Assembly (NCBI RefSeq): GCF_001280565.1
Contig: NZ_LGRO01000001.1
Coordinates: forward strand, 496,001 to 560,000
Reading direction: 5' to 3'
DNA from: Sulfobacillus thermosulfidooxidans
Lineage (GTDB): Bacteria; Bacillota; Sulfobacillia; Sulfobacillales; Sulfobacillaceae
Length of the DNA stretch: 64,000 nt
Shown: piece by piece, positions 1-64,000 of the stretch
How the letters are laid out: the number at the start of each line of letters is the position of its first letter
How positions within the stretch are numbered: position 1 is the stretch's first letter
Notes under the pieces: model-generated
What the model saw: the letters and a program-made list of their open reading frames with translations, nothing else
Told to the model about the DNA's origin: nothing
The model's database searches: none
Made by a program: the position numbers and the translations under genes

Positions 1-2
1 AA

Positions 3-578
3 TTTGATTACCAATGGCAAAAGAATGGGGCAAAAATTTATCATATTGCCAACGCGACGGAGTTGCCCGAAGTCTTGCAACAGATTATCCCGTATGATGA
101 TCGGAATAACGCGAGGGCCAACACGATTGTGGTCACGGGACTGCCAGACGCGTGGGGACAGGTTCTGCGACGACTCTGGGAGCCTGACCAACTGGTTGTG
201 TGGAAATCGGACGAAGATGCCGAAGCATTTTGCCGGAACTGCGCCCAAGCGAGCGTAGGCATTACCGGGTGTGCATGGGCGGCGGCCGATACCGGGAGCG
301 TGACTCTGTATGGGACCCGCGCTAACAGCTTGCTCCCGAGTTTATTGCCCCCGGTTCATGTTGTCATCTTATCAGCCTCACAGATATTTCCAACCTTTGC
401 AGAAGGGTTGGCCTATGTACAGTCCTCACTTCAAGAGGGTCCACACTCCGTTTCGCCGCCGTTCATCAAGATTATTGCGGGTCCCAGCATGACAGGGGAT
501 ATCGAAGGGCAGCTCATTACGGGCGTTCATGGGCCCAAAGACCTTTATGCCATCGTGATCGAGAAGAGTTTGGTCTGA
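3..578 (+). CDS. LutC/YkgG-like LUD-domain protein, 5' end outside window
   Basis: The frame is open to the left edge of the window, so the N-terminus is missing; the nearest internal start is the TTG at 63. The visible C-terminal part has the LUD (DUF162) pattern: a GSVTLYGTRANSLLPSLLP stretch, a hydrophobic strand ending in HVVIL, and the typical GPSMTGDIEGQLITGVHGP ending in which the GPS.T.DIE...VHGP core is recognisable. In this family (LutC, YkgG) the protein is the small cytoplasmic partner of the LutAB iron-sulfur lactate oxidation complex. The usual length is about 200-240 residues, so roughly 190 visible residues are most of it. lutA/lutB would be expected to the left, outside the window. 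The family call is firm; the lactate substrate is inferred. Confidence 0.8.
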   Translation, partial: FDYQWQKNGAKIYHIANATELPEVLQQIIPYDDRNNARANTIVVTGLPDAWGQVLRRLWEPDQLVVWKSDEDAEAFCRNCAQASVGITGCAWAAADTGSVTLYGTRANSLLPSLLPPVHVVILSASQIFPTFAEGLAYVQSSLQEGPHSVSPPFIKIIAGPSMTGDIEGQLITGVHGPKDLYAIVIEKSLV

Positions 579-1325
579 TGACGCACGTTTAAAAGGCCAA
601 GGTTTTGATAAGGAGAGATCAGGACAGACATCCATACGGGGGCGTCTTATGAAGCTGTTTTTGAAGTCAACGGGAGAATAAGCCTAATTCCTACGATAAC
701 TGAGGTTCTAGAGGATTGGAGTGTGAAGCTCATGCTCCTCATCAGAGTGTCACAGACATTGTAAACCAACACCGTTAGATTCCTGCACGTTTCACCCATC
801 ACGTCCGAAGAGAAGCGACATTAATTGTTGTCAGCGATAAAGTATTTCATGAAGTGGACGAGTTGGGCGAATACCCATCGGCCTTCGCCTCCGTAACAAA
901 TCACGTCCCTTTTATCAGATATCGCGGCGTGGGAACTCCGGCGTTTGAGGCCGCCGCTCCCTTCTTTTCTGGTATAATGGGATCTAGAGACAACCGTTGA
1001 TACAACCGTTGATAAAGGCACTCCACCGTGGCCTGTGACATCTGGATCTACGGGGTTGCAGATAGTAGGCCTTTTCTGCGTAAAAGATACAGGCCGCTTC
1101 ACGATGTCTGCCGACTGTGGAAATTCAGTCCGAACGGCCGACGCTATGCGGGCATTGTCGCGTGTAGTTGGGTGGTCGTCAACCCGCCCACGATGCAACA
1201 CCACGTCTGCGAGAGCCGACGACCAAAGGTAGGAGCATCGCCCGATGCGCTCAAACTACTGGGTAGTTGACCGAATGGAACACGATCTCTGACAATGCAT
1301 TAAAAGTTCCCACGCAGTTCAATGC
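579..1325. other. Intergenic, no convincing gene
   Basis: Short open frames exist on both strands but none has a ribosome binding site plus a protein-like sequence. A 12-base direct repeat (ACAACCGTTGAT twice, about 990-1014) lies just downstream of a TATAAT-like box in ggTATAATggg near 972. No RNA gene is recognised. Confidence 0.5.
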
Positions 1326-1610
1326 GTGCTCAGGCAAGATGTTCTTAGGGTGATTGACATTCTGGGAACGATTGGTCAAGGACTACGTCACCCCCGGTAC
1401 CAACAACAATCTTCCGTGAATACGACATTTTGGGAGGTGCATGCTTGCCAGGATGAACTCCGGCATTATGCCTTATGTCGCACGGTCCTTCTGAAAGAAA
1501 CGCCAGCGGATTCCTATCAACATATTTTGGAGATTGGTCAAGACATTGCGGGATCGGAAGCGAGCATGTATGACGGCATCTACCAAGAAGCTTTGTCGCA
1601 AAGGATCTAA
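1326..1610 (+). CDS. Hypothetical protein or C-terminal gene fragment
   Basis: A 94-residue frame starting at GTG; the frame is open a little further upstream without a better start, and no good ribosome binding site is seen. It is mostly helical in appearance, with a C-terminal segment containing DIAGSEASMYDGIYQEAL. That segment faintly recalls the C-terminal DxxGSE motif of HpaB-type flavin monooxygenases, but the match is too weak to name a function. It may be the tail of a gene whose front was lost. A strong hairpin terminator follows at 1655-1682. Confidence 0.35.
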   Translation: MLRQDVLRVIDILGTIGQGLRHPRYQQQSSVNTTFWEVHACQDELRHYALCRTVLLKETPADSYQHILEIGQDIAGSEASMYDGIYQEALSQRI

Positions 1611-1654
1611 TTAGTTTCTGAGCAAACATCACGAAATAGAGAGTGCAGAGCGAG

Positions 1655-1682
1655 AAAACCCCCGGGACTTCCCGGGGGTTTG
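1655..1682 (-). terminator. Rho-independent terminator, probably bidirectional
   Basis: Perfect 11-bp stem AAACCCCCGGG / CCCGGGGGTTT with a 4-base loop ACTT. On the minus strand the stem runs into TTTTCTC, so it best serves the MFS gene ending at 1717. On the plus strand it could also end transcription from the 1326-1610 frame. Confidence 0.85.
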
Positions 1683-1716
1683 GCAAGGGGTACATAATAA
1701 AGAGCAGGACACGCAT

Positions 1717-3078
1717 TCATACGGAAGAGATGTCTTCCAAACTCCGTCCGTTGGTCCGTGGGCCCATAATACCAATAACCGAAGCCACAATAGCCATCGC
1801 GAGCGAAATGAATGCAAAAACGCCCAGGACGCCAAAGGATTTCAATAAGGCCACGATGATAAATCCGACGAGCGCCGAACTTAACCGGCTCCAACTATAC
1901 GTAAAGCCCACACCGGTTGCTCGAATGCGTGTCGGATACAATTCGGCTTGATAGGAATGAAACAACGTGCTAAACCAGTTATTAAGGAGCGTAATGACAA
2001 TCCCCAGGGTAATGATGCCCACCGGCGTGCGCATCTGGGAAAAAACTAAACCCGCAATGCCGATACTCAGGGACACGACAACAATTTGCCACTTTCTTTG
2101 CCAGCGGTCTGACATCACCATGCCAATGATCGGTCCCAATGGATTAAATAACGCAATTAAAAAGGTGTACAGCAACGAATGAATTAACGTAATCCCTTCA
2201 CTCACCAACAAGGTGGGAACCCACGATGCGAAACCGTAAAACCCAATGGTTTGGAAGAGATTGAAAATCAATAACATAATCGTACGGGAACGGTAAGGAG
2301 GGACCCAAATTTCCCGAAAGTGACCGCGGGATTCATTTTCCTCAGCGCCCGGGCGTACCGGGGGCAAGGATCCGACTTCCTTCGCTACCGCCGTTTCAAT
2401 GTGTTGCATCACCGCATTAGCTTGGGTCATATCGCCATGATTCTCATACCAGCGCGGGGATTCGGGTAATCCTTGGCGGATCCACCAGACGACAACCGAA
2501 CCTAAGGCACCGATTAACACCACCCATCGCCATCCAGCCATCAGCACGTGGGTGGGGACGAGAGTATAGGCCAAAAACGCCACGACCGGGACCGCCCAAT
2601 AGGTGATAAATTGACTGAAGGCAATATAATAGCCGCGCCGGGAGGCCGGAGTCATTTCACTGACATAGGTATCGATGACAACAAGCTGCGCACCGACCCC
2701 AAACCCCGCGAGAAGACGGAACACATCAATCCAGACGGCATTGGGCGAAAAGGCCATAAGGATCGTGAAAAACGAATAAATGAGCAACGAATAGACATAA
2801 CCATTGCGGCGACCAATTTTGTCACTAATATTGCCGAAGATCGATGTGCCAAAAAACATCCCCAAAAATCCCGCGCCCACAAAATAGGCTAATCCGGAGA
2901 CGGGCATCACTTGAGCATGAACCAGGGCGGCCCCCACGGCCCCCGCCATGAACAATTCGTAAAATTCAAAGAGTCCTCCGGTTGAGACTCTTGCCACTAA
3001 GCGTTGAAAATAGGGCGCTGGTGGCAATCGATTCATTCGGTCGGCAATCGTAAAGCGGGTATTTGCAGCCGTTGCCAT
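1717..3078 (-). CDS. MFS transporter, sugar/aromatic-acid porter type
   Basis: A 453-residue integral membrane protein with about 12 hydrophobic segments. The loop 2-3 motif A is present as GNISDKIGRRNGY, the post-TM6 motif is PESPRW, and a long cytoplasmic centre lies around residues 215-255. This places it in the sugar_tr / AAHS side of the major facilitator superfamily, which move sugars or organic acids with protons. The start ATG has AAAGGAG 10 bases upstream. It is the last gene of a minus-strand operon behind CoA-transferase, amidohydrolase and lyase genes, so it probably imports the organic acid these enzymes degrade (inference). A hairpin sits between the lyase stop and this gene, and a strong terminator follows it. 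Confidence 0.85.
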   Translation of the reverse strand: MATAANTRFTIADRMNRLPPAPYFQRLVARVSTGGLFEFYELFMAGAVGAALVHAQVMPVSGLAYFVGAGFLGMFFGTSIFGNISDKIGRRNGYVYSLLIYSFFTILMAFSPNAVWIDVFRLLAGFGVGAQLVVIDTYVSEMTPASRRGYYIAFSQFITYWAVPVVAFLAYTLVPTHVLMAGWRWVVLIGALGSVVVWWIRQGLPESPRWYENHGDMTQANAVMQHIETAVAKEVGSLPPVRPGAEENESRGHFREIWVPPYRSRTIMLLIFNLFQTIGFYGFASWVPTLLVSEGITLIHSLLYTFLIALFNPLGPIIGMVMSDRWQRKWQIVVVSLSIGIAGLVFSQMRTPVGIITLGIVITLLNNWFSTLFHSYQAELYPTRIRATGVGFTYSWSRLSSALVGFIIVALLKSFGVLGVFAFISLAMAIVASVIGIMGPRTNGRSLEDISSV

Positions 3079-3141
3079 ACTTCATCCACTCCTTTCATGA
3101 TTTCGATTTATCTGACAATTTTATGCGTAATCATGCTTGCT

Positions 3142-3169
3142 GCGCCCCCCATGATTAATGCGGGGGCGC
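3142..3169 (-). terminator. Hairpin over the lyase stop codon, possible attenuator
   Basis: GCGCCCCC (3142-3149) and GGGGGCGC (3162-3169) form a perfect 8-bp G+C stem overlapping the end of the lyase gene. There is no T-run on either side, so it is more likely an mRNA-stability or partial attenuation element between the lyase and MFS genes than a full terminator. Confidence 0.4.
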
Positions 3170-4021
3170 CAGGTGTTGCGCAATCACGTTCAATAAGCGC
3201 TGCCGAATCCAAGGCAACTGGCTGATGTCAATGTGGGTGGCCAGGCCTTGAGACTGAAAGAAGGCAACAAGTTTTTCCGTATCCAGATTCCCCGCCGCTC
3301 CCGGGGCATATGGGCAGCCCCCCAGTCCGGCTAAGGCCGATTCAAATGTGTGAACTCCGAGCTCATAAGCCGTCGCGACATTGGCCAGTCCCCATCCCAT
3401 GCGGTCATGAAGATGGAGGGCTAAGGGGATTGTCGGTGCGATGGACTGAACCACACGGATGCGTTCTTTGACCTGAAGGGGCGTGGCGGTTCCTAGGGTG
3501 TCGGCAATCCCGAGTTCATCCACCCCCATGTCACAATAACGTTCCGCGATCAGGGCGACCGCATGGATGGGGACAACCCCTTCAAAGGGACATTCAAACG
3601 CGGTGCTAATAGCGCCTCGGACTTTGAGACCCGCCTCGTGCGCCCGTCTCGTAGCGGCTGTGAGTTGGGACAGCGTCTCATCGCGAGAACGATTAAGGTT
3701 GGCTTGGTTGTGACGTTCTGATGCGGACACGACTAGCGTCACCGTATTGGCCCCGGCGGCAATCGCGCGTTCCACGCCTTTGAGATTGGGGGCCAAGGCG
3801 ATCCACTCCCCCGGAAGGTCTTGCAGCTGGGACAGAACGGCCTCGCCATCGGCTAACAAGGGCACCCAGCGAGGATGGACAAATGCAGCGACTTCGATCG
3901 CGTGAATACCGGCCTGGAACAGAGCGCGGATCAAGGCGACTTTGTCGGGAACCGGAACGTAACCCGTGGCATCCTGAAGCCCATCGCGGGGTGTCACATC
4001 CACTATCTTGACTGGCGTCAT
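3155..4021 (-). CDS. Hydroxymethylglutaryl-CoA lyase family enzyme
   Basis: A 288-residue TIM-barrel lyase of the HMGL-like family. Visible landmarks are the N-terminal DVTPRDGLQ strand (family consensus EVGPRDGLQ, with the catalytic Arg and metal-binding Asp), the HLHDRMGWG histidine motif, and the GGCPYAPGAAGN signature carrying the loop cysteine of HMG-CoA lyases. These enzymes split HMG-CoA into acetyl-CoA and acetoacetate using a divalent metal. The ATG overlaps the stop of the upstream amidohydrolase by 4 bases (ATGA), indicating translational coupling. Together with the class III CoA-transferase in the operon it suggests activation and cleavage of a branched dicarboxylic acid. Other 3-hydroxyacyl-CoA substrates cannot be excluded. 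Confidence 0.85.
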   Translation of the reverse strand: MTPVKIVDVTPRDGLQDATGYVPVPDKVALIRALFQAGIHAIEVAAFVHPRWVPLLADGEAVLSQLQDLPGEWIALAPNLKGVERAIAAGANTVTLVVSASERHNQANLNRSRDETLSQLTAATRRAHEAGLKVRGAISTAFECPFEGVVPIHAVALIAERYCDMGVDELGIADTLGTATPLQVKERIRVVQSIAPTIPLALHLHDRMGWGLANVATAYELGVHTFESALAGLGGCPYAPGAAGNLDTEKLVAFFQSQGLATHIDISQLPWIRQRLLNVIAQHLAPPH

Positions 4022-5097
4022 CCCGTCTTTGCCCCCTTCTTTAACAGATTTTTGACGACCTGGCCATGGGCCACGATCACGATGGGACGCCAGTATCCTG
4101 GCCCCTCTTCCACCAGACCTTCAGCATCGGGAAATCTCGTGCGTGAAGAGCGGTAGCGCCAAACGACCAGGGAATGCGGGGGCAGTGGTCTTCCCAGATA
4201 TTGTGTGGGATGGGTCACCACCCCGTGATAAATCGTCGACAAGGCCAAGCCTCCGGCGTACAGTTTGGAGCAAACATAACTGAGATCATAAACGGGCGGA
4301 TGATGCCAGGTGGCTTGGGTGACGTCGGTGCTTATGGTATGAGGCAAGAGACCTGCGTCCGTAAGACGGTGAAATGTTCGCCAGGAAAAATGCCGGGACC
4401 CGTGTCCCACATCCAGCCAAATCCCGCGTTTCACGCCCTCTGCCAAGGCATTTATGGTTGAGGCACTCTGGGCAAAGTGGCCACGTAAGCCATGAAAGAC
4501 ATGCGTCATCACATCGCCGGGTCTTAAGGATTCGACGAGGGACTCAGGCGGTAAAAATGATCCACTGACGTGCACCATCAACGGAACGTGAACCTGTTGG
4601 GCAATGGCAATCCCTGTCGTCAGGAGTCGAGCGTCATCGGCGGCGTCAATCTGCCCCAGTCGAATTTTAATTCCCGCGATATCGTGGCCATGGTGTTCCA
4701 TGAGGTGCTCAATATGCTGGGTATCCAGGGGGGTCAACCCGGGAAATGCTATCCGGGCGGGATGATGTTTCAGGCCATGGGGAAGCAGGGAGATCCAAAG
4801 TTTAATGTGGGGCAGGGGCGATCTCCGTGTGGGAACCGGGTCGCGCCATCCCAGGGTCCCCGCATCGCCTCCCACCAAGACGCCCGCGCGCAGTAACACC
4901 GGCGGGGATACTCCCAGCGTATCGGGCCCCCAGTGAATATGAACATGGAAATCGGCGAGACCGGGGAGAAGAAGATCCGTATCACGCAAGGAAAACACGC
5001 GATCCTCGTCGGGCGTTGCGATACTCCACTGGCTGTTCATGACCAGGGAGCCGTTTCGATCAAATTTTAGTCCGCCCTCAAATTGCCATGTCCCCAC
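4018..5097 (-). CDS. Amidohydrolase/dihydroorotase-like enzyme (EF_0837/AHA_3915 type)
   Basis: A 359-residue amidohydrolase. The beta-lactam-like entry motif LPGLADFHVHIHWGPDT carries the first HxH metal ligands. GIKIRLG offers the bridging lysine, MVHVSG and THVFHGLRG supply the next histidines, and ISTDVT supplies the final aspartate, so all metal ligands of a binuclear amidohydrolase are present in order. The start is a GTG with AAGGAGG about 9 bases upstream; the gene is coupled (ATGA) to the lyase downstream. Relatives annotated EF_0837/AHA_3915 are deacetylase-like. The substrate here is unknown, perhaps an acylated form of the acid handled by the operon (inference). Confidence 0.75.
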   Translation of the reverse strand: MGTWQFEGGLKFDRNGSLVMNSQWSIATPDEDRVFSLRDTDLLLPGLADFHVHIHWGPDTLGVSPPVLLRAGVLVGGDAGTLGWRDPVPTRRSPLPHIKLWISLLPHGLKHHPARIAFPGLTPLDTQHIEHLMEHHGHDIAGIKIRLGQIDAADDARLLTTGIAIAQQVHVPLMVHVSGSFLPPESLVESLRPGDVMTHVFHGLRGHFAQSASTINALAEGVKRGIWLDVGHGSRHFSWRTFHRLTDAGLLPHTISTDVTQATWHHPPVYDLSYVCSKLYAGGLALSTIYHGVVTHPTQYLGRPLPPHSLVVWRYRSSRTRFPDAEGLVEEGPGYWRPIVIVAHGQVVKNLLKKGAKTG

Positions 5098-5120
5098 TGA
5101 GCGTTTCCTCCTTCCGGCCT

Positions 5121-6317
5121 TTAGCGAATAATTCCTTGGTCACGCCAAACGGCTAACTCTGTGGGAGAAATGTGAAGAAGGGAGGTTAGTACGTCGTCGG
5201 TATGTTGTCCGATGGCGCCGCCTGCCCAACGCACGGTTCCGGGATGACGGGTGAGCTTGGGCACAATCCCCAGCATGCCCGTGGGTTCCCCATTATCCTG
5301 CGGAACATAGGTAATCATTTGGCGGGATTGAATGTGGACATCTTCGGCAATATCGCGGGCACTCATGACAGGACCGGCTGGAATGCCTGCCTGTAATAAG
5401 CGCTGCATCAAATCTGATAAGTCGTGTTCGATGGTCCATGCGGCGATCAGCGTATCGAGTTCGGTCGCATGCCGCACCCGTTGTGCATTGGAACTGAAGC
5501 GGGGATCGTGAACCAGTTCGGGGTGTTGCATAACCGTGGTGAGTGCCGCAAATGTCGCCGAACTATTGGCGCCAATGGCAATCCACTGCTGGTCGCGGGT
5601 TGGATACGTGTTCGAAGGAGCGGCTCGCAGAAGTTGATTGCCAGTGCGCTCTTGAATAATGCCGGCATTGACATAATCGGGAATCAACGCTTCCGTAATG
5701 GCCAGAACCGATTCGACCAACGAGACATCAATGTGCTCCCCTAATCCATCACGACCGCGTTGAACCAGAGCGATGAGAATCCCAATGACCGCATAGAGCG
5801 CCGCCAATTCATCGCCGAGCGAGACTCCCGTGCGCACCGGAGGACGATCAGGAAAACCCGTAATATAGCGGATACCTCCCATCGCTTCCGCAATATTTCC
5901 AAACCCCGGACGGTCGCGGTATGGACCTGTCAGTCCAAAACCCGAAATGTCCACATAGATGAGTTGCGGATTCAGAGCATGAAGATGCTCATAATCTAAT
6001 TCCCATTCGGCTAAACGTCCAGGTCGTAAGTTCGCAATGAGGACGTCGCTTTGTTTGGCTAACTCGCGAATGATGTGCTGACCGGTGGGATGTTTCAAGT
6101 TGATGGCAACTAATCGCTTGTTGCGCGATTGCATCGACCACCACCATGAATGCCCGTAAGGACTCATAGCCCCCCAATGACGCAGCGGATCGCCCTCTAA
6201 GGGTTCCACTTTGATGACGTCAGCGCCAAAATCCGCGAGGATGCGAGTCGCTGACGGGGCGGCGACCAATTGGCCGATTTCCAATACGCGAATGCCTTGT
6301 AAGCTCATAGACTCCAT
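5121..6317 (-). CDS. CaiB/BaiF class III CoA-transferase
   Basis: A 398-residue class III CoA-transferase, the normal family length. Visible are the N-terminal GIRVLEIGQLVAAPSATRIL segment, DFGADVIKVEPLEGDPLR, the catalytic aspartate in TGVSLGDELAALYA, and the GLGEHIDVSLVES region. These cytoplasmic dimers move CoA between carboxylic acids. The gene follows the IclR regulator by 3 bases and precedes the amidohydrolase and lyase genes. A reasonable reading is activation of a dicarboxylate or HMG-like acid with succinyl-CoA as donor before cleavage by the lyase (inference from context). The ATG at 6317 has AAGGAA upstream; a second ATG three codons in is possible. Confidence 0.85.
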   Translation of the reverse strand: MESMSLQGIRVLEIGQLVAAPSATRILADFGADVIKVEPLEGDPLRHWGAMSPYGHSWWWSMQSRNKRLVAINLKHPTGQHIIRELAKQSDVLIANLRPGRLAEWELDYEHLHALNPQLIYVDISGFGLTGPYRDRPGFGNIAEAMGGIRYITGFPDRPPVRTGVSLGDELAALYAVIGILIALVQRGRDGLGEHIDVSLVESVLAITEALIPDYVNAGIIQERTGNQLLRAAPSNTYPTRDQQWIAIGANSSATFAALTTVMQHPELVHDPRFSSNAQRVRHATELDTLIAAWTIEHDLSDLMQRLLQAGIPAGPVMSARDIAEDVHIQSRQMITYVPQDNGEPTGMLGIVPKLTRHPGTVRWAGGAIGQHTDDVLTSLLHISPTELAVWRDQGIIR

Positions 6318-6320
6318 GGT

Positions 6321-7118
6321 TTAGTCTTCCTTATTTACTATGGCCTGTGATGGTTGCGGTGTCGCGGCCAAGGCGTGTTCATTTTTTGCCGAACAGAGAA
6401 GTCGCGTAATCTTTTGCGCTTCCTGCTGTAAGGCGGAAATGATGGCGTCTTGACGGTCTGTCACAAACCGTTCTTGGGGACCCGAAATACTTAACGCCGC
6501 GATGACGTGGTTGGTTCCGGTGAAAATCGGTACACTGATGGAGCCGAGAGCCGATTCTCGTTCTCCTAAAGATATGGCCCATTGTTTTTCACGAATTTCT
6601 TGCCAATCCGAGAAGCTTGGTGGCGACGGTCCGGGAAAGAAGGTTTGAGACTCGTGAATGAGACGATCCCGTGTTTCATCGTCGAGCCATGCGAGTAAAA
6701 TCCGTCCCGCGGAACCCGCATGTAATGGAAGGGGCGTCCCGACTTGAATCGTATGGCGTAAGGATTCAACCCCTTCGATCCGGGCAATGCACACGCGGGC
6801 GGAGCCAACACGGGTGTAAACACTCGCAGTGTCTCGAAAGGTGCTGACGAGGCGTTGTAAACTTTCCTGACTGGCCTGTTCTAAGGCGTGAGTGTTCCGT
6901 GAAGGGGACGCCCAGTGGATAAGCCGGGGACCCGGTTGATGAGACGACGTTAAAATGCCGAGGTCAATAAGGGTTTGGACAATACGGTAAATCGTTGGCC
7001 GCGGCACGTTTAATTGCCGGCTCAGAGCCTGTAGCGTGATTGAGGAATCCTCGGTGAACCCATCGAGGATTTCTGCCATTTTCACGAGGACAGCAATTCG
7101 ATTTGCATCGGTTCGCAT
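6321..7118 (-). CDS. IclR-family transcriptional regulator
   Basis: A 265-residue regulator with an N-terminal winged helix (residues about 5-65, including the recognition stretch SRQLNVPRPTIYRIVQTL) and a C-terminal ligand-binding IclR domain with GSAGRILLAWLDDETR and an internal ISVPIF strand. The frame is open upstream to 7274, but the ATG at 7118 is preceded by GGAAGG at good spacing and gives the normal family length, so it is chosen. It is the first gene of the operon and likely controls it in response to the catabolised acid, as IclR proteins usually do for neighbouring genes. Confidence 0.85.
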   Translation of the reverse strand: MRTDANRIAVLVKMAEILDGFTEDSSITLQALSRQLNVPRPTIYRIVQTLIDLGILTSSHQPGPRLIHWASPSRNTHALEQASQESLQRLVSTFRDTASVYTRVGSARVCIARIEGVESLRHTIQVGTPLPLHAGSAGRILLAWLDDETRDRLIHESQTFFPGPSPPSFSDWQEIREKQWAISLGERESALGSISVPIFTGTNHVIAALSISGPQERFVTDRQDAIISALQQEAQKITRLLCSAKNEHALAATPQPSQAIVNKED

Positions 7119-7716
7119 TGTGGACAACACCTTCCATATTCCGGACACTTTTATTATAGAAATGGGAGAAATAAAAATCAATACAACATGCAGAAATTTT
7201 AGAGAGTTTTGCCCGCTGAGATCCATTTCGGCCCGGGGCCGCCTGATAGGAGTGACTATCCAGTCACCTGACACAAGGTTGCTTCCTGCTCTAACCCGTT
7301 GACCGTCGAGAAAAGATCGCGCCGAAAGAAGATTTCTTTAATTCCGTCGGTGCGTAGGTTCTAACCTGGGGAAAAATGTTACGGGGTGGACGATGTTGGG
7401 GGAATCGTGTCTGCAGGAAATTCTTGCATTGTGCTGGGCGGTATCAGAAACGCAGAGATGCCCATAGTACTGACACACGAGTGGTCTGCACCCTGACGCG
7501 CAAGGTGAGCACTCCAATAAAACACGGACACCGTGGGAGGCCTGTCTCACGGGCTGAAACATCCGGTGGAGCGCAACACCGGACCGCAGAAAAATTTCAT
7601 TTCCCTTAAGAGTGTCAAATTTTCCATTGCACGTGTTGCAGTACTCCCAGTCTACATCATGGACAGTTGGAGACGTGCGTAAAATTTCCGATTGCAATAT
7701 ACGGCTCCGAAGAATT
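7119..7716. other. Intergenic region upstream of the IclR operon
   Basis: About 600 bases without a convincing gene. The AT-rich part next to 7119 should hold the promoter and operator of the IclR operon. The rest contains only short frames without ribosome binding sites. Confidence 0.5.
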
Positions 7717-8217
7717 TTATAGAAGTTTAACCATGGTATACTCGTGCACCCAATGCCCATTGGGTTGCAGTATGCTGTCGTGCCGAAGGCCCTCAACCAT
7801 AAAACCCTGTTTGAGGTATAAATTCAGTGCAGCGCGGTTCTCGCAAATCACCGTGAGTTCTAAACGATGAAACTCATGGCTATGTGCCCAGGCCTCCATG
7901 GTCCGAAAGAGTGCGGATCCCAAACCCCGGCCCCGGTGTGCAGCCAGAATTCCCACCACTATGTACCCGGTATGGCGAATCTTGAGCGGGGCCATGGCCT
8001 GAAATGTCAAGGCTCCGACCAGACGTTGGCCGTCCGCCACTACCCATATCATAGAACGACCATCCGAGAGAATTTTATGAATGATGTCCCGCTGCTGTGC
8101 GACGGTTGTTTGCCGCTCCCCCGGTGCCATGAGCATGAAATCGGTTTCCAGGTCGAGTTGGCGCTGCATGGTCAAAAATGCTTCCGCATCATCCTCGGTG
8201 ATTTGCCGAATCTCCAT
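7717..8217 (-). CDS. GNAT-family N-acetyltransferase
   Basis: A 166-residue GNAT acetyltransferase. The acetyl-CoA-binding motif A is visible as VVGILAAHRGRGLGSALF (the Q/RxxGxG/A type), followed by LELTVICENRAALNLYLKQGF, the N-A-LY-K-GF pattern of motif B. The ATG at 8217 has AGGAG at good spacing and is preferred over an in-frame GTG six codons upstream. Acceptor substrate unknown; the length and layout resemble RimI/PhnO-type small-molecule or protein acetyltransferases. It appears to be a single-gene unit. Confidence 0.8.
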   Translation of the reverse strand: MEIRQITEDDAEAFLTMQRQLDLETDFMLMAPGERQTTVAQQRDIIHKILSDGRSMIWVVADGQRLVGALTFQAMAPLKIRHTGYIVVGILAAHRGRGLGSALFRTMEAWAHSHEFHRLELTVICENRAALNLYLKQGFMVEGLRHDSILQPNGHWVHEYTMVKLL

Positions 8218-8469
8218 ATTCCATCTCCTACTCACACTTCACATCATTCTTTCACGGGATATCACTGTCCAAAGCACCTCAACGCGGCGGCAGAAATCAC
8301 TGGCGGTGTTGAAAGAATTTCGTCCCGCCACACGAGCATAGAGCTGTGGCTTGTTGGCCACAGCGACGCGACAATCCCACGGCTCCTGTGTCGGTTTCCC
8401 AGGAAACTTTCATATCAAAGAGTCGTCGAATGGGGTGACGTAGGTCCCAGTGCATAGAGCACATCGATG

Positions 8470-8544
8470 TCACTTTGGGATGTAAAATCGTCGCGCCAAT
8501 CCGACCTCGTCCACTAACCGTAATATATCACGAATTGGTCGCAT
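8470..8544 (-). pseudogene. IS21-type transposase (istA) N-terminal stub
   Basis: A 24-codon frame on the minus strand begins ATG and reads MRPIRDILRL..., closely resembling the start of IstA transposases of the IS21 family (MR.IREILRL...). It stops at 8470. Upstream of its start (plus strand 8590-8759) lie a palindrome and a five-copy repeat array, as expected for an IS21 left end. Only the first tenth or less of the gene survives. Confidence 0.5.
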
Positions 8545-8589
8545 GGTAAGCCTCCGTGTACGCAATCATTCGGGCCTCCTTGTCTATCC

Positions 8590-8612
8590 ATCTGAGGGCG
8601 ACGCCCTCAGAT
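8590..8612. repeat. Near-perfect 23-bp palindrome
   Basis: ATCTGAGGGCG (8590-8600), one central A, then CGCCCTCAGAT (8602-8612). The arms are exact reverse complements. It sits between the istA-like stub and the 23-bp repeat array and may be an operator or cruciform of the fossil element. Confidence 0.7.
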
Positions 8613-8642
8613 CCCATATGAAAACCCCGAGAATCCTCATGG

Positions 8643-8759
8643 TGGTAAGAAAATTCCGTTTTGCGTGGTAGGAAATTTCAGTTCTCGGTGGTTAGGCATT
8701 TCCGACGGCCGTGGTAGGACGTTTTCGAACAGGATGGTAAATTATTTCCGAAATCTGCA
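8643..8759. repeat. Five tandem motif copies at exact 23-bp period, probable IS21-like end
   Basis: Copies start at 8643, 8666, 8689, 8712 and 8735, each resembling TGGTAGGAAATTTCCG with some drift (for example TGGTAAGAAAATTCCG and TGGTTAGGCATTTCCG). The 23-bp spacing is exact through all five. IS21-family elements carry multiple transposase-binding repeats at their ends, and read on the minus strand the array lies upstream of the istA-like stub. The outer edge at 8758-8759 ends in CA, as an IS21 terminus (TG...CA) should. Iterons of another replicon are the alternative. Confidence 0.7.
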
Positions 8760-9015
8760 ATAATCTGACCTCTCCTCCAAGGATGGTACTGATTCCACCG
8801 ATTTCCGATGGCTACGAGTTTTGGGTGTCTATGTTATTGACACAAGTCCACTTATTCTTTTCTTCGAATCGTCGCACAGATCTTTACCAAACCCTCGCTC
8901 CAGTTTAACCGAATCTTCCTCATTCGTTAACCACAATTTCGCGAGAGTTTAACAGTTGCTTGTTACAGTTAGGCCAGAACAGCTTATCCTGAATTATAAG
9001 GAGGACACAGCAAGA

Positions 9016-10056
9016 ATGTGGCACCGATATTTCGCGGCAGGCGCTCTTTTGGGTGGATTGACTCTTCTGGCGGCGGGTTGTGGGGCGAGCTCTGCGGCCG
9101 CGGCGACCCAGAAAGAGTCCCAAAAGCTCGTCCTTTATTCAGCCCAGGGATACGATGCAGCCGAAGCCGCTGCATTTCAAAGGGCGACGGGGATTAAAGT
9201 TGAGTTGTCCGACATGTCGACCGGACCCCTGCTCGCCAAGGTGGCGGCCGAGAAGACCAATCCCAGATGGGATGTCATCTGGTTCGACGGCAACGGCCCT
9301 ATGGCCAGCATGGCTGCGTCGGGACAGCTTCTGACCGGCTACAGTCCGCCCAATCTAAGCCACTACAACTCCCTTGGGCGGTCATTGCTGCCCGTGAACC
9401 ACGCGTACTTTCCGACCGGGGTGACGGCAGCCGGGGCCATCATCTACAATACCAAGCTGGTCCCGCCGAGGCAGGCGCCGAAGACGTGGAGCGATCTCCT
9501 GAGACCGGCTTTCAGAGGTGCGGTGGGCATGAACAACCCGGCCATCTCGGGTCCTACCTACCCGTTTATCGCAGGTTTCTTCAAGGAGTACGGGGTTGCG
9601 AACGGCGAGAAGTTTTTTACGTCGCTTCATAACAATGGGCTCAAGATCTACGCAACCAACGGGGCGACCCTTCAGGCCCTTCTCGACGGAACCATCAAGG
9701 CGGCCATCTTCCAGGATTCGGCGGAGCTTGGCGCCAAGCTCGCCAAGGACCCGGTGCAGGTCGTGTACCCGCCGTCGGGTGTGACGATGTTGCCCTCCGA
9801 CGTCGCCATCAATGCCAAGGCGCCCGACATGCAGGCCGCCAAGGAGTTCGTCAACTTCGTCCTCGGCCAAAAGGGCCAGAAGACCATGCAGGATATCCAG
9901 GCCGCTGGATCCGACTCCCTGTTCCAGCCGGTCACGAATGAAGTGAAGCCGCTCGTCTCGCGTAACGGCGTCAAATGGATTTTCCTGAACCCGGTCTGGG
10001 CCGGAGAACACGAAAGTGCGTGGGTCACATGGTTCGAAAACAACGTGGTGCGCTGA
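9016..10056 (+). CDS. ABC transporter substrate-binding lipoprotein, Fe3+/SBP_bac type
   Basis: A 346-residue solute-binding protein. The N-terminus is a lipoprotein signal with lipobox LLAAGC around residue 22, so it is anchored on the outside of the membrane. The body has the periplasmic-binding-protein-type fold of the iron(III)/thiamine/phosphonate group: LVLYSAQGYDAAEAAAFQ strand, WDVIWFDGNG, AGAIIYNTKLV and TWSDLLRPAFRGAVGMNNP. The ATG at 9016 has AAGGAGG; an earlier in-frame TTG would spoil the signal peptide. Its stop overlaps the permease start (TGATG). Ligand unconfirmed: ferric iron is the most likely from the family, 2-aminoethylphosphonate or a polyamine are alternatives. G+C is clearly higher than in flanking genes. 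Confidence 0.8.
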   Translation: MWHRYFAAGALLGGLTLLAAGCGASSAAAATQKESQKLVLYSAQGYDAAEAAAFQRATGIKVELSDMSTGPLLAKVAAEKTNPRWDVIWFDGNGPMASMAASGQLLTGYSPPNLSHYNSLGRSLLPVNHAYFPTGVTAAGAIIYNTKLVPPRQAPKTWSDLLRPAFRGAVGMNNPAISGPTYPFIAGFFKEYGVANGEKFFTSLHNNGLKIYATNGATLQALLDGTIKAAIFQDSAELGAKLAKDPVQVVYPPSGVTMLPSDVAINAKAPDMQAAKEFVNFVLGQKGQKTMQDIQAAGSDSLFQPVTNEVKPLVSRNGVKWIFLNPVWAGEHESAWVTWFENNVVR

Positions 10057-11825
10057 TGAGTCTCCGGATGGGGAAGCCGGGGCCTCGAGGATCCCGTCCT
10101 CGGCGGCGCATCGGTCTCGGCGAGGCAGGGCTCTCCCTCGCGGCGGCCGTAATCGTGGTCGGCCTCGTAGTGATGCCGCTCATTTTTTTGCTGGTGCAGG
10201 CGTTTTTGCCGAACGTCTTCAATGTGCCGCCAAGCCTCGCGTTCTCGCTTAGCGGCTTAAAGAGCCTAATCACAGACCCCTACACGCTCCGGTCTGGCCT
10301 TAATTCTCTTTTGCTCGCAGCCTCGACCGCGGTTTTCGCTTCCCTTCTTGGTACGGTGGTAGCCTACCTTCTCGCTCTAACCGACATTCCGGTCAAAGGA
10401 TTTCTCTGGGCACTGGTGTGGCTCATATTGATTGCGCCCTCCTTCCTTTTGGCCCAGGGCTGGGAACTTCTCTTGGATCCCGGGGGACTCACCCATGCAC
10501 TTTTGGGCGGAATCCTGACCCGGACGCTCCTCTCGCCGGTGGGTGTGATGCTGGTTCTGTCACTGAAACTCTTTCCGTTCTCTACGATAGCCGTGGCCTC
10601 GGCGCTCGAGGGAGTCGGGCAGGATGTGGTGCATGCGGCCCGACTGTCCGGGGCGAGTTCACTCAAGGTATGGACGCGAGTTCTTCTGCCGCTCATCTTT
10701 CCGGCCGTACTCGCCGGAGGCCTCATCGTGTTTGCCGAGGTGCTGAGTGACTTTGGGATTGCCGCCACGCTGGCCCAGACGGCAAGCTTCCCGCTCGCTA
10801 CCTTCGCGATCTACGCCGCGCTCGAGACCTTCCCGGTAAACTTCTCGGAGGCGGCCGCCGCATCTCTCTTACTGGTGGCGTCGGTCTTCGTGGCGCAGAT
10901 GTTTCAGCGCTACGTGAGCGGCCGCCGATCCTACGCGACCCGTTGGGGCGGCAACAAGACCCTGGTGCCGGTGACGCTCGGCAGGCGGCGATGGGTCGCC
11001 TTGTCGGCAGCGATGGCACTCATCGTTGTGGGATTCGGAATCCCGGCTGGGACCACGGTCATCGCCAGTTTCCTACCGAGCGGAGCGGGCGGGGTCATCA
11101 CGACTGATGCGCACTTGACGTTCGCCAACTATAGGGCCGCGTGGCAGGTTCCCTACGGGACGGGGTCCTTCGTGCGCTCCCTGGCCTACGGGCTGGCAGC
11201 AGCGTCCCTCGGTATCTTGGCCACGCTTGTTATCTCGCTGGCATGGAGACGTCGGTCAACTTGGCTCACGACGGTTCTTCAGATCTTCCTCATGACCGCC
11301 ATCGCCGTTCCGGGGATCGTGCTGGGAGCCGGATACATATTTATGTGGAACGCGCCTCTCCTCCGTCAGCTGCACGTGTATGGCACGCCTGTGATGCTAG
11401 GGCTCGCCTATGTGGCTGGAGGGCTTCCCTATGCCGTGCGCGTGGTGACCGGAAGCATTGCGCAGGTTCCGGAAGGAGCGGTGGACGCCGCCCGGATGTC
11501 GGGAGCGGGGCTCCTGCAGCAGATGCGCTACATCATCGTGCCGATGCTCCGCGACACCTGGCTCCGAGTGTGGCTCATGCTCTTTACCGGAGTCATTTTC
11601 GAACTGCCGGTCTCACAGCTTCTCTATCCACCCGGGGAGCCCACGCTCGCAGTATCCATCGTCCATCAGTTCCACGCGACGGAGTTTGGGGTCGGCGCCG
11701 CGCTCACGGTTATGTCAACGGCTGCCGTTGGGGCAGTGGCGCTTGGCATAAGCACCCTCATCAATCCACGTGCGCAGCCGGTGGGGTCCGTTCCGGCAAC
11801 CGGCATTCTTGCTCGAGGGAGGTAG
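10056..11825 (+). CDS. ABC transporter permease, two fused permease domains (FbpB-like)
   Basis: About 589 residues with roughly 12 membrane segments forming two binding-protein-dependent permease domains in one chain, as in FbpB/ThiP. Each half carries an EAA-type loop: ALEGVGQDVVHAARLSGAS in the first half and IAQVPEGAVDAARMSGAG in the second. The ATG overlaps the stop of the binding-protein gene by one base (TGATG), so translation is coupled. It forms the membrane channel for the neighbouring lipoprotein and ATPase. Base composition matches those two genes and differs from the surroundings, suggesting the three moved in together. Confidence 0.85.
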   Translation: MSLRMGKPGPRGSRPRRRIGLGEAGLSLAAAVIVVGLVVMPLIFLLVQAFLPNVFNVPPSLAFSLSGLKSLITDPYTLRSGLNSLLLAASTAVFASLLGTVVAYLLALTDIPVKGFLWALVWLILIAPSFLLAQGWELLLDPGGLTHALLGGILTRTLLSPVGVMLVLSLKLFPFSTIAVASALEGVGQDVVHAARLSGASSLKVWTRVLLPLIFPAVLAGGLIVFAEVLSDFGIAATLAQTASFPLATFAIYAALETFPVNFSEAAAASLLLVASVFVAQMFQRYVSGRRSYATRWGGNKTLVPVTLGRRRWVALSAAMALIVVGFGIPAGTTVIASFLPSGAGGVITTDAHLTFANYRAAWQVPYGTGSFVRSLAYGLAAASLGILATLVISLAWRRRSTWLTTVLQIFLMTAIAVPGIVLGAGYIFMWNAPLLRQLHVYGTPVMLGLAYVAGGLPYAVRVVTGSIAQVPEGAVDAARMSGAGLLQQMRYIIVPMLRDTWLRVWLMLFTGVIFELPVSQLLYPPGEPTLAVSIVHQFHATEFGVGAALTVMSTAAVGAVALGISTLINPRAQPVGSVPATGILARGR

Positions 11826-11832
11826 AAACCGT

Positions 11833-13044
11833 TTGAGTCTCGTCATCCGCGACCTCACCTATCACTACGGCAATACCGTGGCGCTTCGAGGCCTTAATCT
11901 CGAGGTCCGGGAGGGAGAGCTCCTGGCCCTCCTCGGCCCGTCCGGCAGTGGGAAAACGACCTTGGTCTCACTCGTGGCCGGCATTCTTGCCCCGAGCGGC
12001 GGTGAGATCCGGCTGGGAGACGAGGTATTGTCTCGTCCCGGGTACGCCCGCGCGCCGGAAGATCGCCATATCGGATTTGTATTTCAGGATTTTGCGCTTT
12101 GGCCGCATATGACCGTAGCGGAAACGCTCGAGTTTCCCCTGCGCATGAAGCGGGTGCCGCGCGAGCAGCGACGGGCGCGGGTGGATGAGGTGCTCCGCCT
12201 GGTGCATCTCGAAGGATACGGGGCGCGCTACCCGCACGAGCTTTCGGGAGGGCAGCGTCAGCGGGTGGCGATTGCCCGGGCGCTTGCGCCAAGAACGCGG
12301 CTCATACTGTTGGACGAGCCGATGAGCAATCTCGACGCGAAACTGCGTGAGCAAATGCGGATCGAGCTCAAGGAGATACTGCGTCATGAACGGGTCACGG
12401 CCATCTACGTCACCCATGACCGTTTGGAGGCGCTCGCGCTGGCGGATCGGCTAGCCATCATTAATGAGGGGCGTCTGGTCCAGGTGGCACCTCCCGAGGC
12501 CGTCTACCGCACTCCTCACACCGTGTTTGCGGCCCAATTTATCGGCCCGGCCTCCGTGCTGCCCGTGACGATTCGGGACGAGACCGGGGGAGACCGCATC
12601 GCTATCGAACTTCCCGACGGCACGCGGGCCACCGTCCCGGGCCTGATCCGCGCTGGCGGTTCCGCCTCCGGAGCCTGGGTGATCCGACCGGAAAACCTCG
12701 AGGTGCTGGACGAGGAAAGTTCCGGGCAGTCGGAGGCCGCCTGCACATTTCCAGCCGTGGTCCGGTCGTCCACCTATGCGGGGAGCCACTGGCAAATTGA
12801 CCTTGCGATTTTGGACGAACTGCAGTCCCTCGTGTGCCATCACAACCGGCCCCTCGAGCGTGGTCAGACGGTGCGGGTCGCGGTGGATGTGGGTCGGACC
12901 TGGGTGATTGGAGACGCCGGCGGATTGAGTCCAAGGGTTCGGTGGAAATTCCGGAGCCTTGATTGCCAGGATGTTCCTGGTGTTAGAGGTGGGTCTACAC
13001 TCCCCACAAGGGCCACCGACATGTCCCCAAAACGGCAAGGATGA
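11833..13044 (+). CDS. ABC transporter ATPase (FbpC/PotA type), C-terminus altered by an IS
   Basis: All ATPase motifs are present: Walker A GPSGSGKTT, Q-loop FQDFALWPH, signature LSGGQRQRVAIARAL, Walker B LILLDEP, D-loop SNLDAKL and H-loop YVTHD. A C-terminal TOBE regulatory domain follows (about residues 240-360). The start is a TTG with GGGAGG at the right distance. It energises the two-domain permease just upstream. The last ~28 residues (from about 12960) are unlike the family and less G+C rich, and coincide with the proposed left end of the IS3-like element. The original C-terminus was probably cut and replaced by element-encoded codons. Confidence 0.85.
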   Translation: MSLVIRDLTYHYGNTVALRGLNLEVREGELLALLGPSGSGKTTLVSLVAGILAPSGGEIRLGDEVLSRPGYARAPEDRHIGFVFQDFALWPHMTVAETLEFPLRMKRVPREQRRARVDEVLRLVHLEGYGARYPHELSGGQRQRVAIARALAPRTRLILLDEPMSNLDAKLREQMRIELKEILRHERVTAIYVTHDRLEALALADRLAIINEGRLVQVAPPEAVYRTPHTVFAAQFIGPASVLPVTIRDETGGDRIAIELPDGTRATVPGLIRAGGSASGAWVIRPENLEVLDEESSGQSEAACTFPAVVRSSTYAGSHWQIDLAILDELQSLVCHHNRPLERGQTVRVAVDVGRTWVIGDAGGLSPRVRWKFRSLDCQDVPGVRGGSTLPTRATDMSPKRQG

Positions 13045-13084
13045 TTTCCGCAAACGGAGGTTGTCCACGCTTCGTGGAATTTCG

Positions 13085-14401
13085 CTAGCGCATCCTTTCG
13101 CGTGATTTAACCGATTTGCTCGGTTTTTTGTTTCGGTTTTTTTTGAACACGCGCCTTTTAAGGCCGTTTGCAACAAGGGGATCTCGCGATACCCCATGAT
13201 TCGCGTCAAGGTGTCTGTGATGAACAAAGTGGCCGATGCTCACCCACGTAAGACGTGTTGTCCGTTGATCCCATGTTAGACGTTTCTGCACATGGGGAGG
13301 GCTGGACTGTTCATCGATTTCCTGGCATGCGTGTGTGTAGTGCTTCTTTTGTTGTGATAGCGGTAGTACATTATTCGCCGTGGGCGTCCTGATTTCCTGC
13401 TCATACGGTTTGGCAATCTCTGGAACTCGATAGTCCCAATATCTTCCGCGCCTCGGCGCGATTATAGCGCCAGATCGGGGATATCCATTGCATGCGCTGA
13501 GGGGCCGTTGATGATTATAATGTGCCACATATTCATCGATTATCCCTTGCGCTGCCTGGGGCGTTGCCGCATAATGGACGCGATCTCCCAGGGCTTCGCG
13601 AAGGGTTCGGTGCCATCGTTCTCGCTTTCCTTTAGTTTGGGGATGCGCCACGGACGCAAAAATCAGTTCGACCTCTGCCGCCTGGCAGGCTTGGCGAAAC
13701 GTGTCCGCGATATACGTCACTCCGTGGTCGGCCAAAAGTTGCACCCCCGCTCGTTGCGCGGCGGGGACCGCCGCTAAGGCTTCCTGTAACGTCTGGATTC
13801 CATCGTCGGCCCCATACGTGCGATAGAGTCGGCTCGTGATGATATATCGACTGGGGTCATCGAGGACGGTGTGCAGATAATAGTATCCCCATCCTTCAAT
13901 GTACCAGTAGCTCACATCCACTTGCCACAGTTCATGGGGTTTGGCTCGTTCAAAACGCACCCACGGTCGTTGCTTTTGCGGCGATTTTTGCGTGGTGCGG
14001 GGTCCCAAGAGCCCATGACGATTCAACACTCGATACACCGTAATGGGGGCCACCTGTACGGCGGGATGTTCCCATCGCAAGGCCGCATGGACTTGGCGAT
14101 AGCCATAGGCGGTATGCGCTCGAGCGGTGGTCAGGATAGCACTGACCTGGGCGACGGCGAGCGGCCGTCGCCCTCCACCATGTTCCCATACTGTGCGCTT
14201 TTTCCGCCGGTCATCACGGGCTTCCGGGATCCCTAGTAGGGCCAGGACTCGATGTGCCGACCAGGGCGAGGCCTCGATGACCGCTTCCAAGTCTCGCTGA
14301 ATGGCTTCCGTTAAATGCTGGCCAGGGACGAGGCCCCATTCCGCCCCTGATACTATCATCTCGGGTTGTGGATAATTCAATAAGGTTTTTGAGGCTGTCA
14401 T
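13085..14401 (-). CDS. IS3/IS481-type DDE transposase (OrfB)
   Basis: A 438-residue transposase with an N-terminal helix-turn-helix (HTH_21-like, GYRQVHAALRW) and an integrase catalytic core. The DDE triad is readable as WQVDVSYW (D), LADHGVTY (D) and KGKRERWHRTL (E). The C-terminal 100 residues after IAKPYEQEIRTP are lysine/arginine rich and longer than usual. This enzyme cuts and joins the element ends, acting with OrfA, which lies about 2 kb upstream on the same strand because of the IS110 insertion. An in-frame stop lies about 25 codons upstream of the ATG. Intact in itself, but probably uncoupled from OrfA by the insertion. Confidence 0.85.
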   Translation of the reverse strand: MTASKTLLNYPQPEMIVSGAEWGLVPGQHLTEAIQRDLEAVIEASPWSAHRVLALLGIPEARDDRRKKRTVWEHGGGRRPLAVAQVSAILTTARAHTAYGYRQVHAALRWEHPAVQVAPITVYRVLNRHGLLGPRTTQKSPQKQRPWVRFERAKPHELWQVDVSYWYIEGWGYYYLHTVLDDPSRYIITSRLYRTYGADDGIQTLQEALAAVPAAQRAGVQLLADHGVTYIADTFRQACQAAEVELIFASVAHPQTKGKRERWHRTLREALGDRVHYAATPQAAQGIIDEYVAHYNHQRPLSACNGYPRSGAIIAPRRGRYWDYRVPEIAKPYEQEIRTPTANNVLPLSQQKKHYTHACQEIDEQSSPPHVQKRLTWDQRTTRLTWVSIGHFVHHRHLDANHGVSRDPLVANGLKRRVFKKNRNKKPSKSVKSRERMR

Positions 14402-14794
14402 GAGTGGTGGGTATCCCCGCTCGGACCCCGGTCGTTTCGCGGTCCAGCCATTTACGACGTACCCAGAAGATCATGCCCACCACTCACCTCCGCTGTCACT
14501 CGTGACAGCGAGAACGGCCCCAGAGGTGCGTGGAATGCCCACACCCGGGAAGGACCGTCAAGCCAGCTACCGATTTTGGCATCCCCCAATGACTGTGACT
14601 GTTCATTGGTGGTCGGAGTACCGTCTCGTCCCAGAAGCCTGCCACCGCGCACAGACGACACCGCGGGAAATGTTGTTACAGGGGGCGCGCCAAATCGTCG
14701 ATCCCGCATGGATGAGTCAGAAAGAGGATGGAGACCCCCTGGGCACGAATACAGACAGAACCCACTTCCCCTTGAAATGAAAGGAGGCCTTTCC
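14402..14794 (+). ncRNA. Non-coding 5' part of IS110, candidate bridge RNA region
   Basis: About 390 bases without a gene precede the IS110 transposase. IS110-group elements are known to transcribe a structured bridge RNA from this left non-coding end, which programs donor and target DNA. A 9-bp hairpin, CGCTGTCAC (14491-14499) and GTGACAGCG (14502-14510), is visible. Guide loops could not be identified by eye. Part of the interval next to 14402 may still belong to the interrupted IS3-like element. Confidence 0.35.
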
Positions 14795-16192
14795 TTGTCC
14801 AAATATAGCACAATTCATCGCCGCCAATCGCCGTCGTCGAGTCCGATCACGCCGACCACGGGCATCCTGGCGATTGACATGGCGAAGTATCGCTCGATGG
14901 CGCTGCTGTGTGATTACCAGGGCCAGATTGTGGAACCCCCGTTTGTCTTCGGCTCGCATGCGACGGGTCTGGCGGACATCCGGCAGCGGGTGACCGATCA
15001 TCAGACCCAGCAAGGCTGGGATCACATTGTCGTCGGCATCGAACCAACGGGACGATACCATGAACCCATCGTGCGCGAACTCCGGGTCTGGGGCTGGACG
15101 GTTCGGGTGATCTCGCCGAATGCGACCGCCCTCGAGCGTCGGGCCGACCAGCGTCGATCCAAAACGGACCCGATTGATCTCATGGCTATCGCCCGGTGTG
15201 TCTTGAACCAACGGGGATCTGAATGGCCGCTAGTGGACGGGATTCCTGCGGCCATTCGGGCGATTAGTCGCTCGCGGCGGACCGTGGTCCGCCAAGCCAC
15301 CCAGTGCAAGAACATCATCCGGAGCATCCTGGATCAGACGTTGCTGGAATATCAAGGATTTGCGTCGGACCCGACGCAAAAACCCGTCGCGCTCCTCAAT
15401 CCGTGGACCCAGGCCGGGCGTGAATGGATTGAAACCTTCCCGCTCCCCGAAGACTTTGCGGACAAGACGCGAACGGACCTCACGGTTTTCAATCAGTGCA
15501 GGAACCTGGGCTTTTCCGAAGACACACTCGATCAGATTTGGATGGCGGCCCAACGGGCCCTTCCCCTCCCCGCCGCGACGGCCGAAGTATGGCGCGAACA
15601 GATCCTTCGCATGTACACCCTCTTAGGGCACTGCGAAGCCCTCATCGCTCGATATGAAGCCGACTTGGAAGCCCTCGTGGTGCAAACCGATGCCTTACTG
15701 TGGTTGACCACTCCGCGCATTGCCGTCGTATGTGCGGCGGACCTTTATGGGGAATTGGGGAGCATCGAGCGCTTTCCGAGCGCCAAGACGGCCATCAAAC
15801 TGGCCGGAACGGACCCGACCGTACACGACAGCGGCGAACAGCACGGGCGCTATGGAGCGGCCAGTCGGGAGGGAAATCGCCATTTACGAGCGGCGGTGAC
15901 CCAAGTCGGCGACAGTCTGATGGCCCATCCGCGCCCCAATCCCTACTTCGTCGCCTTTGCTGATCGGCTGGCAGCGCGGGGACTCTCGGCGGCGCAAGTG
16001 CGGGTGGCCGTCGGCAACAAATTTCTCCGCGTCGGGATGGCCATGCTGCAACAACGCCAGGTGTTCGCGCCACCGACCTGGGACGGTCCGCCCTTAGCGC
16101 AGGATTGGCGCAAAAAACTCCGCTACGCGCGCAATCGCGCCCGGGGCGAAGAAACCTGGAGCCGCCTGACGCGCGATCGACGCGCCCATTAA
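14795..16192 (+). CDS. IS110-family transposase (DEDD, RuvC-like)
   Basis: A 465-residue recombinase. The N-terminal RuvC-like DEDD domain shows AIDMAKYRS (D), VVGIEPTGRYH (E) and KTDPIDLMAIA (D-x-x-D). The C-terminal Transposase_20 domain has the IKLAGTDP and AASREGNRHLRAAV stretch, containing the family's conserved serine region. The TTG at 14795 is chosen because AAGGAGG lies 8 bases upstream and the domain begins about 20 codons later. It is transcribed opposite to the surrounding IS3-like genes. IS110 elements move by a bridge-RNA-guided mechanism and usually make no target duplication. Confidence 0.9.
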   Translation: MSKYSTIHRRQSPSSSPITPTTGILAIDMAKYRSMALLCDYQGQIVEPPFVFGSHATGLADIRQRVTDHQTQQGWDHIVVGIEPTGRYHEPIVRELRVWGWTVRVISPNATALERRADQRRSKTDPIDLMAIARCVLNQRGSEWPLVDGIPAAIRAISRSRRTVVRQATQCKNIIRSILDQTLLEYQGFASDPTQKPVALLNPWTQAGREWIETFPLPEDFADKTRTDLTVFNQCRNLGFSEDTLDQIWMAAQRALPLPAATAEVWREQILRMYTLLGHCEALIARYEADLEALVVQTDALLWLTTPRIAVVCAADLYGELGSIERFPSAKTAIKLAGTDPTVHDSGEQHGRYGAASREGNRHLRAAVTQVGDSLMAHPRPNPYFVAFADRLAARGLSAAQVRVAVGNKFLRVGMAMLQQRQVFAPPTWDGPPLAQDWRKKLRYARNRARGEETWSRLTRDRRAH

Positions 16193-16474
16193 CCCGAATC
16201 AGCCGGGGGAGACCGGTCCGCCCAGGGATACCCAACCCGAAAAAAAGAGGGGTCCAACCCCCGGTTCTTTGTTCGCCATCGGCCTAAGCTCGAATCAGCA
16301 TCGGGGGACCACAGCCCGCGTTGTCAGGGAGAGCCTCTAGGATTCTCGATGGAAGCGTCCATCAATCGAAGGAAGTGGGATCGGAAGCTGGGAGAAATGC
16401 CCATTTGTCTGCCGGTCTGACTCTCCGTGTGCTCCGGATCGATGTTATCCACAAAATGCGGGGTTGACGAACCC

Positions 16475-16750
16475 CTATAGCATCTTTTTTAAGACGAGGT
16501 TTTCGACCGAGAGGTCGGCGACCACCGTCTTGAGTCGGGCATTTTCCTTCATCAATGCCGCCTTGTCCGCATCCTCTTTGCTCAGCTTCGTCTGGCGTAA
16601 CGCGGCCGTCCCGGCCGCGATGAACCGATCCCGCCAATCCCGGAAGGTCGACTCCGGCACTTGCGCCCGACGACAGAGGTCCGCGACGGACACTTCCTGC
16701 CGAAATGACGCCAAAATCAGGGCTTGTTTTTCCTGGTCGCTGATATTCAT
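16475..16750 (-). CDS. IS3-type OrfA, HTH and leucine-zipper protein
   Basis: About 91 residues: an HTH_Tnp_1-type domain (EVSVADLCRRAQVPESTFRDWRDR, split here as VSVADLCRRAQVPES then TFRDW) and a C-terminal heptad helix ENARLKTVVADLSVENLVLKKML typical of OrfA leucine zippers. Such proteins bind the element ends and pair with OrfB, often by -1 frameshifting at the end of orfA. Here OrfB is 2 kb downstream, separated by IS110. The ATG at 16750 starts the recognisable domain; the frame is open 22 codons further upstream. Confidence 0.7.
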   Translation of the reverse strand: MNISDQEKQALILASFRQEVSVADLCRRAQVPESTFRDWRDRFIAAGTAALRQTKLSKEDADKAALMKENARLKTVVADLSVENLVLKKML

Positions 16751-16837
16751 CTCCACACCACTTTCCCTCAGATTTTCCAATTTTTTTCGGCGCGACCGGG
16801 GGCCCCTCTTTTCCACTACCTGGAAGGTTCTCAGTCA

Positions 16838-17494
16838 GACGGGCCCAATATTTTCATGACCTGGTCATTGTAAGCCCGTTCAACCCACGCCGTCATTGGA
16901 CAGTTCTGCTATCGCTGGAAAAGAAGCGCTATACCTGGCATGCGTGTGGGCCAACGTATGACGCCAGAGATAGCCTATAAAGGATGATCCATATCCCGCC
17001 CAACGGCTTGTCACCCAATCGCTGCCAATAATGTGCCCGCGAGGCAATATACCCGATAACCCCCATCAGATACAGGAACCATCCCCGTCTCACGGCGATA
17101 GGCCACGCATCCCCATCGGCCCTTGAACAGGGTCCAAGCAATCGCCCAAGAATTGACGCCTGTCTTCCCTCGGCACATCCGACGAGTCGTATTGGGGTTA
17201 GGACTGCTCGGGGCGAGTCTCATGGCGGCATTAGTCGTGTCCGTTGCCGGCGCGGGGGACTTGGATGAGGTGATATGAACGCCTGACGTTTGCCTATCGT
17301 GTGAGGCTTTTTGCTCGTTTTGGCAGCGACCGCCCTGTCTCCGAGATGGCGCATGCACGGTGTCTATCGGGAACTAGCGTGGGTCAGTGTCCTCGTCATA
17401 GGATTTAGCCTGGGGTTCTCGTTATCCTATAAGCGTTCTCCTGGTCGCGTCGAGAATGTCTGGCAGCGAGTACGGTGAAGAAAGTCTGGACTAA
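16838..17494. other. Degenerate region with small membrane-protein scraps and a repeated hairpin
   Basis: No full gene. At 16908-16932 a weak hairpin GCTATCGC...GCGCTATA matches a better copy at 48139-48165. Two tiny frames encode single membrane spans: 17153-17278 (TTG start, ending in a VLGLGLLGASLMAALVV helix) and one ending at 17478 (WVSVLVIGFSLGFSLSY helix). Neither has a clear ribosome binding site. These look like remains of a larger membrane protein gene. Confidence 0.4.
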
Positions 17495-18133
17495 TTACTG
17501 AGGGGGACGAGAATCGATGGATTTGGCGGCACCTCCCGGCTCCACAAATTCCCGGTTCGGAGAACAGGGCGTGAAGAGATACCCGGCGTGGCGACGCGTT
17601 TGCACATGGGGGGGCAGAAGTCGTTGGTTCAACGCCGCGATAACGGTGCGGAGATTCTGCGCGGTCCATGGCCGCACACCGCGTTGCACCGCCTCGGCAT
17701 TGATGGCCGACAGCGTCAAAATCCGACCCGGATACGTCGCGAAAATCGCCAATAACTCACGTAGGCGCGGGGTCAAACTCACCGGATCCCCGTGGTGAGC
17801 GACCGCGGGCCAGAGTTGCACACAAGACGGCATAGTCCAGAGCGATGCCCAAGCGTCCGGACGGTTCACGACGGTCAAGTGCCACAGAGTGGGTTGCAGA
17901 TAATGGGTCAGCAACACCACGGGCACCCCGTACCGGTGCGCCGTTTCGAGAATCGCCGCCAAACTGGGGGCATCGGGTAACGCTTGGGGGTCAATGGCGA
18001 GACACCGCAGGCGCCGCTGGCCCAGCGCCTCGATCATTTGATTCAGCGTGTCGAAGCGCCGAAACGGAATCATCGCGGACCACACCGGAAAATACTCGGA
18101 AATCGGTCTTGGGCTGACGTATCCACACATCAC
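17495..18133 (-). CDS. Transcriptional regulator with OmpR/PhoB-type winged helix
   Basis: A 212-residue protein. The C-terminal part (about residues 118-192) has the OmpR winged-helix layout: SLTPRLRELLAIFATYPGRI, then LSAINAEAV, TAQNLRTVIAALNQRL and the wing end RHAGYLF. The N-terminal ~110 residues resemble a degenerate receiver-like alpha/beta domain without an obvious phospho-acceptor cluster. It is transcribed away from the phosphoesterase-SurE-MFS operon across a 440-base gap that holds a PHO-box-like array. That position makes it a candidate local regulator of the operon (inference); the true PHO-box binder could equally be a global PhoP elsewhere. The final 20 residues are unstructured. 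Confidence 0.65.
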   Translation of the reverse strand: MMCGYVSPRPISEYFPVWSAMIPFRRFDTLNQMIEALGQRRLRCLAIDPQALPDAPSLAAILETAHRYGVPVVLLTHYLQPTLWHLTVVNRPDAWASLWTMPSCVQLWPAVAHHGDPVSLTPRLRELLAIFATYPGRILTLSAINAEAVQRGVRPWTAQNLRTVIAALNQRLLPPHVQTRRHAGYLFTPCSPNREFVEPGGAAKSIDSRPPQ

Positions 18134-18458
18134 GATCGCGGGGGATGCTCCTTTTCAGATTCCTTCGTCATAGTCATTGCATCACAGAATTATGACGGTT
18201 TCGTTGTCGTGGTGTTAACGTTTGATTATGTGACCCGCTCACTTTTCTTCCGGCGTCATCCTCCGCATTCCCGAAAGCTCTGGCCCCATCCCCCGTCAAC
18301 CGCGTGAAGAGCGGAACGACGGAATTCGGGTTCGTAGTCCGCGAGACTCCGGATTCCTCATCCAGGTTCCTTAAACGATGACGCGTGGCGAATTCGATGG
18401 GTAATCATCCCGGTCAGATGGTTGTCGGGTACCAATCGGCTCGTTCCCTCTGACGATC

Positions 18459-18497
18459 CTCACGCAATCTTCACCGCCTGTTAACGCGATCTTTATC
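18459..18497 (+). promoter_or_regulatory. PHO-box-like array: four hexamers at 11-bp steps
   Basis: CTCACG (18459), TTCACC (18470), TTAACG (18481) and TTTATC (18492) follow each other with exactly 11-bp periodicity (six bases plus five). PhoP/PhoB-type response regulators bind direct repeats of this kind (TTAACA-like in Bacillus, GTTCACC in Streptomyces). The array lies about 80 bases before the GTG of an operon encoding a phosphoesterase, SurE and a phosphate-type transporter, and a TTGATAGGGT stretch about 20 bases downstream could be the -10 region. Phosphate-starvation activation is inferred. Confidence 0.65.
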
Positions 18498-18574
18498 GGA
18501 CCATCACACACGTTTGATAGGGTCAAAGAGGACGATACCGATCATCGTCCCGAACGGAACAAGGAGGGAATCCT

Positions 18575-19435
18575 GTGGGATTATGTATCGTGCACCTGTC
18601 TGACCTCCATTGGGAGAACACGCTCGCCCAGACCCCGCGGCACTGGGACTCTCTGCGTCGCAGCCTGTGCCTTGTGCAACCCGATTTAATTGTCGTCAGT
18701 GGCGATCTCACTTCGACGGGCAGTGCGCAGCGCGAAGCCTTGGTTGCCGCAAAGCAGGTTTTGGACAGCGTAGGCTGTGAATACGTGGTGGTTGCGGGAA
18801 ACCATGATCTCGGGGCCAATCCCGTGCGGGGAGCCGCCTTTCCCACGATCGAAGCCTACGAACACTGTCCCTGGACCGAAACCCATTTTGCCCAGGTGTT
18901 TCGCCAACCCCCCGTGCTGCTGTGGAGCCAGGATCATATCCATGTGGTCACGATTTCTCTCCGCCAAGGTGACCCCGATGGCAGTTTAGCTCAACTCACA
19001 ACCATCTTACAGCGCGTGGACGGACCCACTCTGGTGTTTGGCCATTATCCCCTGGTGCCGGTCGCGGCCCAAGGCATCTTAGCCGCATTGGGAGGACGCG
19101 ACTATTTAGGCGATACGCTCAATGACCTGACAGCGATATTGAAACAGTCTGAGCACGTCGTGCTCTATGGCTGTGGACATGTCCACGTCGCCTCACGTCG
19201 CTGGCTTTGGCGGGAGGTTTGGCAGTATAGTGCGGGAGCACTCGACACGGGTGCCAGTCAATTCTTTGTCTATTGGGTAGAACCGACGCAAATGGCCTAT
19301 TTTTCCGTCTTAGGCAATGGTCCCTTAGCCTTCTGGCACGATGCCACACAGGCTTCTATTGATCACTTGGATGGAGAAGGATCTCGCACAGGATATCAGC
19401 GTTGGTCCCTATTATCCGCACACAAGGAGGCGTGA
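18575..19435 (+). CDS. Calcineurin-like metallophosphoesterase
   Basis: A 286-residue phosphoesterase with all five metal-binding blocks in order: HLSDLHW, SGDLTSTG, GNHDLG, FGHYPLV and GCGHVHV. These bind two metal ions and hydrolyse phosphomonoesters or phosphodiesters. There is no signal peptide, so it is cytoplasmic. The start is a GTG with AAGGAGG. It is first in an operon with surE (1 base between stop and start) and an MFS transporter, behind a PHO-box-like array. This suggests a role in recovering phosphate from nucleotides, cyclic nucleotides or phosphodiesters (inference). Confidence 0.85.
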   Translation: MGLCIVHLSDLHWENTLAQTPRHWDSLRRSLCLVQPDLIVVSGDLTSTGSAQREALVAAKQVLDSVGCEYVVVAGNHDLGANPVRGAAFPTIEAYEHCPWTETHFAQVFRQPPVLLWSQDHIHVVTISLRQGDPDGSLAQLTTILQRVDGPTLVFGHYPLVPVAAQGILAALGGRDYLGDTLNDLTAILKQSEHVVLYGCGHVHVASRRWLWREVWQYSAGALDTGASQFFVYWVEPTQMAYFSVLGNGPLAFWHDATQASIDHLDGEGSRTGYQRWSLLSAHKEA

Positions 19436-19436
19436 C

Positions 19437-20243
19437 ATGCAGCAAGCTCGCTCTGTTTTTCTGACCAATGATGACAGCATCCCCTCCCCCGGACTGGAGG
19501 TGTTGATGACCGTGCTCACGGGGCTCGGATTTGCGGTGACGGTGGGGATTCCTGCGACTAACCAAAGCGGAAAAAGCCATAGTATCACGCTCGGAACGCT
19601 CTCCGTTACGCCCACGCGGTTTCCGCAAAATATCCCCGCTTATGTCGTGCATGGCACTCCGGTCGATTGTGTCCGGTTAGCCCTGGCAGAGTATTGGGGA
19701 CCGCGGCCCGCGTGGATTGTATCCGGCATCAATCGGGGATGGAATGTCGGGCAGCACGTCCTGACATCGGGCACCGTGGCGGCGGCCCGCGAAGCGGCGT
19801 GGTATGGTGTCCCAGCCTTGGCGTTGTCAATGGCCGATGGGCCGGTTCAGGACGGGATTGTATCCGTGCTCGTGCGTGATTTACCGGCGTGGATGACAGG
19901 GGCGGCGCAGATCCCAGGGTATTATCTGAATATCAATCTGCCATCCTCTCCCGCCCGGGACTGGCATTGGGCGGACTGGGATCCTACGCCGGGCCCATTA
20001 GCCGTGGACACGATCCCCGGCACCGATGTCCTCAGACTTCGGATGGCTGAACCGCCCCTAATCGTCGAAAAACCCGGAGCAGAGCTCACGGATGTCGCGT
20101 GGATTCAGCGGGGACACATAGCGGTATCAGCGCTTGCCGCCCGCCCGCCCGCGTTCTATCCCAATGCGGCACAGGTGCCACCCGGACGACAGGCCGCCAG
20201 GTTCTGCGACGCACAAACTATTTTCGTTCACGAAAAGGAGTGA
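19437..20243 (+). CDS. surE: SurE-like 5'/3'-nucleotidase
   Basis: A 268-residue SurE-family phosphatase. Visible motifs: FLTNDDSIPSPG (family N-D-D-G metal site; here the G is S, a mild deviation), ATNQSGKSHSIT (the Q-S-G loop), VHGTPVDCVRLAL and SGINRGWNVGQHVLTSGTV. SurE removes phosphate from nucleoside monophosphates and needs a divalent metal. The ATG at 19437 has AAGGAGG 7 bases upstream and directly abuts the phosphoesterase stop. The context of phosphoesterase, nucleotidase and phosphate-type transporter behind a PHO-box-like array makes a phosphate-scavenging role likely. Confidence 0.85.
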   Translation: MQQARSVFLTNDDSIPSPGLEVLMTVLTGLGFAVTVGIPATNQSGKSHSITLGTLSVTPTRFPQNIPAYVVHGTPVDCVRLALAEYWGPRPAWIVSGINRGWNVGQHVLTSGTVAAAREAAWYGVPALALSMADGPVQDGIVSVLVRDLPAWMTGAAQIPGYYLNINLPSSPARDWHWADWDPTPGPLAVDTIPGTDVLRLRMAEPPLIVEKPGAELTDVAWIQRGHIAVSALAARPPAFYPNAAQVPPGRQAARFCDAQTIFVHEKE

Positions 20244-20250
20244 CAGCGTG

Positions 20251-21654
20251 ATGTCAAAATCAACAAACGCCTTTGCCCCGTTAGATCACATGCCCTTTAA
20301 CTGGTTTCAATGGCGCTCCATGATCACTACCGGGATGGGCGTCTTCACGGATGGTTACGATTTATCGTCCGTGGGCATTGTTTTAACGTTGGTGTTGGCC
20401 AGTTTTGGGGTCCATTCGTTAACCGGACTGCAAAGCTCTCTCTTAGCCGGTTCCGCCTTAATTGGCGCAGCGGTCGGAGCCGTGCTGTTTGGATTCTTGG
20501 GCAACCGCGGTCGTAAAGCATTTTATGGCTGGGATGTGACCATTATGGCGGTGGGGGCAATCCTCCAAGCCATCGTGCCGAATGTGGACGCGTTAATTGC
20601 CGTGCGGTTTATCATGGGCATAGGGATTGGAGCGGATTATGTTCTGTCGCCCGTGATTATGGCGGAACATGCCAATGCCCGGGACCGCGGCAAAACCATC
20701 GCTGCCGGCTTCGGCTTGACGTGGGGACTCGGAGCCACCACGGCGGCGGCCTTGTACCTGGCCCTCGTCGCGGCCCACGTGCCTCCCGGCCTCATTTGGC
20801 GCATAGTGCTCGGATTTGGGGCCGTGCCAGCCCTGTCCGTTATTGCCCTGCGCCGTAAGATGCCTGAAACGGCCCGGTTTCTCGGCCGCATCAAGGGCCA
20901 AGCCGATGAGGCCCGAGCCGTGATCACACAGGCGACCCAGGTCACCCCGCCAGCGGACTGGGCGGTCTCGGCCGATCGCCGATCGTTCCACGAGTTTTGG
21001 ACGACCCATGGTAGCCGCATCATCGTCGCGTCGGTCTTATGGTTTCTCTTTGATATGGTAGCATATTCTGGGATTCTTTTTGGTCCCTCCCTTATCGCGA
21101 AAGGGTTAGGACTCTCCCCGGGGACGTTTCAACTGCTCATGGAATTTGCGTTTGTCGTGCCCGGAGCCCTCATTGCCCTGCTATTGATCGATCGGTGGGG
21201 TCGCAAACCTCTACAGGTCTTGGGATTCGTGGGCATTGCGGCCACGTTAGCGGCGTTTGGGGTCTACCAACAAAGCAGCCACGCCGTACCGCTCTTCAGC
21301 TTGTTACTCTATGGGGGGTACAACCTGGTATCTCAAGCCGGTCCGGGATCGGTGTCCGCGGCGGGGATGTTGGGCGTGGAGTTAGCCCCCACCAAGATTC
21401 GGAGCGTGGTACAAGGCGTAACCGTCGCCTCCGGACGGGTAGGCGCCTCCCTCAGCGCATTTGTCTTTCCCGCGTTATTTCATCACTGGGGGGAATCGGG
21501 TGCCGTGGGATTTTTAGCGAGCATCGGGCTGCTTGCGGCAGGGATTACCCTGATCGGCGTTCCCGAAACGCGCCAGCGGTCGTTGGAAGACACGGCGCGA
21601 GATGCCGATGAGCCCGCCAGGCATCTAAGCGAAGCGTGGGCCCCCGATATTTGA
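20251..21654 (+). CDS. MFS transporter of the phosphate:H+ symporter (PHS) type
   Basis: A 467-residue, 12-segment MFS protein. The N-terminal helix carries GVFTDGYDLSSVGIVL, similar to the D-x-Y-D motif of PHS phosphate symporters, and RFIMGIGIGADYVLSPVI resembles their G-x-G-x-G-x-D/E-Y-P-L-S helix 4. Other landmarks are RMPETARF-like KMPETARF after helix 6 and DRWGRKPLQ in the central repeat. The ATG at 20251 (alternative GTG one codon earlier) has AGGAG upstream, 7 bases after the surE stop. It would import phosphate, or the nucleoside or sugar released by the two phosphatases; phosphate is favoured by the helix 1 motif. Ends at a good terminator. Confidence 0.8.
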   Translation: MSKSTNAFAPLDHMPFNWFQWRSMITTGMGVFTDGYDLSSVGIVLTLVLASFGVHSLTGLQSSLLAGSALIGAAVGAVLFGFLGNRGRKAFYGWDVTIMAVGAILQAIVPNVDALIAVRFIMGIGIGADYVLSPVIMAEHANARDRGKTIAAGFGLTWGLGATTAAALYLALVAAHVPPGLIWRIVLGFGAVPALSVIALRRKMPETARFLGRIKGQADEARAVITQATQVTPPADWAVSADRRSFHEFWTTHGSRIIVASVLWFLFDMVAYSGILFGPSLIAKGLGLSPGTFQLLMEFAFVVPGALIALLLIDRWGRKPLQVLGFVGIAATLAAFGVYQQSSHAVPLFSLLLYGGYNLVSQAGPGSVSAAGMLGVELAPTKIRSVVQGVTVASGRVGASLSAFVFPALFHHWGESGAVGFLASIGLLAAGITLIGVPETRQRSLEDTARDADEPARHLSEAWAPDI

Positions 21655-21685
21655 TGGCGCACCACGCCACTACGGCATGAAATGA

Positions 21686-21724
21686 CCCCACCCGTGGCAT
21701 GCACTGTGCCTCGGGTGGGGCTTT
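21686..21724 (+). terminator. Rho-independent terminator of the phosphate operon
   Basis: CCCCACCCG (21686-21694) pairs with CGGGTGGGG (21712-21720) followed by CTTT. Located 30 bases after the MFS stop. Confidence 0.75.
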
Positions 21725-21729
21725 GGATG

Positions 21730-22440
21730 GGATCGTCCCTCGTTAATAACTCCTCTTTCGCACGTGCTGGGTGAAAGCCGTGGAATTTATCCCGAGAGTC
21801 TAGGGGGCACTGGCGTGGTAATCGCGTCTGTGAAACCCCATGCGGCCAACATGGCCGCCACCGGCTGGGGATGAACCGCCGGGACAACGAGTTGCCGGGT
21901 CTGGGCATCAAGGGGCATGACGGTTTAACCCCCAATATCTAGACAAATCGTCTGATCGCATGGGATCGCTCACGATAACGATGAGAGGGAATAAATTTCT
22001 ATATCATGGGGTTGTGAAGCTTCCTGCGCTCTTGTCGACGCATTATAGCCCGGCCGCTCCGGGGGGTATCCTCCGCGATGCCGTGGCTTCGTAGCGCTTG
22101 CAACGCGTGCAAGCGGCACAGGACTGGGCGGTGACGTTTGTCTTCATCACCAATCTGCCGGCCTCCTCCTTTGATGCCCGCCGACTGCTCGAAGAACCCA
22201 CAGGCCAGACGGTCATCGAACAACGTTTTCTCTTAAGTCCCCTAATGACCCGGACAAAACGAATCCACAACGGGCGTTGGCCATGGTTTCGCTGGAGGTG
22301 GAGAACGGGGCGTGATAGGCTGGAATAGCTCACGCCATAACCCTTTGGCCTGATCTGTCCAACATCACGCCCCGCGAGGCTCCAGGTCCAGCGAATCGCG
22401 ACTTGTCCAGAATTAGGGGTTAGGGGGTTAAACCAGCACG
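21730..22440. mobile_element. Decayed IS1634-like element, copy A, internally inverted
   Basis: 21745-21930 matches 34020-34190 in the same orientation at roughly 85% by eye (C-terminal tail of a transposase on the minus strand). 21925-22235 matches the reverse complement of 34395-34715, including the transposase core FVFITNLP and LEEPTGQTVIEQRF. So relative to copy B the core segment is flipped. An element-end-like sequence ending GGGGGTTAAACC recurs at 21922-21935 (inverted) and 22425-22437. No open transposase remains. Confidence 0.7.
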
Positions 22441-22880
22441 TCTTGATCGACAACCCCCGAGTACCATCGACGAAGGATTGCTACCTTTCATAGCGTTTTG
22501 GCCCCGCCTGCAGATTGTGTGGAGGGGCGTGGATAGGGATTTTGTTGAATTCTTTAAAGTGTTCTATGGCATCCACACAAACAGACATCTGGGCGATCGA
22601 CAAATCGCTGAACCCGAAATTCCGACACTTGACAGGACGTCGTGTGCCCCACACGTAATGACGTCGCGCGATCAAGGCATTAGTCTCCGACATTCGAGCG
22701 GCTTAGGTGACCAGCCGAACGCGTATTACCAGCGGGAGGTGTCCGTTCTCCTACCAGAGTCTGTCTAGTTTTGTCGCAATAGGTCGATTAATATTCTACA
22801 CCGTAATCAGTAAATTAGGAGGATTTTTAACCAATATCGAGAAGAAATTAGGAGAATTTACACAAAAGAGGTGATTTTAG
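22441..22880. other. Leader region of the bacteriocin locus
   Basis: 22481-22693 on the minus strand has a 70-residue frame that may be a scrap of a transposase, not recognisable further. From 22760 the sequence is AT-rich and carries AATTAGGAGG and AATTAGGAG stretches and a possible promoter (TTGTCG near 22771, TATTCT near 22792, spacing short at 15). The promoter of the peptide genes should lie here. Confidence 0.4.
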
Positions 22881-23114
22881 GTGGAGTCCCTACAGTGTCT
22901 AAATATAGATGAAATGACTATGAACGGGGGTAGTATTGGATCTGGACTCGAATATGTCGGTGGCGGATTGGGTTTGTGGGGTTCGGCAATAATGGCGTTT
23001 GCCGTAGCATTAGCTCCCGAAACTGGAGGTGTTAGTCTAGCAGCAGCTGGATTAGGTTTATCGATATTGGGTGATGCGGCGATTGGATACGGGTTAGGGA
23101 CTTTGTCCCGATAG
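22881..23114 (+). CDS. Double-glycine-leader bacteriocin-like precursor peptide 1
   Basis: A 77-residue precursor. Start GTG at 22881, with GAGGTG upstream. The leader is 17 residues, MESLQCLNIDEMTMNGG, ending in the Gly-Gly cleavage site of C39 peptidases. The predicted 60-residue core starts SIGSGLEYVGGG, is very rich in glycine and aliphatics, and contains several GxxxG helix-packing motifs (for example GSGLEYVGGGLGLWG). It has no lysine and no core cysteine and a slightly negative net charge. That layout matches class IIb two-peptide bacteriocins except for the charge. Peptide 2 follows 70 bases later and the dedicated transporter 850 bases later. Activity is inferred, not shown. Confidence 0.75.
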   Translation: MESLQCLNIDEMTMNGGSIGSGLEYVGGGLGLWGSAIMAFAVALAPETGGVSLAAAGLGLSILGDAAIGYGLGTLSR

Positions 23115-23183
23115 TTACGACGTCACATACTTCGTTAAGTGCTTTTAACTTATCGTTTTAATGGCTTCAGGAGGTGAATGTTT

Positions 23184-23393
23184 ATGATGGCCCTTTCAGA
23201 CATGGAGATCACTCAATATGAAGGCGGAAATTTTGGAGATGTTGTAATCGGCCTCGGGGGTATTTTAGTGGGAACAGTTGGTTTAATGACGGCTCCGGAA
23301 TTGGCTCCTGCATGGCTTACGATGTACAGAGTTGGAGCGGGTATGGTCATTGCGGGAGGAGTAATGTCCACCGTTGGAGGATTTCTCACGTAG
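23184..23393 (+). CDS. Double-glycine-leader bacteriocin-like precursor peptide 2
   Basis: About 69 residues. The leader ending ALSDMEITQYEGG fits the double-glycine consensus well: Leu at -12, Glu at -8, Ile at -7, Tyr at -4 and Gly-Gly at -2/-1. The 54-residue core starts NFGDVVIGLGGILVG, has two hydrophobic helices with GxxxG motifs (GLGGILVGTVG and GAGMVIAGG), one arginine, no lysine and no cysteine. ATGs at 23178, 23184 and 23187 compete; 23184 has the best spacing to GGAGG. It pairs naturally with peptide 1 as a two-component, membrane-active bacteriocin. A hairpin terminator follows immediately, as is common after highly expressed structural genes. Confidence 0.78.
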   Translation: MMALSDMEITQYEGGNFGDVVIGLGGILVGTVGLMTAPELAPAWLTMYRVGAGMVIAGGVMSTVGGFLT

Positions 23394-23405
23394 GACGTAA
23401 TCTCC

Positions 23406-23445
23406 ATGCATAGGGGATGGTTACCTATCCTTTATGCATTTTCTT
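23406..23445 (+). terminator. Hairpin terminator/attenuator after the peptide genes
   Basis: ATGCATAGGGGA (23406-23417) pairs imperfectly with TATCCTTTATGCAT (23426-23439), followed by TTTTCTTG. It separates the two peptide genes from the membrane-protein, transporter and adaptor genes and probably lets only part of transcription continue. Confidence 0.65.
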
Positions 23446-23458
23446 GTGGGAGGATGTC

Positions 23459-23878
23459 ATGAAATCTGGGTTGTTCGGTTATTACGCATGGCCTATTAAA
23501 CTCCTCTATGGTGTGACGGTTTTCCTTTTTGTTGCGTTGTTTTTCTATGCCCTGCAAACAGGTGGAGGATGGGCTTGGATGGGGTACGCCGTAGGGATGG
23601 TGCTGGTGTTCGCCGGCCTGTTGTTTCTCTATTCCCAACGAATTTTTGTCGATATCAATGGCCACGGGGTATTTATTCGGCAGAGACTCATCGATGTTTC
23701 CACCCGAATTAAATACATTGTACCTTTAGGACCCGGCAAATTTATGATTTATTTTAATCCTCTCTACCAATTATACGTCGTCGGTGATCTTCATGAAGTT
23801 CAACAGGCATGGTCTGTTCTAGCGTCTCGGTTTCCTGTTGAAAAGCCGCCACGAAACGAAAAGGCGAAACAAATGTGA
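23459..23878 (+). CDS. Small membrane protein of the bacteriocin locus, candidate immunity protein
   Basis: A 139-residue protein. Two membrane helices (about residues 8-32 and 37-57) are followed by an 80-residue cytoplasmic alpha/beta tail (DINGHGVFIRQRLIDVS and onwards) that resembles a PH-like (bPH2/YdbT) domain. ATG at 23459 with GGAGG just upstream; the frame is open further left without a ribosome binding site. It sits between the peptide genes and the transporter genes, where producer-immunity proteins are usually found. No sequence family is recognised, so immunity is inferred from position and membrane nature only. Confidence 0.6.
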   Translation: MKSGLFGYYAWPIKLLYGVTVFLFVALFFYALQTGGGWAWMGYAVGMVLVFAGLLFLYSQRIFVDINGHGVFIRQRLIDVSTRIKYIVPLGPGKFMIYFNPLYQLYVVGDLHEVQQAWSVLASRFPVEKPPRNEKAKQM

Positions 23879-23963
23879 CTAATTCGTGCGGCCCGACAAT
23901 CAGTTCCATTGCTTCGAGTCGTAGCACCAGTATGTGCTTACTCAATAGTTTGGAGGATTTAAG

Positions 23964-25292
23964 ATGGGGTTAGCAAAGAAATCCATGATTCGCCTTTCGG
24001 ATGTTCCTTTTCATTTTCAATTGGCGTCCAACGATTGTGCACCAGCTTGTGTGTTAGCAATAGCGGAATATTATGGAATTTCGATTTCGCTCGATGAACT
24101 TAGACGGCGACTGGTAACCGATCCTGACCGCGGTACACTACTGAAATATTTTTCTGAGGGATTGTCTGATATTTTCGACGTCTCCATAGGCCGCCAGTCA
24201 TTGCCGCGAATTGAGGCCGATCTTACCCCGTTTATTGCATTTTTTTCGCAACAAGCACATTTTGTGGTCGTCTGGCATGTTCATGAGAACGGTGTAACAG
24301 TCGGCGATCCGGGCGTTGGCGTGTCAACCTTGTCTCTCTCGGCCTTACTCCAACACTGGGACGGCATCACGATAGTTCTCCGACCTCGACCGCACGTCCC
24401 GCGGCAGGCGGTTTATAAGACCCGACCAATTTCTGCGGCCAAGATTGCCCGCGAACTCTTTCGCGGCAGGAGCGGGGCCATCGGCATTGTTGCAGTGCCC
24501 GCGACCCTCTTGGGCATATCCAATGCTTTCTTTTCTATGATTTTTCCGTATTATCTTTCCCGATTGCATCTGTTAGCGTTGCTCACGGCAGCGTTTATCC
24601 TAGTGGACATGGGCTTATCTGCCACTACGTCATGGGCTTATGCACGTTCTCAACGGGACTTGAGCTACGCGCTTGTCCATCAGATTGAACCGGTTTTTGA
24701 GCGAATTAATAAGCGATTTTATACGTTGGGGGATGGATATACTCGGTTTCAGGACATTCAAAGTCTCGTTGGTGTAGTTTTAGGCTTGGCTCGAGATTTG
24801 CCATACACCGTGGTGATTTGGATAGGGGCCGTGGGTTACTTGGGACGTCATCACATCGGGCTGGTATTGGTTCTCATCGGTCTCATGATTTTGTTGCTTA
24901 CGGGCCTTACGCCCTTTGTCTTACGGGTTCGGGATTATCTTTATCAAATCCGCTTGCGTTCAGCTCGGCTAAACAACGAATTACGACGGTTCTGGGACGG
25001 CACGTCGCTGGATGCCCTTATGCATGCGTGGGACAACCTGATTCAGGCGGTTTATCGGCAAACACTGTGGGGGATTCCCGTGTCGTCAGCTGTCAGTCAA
25101 ACATCATTGTTAGGGATTTTGGTCGTGGCCTTATTAGTTGGTTTAGGGGGTGATCATGCTCCTTATCTGGCTCCTTTACTTAGCGTCGTATTTTTGGTCA
25201 ATTATGTGACGAGTGCCTCTCATAGCCTTTACCAGAAGTATGTGGCCTGGCAAATCGCCCGTCCCTCTGTCTATCGCTTATTCGACTTTTGA
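23964..25292 (+). CDS. C39 peptidase fused to ABC transmembrane domain, no ATPase domain
   Basis: A 442-residue protein. Residues 10-140 are a bacteriocin-processing C39 peptidase: Gln19 (oxyanion), Cys25 in SNDCAPACVLAIAEYYG, His99 in AHFVVVWHV and Asp115 in VGDPGVG. Residues about 165-430 form an ABC-type membrane domain with six hydrophobic segments. The chain ends RPSVYRLFDF, exactly where the linker to the nucleotide-binding domain begins in normal PCAT transporters (about 700 residues). There is no Walker A or signature motif, and the next gene starts 11 bases on, so the ATPase domain is absent. It should cut the Gly-Gly leaders of the two peptides and export the cores, with an ATPase supplied in trans. 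Confidence 0.85.
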   Translation: MGLAKKSMIRLSDVPFHFQLASNDCAPACVLAIAEYYGISISLDELRRRLVTDPDRGTLLKYFSEGLSDIFDVSIGRQSLPRIEADLTPFIAFFSQQAHFVVVWHVHENGVTVGDPGVGVSTLSLSALLQHWDGITIVLRPRPHVPRQAVYKTRPISAAKIARELFRGRSGAIGIVAVPATLLGISNAFFSMIFPYYLSRLHLLALLTAAFILVDMGLSATTSWAYARSQRDLSYALVHQIEPVFERINKRFYTLGDGYTRFQDIQSLVGVVLGLARDLPYTVVIWIGAVGYLGRHHIGLVLVLIGLMILLLTGLTPFVLRVRDYLYQIRLRSARLNNELRRFWDGTSLDALMHAWDNLIQAVYRQTLWGIPVSSAVSQTSLLGILVVALLVGLGGDHAPYLAPLLSVVFLVNYVTSASHSLYQKYVAWQIARPSVYRLFDF

Positions 25293-25303
25293 AGAGGGGC
25301 TGA

Positions 25304-26365
25304 ATGATGGAGCAGGGATTAGTGATACGGCGCACTCACGGATTATGGTATGGGTTGAGTGTGACCGTGGGCATCGGACTGATTGCAGTGGGTTTAATTG
25401 TAACGTGGCCCAGGAAGGGGCCTGGTAGCTCATCAGCTGTTTCTTCAACCGTAGCGATTCAGGGCGCGCTACAGGCCACTGTTGCTGTCGTGGGTTGGTG
25501 GCGAGCTGCTCCGACCGTGGCCCTAACTGCGCCACAATCCGGGGTCGTCCAATGGATGCCCGGAATTGGACTAGGATCAATCGTGAAACGGGGCCAGTCT
25601 TTAGTTCGCGTCAATCCGCCTGGACTTTCGGCTGAGCTTCAACAAGCCTATCTAACGTGGCAAGCCGCCATCGCTCAATCGGCTGCCGCACAAGCCCAGG
25701 TTCAGATCGCCCGGCATGCTGCTTCATCTGACCCATCTTCTGATCCAACCGTCGTGGCCGCGCAACAGACCGCTCAAGAAGCGGCTGACCAAGCCGACGC
25801 CGATTATGCGGCATGGCAGGCCCTCAAGGCCGAGTCGGCACCGTTGACGAGCCCAGAACGTGCGTTGGTCACGACAGCGACCCCAAGTGGCACGTATGTC
25901 TCCGCCGGCGAATCGCTGGGCCAACTCCAGCCACTTCAGCCCCCATCTCTGGCCTGGCAAGGCTTTGTGCCAGCCGGTCAAGTGTCATCGATTCATCCCG
26001 GAGACTCTCTTCTGAAGGATGGTCGGGCCATAGGTGTCGTTCGGGTGGTGGTGGCGTCGCCGGTGACCTACCAAGGAACTCAGGGATATTGGGTCTATGC
26101 GACCCGATTGAATCACACTTTCCCTACACTCTGGGGCGTCGCCCAGACGTTCGCCGTGGTAACGCGCCAGTGGCGCCATGCGGTTATTATTCCTAACACG
26201 GCCTATCGTCTCCTTCACGGGCAGGGGGGAGTGTATGTGTGGTATCATGGCCGTTGGCAATTTCGCCGGGTCGACGTACTAGGAACGTCCGCATGGCGCA
26301 TGGCCGTGTCCGGACTGACTCCCGGGACTCGCATTGCCATCGGAGGAGTCGGTCATGCATCCTAA
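25304..26365 (+). CDS. HlyD/MacA-like membrane-fusion adaptor
   Basis: A 353-residue protein with one N-terminal membrane anchor (residues about 13-33), then the lipoyl half-motif GVVQWMPGIGLGSIVKRGQSLVRV, a coiled-coil hairpin rich in Ala and Gln (about residues 105-165), the second lipoyl half GTYVSAGESLGQL, and a beta-barrel region. Such adaptors work with MacB-type permeases or peptide exporters; in Gram-positives they bridge the membrane and cell wall. Its 3' end overlaps the following ATPase gene by 11 bases, which ties it to the MacB-like unit. Start ATG at 25304, or the ATG immediately after it. Confidence 0.8.
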   Translation: MMEQGLVIRRTHGLWYGLSVTVGIGLIAVGLIVTWPRKGPGSSSAVSSTVAIQGALQATVAVVGWWRAAPTVALTAPQSGVVQWMPGIGLGSIVKRGQSLVRVNPPGLSAELQQAYLTWQAAIAQSAAAQAQVQIARHAASSDPSSDPTVVAAQQTAQEAADQADADYAAWQALKAESAPLTSPERALVTTATPSGTYVSAGESLGQLQPLQPPSLAWQGFVPAGQVSSIHPGDSLLKDGRAIGVVRVVVASPVTYQGTQGYWVYATRLNHTFPTLWGVAQTFAVVTRQWRHAVIIPNTAYRLLHGQGGVYVWYHGRWQFRRVDVLGTSAWRMAVSGLTPGTRIAIGGVGHAS

Positions 26366-27029
26366 CCAACCTCTCCTCCAATTAGTGGCATGCTGGAAAT
26401 CATATCAGCTGCCAGATGGACGCCGTCGTCCGGTTTTAGGCGATGTCAATTTCACAATTTATCCTGGTGAAATTATTCTCATTCTTGGGGTTTCCGGTAG
26501 TGGGAAGTCCACCTTGGCGCGCTTGTTAGCATTATGGGATCCACCCGATACCGGCCAGATTTTAATAAACGGCAAACCTATACGGTTCTGTGGCTCCCAG
26601 CCTGCTTTGACCAGGCGGCGCATTGTCCTGGTTCCGCAGCATCTGGCCTTATTGCCGGGAGAAACAGTGTGGGGAAATATCTACAACATTCTCCGGTGGC
26701 AAATGCTCCAACCCATCGAACGGCTTCAACGCACGTGGGAAATGTTGGATGCCGTGGGCCTCATTCATTTTCGGGACCAACTCGCTGGGACACTATCGGG
26801 TGGTCAACAACAGCGATTGGCCTTGGCGCGGGCCCTAGCCTGTCAACCGGAAATTTTAATCGCGGACGAACCGACCCGATCGTTGGATGCGCAGATGGTG
26901 GAAAGGATTCGCGAAATTTTTCGGACATTCGCCGTGGGGAGCAGGAGTGTGGTTCTTATTAGCCATTTGACCATGGATGAGGAATTGGCCACACGCACGA
27001 TGAAGCTTGTTGATGGGATGTTGACATGA
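26355..27029 (+). CDS. ABC ATPase (MacB/LolD-like) of the bacteriocin locus
   Basis: A 224-residue stand-alone ATPase: Walker A GVSGSGKST, Q-loop LVPQHLALLPGE, signature TLSGGQQQRLALARAL, Walker B ILIADEPTRSLD and H-loop ISHL. The ATG at 26355 lies inside the adaptor gene end, and its stop overlaps the permease start (ATGA). It most naturally drives the FtsX-like permease encoded next. Because the C39 transporter in the same operon lacks its own ATPase domain, this protein is also the only local candidate to power it (inference). An unusual Arg follows the Walker B region (DEPTRS, usually DEPTGN/GA). Confidence 0.85.
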   Translation: MHPNQPLLQLVACWKSYQLPDGRRRPVLGDVNFTIYPGEIILILGVSGSGKSTLARLLALWDPPDTGQILINGKPIRFCGSQPALTRRRIVLVPQHLALLPGETVWGNIYNILRWQMLQPIERLQRTWEMLDAVGLIHFRDQLAGTLSGGQQQRLALARALACQPEILIADEPTRSLDAQMVERIREIFRTFAVGSRSVVLISHLTMDEELATRTMKLVDGMLT

Positions 27030-28180
27030 AAGCACGGTGGGGGTATCGCCCGTACTCGGCGGTTTCGCTGTGGGGGCGCATAGCCGGATTAGGGTTAGCG
27101 ACCATTATTCTCACTATTTCCATGGGACGCACGCTTTTTCTGGCCAATCAATTCCAGGTTCGCTTGGGATCGTTAGGAATCCGCAGTCTATATATTATGC
27201 CCAACCGTCCGCCCAATACCTTACAGTGGGGGATGGACCAGTGGATTCTCACCCATGCTTCCTCCGTGGCCGCGACCGTGCCCTTAATCGTATCCTCGCG
27301 CGTCGCGGAGTCGACTTCTAGTCATGTGGTCACCTTAACCGTGGTCGCCACTGGATCCCGCTATCCTCAACTGGCTCCCCTCCAATGGCGATGGGGCCAC
27401 TGGTGGACGAAGGGGACACAGCAACCGGTCGTAGTGCTTAATCCAGCCGCAATACAGGCGTTACATTGGTCAAAGGAAGTTAAACACCCTCAAGCTATTG
27501 ATGTAGCTGGAATGCCTTTGACGGTTTTGGGGGTAGCGAGCTCGGGAACCTTAGCGTTATCGAATGCCCCGGTGGCGTACGTGCCATGGGAGGCCGCCGC
27601 TCGCTGGGGGCCTTTGAATTCAGTGACGGCTTGGGGCGTTATTGCTCGTAGGTCACAGGATGTGCCGCAACTTGCACGAAGTGTGCCAGCTATTCTGAAG
27701 GCGTATACGGCAATTTACGAAGGAATACCGCACGCATCGTTTACCGTAATTTCCAATTCAAACATCCTGTCAGCTTTTAATGTGCTAACCGGTCTTTTTC
27801 ATGATTATGACCGCACGCAACAAGTTAGCATCTTTGGGCTGTTGTCCCTATACAATAGCTTGGCCACATGGGTTGATGTTGCGCGGTATCGACGGTATAT
27901 TGGGGTAGCGCTTGGCTTTGGTGCCCTATGGTCATCCGTGTTTATCCGAGAAATAACAGTAGCGGGCGTGCAAGGGGCCATTGGATGGGGACTGGGTATA
28001 AGCATGGGATTAGTTTGGCTGGGCATTCACGGAGCAATTCCCCAACTGACAGCCAGTACCGTTCTTGTAGGGGGCACCTCTTTCGGAATTGTTGTTGGCG
28101 TGAGTGTGGCAACAACGTTTGGAGTTATGGTGTGGTTCTTGCAGAAGACAAATCCATATCGATTAACTATTGATGAATAA
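27026..28180 (+). CDS. MacB/FtsX-like ABC permease
   Basis: A 384-residue permease with the MacB layout: one N-terminal membrane helix (GLGLATIILTISMGRTLFLA), a 200-residue external domain, and a C-terminal group of three helices containing an ALGFGALWSSVFIREITVAG stretch (the FtsX-type GA.g.....f..E coupling region). It overlaps the ATPase gene by 4 bases (ATGA). With the adaptor it should form a MacAB-like exporter or self-protection pump in the bacteriocin locus. Export of the peptides versus immunity cannot be separated from sequence alone. Last gene of the group. Confidence 0.8.
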   Translation: MKARWGYRPYSAVSLWGRIAGLGLATIILTISMGRTLFLANQFQVRLGSLGIRSLYIMPNRPPNTLQWGMDQWILTHASSVAATVPLIVSSRVAESTSSHVVTLTVVATGSRYPQLAPLQWRWGHWWTKGTQQPVVVLNPAAIQALHWSKEVKHPQAIDVAGMPLTVLGVASSGTLALSNAPVAYVPWEAAARWGPLNSVTAWGVIARRSQDVPQLARSVPAILKAYTAIYEGIPHASFTVISNSNILSAFNVLTGLFHDYDRTQQVSIFGLLSLYNSLATWVDVARYRRYIGVALGFGALWSSVFIREITVAGVQGAIGWGLGISMGLVWLGIHGAIPQLTASTVLVGGTSFGIVVGVSVATTFGVMVWFLQKTNPYRLTIDE

Positions 28181-28359
28181 AACACTAAAAAATCGGGCGG
28201 CCTTTCGGTGATCGAGTGGGTGGATCTGCCAGCCTCTCAAATAAGGTCGGAGGCCGATTGTAAGATCCGGGGTATCGCGTAAGCTGGCTGGCTGTCGCGG
28301 TTGTGATCTTAGCATTCTAACAACGGGCTCAGCTGTTGCCGAACAAGGAGTGGAATGAC

Positions 28360-28755
28360 ATGGAAGCATATATCGACGGCCTGTGGCTCGTGGGCATTGG
28401 CTTCATGGTGGCTGGGGCGGTGGCAGGCGTCTCTTCAGCCGGAGCTAGCGTGGAGTGTCTCGCGATTTTTTTCATCTGGGCTGGCGCGACCCGGTTCCCA
28501 CCGCATATTCCAGGCCGACCGTGGGTTGTCGCATTAAGTACACCCTCAATTCCGCGGTCGTGCCCAGTCGCCGTCCGTCAGCCTTTGCGAACCGGCGGGC
28601 CCGATGAGCGGCGGCGCACGGGACACTCTGTGTTAGAGGGGCAAAATCCCTACAGCGGTGGATCCAGCGCGGGTTGCGATGGAGTGGAGCCGTTGTACTA
28701 GTGCTCGCCATTGCCAACGCCGTATTTATTTTGACCCGTTGCGCCGGGTTAATTT
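28360..28755 (+). pseudogene. Small membrane protein, frameshifted and cut by IS66
   Basis: Starts at ATG 28360 with AAGGAG and reads MEAYIDGLWLVGIGFMVAG..., clearly related to the gene at 42113-42634 (shared N-terminal YIDxLx.V..GF..AGA.A, FFIWA and PSIP...V..LLRTG positions). Around 28645-28655 the frame shifts: the original frame runs to a stop at 28699-28701, while homology continues in another frame (LQRWIQRG.. then a second membrane helix) until the IS66 left end at 28756. Function unknown. The paralogue pair defines a small family of about 170 residues with two to three membrane spans. Confidence 0.7.
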
Positions 28756-28840
28756 GTAAGCGTCAAACTTGACCCACATTTCGCTGACGGGGAAGGGGCC
28801 GTATACTGGGTGCAACATCTCCCAAAGGAGTGGAATCCTC

Positions 28841-29164
28841 ATGACAGCTCAGGAACGTGAAACCCTCAAAGACATCTGGTACACGCGAGTGCAAGAGTTT
28901 CGGGCCAGCGGACTCAGCGGACCCCAATGGTGTGGCCCCCGTGGACTCAACGTGAAACAACTACGCTATTGGAATCGAAAATTTCCAGAAACCGACGCGT
29001 GCGCGTCGGAGACCGGTTGGCTTGTCATGAAAACGCCTTCTGCCACTGACCCCACCACGGTGCTCGAGATCCGGGTCGGTCCAGTCACCATTATGGGGCC
29101 TCCCGCCTTTCATCCCGAGATGCTCCCACGCATCGTGCAGGTGCTGGCCACATGCTCACGGTAG
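28841..29164 (+). CDS. tnpA: IS66 accessory protein TnpA
   Basis: A 107-residue protein with the IS66 TnpA layout: an N-terminal HTH region (KDIWYTRVQEFRASGLSGPQWC and onwards, followed by LNVKQLRYWNRKF) and a short beta-rich C-terminus. ATG at 28841 with AAAGGAG. Its 3' end overlaps tnpB by 13 bases, typical of the family. Confidence 0.8.
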   Translation: MTAQERETLKDIWYTRVQEFRASGLSGPQWCGPRGLNVKQLRYWNRKFPETDACASETGWLVMKTPSATDPTTVLEIRVGPVTIMGPPAFHPEMLPRIVQVLATCSR

Positions 29165-29509
29165 CAACGGGACGCCCCGTCTATCTCGCCTGTGGGCCCA
29201 CGGATTTGCGCAAATCCCTCGAGGCCTTGGCGGCATTGGGACCAACTGACCTTCCAGCTCGACCCGTGTTCGTCGGCCCTCTTTGTCTTCTGTCATCGCG
29301 ATCGCACCCAGCTCAAAATTTTGGAATGGGATGAGGCGGGTTTTTGGCTACACGATCGGCGTTTGGAATACGGGCATATCCAATGGCCAACGCGAGGAGA
29401 CACGGCCACGCAGAGCATCACGTTACGGCCATGGCAATGGCTATTGGACGGTTTGGCGCTCGATCAACCGGAAGCCCATCGCCCGCTACGCGGGCGACGC
29501 ATTGTCTGA
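29152..29509 (+). pseudogene. tnpB: IS66 Orf2-like TnpB, frameshifted
   Basis: The N-terminal part reads MLTVATGRPVYLACGPTDLRKSLEALAAL in one frame; the rest (QLTFQLDPCSSALFVFCHRD, LKILEWDEAGFWL, WLLDGLALDQPEAHRPL) continues in the next frame from about 29237. Both parts match IS66 TnpB in the right order, so a one-base change broke the gene. Loss of TnpB probably makes this copy non-autonomous. Confidence 0.8.
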
Positions 29510-29567
29510 ATGGAAAATTTTTGATCCCATAAAGGAATTCGAGCCCTCGATGGCGAAATTATAAAGT

Positions 29568-31148
29568 ATGACGGCTATTCCGGAACGATCATCCCGAGAA
29601 TGGGCCACTCAAGTGGCCCATCTCGAACAACAAATACCAGTACGAACCGCTAAAGTGGAGTGGTACGAAAGCCAACTGCGCTTGGCGGTTCAACGTCGTT
29701 TCGCAGCCTCCGCCGAACGGTCCGATGTTCAGCCGTGGCAACTCTTTAACGAAGCGGAGGCGGAAGCCACCCAGCCGATCGGACCCGCGACCGAAACCCT
29801 TACGGATGAACGGAAGAAAAGGATGGCCGGCCAACGGGACGCGCAGCTAAAGCATTTGCCGGTTGAACGCCGCGTCTATAGATTACCCGATGCCGAGCAG
29901 TCCTGTGACAGCTGTCACGGTCCCCTCCACGTAATGAGCAGTGAGGTTCGACGCGAACTGGAAATCATTCCGGCTCAAGTCAAAGTGATTGAACACGAGC
30001 AACTGGTCTATAGTTGCCGGCAATGTGAGCGCGAGGCGCTCACGACCCCGATCAAGACGGCGCCGATGCCGCGACCCGTGTATCCCGGAAGTTTGGCCTC
30101 CCCCTCCTTGCTCGCCGAGGTGTTGCACCAAAAGTTCACCGAGAGTCTCCCCTTGTATCGCCAAGAACAAGAGTGGGCACGCCTTGGCGTGCCGTTGTCA
30201 CGCCAAACCTTAGCGAACTGGGTCATCTATGCCGCGCATGAATGGTTCCAACCCTTGTATACGCAACTCCAGAGGGCGTTGTGGCGACGCGACATTCTGC
30301 AAGCGGATGAAACCACCGTGCAAGTCTTACACGAAGACGGCCGGGCCGCCCAGCAGAAATCGTATATGTGGCTCTATCGAACCGGAAGCGAAACGCCCGC
30401 GATTGTCTTGTATGACTATCAGCCTTCCCGCAGCGGAGATCATCCGAAAGCATTTTTAGCAGGATTTCGAGGATACCTCCAGGTGGATGGGTACAGCGGG
30501 TATCATGACATTCCCGATGTGGTGTTGGTGGGATGTTGGAGCCATGCCCGGCGCAAGTTCATGGAGGCGTTGAAATCCTTGCCTGCGGCCCAACGCGATG
30601 GACCCCATTTAGTCCGCGACGGCCTCGAATTTTGCAACCAATTGTTTGCGATTGAACGCGACCTGCGAAATGCTTCCCCGGAGGAACGCCAGCGCGCCCG
30701 ACGGGCGCGGAGCCGACCCGTATTGGCCCGATTCCTGTGGTGGTTGCGCGCCCAGCGCCAGATTGTGCTGCCCAAAAGTGGGTTAGGGCAGGCCGTGTCC
30801 TATTGCCTGAACCAGTGGGATGCGTTAACGAATTTTCTTCGCGACGGGCGGTTAGCGATCGATAACAATCGCAGTGAGCGTAGCATTAAGCCCTTTGTAA
30901 TTGGTCGCAAGAATTGGCAATTTGCCAACACCGCCCGCGGCGCTCGGGCGAGTGCCATCATCTACAGCATCGTGGAAACGGCCAAAGAAAATGGGTTGAA
31001 TCCTCGTGCCTATTTGCAATATGTATTGGAACAGTTGCCCCAGCGTAATCTCAAAGACCCGACCATCTGGGATGATTTGTGGCCCTGGTCTCCGGCGTTG
31101 CCGGATTCGCTTAAAGCCCCTCGCCGCCATCCCGTTTCGGATCGATAA
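29568..31148 (+). CDS. tnpC: IS66 transposase TnpC
   Basis: A 526-residue DDE transposase. It has an N-terminal coiled coil and leucine-rich region, a zinc-finger-like segment (CDSCHGPLHV plus CRQC), then the catalytic core: ILQADETTVQVL (D), YLQVDGYSGY (D) and NNRSERSIKPFVIGRKN (E). A C-terminal helix ends in the usual LP..N....P..WDDLWPW. Apparently intact and followed by a perfect hairpin terminator. It moves the IS66 element together with TnpA and TnpB. Confidence 0.9.
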   Translation: MTAIPERSSREWATQVAHLEQQIPVRTAKVEWYESQLRLAVQRRFAASAERSDVQPWQLFNEAEAEATQPIGPATETLTDERKKRMAGQRDAQLKHLPVERRVYRLPDAEQSCDSCHGPLHVMSSEVRRELEIIPAQVKVIEHEQLVYSCRQCEREALTTPIKTAPMPRPVYPGSLASPSLLAEVLHQKFTESLPLYRQEQEWARLGVPLSRQTLANWVIYAAHEWFQPLYTQLQRALWRRDILQADETTVQVLHEDGRAAQQKSYMWLYRTGSETPAIVLYDYQPSRSGDHPKAFLAGFRGYLQVDGYSGYHDIPDVVLVGCWSHARRKFMEALKSLPAAQRDGPHLVRDGLEFCNQLFAIERDLRNASPEERQRARRARSRPVLARFLWWLRAQRQIVLPKSGLGQAVSYCLNQWDALTNFLRDGRLAIDNNRSERSIKPFVIGRKNWQFANTARGARASAIIYSIVETAKENGLNPRAYLQYVLEQLPQRNLKDPTIWDDLWPWSPALPDSLKAPRRHPVSDR

Positions 31149-31174
31149 AATCCCCACCGCCAGGTGGGGATTTT
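31147..31174 (+). terminator. Rho-independent terminator of tnpC
   Basis: Perfect 12-bp stem AAAATCCCCACC / GGTGGGGATTTT with loop GCCA, directly at the tnpC stop. Confidence 0.85.
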
Positions 31175-31369
31175 GTGACGACGTGCACCTCCTCGCTCTT
31201 CGCGCCAGCACCACCACGGATATGGCGAATGAATGCGCTCCCGAGAGCCGATGGCTCTCGGAACCGCTCACGTGTTATCGACTCACGTCACAGCAGCCCC
31301 ACCGCGGTCACTGAAAACGCTCTTGCATAAACTATTTCTCCGTCAAGGTGGGAATGGTTTGACGCTTAC

Positions 31370-32606
31370 CCAAGACGGGCCAAAAAGGACAACACAGTAC
31401 AAGTACAACGCCAATGGCGCTATTATCCAAGCAACGACGAGTTTGGGGAATGATGAGAGGCAAACAACCCAACTTCAGTACAATAGCGCGGGGGATCTTG
31501 TCAAAGTCGTCGCTTCCAAAAGACCTTCAACGGAGTTCACTTATAGCACCATGGGCAACCTTATTCGTGCGACTAGTGGTCGCTATACAACGACGTTTCA
31601 GTATAATGGACTGGGATGGCTGACCGGACAGAGTACCGGATCCGGTTCATCCAATTCATGGCAGTTGCTTCGGGTGCCCATGGGGACAGTTGTGCCGACG
31701 GTGTCGGCACAGAGCTCGTCGGGATTCGTGGATTATGCGTTGGGGGCGACTCGCTTAACCGCAACACAGAACCACAAGACCCTTGGTTGGACGAGCCTAC
31801 CGGACGGTTCAGTATTGAGTACAGTGAATCCCGGAGGTGAGTTGGGACCCCTTCAGACGTATGACGCCTTTGGAATGTTCCAGACACCCACAGGTGCTCC
31901 GATACCGTTGACTTACGGCTATGGGGGATATAGTCAGTATAATGTGGGAGGAGCCGAGGGGATTGTTATTGACCACGTCGGGTCACGCTTCTATTTACCA
32001 GAATTGGGGCAATATCTCAGCCCTGATGGCCAATTTGTCAGCCCATCGTATAGTTATGCGGGAAACGCGCCTACTGTATTAACGGATCCCTCAGGGCACG
32101 AGGGCATACCGGGAGCCATTATTGGAGCGGGACTAGGACTGGCGAGTGGGCTCCTCACGGCCTTTGTCGTGCCTAACAATATGTCCATTGGTCAAAAGGT
32201 GGGCACTGTACTTGTGGATACTTTTGGCGGAGGGGTCAGTGGCGTTTTTGGAGGCGAGATCGGATCGGTCTCCCTCGACTTGGGTCAGGTGGGCAATATT
32301 TTAGCTTCCAGTGGCATCACATTTTCCACAAGCCTTGTTGGTCAATTAGCTGGGGGACAAGGATATTCGGTCAATTCTGTGGGTACTGACTTCATTTATA
32401 GTTTCGGTTTTGGCGGACTAAGTGGCTTCTTGGCTAAAGGTCTCACGCAACTCGGTGCCGAGCAGAATATGGCTAGCTATGCATCCAACATTTTTATCGG
32501 CCATTATTCTCTGGCTGCAGTTCCGTGGATGTTGCCAGTGTCGTCATGGCTCCATGATATGACCACGACAATTCCTACGATACTGGGATTCAAACAAGGA
32601 GGATAA
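31370..32606 (+). pseudogene. RHS/YD-repeat protein, front removed by IS66
   Basis: From the IS66 end onward the frame encodes YD repeats (YKYNANGAIIQATTS, LQYNSAGDLVKVV, FTYSTMGNLIRATSG, FQYNGLGWLTGQ) and an RHS core (GSRFYLPELGQYLSPDGQFV, YAGNAPTVLTDPSGHEG). The core is followed by a 170-residue variable C-terminus that is glycine-rich and hydrophobic. RHS proteins are large secreted shells with a toxic C-terminal domain, so most of this one is missing. The frame is open back into IS66 (ATG at 31233), so a short fusion could be made. The following gene may be its cognate immunity protein. Confidence 0.8.
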
Positions 32607-32614
32607 TATAACAC

Positions 32615-33373
32615 ATGAGCGATCCGGTTATTTCGGCAATTATTTGGGCCCTCATCATTGTGCTGTTGGCCACACCCGTTCTAAGGACTTTCCAGAAGAC
32701 CTTTCACGAGGTTCGCGTACGGAGCCCGTGGCCCTTTGACGGCACCGGATCGCATTGGGGTATCGGACGCTGGATGACGGATTCTGTGTTTGGCGCCGCG
32801 GGCTTTCTTTTTATGATGGGGCTGTCTGGTCTATTTGTGCTTTACGGTCTCGGATTGCTTATCGTCGTCGTGATCGGGGCGCAGCAAGCGTTCGCCCGCG
32901 TTTGGGGAGAGAGCGTGGCTCAGACGGCACAGTTTGTATTTACGGTTGGTTTGGCACCTATCCTGGGTTTTATTTTTTCGATGATCGTTGTCATCGTCTG
33001 GAAACGGCGACGCCAGTGGGAAGAAGGTCTTTTAGAGGCGTGGATGATTCTGCCCTATCCCACCCGGCAAGCAAAACCAGGCATCTGGATTGGTCGGATC
33101 CGTCGACCTGGAGGCGATACGGTCACGGTGCTCAGTGAAATCACGGGTGTCCCGCCCGTGCCCGACAAAACCACCCGCTGGAGCCAGTGTTCGGAGCATT
33201 TTCCGGTGAACGTGCCCCAAACGGTGGATCCGCCCGTGCCCGTGCGGTGGTATTGGGCCCCGAGTTTGTCCCCCTTTGTGGTGCGGTGGGAGCGGCAGTT
33301 TACCGCGAAACAGCGTAACTATGTAGCACATGCCGTAAAGGTCAACGGTCCCCGGCCAGAAGACCGGATTTGA
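32615..33373 (+). CDS. Membrane protein behind the RHS gene, candidate immunity protein
   Basis: A 252-residue protein with three membrane helices (about residues 7-23, 55-90 and 105-130), then a 120-residue cytoplasmic beta-rich tail with proline-rich turns. ATG at 32615 has AAGGAGG and lies 9 bases after the RHS stop, so the two were co-transcribed. In RHS/polymorphic toxin systems the gene immediately after the toxin is normally its immunity gene. A hydrophobic, possibly membrane-active toxin tail would fit a membrane immunity protein (inference). No family recognised. Confidence 0.65.
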   Translation: MSDPVISAIIWALIIVLLATPVLRTFQKTFHEVRVRSPWPFDGTGSHWGIGRWMTDSVFGAAGFLFMMGLSGLFVLYGLGLLIVVVIGAQQAFARVWGESVAQTAQFVFTVGLAPILGFIFSMIVVIVWKRRRQWEEGLLEAWMILPYPTRQAKPGIWIGRIRRPGGDTVTVLSEITGVPPVPDKTTRWSQCSEHFPVNVPQTVDPPVPVRWYWAPSLSPFVVRWERQFTAKQRNYVAHAVKVNGPRPEDRI

Positions 33374-33379
33374 AAAAAT

Positions 33380-33592
33380 TCTCCAAGCTCGCGTTGTCTA
33401 GCCTCGGCCGGCGAGATCTCAAGAGCGAGCGGTCTCCGTTGGGAAGGTCACGGAGTCGACGGGCGTAGCCCTAACCCGTAGTTGACGGCCGTCCGGAATT
33501 AAAAGCTCTGCGGGGACGCGGCGGTGTTTCGGACTCAGTAAGCCTTCCCAACATTGGCGAAGGCACAAACACTCCACAAGGAGGTAGACGTT
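33380..33592 (+). ncRNA. Omega-RNA-like structured leader of an IscB relic
   Basis: The roughly 210 bases before the IscB-like start are G+C rich and foldable, for example GTCGACGGG...CCCGTAGTTGAC around 33453-33486 with the loop CGTAGCCCTAA. IscB nucleases are encoded directly downstream of their omega RNA, which overlaps this kind of 5' region. The call depends on the IscB identification and position; the exact ends and guide are not resolved. Confidence 0.4.
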
Positions 33593-33871
33593 GTGTTCGT
33601 CCACGTGGTGAATAAAGACGGTCGGCTTCTGATGCTGACCCATCCGCGCAAGGCCCGACTACTGCTCAACGCCGGGAAGATCAAGGTGATCCGGCGTATC
33701 CCGTTTACCATCCAGTTGCTATTCGGTTCGTTCGGCGATACCCAGCTCGCTTATGTCGGCCGAGATCCCGGCAAGACCTCCAGTGCCGAAGCAGTTTGCG
33801 GCGACGGTCAAGATAGCGCACCAGACAACATCCCAGTACGACTGTCGTGGGTAGCGAGTGATGTGTACTAA
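33593..33871 (+). pseudogene. iscB: IscB-type RNA-guided nuclease, N-terminal remnant
   Basis: A GTG at 33593 with AAGGAGG 8 bases upstream starts VFVHVVNKDGRLLMLTHP, the PLMP domain typical of IscB (consensus V.V.N.dG.PLMPt.P). KARLLLNAGKIKVIRRIPFTIQLLF follows, in which ARLLL.aGKxkVirR.PFTIQLL is diagnostic. A degraded start of the RuvC-I region comes next (GRDPGKT). It stops after 92 residues, where full IscB has about 400-500 with HNH and RuvC parts. Only the RNA-binding N-terminus is left. IscB genes travel with IS200/IS605-type elements; another IS605-like relic is at 62.6 kb. Confidence 0.75.
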
Positions 33872-34009
33872 CCGTAATCGCTAGACTTGGCATTGCCCTT
33901 TACTTCCCTTCTTGAAGGAATCCAGAGGGCAAACTCTCGCCTTTGCAAGTCGCTCAAGATTATGATATTTCAAACGAGTCGGTTGTAAGAGGAAACGAAA
34001 ACACCTGCA

Positions 34010-34716
34010 CAAACGATAAGTCTCCTCTTCCGCACGTGCTGGGTGAACGCCGTGGAATTTATCCCGAGAGTCACGACGGCACTGGCGTGGTCATCGCGTC
34101 CGTGAAACCCCATGCGGCCCACATGGCCGCCACCGACTGGGTATGAACCGCCGGGACAACGAGTGGATGGGTCTGGACATCCAGGGGCATGACAACCCAT
34201 CCGCGCAGAGGATGTCACACCTCCGGCCCGGTGGCCCGAGCTAATAGACCACGGGTCGGCGTGGAGGGACGGGGCCTGCCCGGGCCCGGCGTTCGATGAG
34301 GCTGAGCACCCAAGCGGCCAGCCAGAGCATATAACCCAAGGCCTCCAACCGTTCCGGCTTGTGTCCCGAGAGCGCATCCCCAAAGACCGGATCTTTTTAC
34401 AAAGCGAAAACGGTGTGCGATGACCGTCTGGCCTGTGGGTTCTTCGAGCATTTGATGGGCATCACAGGCAGTGGTTGGCAGATTGGTGATGACGACAAAC
34501 GTCGCCGCCCGGTCCTGTGCCGCCTGCACGCGTTGCAAGCGCTGCGACGCCACGGCATAGCACACTTGGGACGCCCGATCGCTCCAGACGGTATCGTCCG
34601 CGTCGCGAGTGCAGGAAGCTCCCCACCTCCATGATTATGGCAATAGATTCCATCTCGTTGTCATCGTGAGCTTGCGATCAGACGATTTGTCTGGATATTG
34701 GGGGTTAAACCGCCAG
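34010..34716 (-). mobile_element. Decayed IS1634-like element, copy B
   Basis: On the minus strand 34565-34215 encodes the middle of an IS1634/IS4-superfamily transposase: LQRVQAAQDRAATFVVITNLP, LEEPTGQTVIAHRFRF, then after a frameshift near 34395 the family's KPERLEALGYMLWLAAW region. 34200-34020 continues into its C-terminal tail with stop codons. The right end near 34716 (GATATTGGGGGTTAAACC) also occurs in copy A at 21.9 kb. No functional gene remains. Confidence 0.75.
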
Positions 34717-34898
34717 AGTACAAGACGCGCCGGGGATTTTGTCACGCAGATGGACTGATCGCGCTGAATTGGCGTCTGGTGCAGGTTCCTCTCTCGGTGA
34801 TAGATTATGTCATTGTTCACGAGTTGACGCATCGCAGTTATCCGCATCATTGTCGGGAATTTTGGGCGGCGGTCCGGAGCCTTCTGCCGCAGAAGTAG
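34698..34898 (+). pseudogene. YgjP-like (DUF45) metallopeptidase, C-terminal stub
   Basis: The end of a YgjP/DUF45 (WLM-clan) zinc metallopeptidase: TRRGFCHADGLIALNWRL corresponds to the family's RWGSCS..G.i..NWRL, and VIDYVIVHELTHRSYPHHCREFW carries HExxH plus the third histidine. The N-terminal two thirds is missing. The frame's first codons lie in the end of the IS1634-like relic, which evidently removed the front. With the zinc site but no substrate part, it is unlikely to be active. Confidence 0.75.
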
Positions 34899-35322
34899 AG
34901 GTGGTGGGATCATGGGGCGGAGTTGGGGTGGTAATGGGACTATACGATTCAACCCTATGCATCCCCACAGTGTTTCGCATGTTCGTTTTCCACTCGCTGT
35001 ATGTTTTTCGGAAGTTTTCAGTTAGGGGGATGCGACTTTCTTGGAGCGCTTTCCTTTCGTTTCCGTAGAGAGGGCGGGAAGAAACGTACATCGCTAAATT
35101 CTTTGATTCGATCCAAAAGGTCCGGATTTTTCCTTTGGCAGCCTTTCTGCCGTAGGATCTAAAGAATATTGATAATATGTTTGTGCAAAAACTGCTGCAT
35201 TTTTTATCCACTCAGGAGTCGGTTTACAAATCATTGCGGCATTTAGGCGCCTAAGAGGTCCCATCACCGGGCAAGTTCATTGATGAGGAAAGATATTGTT
35301 CGATAGCAGGCGGCGTAGGAAT
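34899..35322. other. Intergenic, nothing recognised
   Basis: A 420-base stretch separating the mobile-element debris from the minus-strand island. Only overlapping short frames without ribosome binding sites. AT-rich towards 35200. Confidence 0.5.
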
Positions 35323-35493
35323 TCATTTAGAATTGCGTTGTGGCTTTTTTCTTTTATCGGATTTTCGTCGAAATTCTGTCGCACCGACATTTGCTCCGTG
35401 TCCTACAATGGCTTCGATGAGACTTAAAAAGGGAGTCCCCCATGGGCTAATTACCACGACATGAACACTTGACGACAATGATCCCGGTGTCAT
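35323..35493 (-). CDS. Small protein translationally coupled to the 333-residue protein
   Basis: 56 codons. The ATG overlaps the stop of the upstream gene as ATGA (35490-35493), a strong sign of coupled translation. The product starts MTPGSLSSSVHVVVISPWG, has a hydrophobic centre (PFLSLIEAIVGHGANVG) and a very basic tail (RRKSDKRKKPQ). No family recognised. Because of the coupling, it probably acts with the 333-residue protein. Confidence 0.5.
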   Translation of the reverse strand: MTPGSLSSSVHVVVISPWGTPFLSLIEAIVGHGANVGATEFRRKSDKRKKPQRNSK

Positions 35494-36491
35494 GATGTCG
35501 CCACGGGCGAAGTCGGTGGTGTAGGATATTCCTTCCACAATTGCGGGAGGGACCGTAAAATGCCTGTGGTCATATAAAGCAACGATTCAGCGTCTGCCAT
35601 TGTGAAGGTGCCTTGACTGTGTGCATGATGCTCGATGTTGGATAGTGACAGCAAGTCGTGTAACATGGTCAACACTATACAGAGTCGTTTATGCGGGGTC
35701 GATACAGGAATGATACCGTTGGGAGCGTTACATGGCTTCATTGTTGGAAGATCATCGGGTTGTAACGCCTTATTCAACGTTTGGAGCATGTCGTTACTCT
35801 TCCCGGAGGATGGAATAGGGAGGTTCCATATGTGAAGCCATGTGGTTAAAGTGTTCTCGATGATGGGGCGCAGCTGCTGGACGAGATCCGTCGGTTCAAA
35901 GTGCCATGTTCGGAACAACTTAACTGCTTGTTCAAATTGTTTGATGTTAGATGACCATGTTGCCCTGGCTAGTGGGTTATCAGAAGTCGAAGGCCGGGGG
36001 AGAGTGAGTGAAAGGGGTACCATGCGAGTCTCAGGATATCCAAGCTGTGGAAGAACTTGTGTTTGCCAATGTGTTTGGTCAAGTGTGATGGGGTGTGTTT
36101 TTGTACGTAGCAGAATGAGGTTTTCGGGATCAATGTCCTGAGATAGCCATACATCGAATGAGAGGATTATTTGAATCTGATGGGACAAGAACTCTACCAT
36201 CGGTCGATTTAGTGGGAGAACACAATAGGAGTTTTTAAAATATTGCAAACCAGACGTAACTAAGGGAAACCCGTCATTATCCTGATACAGCGACACTGCG
36301 AGAGCGCGGACTTCTGATCCGTATTTGGGAATGATGCTATGATCCTGACGAGATTCCCGATAGAGCCTAGGCGATATGATAAGGGCCGGGGCCATACTAC
36401 CGCCGTGTCCTTTGATTTCGCGAGGGGAGAGGCGGAAATAGTACCACTCTTCCTGATTTTCGGTCAATTGAAAGATCACTTCGTCATCCAT
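35490..36491 (-). CDS. Unknown protein of an accessory island (333 residues)
   Basis: Start ATG at 36491 with GAGGAG upstream. It appears cytoplasmic, with no signal or membrane span. The N-terminal half looks beta-rich; the C-terminal third is helical and ends with an NIEHHAHSQGTFTMADAESLLYMTTGILRSL segment, split here as NIEHHAHSQG then TFTMADAESLLYMTTGI. That segment recalls the helical end of HEPN/Abi-C-like domains, where an R/N...H pattern is common. This resemblance is weak. It lies in a minus-strand group of small genes next to a HEPN-like gene and an SF1 helicase, which suggests an antiviral or nucleic-acid-related role (inference only). Confidence 0.55.
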   Translation of the reverse strand: MDDEVIFQLTENQEEWYYFRLSPREIKGHGGSMAPALIISPRLYRESRQDHSIIPKYGSEVRALAVSLYQDNDGFPLVTSGLQYFKNSYCVLPLNRPMVEFLSHQIQIILSFDVWLSQDIDPENLILLRTKTHPITLDQTHWQTQVLPQLGYPETRMVPLSLTLPRPSTSDNPLARATWSSNIKQFEQAVKLFRTWHFEPTDLVQQLRPIIENTLTTWLHIWNLPIPSSGKSNDMLQTLNKALQPDDLPTMKPCNAPNGIIPVSTPHKRLCIVLTMLHDLLSLSNIEHHAHSQGTFTMADAESLLYMTTGILRSLPQLWKEYPTPPTSPVATS

Positions 36492-36613
36492 AGGATCTCC
36501 TCTTTTTTAAAATTCACCCGCGCCAATGCCATCAACTTCCCTATCAATCGACACAACGTCCTGGACTCTACAACTTCGACGAACTGTAATTGCCTCCGAA
36601 TAATCTTCTGCAT
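36476..36613 (-). CDS. Short frame overlapping the start of the 333-residue gene
   Basis: 45 codons starting ATG at 36613: MQKIIRRQLQFVEVVESRTL..., basic and helical, ending inside the next gene (overlap 16 bases). No good ribosome binding site. It may be a piece of a frameshifted larger gene together with 36645-36815. Confidence 0.3.
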   Translation of the reverse strand: MQKIIRRQLQFVEVVESRTLCRLIGKLMALARVNFKKEEILWMTK

Positions 36614-36644
36614 TTCTCGTTGGACGTCGTTCTTGACTTACCAC

Positions 36645-36815
36645 TCAAATGTCCCGCATCTTTTGCAGGTTTTCCACAATGGATTCCGCCAACGCGGTCA
36701 TGGCCTCCGTCCATTGGCCCGATCGTCCAAGGGCTCCGCCAGCTGACGCCGAAATGCAGAAACGGTAGGAAACAGTCCGTTGCTTGGACTCCCTTGATCG
36801 ATGCTTGGGCCTCAT
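36645..36815 (-). CDS. Short hypothetical frame, possible remnant
   Basis: 56 codons, ATG at 36815, ending ...GQWTEAMTALAESIVENLQ plus KMRDI. The C-terminal helix looks like real protein, but there is no clear ribosome binding site and the upstream frame is closed by a stop two codons before. It could be the surviving tail of a decayed first gene of this operon. Confidence 0.35.
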   Translation of the reverse strand: MRPKHRSRESKQRTVSYRFCISASAGGALGRSGQWTEAMTALAESIVENLQKMRDI

Positions 36816-37504
36816 TCGTCAGGGGTGCCATCTGAGGTGGGATTCGACGTATTGGAGTGTCATAGTCATGAGCTTTGGAATCTCCTGCCATTCGATGAAT
36901 TATTCGATTATATTGGAAATGATACAATATTTGGGAGGATTTGGGGAGAAGTGAAAGAGGTTCAGGAAGACGAAAATGGAACAACGAGGAGGCAATAGTG
37001 ATGATCAACATTAAATTGGGATAGAGAGGTGACGACTTTACTAACACAGGGCGTGGAAATGATGGAGGAAAGAGCCGTGCCTGATGTAGACGATCTGCCA
37101 ACGAAAGGGCGCAAATTACAGACATGTATCCCTCTTCATTGACATTCGGGAATCGTGTGACATTCGAATCGGTTTTTGATGGCTATCAAGAGCAAAATCA
37201 TCCCGACTCTTGGGATCTACATTAAAAATTTTGGGTTGCTGTCACCACACAGATGACGAACGGTTGGATGGAATCCCTGGGCCATTCGCGTTTTTACCCA
37301 AGGCCGATACGACAAAGTGAGCCGGACAGCCATGGTTGTTTGAGCGATGGAGCACTGGGAACTGGAAGATTATCGGAAGAGCTTGAGGCCGCAACGTGTC
37401 GGACTCGACGAACACGAGGATTTGCTGTAAGACTAGGTGGCATTATCCACGTACTTCCCCGTTGTGGCGCTCTTGAATTGAACACGGTATGGAGGGGAGA
37501 GACA
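36816..37504. other. Degenerate region between divergent gene groups
   Basis: No intact gene. A 27-codon frame at 37347-37430 (ATG, product starting MEHWELEDYRKSLRPQRVGL) looks protein-like but ends early and may be the displaced start of the following HEPN-type gene. Promoters for both directions should lie here. Confidence 0.4.
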
Positions 37505-37840
37505 ATGGTTGGAATAGCTCAGAAGCTGCGTGATGTGGCTGGCGACTTAGTTGGGACGGCTTTAACCTCAGACTTGCCTTTTACAGCTACACATATGTTA
37601 CAAGATGACATCTGGGAACGTGACATTCATGGCGAAATGAAACGCACAATGTCTATAACACCCAAGCCAATAGAAATTCCAAACTGGGATTTTTGGTTGG
37701 GGGAAAAAGGCCAAGAAGAGTGGCGTCGACATCCCCTCGCCACCGAAATCACCAACATCATAGAACGAGATTTGCGTCTTCGCAAGTTGGTGGCTCAAAG
37801 GCCGCCAGCACCTCCAGGGCTAGGGTTGATGCCGCCTTAA
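37505..37840 (+). CDS. N-terminal piece in the same frame as the HEPN-like gene
   Basis: 111 codons from ATG 37505 (GGAGGGG upstream): MVGIAQKLRDVAGDLVGTAL..., with a PIEIPNWDFWLGEKGQEEW middle and a proline-rich end. It stops at TAA 37838-37840. The next gene (37868) is in the identical frame, so a single base change of this TAA would join both into one protein of about 460 residues or more. It is either a separate small protein or the front of a gene broken by a nonsense mutation. Confidence 0.45.
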   Translation: MVGIAQKLRDVAGDLVGTALTSDLPFTATHMLQDDIWERDIHGEMKRTMSITPKPIEIPNWDFWLGEKGQEEWRRHPLATEITNIIERDLRLRKLVAQRPPAPPGLGLMPP

Positions 37841-37867
37841 GAACCGACGGTACCACGTCAAGACTGG

Positions 37868-38920
37868 GTGTATCGTCGGCTGGTCAAGCCCTTGTTATCT
37901 CGCGCACTATTTCCCCCTAGACCTCGGGGAGAGGTGGATGTCGCAATGGTGGTACAGCGTGTGGATGAAACGTTTACTATATGGCTCCAGACGGAGGGTT
38001 GTTTACCGTCTTATGTCCTTGCGCCACTTTGGGGTCTTCATTTACCGGCTGAGCTTCGCCTTCAACTGGACACCGAGACCCTCGTGCGTCCTGTTACTCG
38101 AGAAGATGTTGAAGCGCTATTTAATCCACTTCCGAGTTTTCCGGTAGTCTCAATCTTGGTTCCCCTTGTTCCCCGAAATGAGTTAGTGCACATTCAGCAC
38201 GTAATCGAATACCGTCCCCGTAACTGCAGTGACCCTACTGTAGACAGCTGTGACCGTGGCATACAACGAGTACTAATGGCATTTCGATGCATTTTCGGCG
38301 CGAAGATTACAAGTTCGTGGTTAGCGGTAATGAGTGACGTGCCAGTGCCCATGGTGGCGGGAAGAGTGGTCCACCCTCCATATCGTGGGCCTTATGGAAA
38401 CAGTGGAAACGCAATGTGGGACAATGAACAGGAAGCGGATCTTCATAGGATTTATTCTGCACTGGGCCATCTCGAGCGTGATTCCCGGCTGCGGATAGCA
38501 TTGCGATGGTACAACAAAGCTGCCGATCAATCGGAAGTAAAAGATAGGCTTCTTAGTGCCTGGATCGGGTTGGAGGCGTTGTATGGTGGAGGAGACAAAG
38601 GTGAAATTGTTCATAAATTAAGTTTGCGTGCAGCTTTTTACCTATCTAAGTATGCGACGGGTTTTCCTAATGTGAACGAGACCTTCCAAACACTTAAAAA
38701 CTTGTATGAGTTTCGTTCGTCTGTCGTGCATGGCGATACTCGTCAAAAAAGAAATCAATTAGGTGATGCGGCTGACAGGGCCATGGAAATCCTTCGGTTA
38801 ACGTTACGAGCAGCACTAATTAAAAAAGAGCAATTTCCTCCTGCAGACAAATTGGCGAACAAATTGGACGAAGACATACGAAATGCCCTAACAAAGGTTA
38901 ACGATCTCTTGAAAGATTAG
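37868..38920 (+). CDS. HEPN (ApeA-like) domain protein
   Basis: About 350 codons from a GTG at 37868. The C-terminal half has the layout of the ApeA-like HEPN family: LRIALRWYNKAADQSEVKDR, LLSAWIGLEALYGGGDKGEI, HKLSLRAAFYLSK and FQTLKNLYEFRSSVVHGDTR. The last contains the RSSVVHG form of the HEPN R-x(4-6)-H motif that forms the ribonuclease or nucleotide-transfer site. The N-terminal half is not recognised. ApeA-type proteins act in phage defence by cutting RNA when activated. An in-frame stop 30 bases upstream suggests its natural N-terminus is lost or separately translated. Confidence 0.6.
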   Translation: MYRRLVKPLLSRALFPPRPRGEVDVAMVVQRVDETFTIWLQTEGCLPSYVLAPLWGLHLPAELRLQLDTETLVRPVTREDVEALFNPLPSFPVVSILVPLVPRNELVHIQHVIEYRPRNCSDPTVDSCDRGIQRVLMAFRCIFGAKITSSWLAVMSDVPVPMVAGRVVHPPYRGPYGNSGNAMWDNEQEADLHRIYSALGHLERDSRLRIALRWYNKAADQSEVKDRLLSAWIGLEALYGGGDKGEIVHKLSLRAAFYLSKYATGFPNVNETFQTLKNLYEFRSSVVHGDTRQKRNQLGDAADRAMEILRLTLRAALIKKEQFPPADKLANKLDEDIRNALTKVNDLLKD

Positions 38921-39296
38921 GCCAGGCTTCTTCGTTTCAAGCGGTGTACGATCATTTCGAACGCGGTATCGATTACGCTGTTCGGTTTTCACGTTTTGGT
39001 GGCCTTTGGCATGAGACGTTGCGGGTCGGCCCCTATACTGACACTCAGAGCAGGTGCGCATGGCGAAGAAATGGAGTTCCGCTCCATAGAATTGGTAGTT
39101 AGTGTCAGACATAAAAGGGTTGTTCCTGCAGGGGTTGACCCTGGCTCAGGGTCGCAATTTTTCCTCAAAATCAAAGTGTTGACATATCTGATAACATCTT
39201 TCCTCTCAGCGAAAAAATAATTTTTTTATTCTCACCACGTGCGGAGGGTAAGTTAGTGAGGGCATTAACGACGACTCACTGCGAAAAGTGAGTACT
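38921..39296. other. Convergent intergenic region, no gene seen
   Basis: 376 bases between the HEPN-like gene and the helicase gene, which point at each other. The AT-rich stretch near 39215-39232 (AATAATTTTTTTATT) may aid termination. A minus-strand frame with CSECQYRG is not convincing. Confidence 0.4.
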
Positions 39297-41807
39297 TCAG
39301 TGTGACACTTTTGAACGCTTTTTCTTTCGTCCCTGCTCTTCCATCCAGTGCTTGAGACGCAGGAACGCACCGTCGGGTTTAGGATCGGCCACCCAGTACA
39401 CCCCATATTTTGCTCTCGTCAAGGCTACATATCCCAGGCGGTACGTTTCGTCTCGCTGTGCTTCTGTATAATTTTGCGGATGATTACTCGCCTTATAGAT
39501 AAAGTCTCGAAATGGGTACGATGGTGGAGGTGTAACATCATCCACCAGGAGGGAAAAATCGGCTTCTAACCCTTTAGCTCGATGAAAAGTATAGGCTTTC
39601 ACGTCAACTTCACGGTCCAACTGTTTAGTCAATTGTACTCGAATTTGAGAGAGGCGCGTCTGAAATTTATCCAAGGAATTGTTTGTGCGAGCTAAGATGA
39701 GTACTTCGACGACGGTATTGGAAGACGTCAAAGGATGACCTGCTACCTGTTGATAATCAGCGATTATTCCGTTAACGAAATGGCTAAAACTTACTAATAT
39801 TTGCTTCATGTGGTTCAAATCATATTGAGAGTCGAGCCGGACCGGATGCGTCGTAAGTTGTGGAGGTTCAGGAATAGCACTCTTTCCATGTTTATTGGTT
39901 TTATTCTTTACATCTTTTAGCAATATTTCTCCACTATCGATAATAATTTGACGACTACGAAAGTTCATGGTTAACTGAATTGTTTGCATCGTAGGGGCAC
40001 GGAGATAGTTCGAATAATGAATGAGGAACTCTGGATCGCTGCCACGCCACCCATAAATACTTTGCCAATCATCGCCGACACAGAGGACGGTTGCAGATCC
40101 CGATTGACTTTTGATTACCGCTTGGATCCAATTCAACAATTCGGGTGAAATGTCCTGAAATTCATCGATTAGCAAATGGGTCAGAGCCGGACCACCAGGC
40201 TTTTCGTGATTCCGTAAATACGAAAAAACATCATGAAATCGCAACAATGGTTGGTTGGTGTTTTCCGCAGATACTTCTTGCAAAACTTCGCGGAATGCTC
40301 GCCAAAAGGGTATCAAGAGCCGAACTGTTAGGACAATGGGATCCGATAAGGAGATACCATCCAGAATCGAGCAATGATCCGACAATTGTTCCACTTCAAG
40401 CCCCATCGATTCCACGAATTGCCCCTCGGTATAAAGCCATTGGGGCAAGAACTGAGCACGTAACATTCCCGGCATTTGGACATCAAATGCGGCTTGTACC
40501 GCTGACGATCGTTGTGCCTTTCCGAGCCAATTGCGCAACCGCCGTTGTGCAGCCATAGTTAACCGTGGGATTGCGCCATCGAGCACTTCGAAATCTTCCT
40601 TTGGGCGTAAAATCTTGTGACGGTGTTGGGCTGCCTGAATATCTCTGGCAAAGAGGTGCTTGCGAATCCACTCATGGTGAGCAAACGGCCCGCGTTTTTC
40701 AGGAATACAGCGTTGCACATGCAAAAAGAGGTCTCCGATACGAAAAGCAGCCCACATTTGCATTTCCCCGCCATCTGGAGCACGCACCTTAAAAGGCGAG
40801 TTAGTTTCGTATTCCACATTCACATCGGGACTTTGAAGGAAGTTGGCGACCGCTGCTCGATACTTATCCGTATGGGTAAATCCCTGAGCATCATAGACGG
40901 GTGCAGAGGGCACTGCAGTCCATTGATAGGTTTCTGGAGATTGTTGCAATTCATGATAACGCGGTTCCAACTTCTCAATTTTTTCCCACTCCTGCGTGAT
41001 TCGATCATCAGTGGGAGCATTCGCTGTTAGCAGGGCTAGCTCAGGAACTAAGGATTCCAGTACCAAAAAAGCGTCGCGATAGTCCTGATCTTTTTCCCAT
41101 GCCCGAATATGAGCCTTATTCAAAATGTCTTGTTGTTCGGCTGTTTGCTGAGTGTCGGGTAATATCATCGGGTTAATGAAGATAGAAGCATCAGTTGAAT
41201 TTTTTCCCAAAAACTCAAAAAACTGCGGTTGTACTCCAGTCAGATTATAATAAACTGCTTTTGCTGTACTGTGAAAGGTACTCACTACCTGCTTAATAGC
41301 GCCTGCTTGATTAGTTGAACGAGGGTGCTTAGCCTCCCAGCGACGATACAAGTTGAATAGCGTTTTTTGTAAATCCTCAGCCGAAGCCTTAGTAAACGAA
41401 AAAACCTTGATGGCTTCGGGTGGGACACCAAGTCCCTGATTTAGTAGCAAAATTCGCTGAGCTAAGGTTGTACTTTTGCCCGAGCCAGCCCCCGCGATTA
41501 CGGCTGTCGAGGTTGCTTGTGAAAGCACCATGTTCCATTGCTCACGGGTCGGCTGGCGATCGGGAGGTAGTAATATACTCAATTCGTGCTTAAATGTCTC
41601 AAGATCATTAGTTGCATGTTCTGCTAACAACGTAGCATCTGCGAGAAGGGGTGCTTTCTTTCGTTGCAAAGAAGAAGGATTCTCTACATGACCAGTCTTC
41701 TGCGAAAACGAATCGTTCCATAAAGAATCTTCCTGTGCCTTTATCTTCGGCATAACCCGAATGAAAAAGTTTCGAATCATTGATGCCAATAATGGCCAAA
41801 TGTTCAT
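39297..41807 (-). CDS. UvrD/Rep-type SF1 DNA helicase
   Basis: An 836-residue superfamily 1A helicase with all motifs: Q-motif TREQWNM, Walker A AGAGSGKSTTLAQRI, Ia VFSFTKASAEDL, II HLLIDEFQDIS, III CVGDDWQSIYGWRGSDP, IV TMNFRSRQII, V AYTFHRAKGLEADF, VI YVALTRAKYGVYWV. The large insert around residues 210-480 is unlike PcrA/Rep. The ATG at 41807 is weakly supported (AAGGGG 13 bases upstream); the ATG at 41753 is an alternative. An overlapping minus-strand frame (41949-41608) obscures the true front. Similar helicases occur in defence systems with nuclease partners; the nearby HEPN-like gene fits that idea. Confidence 0.85.
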   Translation of the reverse strand: MNIWPLLASMIRNFFIRVMPKIKAQEDSLWNDSFSQKTGHVENPSSLQRKKAPLLADATLLAEHATNDLETFKHELSILLPPDRQPTREQWNMVLSQATSTAVIAGAGSGKSTTLAQRILLLNQGLGVPPEAIKVFSFTKASAEDLQKTLFNLYRRWEAKHPRSTNQAGAIKQVVSTFHSTAKAVYYNLTGVQPQFFEFLGKNSTDASIFINPMILPDTQQTAEQQDILNKAHIRAWEKDQDYRDAFLVLESLVPELALLTANAPTDDRITQEWEKIEKLEPRYHELQQSPETYQWTAVPSAPVYDAQGFTHTDKYRAAVANFLQSPDVNVEYETNSPFKVRAPDGGEMQMWAAFRIGDLFLHVQRCIPEKRGPFAHHEWIRKHLFARDIQAAQHRHKILRPKEDFEVLDGAIPRLTMAAQRRLRNWLGKAQRSSAVQAAFDVQMPGMLRAQFLPQWLYTEGQFVESMGLEVEQLSDHCSILDGISLSDPIVLTVRLLIPFWRAFREVLQEVSAENTNQPLLRFHDVFSYLRNHEKPGGPALTHLLIDEFQDISPELLNWIQAVIKSQSGSATVLCVGDDWQSIYGWRGSDPEFLIHYSNYLRAPTMQTIQLTMNFRSRQIIIDSGEILLKDVKNKTNKHGKSAIPEPPQLTTHPVRLDSQYDLNHMKQILVSFSHFVNGIIADYQQVAGHPLTSSNTVVEVLILARTNNSLDKFQTRLSQIRVQLTKQLDREVDVKAYTFHRAKGLEADFSLLVDDVTPPPSYPFRDFIYKASNHPQNYTEAQRDETYRLGYVALTRAKYGVYWVADPKPDGAFLRLKHWMEEQGRKKKRSKVSH

Positions 41808-42112
41808 CTTGATATTTATTCCCCTTATTGATCTGTTCTCGCCGTGAGACGGTCATGAAAGCGCTACTTTCATTGTTCCTGAGTAGCATTCGGCATCTTA
41901 GCGCCAAATCCTGCAAAAGCTGACCGAATTCTTCATATCCTTCGTACACGTTCTGACGAGTCCAATCCTGTCAGGTTACGCAGAGAACAAATGAGAGGCT
42001 TTATTTCATTTGAACTCCGCAGTATTCGCTGATAGTCGTCACTCAGGCTTGGGTACCCGTCATGTGTCGTTAGCTGAAAACGAAACGGATATGGGGCGGT
42101 GAAAATTCTTAG

Positions 42113-42634
42113 TTAGGACGCGCCGCAAATGCGACGAATGTATCGCGCCCGGTTGAGAAACCAAAGTTGCCAAGTTACTTGCACCACGACCCCTAGGGCC
42201 ATTGTCACCAGACCCCATACGGTTCCTGCAGGCACTTGGTGTTGGGTGAGCCAGCGGCTATTGATGATGACACCTAACCCGACTCCGGCACTCCATGGCA
42301 GATTCCGATAGATCCACCGTTCCAGACGTTGGGTGGCTTCCAAGACAGGATGCCGTGCGCAACGTAACGCATCAGCACTTCCCGTTCGTAGAAGCCTGCG
42401 AACCATCTCGGAAGAAGACGGCGGAATTGACGGTGATCCGAGTGTCACAAACCATGAATGGCCGGGAACTGAAGGCCAATGTTGTGCCACTGTGGCCCAT
42501 ATGAAAAAAACTAAGACACATGTCACATTAACAGTGATGGCAGATAAACCGATTAATGTGAGCACATACGCAATGGCCCCTGCAGTAATGAATCCAACAG
42601 AGACAATTCGTAGGTTATCGATGTAGTGGCCTAT
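42113..42634 (-). CDS. Membrane protein paralogue with an apparent ATA start codon
   Basis: 173 codons. Homology to the gene at 28360 begins exactly at ATA 42634 (ATA GGC CAC TAC ATC GAT against ATG GAA GCA TAT ATC GAC), and AAGGAGGG lies 7 bases before that ATA, so the natural ATG seems to have mutated to ATA. Without it the first usual start is GTG 42565, which would lose the first membrane helix. Two N-terminal helices, a cytoplasmic middle with PSIPPSSSEMVRRLLRTG, and two C-terminal helices (GVGLGVIIN and WGLVTMALGVVVQVTWQL) are visible. Function unknown. Confidence 0.6.
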   Translation of the reverse strand: MGHYIDNLRIVSVGFITAGAIAYVLTLIGLSAITVNVTCVLVFFIWATVAQHWPSVPGHSWFVTLGSPSIPPSSSEMVRRLLRTGSADALRCARHPVLEATQRLERWIYRNLPWSAGVGLGVIINSRWLTQHQVPAGTVWGLVTMALGVVVQVTWQLWFLNRARYIRRICGAS

Positions 42635-43252
42635 TTACAATCCCTCCTTGTATGCGTCACCGCCCAACCCAAGTGGGCTCAACTGCGACGATTTGATTAA
42701 AAAGACGCTGATACTGCGACCACGCTTAGCCCGCGACTCATGGAACGATCGACAACGCTGTTAGCGATGGGGACAGGTCGACACGTACTAATATGGTATT
42801 CACCCTCCTTTACCAAGAATTTCAGAGTCAATTGCGGCGTTGCGAATTCCTCCTCCTGTTTAATCTCTCGAAATATGCGAGACGAAGCGTGCGATACATC
42901 TCGTAGAGATGCTTTTATCGGAGGAGGGTGAGCAGAGTCCGAACCGCATCGCAAACCGTTGGGGTCGGAGCTGACTGATTGAACTGTGGCGCATAATGTC
43001 ACCGAACAAGGGACGCCGAGGCCGACGCCATCATCTAAAATGTACCATAACATATGAATTAAAGCTTCGGTCTAAGCGAACTTGTGCCTGGGAACGAGAG
43101 CAAAGACAACGTTATCCGATGGCGAACTACCTATGTTGTCTATTGTTGTTCTTTGAGTCGGTTCGCATTGCTTCCCGATGAGTTTTGTTGTGCGCCCGAT
43201 GCGCATTGAGGGAGTCCATCGTTGATGGTGTTGCCCGTATCAAAAACGACCG
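42635..43252. other. Intergenic, no convincing gene
   Basis: About 620 bases. A minus-strand frame of 118 codons (43053-42697) has no ribosome binding site and unlikely composition. Nothing else recognised. Confidence 0.4.
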
Positions 43253-43376
43253 TTTATGACACTTAACAGGTCATAGGGTCCTTCGCGTCCCCAATGCATC
43301 GGAAAACCGTTGCAAAACCGAGTGTCATAACTCCTAGCGAACACCTTGGCATCCCTCATGCGTTTTGATACACTCG
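43253..43376. promoter_or_regulatory. Candidate res site for the adjacent serine recombinase
   Basis: Three related motifs: TTTATGACACT at 43253-43263, its inverse GAGTGTCATAAC at 43320-43331, and TTGATACACTCG near 43366-43377. Variable spacing of short inverted half-sites just upstream of a resolvase gene is the layout of Tn3-type res sites. Identified by eye only. Confidence 0.45.
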
Positions 43377-43428
43377 CAATCAGCGGAACATTCCCGATAC
43401 TTCTTAGTCCACCCCAAGGGGGATGACC

Positions 43429-44016
43429 ATGTTAATCGGCTATGCCCGGATCTCGACGCCGGATCAAGTCTTGGCGGTGCAAGAGGATGCCCTCACCGCT
43501 GTCGGATGCGAAAAAATTTTTCACGATGTGCAATCGGGCCGAGTGGCGGATCGGCCGGGACTGCACGCCGCGTTGGATTATGCCCGTCCCGGGGATGTGC
43601 TCGTCGTGTGGAAGTTAGATCGTTTGGGGAGGTCCTTAAGCCATCTCATCGCCCTCGTTGAGGAATTACACGAACGGCACATTGGCTTGCGCAGTGTGCA
43701 AGAACACATGGACACCACCACCGCCGAAGGGCAACTCATATTCCATCTCTTTGCCGCGCTCGCGGAATTTGAACGCGGGCTGATTCGCGAACGCACCATG
43801 GCGGGATTAGCGGCGGCCCGAGCCCGCGGACGGTTGGGAGGTCGGCCCCGGCGACTGACGCCCGACCAAGTGCGGATGGCCGCCGAGATGATTACTTCCG
43901 GTCACATGACGACCGTGGAGGTCGCTCGCGCTTTTCATGTATCGCGTCAGACAGTGTATCGGGCACTGAAAGCCATGTCGGATCGGGAGAGTAAGATGGC
44001 GTCGCAAGGCTCATAG
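43429..44016 (+). CDS. Serine recombinase (resolvase/invertase)
   Basis: A 195-residue small serine recombinase. The catalytic domain shows GYARISTPDQ with the nucleophilic serine, the WKLDRLGRSLSHL arginine motif, and AEFERGLIRERTMAGLAAARARGR at the start of the E helix. The C-terminal HTH_7 domain is MTTVEVARAFHVSRQTVYRAL. ATG at 43429 has AAGGGGG at good spacing; an ATG two codons earlier is too close. No transposase of a Tn3 element is nearby, so it may be a resolvase left by a transposon or a free invertase acting on the motifs upstream. Confidence 0.9.
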   Translation: MLIGYARISTPDQVLAVQEDALTAVGCEKIFHDVQSGRVADRPGLHAALDYARPGDVLVVWKLDRLGRSLSHLIALVEELHERHIGLRSVQEHMDTTTAEGQLIFHLFAALAEFERGLIRERTMAGLAAARARGRLGGRPRRLTPDQVRMAAEMITSGHMTTVEVARAFHVSRQTVYRALKAMSDRESKMASQGS

Positions 44017-44082
44017 TCTATGCTGTTCGCATGGGCATGGTCGGACGCTTCCAACCATGCCCAATGACCGGGCGACAGGAAT

Positions 44083-44349
44083 TTGTGGGGCACGGTCCCC
44101 GAAGAGGTGAGCGATATCAAACTGTATCAAGTCCATGTGGGCCATTGGGTGCGAAACGGTCGGGGGGAAGTATTCGTCTTGTCGGATGCTCGTCGATGCC
44201 CTCGGTGCCACACGCCCAACTTCTGCGCAGCCCATGAATATGCATATTTTGCGTGGTGGATAGGCACGATGCGCATGATCGATCCGAGCCAAACTCGTGA
44301 CGTCTCAGCCTTTTTAACGCGACGCGAGGCGGTTGAGTCAAGGGACTAA
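44083..44349 (+). CDS. Small zinc-ribbon-like hypothetical protein
   Basis: Up to 88 residues from GTG 44083 (AGGA upstream); a GTG at 44107 is an equally good start. The centre has RRCPRCHTPNFCAAHEY, a Cys-x2-Cys...Cys...His set likely to bind one zinc. No family recognised. It follows the serine recombinase by about 70 bases on the same strand. Confidence 0.5.
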   Translation: MWGTVPEEVSDIKLYQVHVGHWVRNGRGEVFVLSDARRCPRCHTPNFCAAHEYAYFAWWIGTMRMIDPSQTRDVSAFLTRREAVESRD

Positions 44350-44849
44350 AGAGAAGCAGGGAGGATGCGGAGATCTGACGACGAAGGCCATTTTTCACTG
44401 CGCGCAGTATTGCCAGTCTCAAAAATGTATCTTCTACGAGCCGGTGAATAGAGTGTAACGTCTTCCGGATTATCGGCCCGTGCCACCCCCACAGATCGTA
44501 GGGTGGCACTGGGGGCGAATGATGTGGAAACGATGTGCCGGCAGCCAACTATTCAGCCCCTTACGCCTTTACGCGACCTGTGGGTTGAGGCAGAGGACGG
44601 ACATGATCGGGCGAGAAGGTGACCCCTTTCATACGGCTTCCCCGGGGCCATTTCGGTCACAGCCATTAGAAGCTGCACAGTCCTTCGGGGACGGGGATGA
44701 GGCGCGAGGAAAACGTATCGATTCGGTGTGCCCTGTTGCCTGGAGATGGCGCGATCGGTCGGGTCTTCGTCGGTGTGAGAAGTGTTGGCCGGAGGGGGCC
44801 GGTCAGCACGGGCGGGTATCATCCTACGAGCAACGGCGGTAACGGGGTT
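44350..44849. other. Intergenic, no convincing gene
   Basis: Open frames of 90-140 codons exist on both strands but none has a ribosome binding site or recognisable protein. It separates the recombinase region from the convergent EamA gene. Confidence 0.4.
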
Positions 44850-45809
44850 TTACCGATCGTGTGAAGGACTCCGGCTCCCCCGAGAGGCCGAAAACCGTGT
44901 CCGTCTGGGGAGGGGAGATGTGGCCATGACGGTGCTCAGAATGATCAACGTCCCCCCGACGATTTCCGGGACTGATACCGTCTCATGAAGCACCACCACG
45001 CTAAGACCGGTACCGACGAGCGGCTGAATGAAATAGAAGGTTGCACCTTGCCCCGCTGTGAGATGGGCAAAGCCGTAGCTCCATAAAAGAAAAGCCAACG
45101 CCATGGCGACTGCCCCCAAGTAGAGAATTTGCAACCAGAGCGTGAGAGAACTATGGAGCAGTGACGTCCACGCCCCCGCGACGAGAACCCATGGGGTTAA
45201 AGCGGTAGCCCCGAATACGAGCTCCCAAAAGATGACAACGGGGAGAGCCAGCGTCTTCAGATGTTGGTTGAGCACGGTATACATGGCCCACGCTATCGCG
45301 GCAAGCCCCAAAGCTCCTATACCGGTACCAGAGACCCGGTGGTGAACATTGATGCCGACAATCAGTACTACGCCGAGGAAGGCCAACAATAAAGCGATAA
45401 CATTTCGCATGGAGGCGCGCTGCCCCGTCATTAACGACAACAACACGATGAAAACGGGGGACAGCGAGGAAATTAAAGACGCCATGGCTGCGGATGTTGC
45501 CGCTAAACCGAGATAGAGGAGTGGGAGGGAGACGCTATATCCGATGAGACCAATCACGGCGAGGAGCCCCAACTGCTGGCGAGATACGCGCCAAAATTGC
45601 CATCGAGCGGCCCAGGGTCCCAGAAGCACGGCAGCGATAACCAGACGAAGCCAGACCAATAGAATCACCGACACGTGATCCAGAACCAGTCGACTCACGA
45701 CATACATACTGCCCCAAATGATGGCTGTGGTGACGAGAGCGGCAACGGCTCGTGACGGCACCGCGGAACGCCGTGGATCGGTGACGGCCGGTAATCTCTT
45801 GGGATGCAT
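44850..45809 (-). CDS. EamA/DMT-family transporter (RhaT/YdcZ-like exporter)
   Basis: A 319-residue protein with ten membrane helices as two EamA repeats. The first repeat starts AIIWGSMYVVSRL, and the second contains ALGLAAIAWAMYTVLNQHLK and later YFIQPLVGTGLSVVVLHE, the characteristic P...E ending of the family. EamA proteins mostly export amino acids and metabolites. The ATG lies 3 bases after the stop of the lysine-aminomutase-like gene, with GGAGG inside that gene's end, so the two are co-transcribed and presumably act on related amino acids. An Lrp-type regulator is divergently placed. Confidence 0.85.
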   Translation of the reverse strand: MHPKRLPAVTDPRRSAVPSRAVAALVTTAIIWGSMYVVSRLVLDHVSVILLVWLRLVIAAVLLGPWAARWQFWRVSRQQLGLLAVIGLIGYSVSLPLLYLGLAATSAAMASLISSLSPVFIVLLSLMTGQRASMRNVIALLLAFLGVVLIVGINVHHRVSGTGIGALGLAAIAWAMYTVLNQHLKTLALPVVIFWELVFGATALTPWVLVAGAWTSLLHSSLTLWLQILYLGAVAMALAFLLWSYGFAHLTAGQGATFYFIQPLVGTGLSVVVLHETVSVPEIVGGTLIILSTVMATSPLPRRTRFSASRGSRSPSHDR

Positions 45810-45812
45810 GGA

Positions 45813-47177
45813 TTATGCATCCTCCAGAGTTTGAACCGATGTCGGCCAGCTGGTCTTGGTTATCGGTGTGAAAAACTCCTGCGTCTCTTCGTTAATCGGT
45901 TGAAGTTCGCTGAACCACGTAGCTTTTGAGTCATAGGCTGCAAAAAATGGACGGCCCACCCAGTCTGCGTTCCGAGCTTGAAGGAATCGGAGAACGAACA
46001 TTGATCGATCACGCCGCTCAACGATGCCATCAACAAGGACCTTCCCGAGCTCCGTGGACATCACCGGCCCGCGCACGGTGCGGGCTAACCCGGAAACCTG
46101 CCGATACGCCCCTCGAAAAATCTGGTAAGCCTGTGTTAAAGGAACGGAAAAATAGTGGTGGGCTCCGGTATCACGCGCCTGAAACATATAGTAAGGGATT
46201 ATTCCTAAGTGCACTTCGGTTTTCCACAAGCTCCTCCATACGTCAACGCGGTCATTAACGTGGTGAATCAGGGGAGCTTGGGCCCGAATGAGTGCTCCCG
46301 TGCGTTGAATACGCTGCACGGCCTCACGGGCGATGCGCGTAGATAATTCCACGGGATGACTGTAATGCGCCATGATGGCCAAGTGTTTTCCTGCATTGAC
46401 AATCCGCTCAAACACACCAAGGAGTTCGTCCGCATCCGTATCCGTGACAAACCGCTGAGGCCAGTAGGCGAGTGATTTGGTTCCGATGCGAATAGTGGTG
46501 AGATGCTCCAAACGAGGATCGAGCAACGGCTCCAGGAATCGGAATAAGACTGATGCTTTCATGATGAGTGGATCGCCTCCCGTCACCAAAAGATCTGTGA
46601 CAGCAGGGTGGGAAGCCAGGTAGGTTTTCAGTGTGTCTACCTCGGACGACGCCATCTTTAAGTTGTCATCTCCGACAAATTGTGCCCATCGGAAACAATA
46701 GGTGCAATAAGCGTGACAAGTTTGTCCCGGACTGGGGAAAAATAAGACCGTTTCGGCATAGCTGTGTTGAATTCCCGCTAACCGTTGCCCGTCCACGGAA
46801 GGGACATTGAGAGTCATTTGAGCACCAGGATGCGGATTCAGTTCGGCCCGGATTTTTTGAGCCACGTGGTGAAGAGTCTCTTCGGATGCTCCGGCTTTCA
46901 GCAAGGAGTAGAGACGGTCGAGATGCGGTTTCTTCAGCATGCCGGGCTGGGGAAACGTGAGTTGGAAAATCGGGTCATCGGGAATAGCATCCCAATCAAT
47001 CAGTTGATCTATTACATAAGAATTGACACGGAAGGGCAAGACCGTTGCAACCGCTTTCATCGCCAGTCGCAGATCCGGACTGAGCCGTTGGAGGTGAGGT
47101 AAGCGATCGAGTTGGCGAAGGGTTAACGGCTGATAGACTCCTTGCACGCAGTTTTCCCATGAGGATTTTTGGGTCAT
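45813..47177 (-). CDS. KamA-family radical SAM aminomutase-like protein
   Basis: A 454-residue radical SAM enzyme related to lysine 2,3-aminomutase. The cluster motif is CHAYCTYCFRW (Cys-x3-Cys-x2-Cys); LLVTGGDPLIMKA is the family's GGDPL SAM-binding motif; IRIGTKSLAYWPQRF and HYSHPVELS follow in KamA order. The typical PGGGGK lysine motif for PLP is replaced by GPVMSTELGKVLVDG, whose Lys is the candidate PLP site. This marks a divergent subgroup, and the substrate may not be lysine. ATG at 47177 with AGGAGG. Operon with an EamA exporter, regulated possibly by the divergent Lrp protein. Confidence 0.8.
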   Translation of the reverse strand: MTQKSSWENCVQGVYQPLTLRQLDRLPHLQRLSPDLRLAMKAVATVLPFRVNSYVIDQLIDWDAIPDDPIFQLTFPQPGMLKKPHLDRLYSLLKAGASEETLHHVAQKIRAELNPHPGAQMTLNVPSVDGQRLAGIQHSYAETVLFFPSPGQTCHAYCTYCFRWAQFVGDDNLKMASSEVDTLKTYLASHPAVTDLLVTGGDPLIMKASVLFRFLEPLLDPRLEHLTTIRIGTKSLAYWPQRFVTDTDADELLGVFERIVNAGKHLAIMAHYSHPVELSTRIAREAVQRIQRTGALIRAQAPLIHHVNDRVDVWRSLWKTEVHLGIIPYYMFQARDTGAHHYFSVPLTQAYQIFRGAYRQVSGLARTVRGPVMSTELGKVLVDGIVERRDRSMFVLRFLQARNADWVGRPFFAAYDSKATWFSELQPINEETQEFFTPITKTSWPTSVQTLEDA

Positions 47178-47358
47178 GCTCTGAGACCTCCTTTGTTACC
47201 ATAGGCCAATGGGTGTTCTGAATGGTGCGAAACGTTATGTCCCGTGTGGGTTGGCAGATTCTGTACTTTTCCCTCTTTTAGTGTAAAAAGGTGACAGGTA
47301 GCAGTAAACGCATTATGATAAGAAAAATGACGGATAAGCTTTAGAAATGAAAGGATAG

Positions 47359-47865
47359 ATGACATTGGGCTTTCGTGAGGACGGGTTCTTGGATCGTACC
47401 GATTGGCGCATTTTAGCCTTGTTACAAAAAGATGCCCGCATCACGTACCGTGAATTGGGCCATGCCGTGGGATTATCGGCACCTGCCGTAGCCGAACGGA
47501 TTCGCAAGTTAGAAGACCGGGGGGTGATCCGCGGGTATCGGGTGGACATTGATTGGAAGAACGTCGGGCTTCCCGTTGAAGCGTTTATCCGGTTGACTAC
47601 ACCACGTGAAGCGAGCCGTCGCGTGAGTGCACAGTTACAGCAGATCCAGGAAATTATGGGCTGTTGGCGCGTTGCCGGACCCGATTCCTTTATTTTGCGG
47701 GTGGGCGTCTCGTCGATGGAGCACTTGGAATGGCTGATTGACCGGTTGGCGCGATTTGGTCAGTCCGTTACCTCGATTGTGCTGTCGACAACGTTTGCGG
47801 AACGGCTCGTCGAGACGTTGCCGATGGATTGGAAGACGCATTCACCATCTCACGAGCCGAGCTAA
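47359..47865 (+). CDS. Lrp/AsnC-family transcriptional regulator
   Basis: A 168-residue regulator: N-terminal HTH (LDRTDWRILALLQKDARITYRELGHAVGLSAPAVAERIRKLE, read as DWRILALLQ...GLSAPAVAERI) and a C-terminal RAM/effector domain with IMGCWRVAGPDSFILRVGV, the amino-acid-binding fold. Divergent from the aminomutase-EamA operon across a 180-base AT-rich gap, so it probably controls that operon in response to an amino acid. ATG at 47359; AAAGG lies close upstream. Confidence 0.85.
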   Translation: MTLGFREDGFLDRTDWRILALLQKDARITYRELGHAVGLSAPAVAERIRKLEDRGVIRGYRVDIDWKNVGLPVEAFIRLTTPREASRRVSAQLQQIQEIMGCWRVAGPDSFILRVGVSSMEHLEWLIDRLARFGQSVTSIVLSTTFAERLVETLPMDWKTHSPSHEPS

Positions 47866-48417
47866 ACGGATTGCCTCATTCCGTTACGGAGACACTGGTG
47901 GGGGGGGCTTTGTCTCTGTTCGTCCGTCTGCAATTCCCAGGAGGGCGTGGGAGGGTGAATGATGTTGCGTATTTTCAAAGAGAGTCATGTGGCTCCGAGT
48001 GAGCGACACTGGCCTCATCGCTGCCTCTGATGAGGCGACTTTCTATAACCCACGCAGTTCCGGGATAATCGGAAGCAATGATTTTTGTCGCTTGGTCATT
48101 CTACATCGCACTACCCCACGCTGTTATGGGAGAGTTCTGCTATCGCAGGAAAGAAGGGCGATAGCGGGAACGGTAGGAGTGGGTGGCGGTGCACTGACCG
48201 GCCTGGGTATTTACGTGATTCTCATTTGGTCGTCCGCACTAGTCATTCACAGACATCATGTTTTTATAATCCATCCGCGATAAGAGTGGGGATTGCGTAC
48301 ACGGGCGAAATCGTGGCGGTTCCTTTGGATTGGCTGACGGGAGAGCTTCCTGCAGGCAATCCCCGTGAGACTTTTCTGTCATATTAAACCATGCATCAAA
48401 GCCAGGAGGCTTGCCCT
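47866..48417. other. Intergenic with repeated hairpin and membrane-protein scraps
   Basis: GCTATCGC (48139-48146) and GCGATAGC (48158-48165) form a perfect 8-bp hairpin; a worn copy of the same 30-base stretch (AGTTCTGCTATCGC..GGAAA.GAAG) is at 16902-16932. A frame downstream encodes one membrane span (GALTGLGIYVILIWSSALVI) without a start. Probably the relic of a duplicated element. Confidence 0.45.
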
Positions 48418-48673
48418 ATGGTACACAAGCTCTCGTTTTTATTCACCAGCTTGGTGATAATCCTATTAGTCGGGTGCGGCACTACGGAATGTGAGCCACC
48501 CTAATCCTAATGTGCCTCCCGGTTATAAACCCGCTAAATTATGGATTGCACACCATATCCCTCCACTACAAAACCAATGGACAAATTTTTTCTACAGATT
48601 AGTAATGGCAAGGTTAGTCAGAGGCATACTTAAACCGGGGTTCCGCCCACTCTGCGGGGATTTCTGCGGGTAA
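48418..48673 (+). pseudogene. Small lipoprotein gene with frameshift
   Basis: ATG 48418 with CAGGAGG starts a lipoprotein signal, MVHKLSFLFTSLVIILLVGC, with lipobox LVGC, but the frame stops after 28 codons. In the next frame from about 48490 the product continues NVSHPNPNVPPGYKPAKLW... to TAA near 48673. One indel near 48490 would join them into an 80-residue lipoprotein. Function unknown. Confidence 0.55.
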
Positions 48674-48809
48674 ATCTCAAACGCGCGGCAAAAGGCGTTA
48701 TGTGAGTAGTGCTAACAGCCAGATAGAGCATTGGCTTCTCCAGTGACGTAAGCGTCAAACCATTCCTTGGTTATCCACAGGCTTGACATAGACCGTCTTT
48801 CTCCGAGGA

Positions 48810-51695
48810 TCAAGGCTTCCACAGACTGGCGGTCGTTTGCCCCGTCAGCACAAGGTGAATGGTTGCTGGGCGAGGCACGATGTGCACGTGCGGGAGATCC
48901 GTGCGAATTAACGTGGGAATGACGATGACCGCCCATGCCAAACTGAGCCACGCGACCCACCGATCCCACTGGCGAAACCAGGAGAGCGGATGCGACGGAC
49001 GCTCGCCTCCGAAGGCGGCGGCGGTGGATGGCATTAAGAACGACCGCATTAAGAACGTATCAAAGAGCACATTGGTGCCAATTAACATGCCCGCCGCCCG
49101 CAAAAACGGCAACGGTGATGCCAACAAGACATAAAAACTCGATGCCATCACGAGGCCAGCACTGGTAATTGATCCCCCAGTTTGGGCCACCGCTTGGGCA
49201 ATACGTTCCGGAGTCGGGTGTCGTCCCATCGCGTGGGTGAGGAGCACTTGGTAGTCCAAAGCCAATGCCAACATCAAACTCACGGCGAGGAGCATGACCG
49301 GAAACGCCACGTGCAGCGGGAAGATATGGGGCCATCGCCGGGCGATCAACGGATAGATGGTGAGGGTGGTTAAGAACGGAACCAGCTCAAAGAGAATCGC
49401 TAACGCTGCCGCTCGGAGGGTCTGGGTGAGTCGCCATCGGACCCAGGCACTAGCCAGCAGTCCCGCCCCCACGAGCACAAGGAACCCGCGTTGAAACCAC
49501 GTGCTGGCTGTGCGTTGCACGGTGTTCGCAGATCCACTGAATGCCCAACGCAACGGAAATGGCAAGACCGTTCGCAACGCAGAAGCCAGCTGAGACCGAG
49601 GCAATGGCCGTCCGGAGCGCGTGGCCACCCGGATCAAGAGGATACCCCGTGAGGGATGCCAGAGGCGATGCAACGCGGGAGGAATCATCGTGGGGTGACT
49701 GACCAGAGTGTGTAACGTCTCCGACGACATCCCGGCCATCGGATTCGACCACTGCACCCCGTGGGAATCGGGAAGGTTCGCTAATTGCGTCTGCACTCCG
49801 GACCACGAGATGAAGGATGGCACATCAATAACGAGCATGGCGGTCGATGAGGGCGGAGCCACAGGTTGCTGAGCAAACGCCTCGCGCACCGTGTTGGTTC
49901 GGGGCAAGAGTTCGGCTGCGGTGGACGGAGTAAACACCGTCATTTGCGGGGGATGCCGGTCAATCAACAAGAGCACCACGAACGTGGCTAAAAACACCAA
50001 TCCGGGAATTAGGACGCTTCCTTGTCCGATGACCCGATAAACCCGATCTAACACGTCGGATAACGAGACGGGTAATCGACCGCGCCACCACCACTCGGGC
50101 CAGGCGGCCAGCAAGGGCACGACTAAGAATTGGGATACGCCCCACGCAGTCAGGGCGGCCACGGCACTGGCCAGCGCGAACGACCATCCTAATCCCCCGG
50201 GCAAGGCCAGGGGGAAGGCCAACACCGTTAAACTCAACGCTAAGACCGACCACGGCATGGCGTGTTGCGCGTGATGAATGGCCAGGGATTGCGCGTGCTC
50301 AACCCGGGCAGTCCGGGGGAGCGGGGCAGATTCGCGCCAGGCCCGACCAAAGGCTTGAATTTGAAAAATGGCGTAATCGAGCGATAATCCCATGGCTAAC
50401 AAATTGGCGATATTTAAGGCATAGGGGGAGATGGCGATTCGGGTCTCGATCCCTCGCAAGATGGCCATGGTGATCAGACTGGTTAATCCTCCCACGCCCA
50501 CCGCCAGACCGGTGGTGGGGAGCGATCCCAACGCCACGAAGAGCATCACGACTGCGATAATCAAGGCCCAAAGGCTCGTCGTGGACAGGGTGGACGCCAC
50601 CAACCGATTTAACGTCTGATCCGCTAAGGACTCGGTTAAGCGTTGGGGATGCCACGATGCCGGAAGATGGGGCGCGGTGGCCGGAACGAGACTGGCACGC
50701 GCGTTGATGGGTACGACATGAGGCAGATGAGTGGAGGATGCTGCCACGTGCACGAGCCACGGATCGGGAGGCGAGGTCTGGGGGCCATCATACTGCGTGA
50801 TTGTTTGATTGGCCCAGACCACTCCGGTTGCAGACGGAGGGAACGCGGGCGAGGTGGCGTGACTCGCTGCGGCTCCCGCGGGATGCCACGCGAACGCCAC
50901 CAGAATACCAGTGAGAATCAGCCGCCAGCTGGGATAGATTTGGGCCATGATCAGCAGAGTGCGCACACTTGCCATCACCACCGGGCCCCAGACTAAGAGG
51001 ACAATCGGCCAATGGGCCGACGCGGGATCTTTGGCATAAAACCCGGGCCACACGGCGGGGAGAAGAATGCCGATGATTGCCCGAGGTAACCCCGATGTGG
51101 GAATCGCATCAAAGACGAATCGCCCGATCACGCGCCCCCATGGGGTGCGTGATCGATCTGGATCGGGGCGGCCCCACCGAGCGACAATGGACGGAATGGC
51201 CAGAATCCCGGCAATGCTCAAAATGATCCCGACGTGTTCCCACACCGATCCGAACGTCATTTGATGCTCCGCGTGTTGGGCCACGTGAGCCAGCTGATGG
51301 AAAATGGGTTGATAAAACGGATGAAGCCGTGCCACGAGTTGCGCGGACGAAGTAATTGTCGGGAGCAAGGGTCGCAGGCTCAACCATCCTAAGACGGTGA
51401 GAGTCATCCAAAAGACCGATGCCGCCACGCGAGCTATGGGCAGAACCCGAGGCCATCGGGATGCCACTCCCACCGTGATCGTCCACCCCATCGCATTGAC
51501 GACCACGAGGTCCACGAAAACTTGAATGACCCCGTTCGTCCAATGATTCCAGTGTGTCAACAGAGCCACCCATTGCGTCCCCACGGCGATAAGCAATCCC
51601 CAGAGAATCCATCGCCATCGCCCCGGAAACTGCTGATACCATATCGGAACCACCACCCATCCGATCCACGCAGCCCACACAATAACCCATGGCAT
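48810..51695 (-). CDS. MMPL/RND-superfamily transporter
   Basis: A 961-residue membrane protein. An unusual N-terminal block of about 280 residues with 7-8 helices precedes a standard MMPL arrangement: external loop 1 (residues about 290-370), a helix group with LAMGLSLDYAIFQIQAFGRAW (the G.D..IF motif of helix 4-5), external loop 2 (about 585-720) and a second helix group with LAVSLMLALALDYQVLLTHAMGR. MMPL proteins export lipids or hydrophobic compounds using the proton gradient; the conserved aspartates (SLDY, ALDY) match their proton path. ATG at 51695 without a strong ribosome binding site. Substrate unknown. Confidence 0.8.
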   Translation of the reverse strand: MPWVIVWAAWIGWVVVPIWYQQFPGRWRWILWGLLIAVGTQWVALLTHWNHWTNGVIQVFVDLVVVNAMGWTITVGVASRWPRVLPIARVAASVFWMTLTVLGWLSLRPLLPTITSSAQLVARLHPFYQPIFHQLAHVAQHAEHQMTFGSVWEHVGIILSIAGILAIPSIVARWGRPDPDRSRTPWGRVIGRFVFDAIPTSGLPRAIIGILLPAVWPGFYAKDPASAHWPIVLLVWGPVVMASVRTLLIMAQIYPSWRLILTGILVAFAWHPAGAAASHATSPAFPPSATGVVWANQTITQYDGPQTSPPDPWLVHVAASSTHLPHVVPINARASLVPATAPHLPASWHPQRLTESLADQTLNRLVASTLSTTSLWALIIAVVMLFVALGSLPTTGLAVGVGGLTSLITMAILRGIETRIAISPYALNIANLLAMGLSLDYAIFQIQAFGRAWRESAPLPRTARVEHAQSLAIHHAQHAMPWSVLALSLTVLAFPLALPGGLGWSFALASAVAALTAWGVSQFLVVPLLAAWPEWWWRGRLPVSLSDVLDRVYRVIGQGSVLIPGLVFLATFVVLLLIDRHPPQMTVFTPSTAAELLPRTNTVREAFAQQPVAPPSSTAMLVIDVPSFISWSGVQTQLANLPDSHGVQWSNPMAGMSSETLHTLVSHPTMIPPALHRLWHPSRGILLIRVATRSGRPLPRSQLASALRTVLPFPLRWAFSGSANTVQRTASTWFQRGFLVLVGAGLLASAWVRWRLTQTLRAAALAILFELVPFLTTLTIYPLIARRWPHIFPLHVAFPVMLLAVSLMLALALDYQVLLTHAMGRHPTPERIAQAVAQTGGSITSAGLVMASSFYVLLASPLPFLRAAGMLIGTNVLFDTFLMRSFLMPSTAAAFGGERPSHPLSWFRQWDRWVAWLSLAWAVIVIPTLIRTDLPHVHIVPRPATIHLVLTGQTTASLWKP

Positions 51696-51850
51696 TGCTC
51701 AACCCCACGCCCCTTCGACTGGCCCATTCGCTCCGAGACCTCGGCTCCGAGCTCATTACCGAGATGCTATCTGTCTATTTCGACACGATGGCAACAAATT
51801 CCTGCCGTGGCTCACGGGGGAGAAACAGATCCAGCGGAGAGGATGATGCG

Positions 51851-52657
51851 CTAGGCCGAGGGGCTATCATCCCAGGGGGCCCGGCCAATAACTTGGGTGA
51901 CGGGTTGCCATTGATCCCGAAAACGATCCCACAACGGAGCGGATTGGGCATCCAGCCAGGCAGCCACCGAATTTTCCCAGGTCGTGATGTGGTCAGCGGT
52001 CCACCATCCCCGGTGATAGGCATACCGGCCAAACACCAAGGCGGTCGTGAGTACGTCCGCTGTGCAATACTCCCGAATGGCTTCGATCTCACCCGCTTGA
52101 TACCGGTCCCACACCTGGCTCCCGTCCATGTCGAGTTTGCCCGGAATGCCCAAGACTCGGGCCATTTCGTGCAGGCTCATGCGGGGACTCGACCCATAAA
52201 AGCTCAAGACATCCATCAAATCCAGATGGTTGTCCTCATCAAAGCGTTTGCGGTAGCCATGATATGGCTCCCCCCACAGATAAAACTGGGGCGCGGCCAC
52301 GCCATGCACCATCGCCCGATACACCAAGACGGGTAAATCAAATCCTTGCGAGTTCCATCCCACTAAGCGGGGGTGCCCCACACTGATGATACGAAAGGCT
52401 TCTTCAATCAGGGCGGCCTCAGACCACGAGGGGTCCCCCAAAGCCCGCAATTGGCGCAACATCCCGTTGGGCGCGATCCACGCTCCGGCAATGGCCACAA
52501 TCTGATGAAACGCGGGTTTGGGCATCCGAGCCGGGGGTGATGGTTCGGGGGCGGTCGCATCCTCGGATGGGGGATCAGTGGGGGATGCGGCGTGAAGGCG
52601 AGCCAGATCGGGAATGGTTTCGAGATCCAAGACAAAAATCGGGGATGGTAAGGTCAT
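51851..52657 (-). CDS. PolB-like 3'-5' exonuclease
   Basis: A 268-residue DnaQ/PolB-type exonuclease. Exo I is FVLDLETIPD (D-x-E), Exo II is LVGWNSQGFDLPVLV (N..F-D), and Exo III is REYCTADVLTT (Y-C-x-x-D). A linker rich in proline and acidic residues lies at about 20-50. The ATG at 52657 has GGAGGG at the right distance; the frame is open 22 codons further left. Such stand-alone exonucleases are common in phage replication modules and probably trim or proofread DNA. It is 34 bases downstream of the S24 repressor gene on the same strand. Confidence 0.8.
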   Translation of the reverse strand: MTLPSPIFVLDLETIPDLARLHAASPTDPPSEDATAPEPSPPARMPKPAFHQIVAIAGAWIAPNGMLRQLRALGDPSWSEAALIEEAFRIISVGHPRLVGWNSQGFDLPVLVYRAMVHGVAAPQFYLWGEPYHGYRKRFDEDNHLDLMDVLSFYGSSPRMSLHEMARVLGIPGKLDMDGSQVWDRYQAGEIEAIREYCTADVLTTALVFGRYAYHRGWWTADHITTWENSVAAWLDAQSAPLWDRFRDQWQPVTQVIGRAPWDDSPSA

Positions 52658-52691
52658 GACGTATGCACCCTCCTTTTCGGAAATCCCGACT

Positions 52692-54296
52692 CTAAAACGG
52701 GGCTTCGGGCGGATCCCCGTCATCCGGGGGGATTCGGGTCGGGTTCGCCTGGTTCATGCGCCGAAACCGCACCAACATCGATTGCATCAGGCGTTGCTGT
52801 TCCTCGATGACGCGTTGCTGGGCTTGCAGCAAGTCTCGCTGATCCGGCGTCAGACCCGCCCAGGGATCCGGTGATTCTCCCGATTCGACACGGGGGAGCG
52901 GGGACGGGGGGCGGCGCTGAATGCCCCGCACGATCCCCACGATGCGATCCCGTTCGGGATCCAAAGGCATGTCGGCATAGCGGGGATTGGCCGCCCGCAA
53001 CCACCACGAACCATCCGCCTGTCGAATCACCCACTTGAGCGTTTGTTCGCCATCGACTAAGGCCACAACCAAGGTGTTGGGAGGCACGTCGCGCCCCGGG
53101 GGGACGTGTTCCACGATGATCGTATCGCCTTCGGTAATCCCCGCAGGAAGCATGCTATCCCCGTGTACGGTCACAGCGAAGTCTCCGGGGTCATCCCGAG
53201 GAATCCACACATCCCCGTGATGATCCGTCTGCGCTTCCACGGGCACCCCGGCAATTACGCGGCCTAGCAAGGGAATGGCGCGCACGGGCCATTCGGGGGT
53301 AGAGGGTGTCGGGGGCGTAGACGGGGTAGCCCATGCAATCGCGTGGATCTGGCCCCGGTAGAATCTCATATTCACGGTATCACGGGCCTTATCATGCGCG
53401 GCTGTGAACGCCGCCAGTAAGTCCTCATAATTCTGATGCCCGGAAAACCAGACCTGGCGGGCCTTGCCGTGACGAGAGATCCGGCCTAGCAGGGCAGTTA
53501 GTCCCACCACATCCTGATAAACCGTGGGGGGATCCATCACGCACGCGTCCATCAAGGCCCATAGCCACACTCCCGGTAATTCATCCAGGGGGGTCGTGGG
53601 ATGCCGCGAATCCCACGGGGTGCGTAACACTCCATGGTCTTCCAAGAAGGTCCAATCGGCCTCGGATACGGGGTGATTCCAGTGCGCGTTCCAATGCTGC
53701 ACGACGGCTGTCACGGAATGCCGGTGCGCTTGGCGGCACGTGCGGAGGTACGATCCCCCCTGTTGGTTAAACCAATCGCTATGATAGGGAGCCATTTTGC
53801 GCCACGGCCACTGCATCACATTGACCACCCGGTCCAACGCGGCATCGGGATCCATATATCCCGCAATCACCGCCATGGCCAGCGTGGGCATCTGCAAGAA
53901 ATTGGCCAGGGCGAAGGCCACCCGGATGGAGGGGCGGGCTACCGAACGCGGAGGCAGGAGATCAGATAACCCAACGTCCAGAGTGAACGCGAGTTGATCG
54001 GTGGTGAGATGGTATTGTGTTTGAACATCTACTACAAAGGATGCCCAGGACGGAGACGAAGATCCCCTGGCCTGTTGATCCACACTTATGATAGTGGAAT
54101 CGGATAAGTCATCCATTGAGATGTTGAGGGCATCGGCGATTTTTTTTAACATGTCAAAACTCGGTTGACGCAATCCCAACTCATACCGACTAATGTTGTT
54201 CTGCGTTGTGCCGATTAGTTTGGCTAAATCCGTTTGGCTCAACCCCAACCGCTTGCGAATTGCTTGAAGTTTGGCCCCGAACGACAATTCTTCCAA
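52692..54296 (-). CDS. XRE/S24 (CI/LexA-like) repressor
   Basis: About 534 residues. N-terminal XRE helix-turn-helix (LQAIRKRLGLSQTDLAKLIG, TTQNNISRYELGLRQPS); a 270-residue middle domain not recognised; then a C-terminal S24 autopeptidase: AIPLLGRVIAGVPVEA with the Ala-Gly cleavage-like site, VHGDSMLPAGI (nucleophile Ser) and GEQTLKWV (Lys). A coiled-coil tail (LLQAQQRVIEEQQRLMQ) follows. It would repress the integrative element and cleave itself on SOS/RecA signals. TTG 54296 is chosen because GGGAGG precedes it by 7 bases; ATG 54311 lacks a site. Much longer than typical CI (about 230). Confidence 0.85.
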   Translation of the reverse strand: MEELSFGAKLQAIRKRLGLSQTDLAKLIGTTQNNISRYELGLRQPSFDMLKKIADALNISMDDLSDSTIISVDQQARGSSSPSWASFVVDVQTQYHLTTDQLAFTLDVGLSDLLPPRSVARPSIRVAFALANFLQMPTLAMAVIAGYMDPDAALDRVVNVMQWPWRKMAPYHSDWFNQQGGSYLRTCRQAHRHSVTAVVQHWNAHWNHPVSEADWTFLEDHGVLRTPWDSRHPTTPLDELPGVWLWALMDACVMDPPTVYQDVVGLTALLGRISRHGKARQVWFSGHQNYEDLLAAFTAAHDKARDTVNMRFYRGQIHAIAWATPSTPPTPSTPEWPVRAIPLLGRVIAGVPVEAQTDHHGDVWIPRDDPGDFAVTVHGDSMLPAGITEGDTIIVEHVPPGRDVPPNTLVVALVDGEQTLKWVIRQADGSWWLRAANPRYADMPLDPERDRIVGIVRGIQRRPPSPLPRVESGESPDPWAGLTPDQRDLLQAQQRVIEEQQRLMQSMLVRFRRMNQANPTRIPPDDGDPPEAPF

Positions 54297-54479
54297 AAGA
54301 TGTCCTCCCATTTACTTGATGGCTAAATTATATTTCATTGGAATATAAATCAGAATAAAAAGGTAAATTTTTTCTTGACAAGGTATTCCATAGCGATGTA
54401 AGTTAGTTTCACAAGATAAGGTTTAAGCAGTTTAGAGCTTAATTATCCATCTGTTCTTGATGGATAGAGGAGGATTCCC
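54297..54479. promoter_or_regulatory. Divergent promoter/operator of the S24 repressor
   Basis: AT-rich divergent region. A near-palindrome TATATTTCATTGGAATATA at about 54333-54351 lies before the repressor gene, and TTGACA at 54375-54380 (with GATGTA about 16 bases on) faces the small plus-strand gene. The nearby TATTCCATAG recalls one half of the palindrome. Binding by the S24 repressor is inferred. Confidence 0.5.
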
Positions 54480-54707
54480 ATGGCGATCAACGATGAAACC
54501 CCACGCCCCCCGAAGGGGGCCAAGTGTCCGGAGGACTTCCTGCGCATCATCCGACCGAACAGCCCCAATCCTTTTGCGGACTTATCCGATGAACAATTGG
54601 AAGCCCTCGTGTTCTTGTTCCCCGATATCGAAGCGGGACGGTACGACCGCTGGATTGCATCCGGATGCTATGGTCCGCCTATTCCGGATGATCAGTGGCC
54701 CCGGTAA
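54480..54707 (+). CDS. Small hypothetical protein opposite the repressor
   Basis: 75 residues, ATG at 54480 with GGAGG. Proline-rich start, then an acidic helix (SDEQLEALVFLFPDIEAG) and a CYGPPIPDDQWP end. No family known. As the first gene transcribed away from the repressor it is in the position of a Cro/early gene, but it has no DNA-binding motif. It overlaps the tail of the convergent two-HTH regulator by 29 bases. Confidence 0.6.
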   Translation: MAINDETPRPPKGAKCPEDFLRIIRPNSPNPFADLSDEQLEALVFLFPDIEAGRYDRWIASGCYGPPIPDDQWPR

Positions 54708-55284
54708 CCCATCGCCGGGCGGCATCCCATTCCGCTTGGGAGACCCTCCGCCGCCAGAGTTCTTCCATAGTGGCGACGCTTGTTCGCAGACGGTGCCACT
54801 CCTCAATGGTGATGGAATCATCGCGGGGAAACAAATTCGTGGGGCGATCTAGCAACCAATCGAGGCTCACGTGCAGGGTATCGGCCACTAACAACAAATC
54901 GGCGAGCGTGGGGAACGTGGTGCCTTGTTCCCATTGCTCCCATTGCTCGGGGTCTACGTGCACTAACAGGGCACACTGGGCCGGGGACAACCGCCGCACC
55001 GCCCGGACTTGGGCGAGGCGTTCTCCAAAGTGGTGCCATCGGGCGTGGGGCAGGACTTGGGTCATGGGATCTGATGGATTGTTCACATCGACCCGACCTA
55101 ACAAATAGTCGGTGGACGTTCCCAGAATATCCGCCAAGCGCACCAAGATTTCGAGCGGGGGCTGGCGGGACGATTGTTCATAATTAGAAATGGTAAATTG
55201 CGAAAGACCTAATTTCTCGCCCAATTCGGCTTGTGTATATCCATGCTGTTGCCGTAATTCTCGCATTCGGCTTCCAAACACCAT
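54679..55284 (-). CDS. XRE regulator with two HTH domains
   Basis: A 201-residue protein with two tandem XRE domains: residues 5-60 (MRELRQQHGYTQAELGEKLG then LSQFTISNYEQSSRQPP) and 85-145 (LAQVRAVRRLSPAQCALLVH, then VDPEQWEQWEQGTTFPT, more divergent). The C-terminus is a helical tail. ATG at 55284 with GGAG. Divergent to the small XRE gene at 55437 across a region with a palindromic operator, so the two probably form a switch pair controlling the nuclease-helicase-primase operon. Confidence 0.8.
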   Translation of the reverse strand: MVFGSRMRELRQQHGYTQAELGEKLGLSQFTISNYEQSSRQPPLEILVRLADILGTSTDYLLGRVDVNNPSDPMTQVLPHARWHHFGERLAQVRAVRRLSPAQCALLVHVDPEQWEQWEQGTTFPTLADLLLVADTLHVSLDWLLDRPTNLFPRDDSITIEEWHRLRTSVATMEELWRRRVSQAEWDAARRWVTGATDHPE

Positions 55285-55363
55285 ATTCCATTCTCCATTG
55301 CATCAATGTTGAACATTACGATACGCAATAATATGGCATTCAGAAAATTTTAAGCATGACATA

Positions 55364-55392
55364 TTGCACGATATGACAAAAAGTCATATAAT
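55364..55392 (+). promoter_or_regulatory. Promoter with operator palindrome for the early operon
   Basis: -35 TTGCAC (55364-55369), 17-base spacer, -10 TATAAT (55387-55392). The palindrome ATATGAC-AAAAA-GTCATAT (55371-55389) fills the spacer and overlaps the -10; a half-site CATGACATA lies just upstream at 55355-55363. An XRE regulator bound there would block polymerase. Confidence 0.75.
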
Positions 55393-55436
55393 AATGGCAA
55401 GGATGACAAAACGACTGTAAGGAAGGAGCACCGCTG

Positions 55437-55667
55437 ATGAGTCCCTTAAGGGAAATCCGCCGCCGGCGTCGCATGACGCAGACCCAACTGGCGGAATGCA
55501 TTGGAGTCACGCAAAGCCACATCGCGCAAATCGAGCGTGGCAAGCGACGCGGGAGTATCGCGGTGCTGCAAAAGCTCGCGGTGGCGTTGAATGTGTCGTT
55601 GACCGACCTCTTACCTCCGGAGTGTGCCAATCCGAAAATCCCTGAAAAGGAGACCGTTGTCCAATGA
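55437..55667 (+). CDS. Small XRE-family regulator (Cro-like)
   Basis: 76 residues, one XRE domain: LREIRRRRRMTQTQLAECIG, VTQSHIAQIERGKRRGS, LQKLAVALNVSLTDLLPP. ATG at 55437 with AAGGAGC. Its stop overlaps the next gene (ATGA at 55664-55667), so it heads the operon with the Cas4-like nuclease. It most likely binds the palindrome in its own promoter, competing with the two-HTH regulator. Confidence 0.85.
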   Translation: MSPLREIRRRRRMTQTQLAECIGVTQSHIAQIERGKRRGSIAVLQKLAVALNVSLTDLLPPECANPKIPEKETVVQ

Positions 55668-56527
55668 CCCCCAACCGTTTATCCTGTGACAACGAAAAAG
55701 CACTTTCTCGCTTAAATTCCGTACATTCACCAGCAACGTCACCGCTGGACGCAATCCTGGAAGACGCGATACCCGAAGGCCCCTTGCCCTGCGGCAATTG
55801 GTCTCCGGTGCGGCTCGCAGAGTGGCTCCAGTGTCCCGCTCGGGGCGCGTGGAGCGCCGGAGTGTGGGAATTGCCCGAAGATTTTGACTATCCACTTCGA
55901 CCCGATGCCCAGATCGGCAAGGCCATGCACAAATATGCCGAGACGCGGTTGCTCGGGATGGCCCCCGATGACGCGGCGGCGGCGGCGGCGGATGAGGCCA
56001 TTGAGACCGATCCGGAAACGTGGCTCCCGTTGGTGGATGTGTGGGAAAGTACAATCCTGCCTCAGATCGGCACGCCCCAGGCCGTCGAGCAACGCCTAGA
56101 AGCGGATATCGACGGGCTCCCCGTGACGTGCGTGATCGACGTGGTGGATCAAATGGGTCAAATCCGCGACCTCAAGACCACCAAACGCACGCCCAACCCG
56201 ATGGATGTGATCCGAAAATCACTACAGGCCCCTCTGTACGTCGAAGGATGGAGACAGACCACTGGGAAAACCGCTCCGTTTATGCTCGATTATTTGATTC
56301 GGACGAAAACGCCCCAAGCCGTCACGGTAGCGGTTCCGGTGACTCAATCCGCCATCGACCGGGTGCGGCGCCAACTGGCATGGGCTCAAGACCTGGCGAT
56401 GAACCCTGATCACATTATCCCGAATCCCTATAATGCCTACGGCTGCGGGGGATGCCCGTTTGTGTCGGCGTGTAGCGATGCCTTCGACTTTCCGCGTCCT
56501 GAGACCGTCTCCGCTCAATCGATTTGA
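55664..56527 (+). CDS. PD-(D/E)XK nuclease with cysteine cluster (Cas4/RecB-like)
   Basis: A 287-residue RecB/Cas4-family nuclease. QIGKAMHKYAETRL gives the motif I histidine region, CVIDVVDQMGQIRDLKTTKR gives D...D-x-K (motifs II/III), and QAPLYVEGW the QxxxY motif. One Cys in LQCPARGAW plus the C-terminal set GCGGCPFVSAC make an iron-sulfur cluster likely, as in Cas4 and AddB. In phages such enzymes resect DNA ends for recombination. Coupled to the XRE gene (ATGA) and followed by a recombination-type protein and a helicase. Confidence 0.8.
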   Translation: MTPNRLSCDNEKALSRLNSVHSPATSPLDAILEDAIPEGPLPCGNWSPVRLAEWLQCPARGAWSAGVWELPEDFDYPLRPDAQIGKAMHKYAETRLLGMAPDDAAAAAADEAIETDPETWLPLVDVWESTILPQIGTPQAVEQRLEADIDGLPVTCVIDVVDQMGQIRDLKTTKRTPNPMDVIRKSLQAPLYVEGWRQTTGKTAPFMLDYLIRTKTPQAVTVAVPVTQSAIDRVRRQLAWAQDLAMNPDHIIPNPYNAYGCGGCPFVSACSDAFDFPRPETVSAQSI

Positions 56528-56613
56528 GCGGGGATGGCCCCCGGACGGGGGATTTTCAACAACCACCATTCACGGTTCCACAATACAACGAAACACACGA
56601 AAGGATGATTCCA

Positions 56614-57312
56614 TTGGCATTAGCACCCTCCACCAACACCCCCCCAACCGTTCCGGATTATCCCGTTGTCCGGGATTATCCGGAGGCGGACTTGATCCCC
56701 GAACGGTTTCGGGTAAAGGTTCGTAGCTTTGAAAGCGAAGCGGAAGCCGTCCAAACCATGACGGGCGTGATTCTCGCCATCCGGCCTTCCCGGTGGTTCG
56801 CCGTGCCCGATGAAAAAAATCCCGAGGATCAGCTCACGGTTTGCGAATTGACCGACCCGCAACATGGATTGTACCGGCTTGACCCCGCCGCAGGTGACGC
56901 GGGACCCACGGAGATCCGCGAATGCGCCACGTGCCCGCTCAACAAATGGCGGTCCGCTCCCAACGGAGGGAAAGGGAAAGCATGCCGGGAAAAGCGGCTA
57001 CTGCTCTTTTTACGCGACGGGGAGTACCTGCCCATCGTCGTGGTAGCCCCTCCGACGTCGCTACGATCCGTGGCCCGCTTTGTGACCCGCGCCGCCGCGC
57101 GCCGTCTCAAGCTCGGCCAAATCCATGTGAAACTCGCGATCGATGCCCAAAAACGCGGGCAAGAGGAATGGGGGGTTTTGCGGATAGAGGAAATGGAACT
57201 CTTGAGTGACGCAGCCCAACAAGATCTCGCAGACCGCCTGCAACAGGGTCCGTTAGCCCGCATGTATCACGAGTATGTGGCGATGCTGGCTCTTTCTGAC
57301 CCCAGCCTTTAA
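56614..57312 (+). CDS. Phage-type zinc-motif protein, probable ssDNA-binding/recombination role
   Basis: About 232 residues from TTG 56614 (AAAGG 9 bases upstream; ATG 56605 is too close). The centre has ECATCPLNKW, a GGKGKACREKRLLLFL stretch, and YLPIVVVAPPTSLRSVARFV. This Cys...Cys-P...GKGK-aC-..Rr-L layout is shared by phage proteins placed beside exonucleases and helicases and thought to bind single-stranded DNA. The family assignment is from memory of the pattern, so moderate. Located between the Cas4-like nuclease and the helicase genes. Confidence 0.6.
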   Translation: MALAPSTNTPPTVPDYPVVRDYPEADLIPERFRVKVRSFESEAEAVQTMTGVILAIRPSRWFAVPDEKNPEDQLTVCELTDPQHGLYRLDPAAGDAGPTEIRECATCPLNKWRSAPNGGKGKACREKRLLLFLRDGEYLPIVVVAPPTSLRSVARFVTRAAARRLKLGQIHVKLAIDAQKRGQEEWGVLRIEEMELLSDAAQQDLADRLQQGPLARMYHEYVAMLALSDPSL

Positions 57313-57407
57313 CCAACATCCGGCATCCGAGCGGCCACTCGGATGCCGGACCTACCACTGATTGTGTGTGTGTTCACATCCGCTCCTACGAAAGGAGAAA
57401 AAAAGAT

Positions 57408-58187
57408 ATGAACGATCAAATGATATCCGAAAGTCGGATATCCGAAAATACGCCCCAGGGCCATCGACCCTCGGGTAATCAACTGGCCGCGGCTCGGACG
57501 CAACAGCGCCGACAAATTAAAAAAGAGCTTCGCGCATCGATCCGAGTAACCCTGGTCAACTTGCGGCTAGGTCTTAAAGCGGCGCGTGACGAAGTCCGAT
57601 GGCTTGCCGACGCCCTGCCGCGACCCCAAGAACTCTTGCGGGCTTTGGAGCACGATGCCATGACCGAAGACGAACCCGCGGCTCCTCGAGTGCATCACGG
57701 CAAAGCACCCACTCCATTGCGCATTTATCAATTCCTCGTGCAGCACACCGCATGGGAGTCCATGAGTGGCCGCGCCCGCCAGCGGGCACTCCGGGCCCAC
57801 AAAGAAAGTTTGGAAAACGCGGTGCGCCAAGAAGCCCTAGACCAGATTCTGGATGCGCTGGATCGGGCCATCAATGCCGCTCGGGGCAAGCCCAAACTGA
57901 TCGCCGAGCTACGCATGATGGCGCAAGACGCCATCTGGAAACTGAAAGGTCGGGGACGATGGGAAGCGCCGATCCTGATCTCGCAGCTCTATGACCAGCG
58001 AACCACCACCATGCCTAAAAACGAGTACGTGGCGCAAACAACGCCCCATTCTTCGACGCTCACAGCTCCGGATGCCGCCATCGCCACCCTCATGGACCAC
58101 CCCGTCCCGACCCGTAAAACGCAGGGCATCTTTCGTCAAACCACGACCCCCGCACCAAACTGGGACTGGGCTCACCGTTCTCGGTGA
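57408..58187 (+). CDS. Hypothetical phage-module protein, helical and basic
   Basis: 259 residues from ATG 57408 (AAAGGAG upstream). Almost entirely helical, rich in Arg, Lys and Ala, with RRQIKKELRASIRVTLVNLR and LDQILDALDRAINAARG segments and a disordered Thr/Pro tail. No family recognised; DNA or protein scaffold roles are possible. A perfect hairpin covers its stop codon. Same strand as the neighbouring nuclease and helicase genes. Confidence 0.6.
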   Translation: MNDQMISESRISENTPQGHRPSGNQLAAARTQQRRQIKKELRASIRVTLVNLRLGLKAARDEVRWLADALPRPQELLRALEHDAMTEDEPAAPRVHHGKAPTPLRIYQFLVQHTAWESMSGRARQRALRAHKESLENAVRQEALDQILDALDRAINAARGKPKLIAELRMMAQDAIWKLKGRGRWEAPILISQLYDQRTTTMPKNEYVAQTTPHSSTLTAPDAAIATLMDHPVPTRKTQGIFRQTTTPAPNWDWAHRSR

Positions 58188-58194
58188 GCCCAGT
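58165..58194 (+). terminator. Perfect hairpin across a stop codon
   Basis: ACTGGGCTCACCG (58165-58177), loop TTCT, CGGTGAGCCCAGT (58182-58194). The TGA stop of the preceding gene is inside the right arm. No T-run follows, so it may stabilise the upstream mRNA or attenuate rather than fully terminate. Confidence 0.6.
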
Positions 58195-58272
58195 CTCGTG
58201 GCGGGGTGTTTTTGGGCCTTGCTATTTGCATCTTGCCATTCGCATCAACATTCAAAAAGGAGCGATGGATTT

Positions 58273-58671
58273 ATGGTAACGAAGCCCCAACCCCAACGCA
58301 CGGACACGATGCCTCGGTGGGTGACGGCACAGTTCCCCCCAGGGGACGTGGATGTGGCCCAGCGCGGGGCCGTAATCCGGCATCCGGTCTATGTTCCGCG
58401 TTCGTTAGCCGACCGCATTCACCGCCACGCCCAAAGGCATGGCCTGTCGGTCAGTGCCTGGTGCCGCATGGCGATTACCCGTGCCATGGCGCGGGGTTCC
58501 CTCCCCTCCATCCCCACGCCCCCCGAAAAATTCCCCGAAGACAAATGTCTCGTATGGGTCTATTTGCCCGACACGGTGAATCTAGCGGTAGATCGGCAGC
58601 GCCAGGGTCATTCATGGTCTCGCTTTTTGCGGGCGATTCTGGCCGATGCCGTGACGAAGGAGGAGGACTAA
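58273..58671 (+). CDS. Small hypothetical protein before the helicase
   Basis: 132 residues, ATG 58273 with AAGGAG. VYVPRSLADRIHRHAQRHGLSVSAWCRMAITRAMARG resembles a ribbon-helix-helix-type element (strand followed by two helices), suggesting a small DNA-binding regulator. The second half (LVWVYLPDTVNLAVDRQRQ and onwards) repeats a similar strand-helix-helix pattern, so there may be two such units. 5 bases separate it from the helicase start. Confidence 0.6.
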   Translation: MVTKPQPQRTDTMPRWVTAQFPPGDVDVAQRGAVIRHPVYVPRSLADRIHRHAQRHGLSVSAWCRMAITRAMARGSLPSIPTPPEKFPEDKCLVWVYLPDTVNLAVDRQRQGHSWSRFLRAILADAVTKEED

Positions 58672-58676
58672 AGACC

Positions 58677-59906
58677 ATGGAGTTACGACCGTACCAGCAG
58701 GCCGCGCTTCACGCCATCACCGCGGGCATGGAGCAGGGGGTTCATCGTCCTGTGGTCTCTCTGCCGACGGGCACCGGAAAAACCGTCGTGGCCGCCGAGC
58801 TTTTGCGCCGTCGGGGGCAGACCGCGCTCTTTTTGGCGCACCGGGACGAACTGATCCGCCAAGCCGCCCACACGATTCGGATGGTATGGCCCGATGCCGG
58901 CGTGGGCCTGGTGAAGGGGGCCGAGGACCAATGGCAGGCTCCGGTAGTCGTCGCCAGCGTGCAGTCGCTGCACCTGAAACGGCTCCAACGCTGGCATCCA
59001 GATCGGTTTGGAACCATCGTGGTGGATGAATGCTTTCCGGCAGGCACGCTTATTGATGGAAAACCGATTGAGACACTCCGTATAGGAGATCGAGTGATGG
59101 CCTTTAATCCCAATACCGGAGAGTTTGCATTAAAACGTGTGACACATGTTTTTCGTCGCCCCGTGCATCGTCTTGTTCACCTTAAAACCCCCACACGATC
59201 TGTTTTTGTGACTCCCAATCATCCTTTTTGGACCCAGCGAGGATGGGTCCAGGCCCAAGAACTGCAACAAAGCGACCAGGTTTTCGTAATAGGAGGAAAT
59301 TGTCATGAAATTGATGCCATGCCCTTCATGCGGAATCGTTCGATGGGTGCAAACTCCCCAACAGTTGTGTCGAAAATGCACGGCCAAAATAGCCCAGAGA
59401 AAGCGAAGCATTTTAGCTCCCTGCATTTGGTGTGGGAAAACAACCAGGTTGATGGAAGCCGAAGCTATTCGCCGATTTCGATCAACAGGACGTGCGTATT
59501 GTTCAGCGACTTGCAAGACATCGTGGATTCGTCAGAATTCGAAACAGACCATGATACGAACGAATCACAAATATGCCGCCGAGAGAATGCGACAGAACAA
59601 CCCTATGAAAAAGCCCCAAGTTCGCGACAAGCTCAGCCACACCTTACGTTCGATGAACTGGAAACCCCCAATTCGCGGAGGAAATGGATGCCCTCTCCCC
59701 GTGCCACAATTGTTGTTGGCAGACGCCTTAAACTGGCCGACAGAATACATTGTCCCGACCAAAATGGGGAGAACGGCGGGTTATCCCACGCATTACAAAA
59801 TCGATATCGCCAATCCTTTTTACAAAATCGCCATCGAAATCGATGGAGGCTCTCACTACAGTATCAAAACCCAGCAACGCGATTTCAAGAAAAATCAATG
59901 GCTTAG
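58677..59906 (+). CDS. SF2 helicase N-terminal part fused to split-intein N-half
   Basis: Residues 1-118 are the front of a phage-type SF2 helicase: Q-region LRPYQQAAL, Walker A LPTGTGKTVVAAELL, Ia LFLAHRDELI, and VVDE of motif II. At residue 119 (59031) the sequence switches to an intein: block A CFPAGTLIDGKPIETLRIGD, block B VFVTPNHPFWT, ending by about 59300 (90 residues). Open reading continues about 200 codons, overlapping the endonuclease gene in another frame, to TAG 59904-59906. The helicase resumes only in the C-half gene. The product must trans-splice with it to rebuild DE-CHH. Confidence 0.85.
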   Translation: MELRPYQQAALHAITAGMEQGVHRPVVSLPTGTGKTVVAAELLRRRGQTALFLAHRDELIRQAAHTIRMVWPDAGVGLVKGAEDQWQAPVVVASVQSLHLKRLQRWHPDRFGTIVVDECFPAGTLIDGKPIETLRIGDRVMAFNPNTGEFALKRVTHVFRRPVHRLVHLKTPTRSVFVTPNHPFWTQRGWVQAQELQQSDQVFVIGGNCHEIDAMPFMRNRSMGANSPTVVSKMHGQNSPEKAKHFSSLHLVWENNQVDGSRSYSPISINRTCVLFSDLQDIVDSSEFETDHDTNESQICRRENATEQPYEKAPSSRQAQPHLTFDELETPNSRRKWMPSPRATIVVGRRLKLADRIHCPDQNGENGGLSHALQNRYRQSFLQNRHRNRWRLSLQYQNPATRFQEKSMA

Positions 59907-60087
59907 TGGGAACGGGTGGATTGTGTTACGATGCTCGAACCGCACAGTGATGAACAATTTGAGCGGGTGTGTCCAGATGGTACAGTCTATAATCTGGAGG
60001 TTGAAGAATGGCATACCTATACAGCCAACGGAATCGTTGTCCATAACTGTCATCACGCCCCCGCACCCAGTTATCGCCAAATCTTAG
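59305..60087 (+). CDS. Free-standing Vsr-like homing endonuclease between split-intein halves
   Basis: 260 residues in the +1 frame relative to the helicase. ATG 59305 has a perfect AGGAGG 8 bases upstream, so it is translated independently. Two N-terminal zinc fingers (CPSCGIV...LCRKC and CIWCGKTTR...YCSATC), a NUMOD-like segment (NPMKKPQVRDKLSHTLRSM), RGGNGCPLPVPQ, and a C-terminal Vsr/PD-(D/E)XK nuclease: YKIDIANPFYKIAIEIDGGSH and WLSGNGWIVLRCSN. This is the endonuclease family described with fractured split-intein genes. It would cut intein-less helicase alleles. Its last 50 codons overlap the intein C-half. Confidence 0.85.
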   Translation: MKLMPCPSCGIVRWVQTPQQLCRKCTAKIAQRKRSILAPCIWCGKTTRLMEAEAIRRFRSTGRAYCSATCKTSWIRQNSKQTMIRTNHKYAAERMRQNNPMKKPQVRDKLSHTLRSMNWKPPIRGGNGCPLPVPQLLLADALNWPTEYIVPTKMGRTAGYPTHYKIDIANPFYKIAIEIDGGSHYSIKTQQRDFKKNQWLSGNGWIVLRCSNRTVMNNLSGCVQMVQSIIWRLKNGIPIQPTESLSITVITPPHPVIAKS

Positions 60088-61406
60088 ACTACTTACAGCC
60101 GGAATTGCTCCTCGGTATCACAGCGACGCCGTTTCGGACCGATCTGACCTCGCTCCAGACGGTGTTTGATCGCATTGTGTATGCGTATGGCATTCGAGAT
60201 GCTATCCAAGATCGTTGGTTGGTAGACATCCAAGCCGTGCGGGTTACGGGCACGGCCAACTTAGACACGGTGGCCACCCGAGGCGGGGACTTTGTAGAGG
60301 GGCAATTGCAGCAGGCCCTGAACACGTCCGCCCGCAATGCGATTGTGGTGGAAGCCTATCTAACCCACGCACCGGGCAGCAAGGCCCTTGTGTTTGCATC
60401 GGGAGTCGATCATGCGTATGCCCTGGCTGAGTGTTTTCGGGAGCAAGGGATCACGGCGGAAGCCCTCGATGGCAGCATTCCGGGGGATGTCCGACGGAGC
60501 ACGCTCCAACGGTTTCGGGAAGGCACGATCTCCGTCTTGGTGAACGCCATGTTGTTTACCGAAGGGTTTGATGACCCGTCGATTGACACCGTGATCCTCG
60601 CCCGCCCGACCAAAAGTTTGGCTCTTTTTACCCAAATGGTGGGGCGGGGCACCCGACTGGCCCCGGGCAAAGACCACATGATCCTGATTGATATCGTGGA
60701 CGCCACCCGGAGGCATAAGATCGTGTCGCTCAAGCACCTGCTCGGACTGCGACGGGATTTAGCCACCGGCACTCGCGTCAGTCAGGCCATGGCTCGGGAA
60801 GCTCGGGTCACCGCGCAGGCCGAAACCTGGCTAACCCGCGTGGCTCCGCATCGCATCGAGAGCCAGGACGTGGTGGATCTCTTTGCGGATCTGGTCGAAG
60901 ATACGACTCCCACGGTGGATTGGCGCGATGTCGCGGATGGCTTGGCCGATGTGATGGAAGATCTGCCACTCAAGACCGACATTCTGCACGAATGTGTCAC
61001 ACGGTTTGGGATGGTGCGTCCCGAAGACCCCAGCACCCCGACGCAACGGCAACGTCTCCAAGACTTCGGGTGGCCTTCCGATGAAGCCGACAAGCTGGCC
61101 AAATGGGCCGCGTCCTGGGCCTTAGACCGCCATCGCGAAGCCCTTGCGACGTGGACCCAGAATCGAGCGACCCAGTGGGCCAACTTGTTTGGCACCTCTC
61201 CGGATGAGGTCTCGACCGCCGTGCGGGATGCCCTCTGGAAACTCACGCCCGCATCGGCGAAACAAAAAGCCTGGTTGCGTCGCCTGGGCACCCCGGAGGA
61301 ACTGGTGGAAGGACTTACCAAAGGAGAAGCATCTTGGCTCATCGATCACACTCCTCGCCGGGCTTCGCGAGCATCCTGGGAAGAGGTGTTGTTCCATGGC
61401 GATTAA
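59931..61406 (+). CDS. Split-intein C-half fused to SF2 helicase C-terminal part
   Basis: In the same frame as the N-part, after the TAG at 59904. From ATG 59931 (GTG 59916 possible) 39 residues form the intein C-half: block F VYNLEVEEWHTYTANG and block G IVVHN, with the terminal Asn at 60045-60047. The C-extein starts with Cys at 60048, giving CHHAPAPSYR (rest of DECHH), motif III GITATPFRTD, the second RecA domain with ALVFASGVDHA, and motif VI QMVGRGTRLAPGK. A C-terminal domain of about 200 residues is not recognised. After trans-splicing the helicase would be about 570 residues. Confidence 0.85.
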   Translation: MLEPHSDEQFERVCPDGTVYNLEVEEWHTYTANGIVVHNCHHAPAPSYRQILDYLQPELLLGITATPFRTDLTSLQTVFDRIVYAYGIRDAIQDRWLVDIQAVRVTGTANLDTVATRGGDFVEGQLQQALNTSARNAIVVEAYLTHAPGSKALVFASGVDHAYALAECFREQGITAEALDGSIPGDVRRSTLQRFREGTISVLVNAMLFTEGFDDPSIDTVILARPTKSLALFTQMVGRGTRLAPGKDHMILIDIVDATRRHKIVSLKHLLGLRRDLATGTRVSQAMAREARVTAQAETWLTRVAPHRIESQDVVDLFADLVEDTTPTVDWRDVADGLADVMEDLPLKTDILHECVTRFGMVRPEDPSTPTQRQRLQDFGWPSDEADKLAKWAASWALDRHREALATWTQNRATQWANLFGTSPDEVSTAVRDALWKLTPASAKQKAWLRRLGTPEELVEGLTKGEASWLIDHTPRRASRASWEEVLFHGD

Positions 61407-61533
61407 GCACCGTGTTTGGGGGTCCGCTGTGCGACGTGTGCTGATCGTCCTCGGAGAGTGGATGGTTCTGGTGGGAATGAGTGAGGGGGTGATCCTCGGT
61501 GCTGGATGGCTTCACCGCTTATTCCACACCTGA
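61396..61533 (+). CDS. Small single-span membrane protein
   Basis: 45 residues, ATG 61396 with GAGGTG at good spacing, overlapping the helicase stop by 11 bases and the primase start by 35. Basic N-terminus (MAIKHRVWGSAVRR), then one hydrophobic helix (VLIVLGEWMVLVGMSEGVILGAGW). It may be a small phage membrane protein; function unknown. Confidence 0.5.
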   Translation: MAIKHRVWGSAVRRVLIVLGEWMVLVGMSEGVILGAGWLHRLFHT

Positions 61534-62566
61534 TCCGAACGATATCGCCCGGTGGTGGGCGTATCTGGTGGTGCCCGATACGGATGTGGAAGTCCGCATC
61601 CTCTATCGCCAAGGGCCTCCTGCCATTGGGCGGTTTACCGATGGTCGGGCGTTTCGTCAGGCCATTACCCAAGCGGATGCGGATGCCGCAGTGACCGGAA
61701 TCTATGCCACCTTAAATCCCGTGCGGCGGGATATTCCCTGGTCGTATCCCCGGAACCGATTACACCGGGGAGGCCCCGCGGCCCGGGATACAGATATCGC
61801 CACGCGACGGTGGTTGTTGATTGACCTCGATCCCCGTCGCCCTCCTCACACCAACGCCACGGCATCCGAACGACAAGCCGCGTTTGCTCGGGCCGCGAGC
61901 ATTCGAGATGCACTGACGGCTTTGCATTGGCCTGCTCCCGCCCAAGGGATTTCGGGGAACGGAGCGCACCTCGTTTACCCTCTGGCCGACTGGCCGAATA
62001 CGCCCGACACTACGGCGATGGTGCAACAAATTCTGCACGCGGTCGCCGCCCGGTTCAGCGACGCCGAGGTGGACGTGGATCAGAGTGTTTTTAACGCCAG
62101 CCGCATTAGCAAAATTTATGGCACGACTCCCCGCAAGGGCGATCCCGTGCCCGACCGTCCTTGGTGGCCTGCCCGCTTACTGGCTGTACCGGATCGCCAA
62201 CATCCCTTGACCCGTGACCGAGCCTTGCGCGTGTTGGGATGGGTTCAACCCCAGAAACCCCCAGCGCATCGGCTGACCCCGGGAGGCCGGTCGGCATCCC
62301 CCCGGTTCGTCACGGTGGACCACGTTATCACCACCTTGGCGGCTTGGGGCATCACCGTGCGATCCGATCCCCAACTCTACGGGGGATGGTGGCGCATCTG
62401 GATTGAGTGTCCTTGGGCGTCTGAGCATTCGGGGTTTAGCGGAGTCTCCGAAACCGCCGTCTTTTGGGATCCCGCCACGCACCGGATGGGGTTTCAGTGC
62501 CAACACGCGCATTGTGCCCATCGCACCTGGCAAGATGTGAAAAGGAATTTTGGTTCACAACGGTAG
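61499..62566 (+). CDS. Archaeo-eukaryotic-type primase of a phage/integrative element
   Basis: 355 residues from GTG 61499 (GAGGGGGTG upstream). AEP-like motifs: RRWLLIDLDPRRP (D-x-D metal motif), AQGISGNGAHLVYPL (S-G-N-G-x-H-L), and SRISKIYGTTPRKGD (the K-x-Y-G-T third motif). The C-terminal 100 residues, with WRIWIECPWASEH and FQCQHAHCAHRTW, resemble a PriCT or zinc-binding tail. It should make primers for element replication together with the helicase just upstream. The last gene of the replication module. Confidence 0.8.
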   Translation: MLDGFTAYSTPDPNDIARWWAYLVVPDTDVEVRILYRQGPPAIGRFTDGRAFRQAITQADADAAVTGIYATLNPVRRDIPWSYPRNRLHRGGPAARDTDIATRRWLLIDLDPRRPPHTNATASERQAAFARAASIRDALTALHWPAPAQGISGNGAHLVYPLADWPNTPDTTAMVQQILHAVAARFSDAEVDVDQSVFNASRISKIYGTTPRKGDPVPDRPWWPARLLAVPDRQHPLTRDRALRVLGWVQPQKPPAHRLTPGGRSASPRFVTVDHVITTLAAWGITVRSDPQLYGGWWRIWIECPWASEHSGFSGVSETAVFWDPATHRMGFQCQHAHCAHRTWQDVKRNFGSQR

Positions 62567-62574
62567 ATCGTTGG

Positions 62575-62700
62575 TGAAGGTAGGTATGATGTAAAGAAAA
62601 GGAGTGTGGCAATGACGTTGAAGCAGGTTTATCGGAATGCACCGTAAAAACTCCGTCCTTCAGGGCGGAGATATCAGGCGCTGACCCCGTAGGGGTCAAT
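62575..62700 (+). mobile_element. IS200/IS605-type end remnant
   Basis: A tiny frame at 62612-62647 (MTLKQVYRNAP, AAGGAG upstream) precedes two hairpins: CTCCGTCC/GGGCGGAG (62651-62670) and TGACCCC/GGGGTCA (62682-62698). The first, with its CTTCAGGG loop, is very like the conserved right-end hairpins of IS605/TnpB elements. No transposase or TnpB of useful length is present. Confidence 0.55.
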
Positions 62701-62753
62701 CCGGGGTTTCCTGCTAATTACCGTAACGGTTCGTCAAGAAGGGAGGGTGCTCC

Positions 62754-63278
62754 GTGCGAGAGACGACGGTCTTCACCTATCGTGTTACCCTGTCCCCAAC
62801 GGAATGGAACAAAGCGTCTCAAGCTCGTCGAGCCGCTGGCGATCTGTGGACGCGCTTGGAAGAATGTCAACGGCATCCTGAGAGATCGTTAGGGTGGGTT
62901 GTCCCCTATGTCATTGACCGCTTTTCATATGACCATGAAAAGGGCGAATGGCCGGACAAATATCAACTATCTCAGATGCGCTTTTGGGGGGAAGCATTGT
63001 CACCGCTAGAACCCATACCATACACGTTTTATGTTCATTTCGCATGTTCTCCAGAGTGTCAGGGGCATCGTCTCTCGATCATCGACTGGAAAATTTATCA
63101 ATTCTATCGTCGCGCCAGAACCTCTGAGAAAGTTATCCAAAGACTGAACACCCTCAATTCAAAATGCAATCTATCTTTCTTCGTAGGGACGTCGCTTAAG
63201 GCACATGTGTTTAAAACATACATGGTGATTGGATTGTATTATCCGCCAAAAACACGTAATCTAGTGTTCCCGTTTTAA
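62754..63278 (+). CDS. Chimeric protein: TnpB-like start joined to an unrelated domain
   Basis: 174 residues, GTG 62754 with GGGAGGG. The first ~35 residues (TVFTYRVTLSPTEWNKASQA, GDLWTRL) look like the front of an IS605-type TnpB. From about residue 45 it becomes another domain with IPYTFYVHFACSPECQGHRLSIIDW (Cys, Cys, G-H, D-W pattern), KIYQFYRR, FFVGTSLKAHVF and VIGLYYPP, a combination recalling a conserved hypothetical domain whose function I cannot name. The junction with IS605 debris just upstream suggests the gene lost its own start and borrowed that of the element. Confidence 0.55.
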   Translation: MRETTVFTYRVTLSPTEWNKASQARRAAGDLWTRLEECQRHPERSLGWVVPYVIDRFSYDHEKGEWPDKYQLSQMRFWGEALSPLEPIPYTFYVHFACSPECQGHRLSIIDWKIYQFYRRARTSEKVIQRLNTLNSKCNLSFFVGTSLKAHVFKTYMVIGLYYPPKTRNLVFPF

Positions 63279-63784
63279 GCCAAAAGGGATCGTGCTATGT
63301 AAAGGCGCTCGCAAACCTTATTAGGATGGTGGTCATAGGTAAAACCCCCAACGGTCCCAAGGCCAAACACCTTGGTCCAGGATCGTGTCTGGTGATGTGG
63401 GTCAGGGATGTCCCCGCTCTTTTTAGGCATGGAAACACCCCGTTCAATTGCCATGGGTTCGAAGGCCACCACCCCCTTTTGCGTAATCGTTGTCTGGCGC
63501 AATTCCTAAGTTTTGTATCGGATCGCCTTTTATGACGGACCTTCTGACGATGGATGAGTGTTTCGTCGGGAACACCGGACACAGGGTATGGCGGACGGGG
63601 CGGTCTTTCGCCACTGATGCCAGGTTTTCCACCATGCGATCAAATCACCGCGACAGGCCGCTGCCACCAACTGCTCCGAGGGGCAGCGGGGACAGCGTGT
63701 TGCATTTGGACGGGACACCTTGCGTGCCTCCCTTGGCTGTTTTGACCAGGGTATGGCGACAGGGTCTCCGACGTGTCTGGGAAT
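63279..63784. other. Debris region with a minus-strand transposase scrap
   Basis: On the minus strand around 63718-63444 lie scraps with TRCPRCPSEQLVAA, a zinc-ribbon start like that of IS1/IS1595-type transposases, followed by a stop and another short frame. No intact gene on either strand. Confidence 0.4.
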
Positions 63785-64000
63785 CTATGGGAATACGCTA
63801 GCGTGCGGAGTTCCCGGGGAGCGGTGTTGAGCTTGCGCTTCGTCCTGTAACAGTTGGGGGACCGTAAGGAAGCGGTACCCGTCACGTTTGAGAGCCGGAA
63901 TAATCTGAGCCACGGTATCCACGGTGGCTTGGGAACCGTTCGGCCCGTCGTGAAAGATGATTATGGCACCGGGATGGATCTGGGTTGCGATCCGATGAAC
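63785..64000 (-). CDS. Polysaccharide deacetylase (NodB-like), C-terminal part, cut by window end
   Basis: 72 codons in frame up to the right edge. HPGAIIIFHDGPNGSQATVDT is the late NodB-domain motif (P-G-x-I-I-L-x-H-D), and IIPALKRDGYRFLTVPQLL is the typical C-terminal ending. These enzymes remove acetyl groups from peptidoglycan or other N-acetylated glycans outside the cell. The catalytic front lies beyond the window. The product ends at TAG 63785-63787. Confidence 0.85.
   Translation of the reverse strand, partial: VHRIATQIHPGAIIIFHDGPNGSQATVDTVAQIIPALKRDGYRFLTVPQLLQDEAQAQHRSPGTPHASVFP

What the first reader, a model, noticed from the sequence alone, without database searches (positions are those of the whole stretch)
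58677..61406. Fractured helicase gene: split intein halves flanking a free-standing Vsr-like homing endonuclease
The SF2 helicase motif DECHH is cut between E and C by an intein. The N-half (59031 to about 59300) and C-half (59931-60047) are in the same frame but separated by a TAG and by an endonuclease gene in another frame with its own AGGAGG. This matches the known fractured-gene arrangement of split inteins with Vsr-family endonucleases, mostly seen in phage and metagenomic data. Insertion at motif II of an SF2 helicase in a probable Firmicutes chromosome would be a valuable new example, possibly of a fast split intein.
Basis: partly seen in the sequence, partly recalled or inferred. Interest (0 to 1): 0.93.

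Follow-up and report, generated by a model that had tools for sequence, protein, structure and literature searches.

The report
Intein hiding an out-of-frame homing nuclease
A self-splicing protein insert (intein) in a DNA helicase gene carries its homing nuclease as a second gene hidden in a shifted reading frame of the same DNA, an arrangement kept open by strong selection in about 70 sequence clusters, mostly from phages; the copy in this window is the only one with a single stop codon, which leaves the helicase in two pieces.

Summary
A RadD-like SF2 helicase is interrupted between DE and CHH by a class-1 intein, and a Vsr-like (EDxHD-type) endonuclease lies in another frame inside it. Reading it as a classical split intein around a free-standing gene is only partly right. 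The helicase frame stays open through the whole endonuclease gene and is broken by one TAG (59904). In phage relatives (Corynebacterium phi673, Pseudomonas MR14, Vibrio phages, most of 109 loci) the same frame runs through without any stop, with the endonuclease nested in the +1 frame, always the same offset. Over 70 clusters one host-frame stop is seen (the window's) against 591 expected from synonymous shuffles. The end of the endonuclease gene also encodes the C-terminal splicing blocks. So the family is a dual-coding intein: one DNA stretch gives linker and IntC in frame 0 and a homing nuclease in frame +1. The window is a member split by one codon; whether it trans-splices, is newly dead, or the TAG is an error cannot be told here. 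Two clusters are fully fractured, so the nested state is a plausible precursor of fractured genes. Prior art is close (ShiLan element; an unread 2025 preprint on actinobacteriophage inteins).

The parts
58677..59030 (+). helicase N-extein (RadD-like SF2, motifs I-II, ends ...TIVVDE)
   Evidence: Pfam ResIII 4.5e-20, NCBIfam RadD
59031..59304 (+). IntN splicing block, Cys1, TPNHP block B; not overlapped
   Evidence: PT-HINT 4.2e-12; aligned to mini-inteins and phage inteins
59291..59298 (+). Shine-Dalgarno (AGGAGG) of the nested endonuclease gene
   Evidence: sequence
59305..60087 (+). nested homing endonuclease gene, +1 frame, 260 aa: N part with CxxC motifs and Vsr/EDxHD-like nuclease domain with invariant E178, D180, H184, D193
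   Evidence: DUF559, invariant columns, fold match to I-Bth0305I and Vsr
59305..59903 (+). host-frame linker of the intein, encoded by the same DNA as the endonuclease, open
   Evidence: 1 stop vs 9.6 expected; predicted disordered in relative L033
59904..59906 (+). TAG, the only host-frame stop in the overlap; falls on endonuclease codons CTT AGT (Leu-Ser)
59907..60047 (+). IntC (blocks F and G, ...HN), overlapped by the end of the endonuclease gene; possible starts GTG 59916 or ATG 59931
   Evidence: TIGR01443 1.1e-8; 82.3 bits vs 14.0 +/- 8.1 in synonymous shuffles
60048..61406 (+). helicase C-extein (CHH..., Helicase_C)
   Evidence: Helicase_C 3.2e-16; 42-59% identical near-full-length relatives

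Best explanation
This is a class-1 intein whose homing endonuclease is not fused in frame but encoded by a gene nested in the +1 frame of the intein's own coding sequence. Ribosomes that start at the helicase ATG read the region in frame 0 and make helicase-N, IntN, a flexible out-of-frame linker, IntC and helicase-C; IntN and IntC fold together as a HINT domain and splice the helicase. Ribosomes that start at the internal site with its own Shine-Dalgarno sequence read the same DNA in frame +1 and make the Vsr-like endonuclease, which cuts intein-less DE/CHH alleles so that the element is copied in (homing). In the window one TAG just ahead of IntC ends the N-half early; the helicase is now encoded in two pieces, with the C-piece possibly re-initiated at GTG 59916 (a codon set by the endonuclease's conserved Gly-Trp). 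Shown by sequence: architecture, its conservation, selection on both frames. Inferred: splicing, cutting, homing, re-initiation.
For: Five isolate phages (phi673, K391, 1.088, MR14, Rostov M3) have one 836-993 aa helicase-intein ORF with the endonuclease ORF at +1. 109 loci in 75 clusters (90% nucleotide identity): 69 contiguous with 0 stops and offset +1, the window with 1, two fractured, three without intein. Stops observed 1 vs 591 expected over 70 clusters; host-frame IntC profile score above all 200 synonymous shuffles in 69/70, and z>2 in all 54 held-out clusters. The Gly codon before the conserved Trp gives host-frame GTG in 57/70 although Gly third base is G in only 36%. Nested starts: 5-base SD match 33% vs 6% for control ATGs. 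AlphaFold2 of L033's host-frame intein: HINT parts pLDDT mostly 92-98, linker mostly under 50; nearest solved structures are inteins. Endonuclease pLDDT 91; VIA-align 2 Z 10.8 to I-Bth0305I, 9.3 to Vsr. Intein GC 48% vs exteins 60-65%.
Against: No experiment. The window itself carries a stop, so contiguous translation does not apply to it as sequenced. Most relatives are metagenomic viral contigs, though isolates agree. About half of the nested genes lack a clear SD at the first ATG. Clusters are related by descent, so they are not 70 independent tests.
Confidence: 0.88

Rival explanations
1. One reading: a functional naturally split intein. N-half (helicase-N, IntN and a ~200-aa tail) and C-half (IntC, helicase-C) are made separately and trans-splice; the endonuclease is a separate gene in between. 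(This and the next two rivals concern the window's present state and can each be true together with the family architecture above.)
For: TAG is directly ahead of IntC and 9 bases before GTG 59916, so stop-start coupling is possible; all three ORFs are otherwise intact; IntC from GTG would be 44 aa, in the range of known split inteins (own knowledge); fully fractured relatives exist (L103/L104 35 stops, L107/L108 25 stops), and L104 groups with a contiguous member in the endonuclease tree.
Against: Only one stop in ~200 codons, so the split cannot be old; weak ribosome-binding signal for the C-half; 2 of 35 endonuclease-silent stop positions fall this close to IntC, so the placement is weak evidence.
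Confidence: 0.35
2. The window's helicase is a recently broken gene: a contiguous dual-coding intein that took a single nonsense change, silent for the endonuclease, and no longer makes full helicase.
For: Every other contiguous cluster has 0 stops; the change is one base that can be silent in the endonuclease (Leu CTN codon); the genome has another helicase of this type at C1:397665 (40% identity).
Against: No further decay anywhere in helicase or intein.
Confidence: 0.42
3. The TAG is a sequencing error or is read through, and the window is an ordinary contiguous member.
For: Single-base difference from the family pattern.
Against: Genome is nearly complete in 3 contigs; substitution errors are rare in such assemblies; no suppressor tRNA in the window (rest of genome not scanned).
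Confidence: 0.2
4. RNA-level intron (group I or II) removes the region instead of protein splicing.
For: EDxHD endonucleases also live in group I introns (PMC3943268).
Against: No Rfam match at E<=1 in 58600-61500; intein splicing residues conserved in the host frame; host frame kept open in 69 clusters.
Confidence: 0.01
5. Two compensating frameshifts put the endonuclease in frame within a normal fused intein.
For: Both frames lie on one stretch of DNA.
Against: Then the host frame would not need to stay open (1 stop vs 591 expected); nested genes carry SD signals.
Confidence: 0.02

Closest known systems
Fractured genes with split inteins and Vsr-like endonucleases (Dassa et al. 2009, doi 10.1093/nar/gkp095; full text not held, from own knowledge and citations)
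   Same: Vsr/EDxHD endonuclease within an intein of a DNA-metabolism gene, phage-rich distribution
   Different: Here the intein is one continuous ORF in nearly all members and the endonuclease gene overlaps it, including IntC; the window is split by one codon only
ShiLan element (Arsenault, Gosselin and Gogarten 2025, PMC11855218)
   Same: Endonuclease encoded out of frame in an insertion that stays open in the host-gene frame
   Different: ShiLan is HNH, has no splicing domain and no detectable RBS; here there is a conserved HINT intein, an EDxHD-like nuclease and, in many members, an SD
Actinobacteriophage inteins with 'non-canonical architecture' (Gosselin et al., bioRxiv 2025.01.02.630785, could not be read)
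   Same: May describe overlapping endonuclease frames in inteins; phi673 is an actinobacteriophage
   Different: Unknown; cannot be judged here
Canonical full-length inteins (LAGLIDADG or HNH fused in frame)
   Same: HINT domain, class-1 residues, endonuclease sequence at the usual place between IntN and IntC
   Different: Endonuclease is a separate protein from an overlapping frame, not a domain of the intein
I-Bth0305I (EDxHD homing endonuclease, PDB 3r3p)
   Same: Nuclease fold (Z 10.8)
   Different: I-Bth0305I belongs to a group I intron; the N-terminal parts were not compared

Membership tests
class-1 intein | Cys1, block B TxxH, terminal HN, Cys+1 | tested here: met
   CFPAGT..TPNHP..VHN|C; Pfam/TIGR hits
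class-1 intein | HINT fold | tested here: met
   predicted for relative L033, PDB inteins top; the window's own halves were not folded
class-1 intein | splicing activity | not testable with these tools
   needs expression
fractured gene / natural split intein | enzyme gene broken into two ORFs within the intein | tested here: met
   one TAG at 59904
fractured gene / natural split intein | endonuclease gene free-standing between the halves | tested here: not met
   it overlaps the N-half tail, all of IntC and 40 nt of the C-extein
fractured gene / natural split intein | C-half has its own translation start | tested here: inconclusive
   GTG 59916 / ATG 59931 without strong SD
fractured gene / natural split intein | trans-splicing | not testable with these tools
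   needs expression
EDxHD (Vsr-like) homing endonuclease | Vsr-like nuclease fold | tested here: met
   3r3p Z 10.8, 1cw0 Z 9.3; 3hrl and 3r3p by profile
EDxHD (Vsr-like) homing endonuclease | conserved E, D, H, D in order | tested here: met
   E178, D180, H184, D193 invariant in 48 sequences; not mapped residue by residue on I-Bth0305I
EDxHD (Vsr-like) homing endonuclease | cuts the intein-less allele | not testable with these tools
   needs cleavage assay
ShiLan-type element | no self-splicing domain | tested here: not met
   HINT blocks present
group I/II intron | matches a curated intron RNA family | tested here: not met
   no Rfam match at E<=1

The most novel reading that the evidence does not exclude
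A widespread, previously undescribed class of dual-coding inteins, with the homing endonuclease gene nested in the +1 frame and overlapping essential IntC codons, is the source from which fractured genes and natural split inteins arise; the window is an incipient split caught one mutation after the break, with the endonuclease's Gly-Trp codons supplying a ready-made NTG start for the C-half.
Probability: 0.3. Interest if true: 0.88.

Novelty: new variant of a known kind. Interest (0 to 1): 0.76.

Why it matters
Inteins are taught as in-frame fusions of splicing domain and endonuclease, or as split genes. A third layout, in which one DNA stretch is read in two frames for an intein and for its nuclease, would show how an intein can carry a nuclease without fusing it, why standard annotation misses the nuclease (none of six phage GenBank records inspected annotates it), and how natural split inteins may be born by a single stop codon. 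It also gives a natural case of long same-strand gene overlap with measurable selection in both frames.

Tried and rejected
Group I/II intron: no Rfam match. Assembly frameshifts: rejected, the same +1 offset occurs in isolate phages and in 69 clusters. Descent of the window's intein from the mini-inteins of its own genus: undecided; its IntN is 40-44% identical to them and 42-52% to its best phage matches. Looking for close copies of the window's element: none in 60 relatives, and 398 genomes of the phylum gave only distant hits. Prophage structural genes in the 20 kb downstream: not found among the ORFs tested. Dassa 2009, Gorbalenya 1998 and the 2025 preprint could not be read. phmmer of the single endonuclease against PDB gave nothing useful. 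Literature searches for inteins with endonucleases in another frame returned only ShiLan-type papers.

Full report
What is there. The helicase gene starts at 58677 and runs in one frame through motif II (VVDE), intein Cys1 (59031), the IntN block with TPNHP, and then on for about 200 more codons to a TAG at 59904. The same frame resumes with WERVDCV..., IntC ending VHN at 60047, and CHHAP of the helicase C-half. Pfam and NCBIfam give ResIII/RadD and HINT on the first part and intein_Cterm and Helicase_C on the second. A 260-codon ORF (59305-60087) in the +1 frame, with AGGAGG ahead of its ATG, encodes a DUF559 protein.

The stretch between the halves is open in the helicase frame apart from the one TAG. 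In phage relatives the two halves are one ORF: Corynebacterium phage phi673 gp43 (836 aa), Vibrio K391 and 1.088, Pseudomonas MR14 and Vibrio Rostov M3/CP-T1, each with the endonuclease homologue nested at +1. None of the six GenBank records inspected annotates the nested ORF. Scans of viral and genome contigs gave loci that were scored with profiles of IntN, IntC and endonuclease. Of 109 loci in 75 clusters (90% nucleotide identity), 69 clusters are contiguous with no stop and with the endonuclease always at +1, two are fully fractured (35 and 25 stops), three have the endonuclease without an intein, and the window has one stop.

Selection on both frames. With the endonuclease protein and its codon usage fixed, synonymous shuffles predict 591 host-frame stops over 70 clusters; one is seen, the window's TAG (single loci). 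At protein level, the overlapped IntC (last 44 codons) scores above all 200 shuffles in 69 of 70 clusters; in 54 clusters not used to build the profile the mean is 65.1 bits against 28.4 shuffled. In the window it is 82.3 against 14.0 +/- 8.1. The glycine codon before the endonuclease's conserved Trp gives GTG in the host frame in 57 of 70 clusters, although glycine codons end in G only 36% of the time. So the endonuclease's tail and the intein's C-terminal strands are both being preserved in the same bases. These clusters share ancestry, so the counts are strong but not 70 independent trials.

Structure. AlphaFold2 of a contiguous relative's host-frame product (L033, 339 aa, same length as the window's) gives a confident HINT fold from the first ~100 and last ~50 residues and a disordered linker between; nearest solved structures are inteins and intein-like domains. 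The window endonuclease folds with mean pLDDT 91; its nuclease domain matches 3hrl (Z 12.6), I-Bth0305I (Z 10.8) and Vsr (Z 9.3 for 1cw0). E178, D180, H184 and D193 are invariant in 48 sequences. I-Bth0305I is the exemplar of the EDxHD homing family (PMC3943268).

How it most likely works. Frame 0 translation yields a precursor that splices out IntN-linker-IntC; internal initiation yields the endonuclease. A 5-base SD match precedes the first ATG in 33% of nested genes against 6% of control ATGs. Homing is inferred: the site is the conserved motif II / Walker B of different ATPases (RadD-like, SNF2-like, a DnaX-like one in L022, giant ORFs in L029/L072/L085/L091; host names judged by eye from motifs), same-genus and same-family helicases have a mini-intein or no intein there, and the window's intein is 48% GC in a 60-65% GC gene.

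The window's TAG. It lies on endonuclease codons CTT AGT, so it can arise by a silent change for the nuclease. It sits directly ahead of IntC, but two of 35 endonuclease-silent stop positions lie that close, so the placement is weak evidence for a working split. The C-half could restart at GTG 59916. I rate recent inactivation 0.42, functional split 0.35, error or read-through 0.2. These three concern the window's present state and do not touch the family architecture.

Evolution. In the endonuclease tree a fractured member (L104) groups with a contiguous one (L018) with good support, and two intein-less, helicase-adjacent copies (L056, L073) lie beside contiguous ones. This fits repeated exits from the nested state, but the deep tree is poorly resolved and the sampling started from a nested gene, so the direction is not proven.

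Comparison and novelty. The parts are known: inteins, EDxHD nucleases, fractured genes. An out-of-frame nuclease without a splicing domain is published (ShiLan, PMC11855218). That paper cites a preprint on 'non-canonical architecture' of actinobacteriophage inteins which I could not read. I therefore call this a new variant of a known kind, with the caveat that part of it may already be described.

Noticed in passing
L155 (G003:C1:240500-245500), helicase of a same-genus genome: Carries a mini-intein at the DE/CHH site and a second, LAGLIDADG-type intein further down (NAAVL|C ... GN|SEGFDEP); type judged by eye.
   Followed up: partly
L103/L104 and L107/L108: True fractured relatives: 35 and 25 host-frame stops between IntN and IntC, inserted after DEAHC/DEHHR rather than DE.
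   Followed up: partly
L056, L073 (around 2995-3640): The same endonuclease family sits free-standing just upstream of an apparently intein-free helicase of the target type.
   Followed up: no
L022, L026, L031, L029, L072, L085, L091, L016, L017: The same dual-coding intein occupies motif II / Walker B of other ATPases: DnaX-like, SNF2-like, giant ORFs (DEAH|C), and one type with Ser at +1.
   Followed up: partly
window 51854-63278: Helicase lies in what looks like an integrated replication-type module: PolB-like exonuclease, two phage-type repressors, PDDEXK nuclease, RHH protein, LigD-like primase-polymerase. No phage structural genes among the ORFs tested 20 kb downstream.
   Followed up: partly
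L133:17019-18059 (minus): RRXRR/HNH nuclease gene of unknown role downstream of the module.
   Followed up: no
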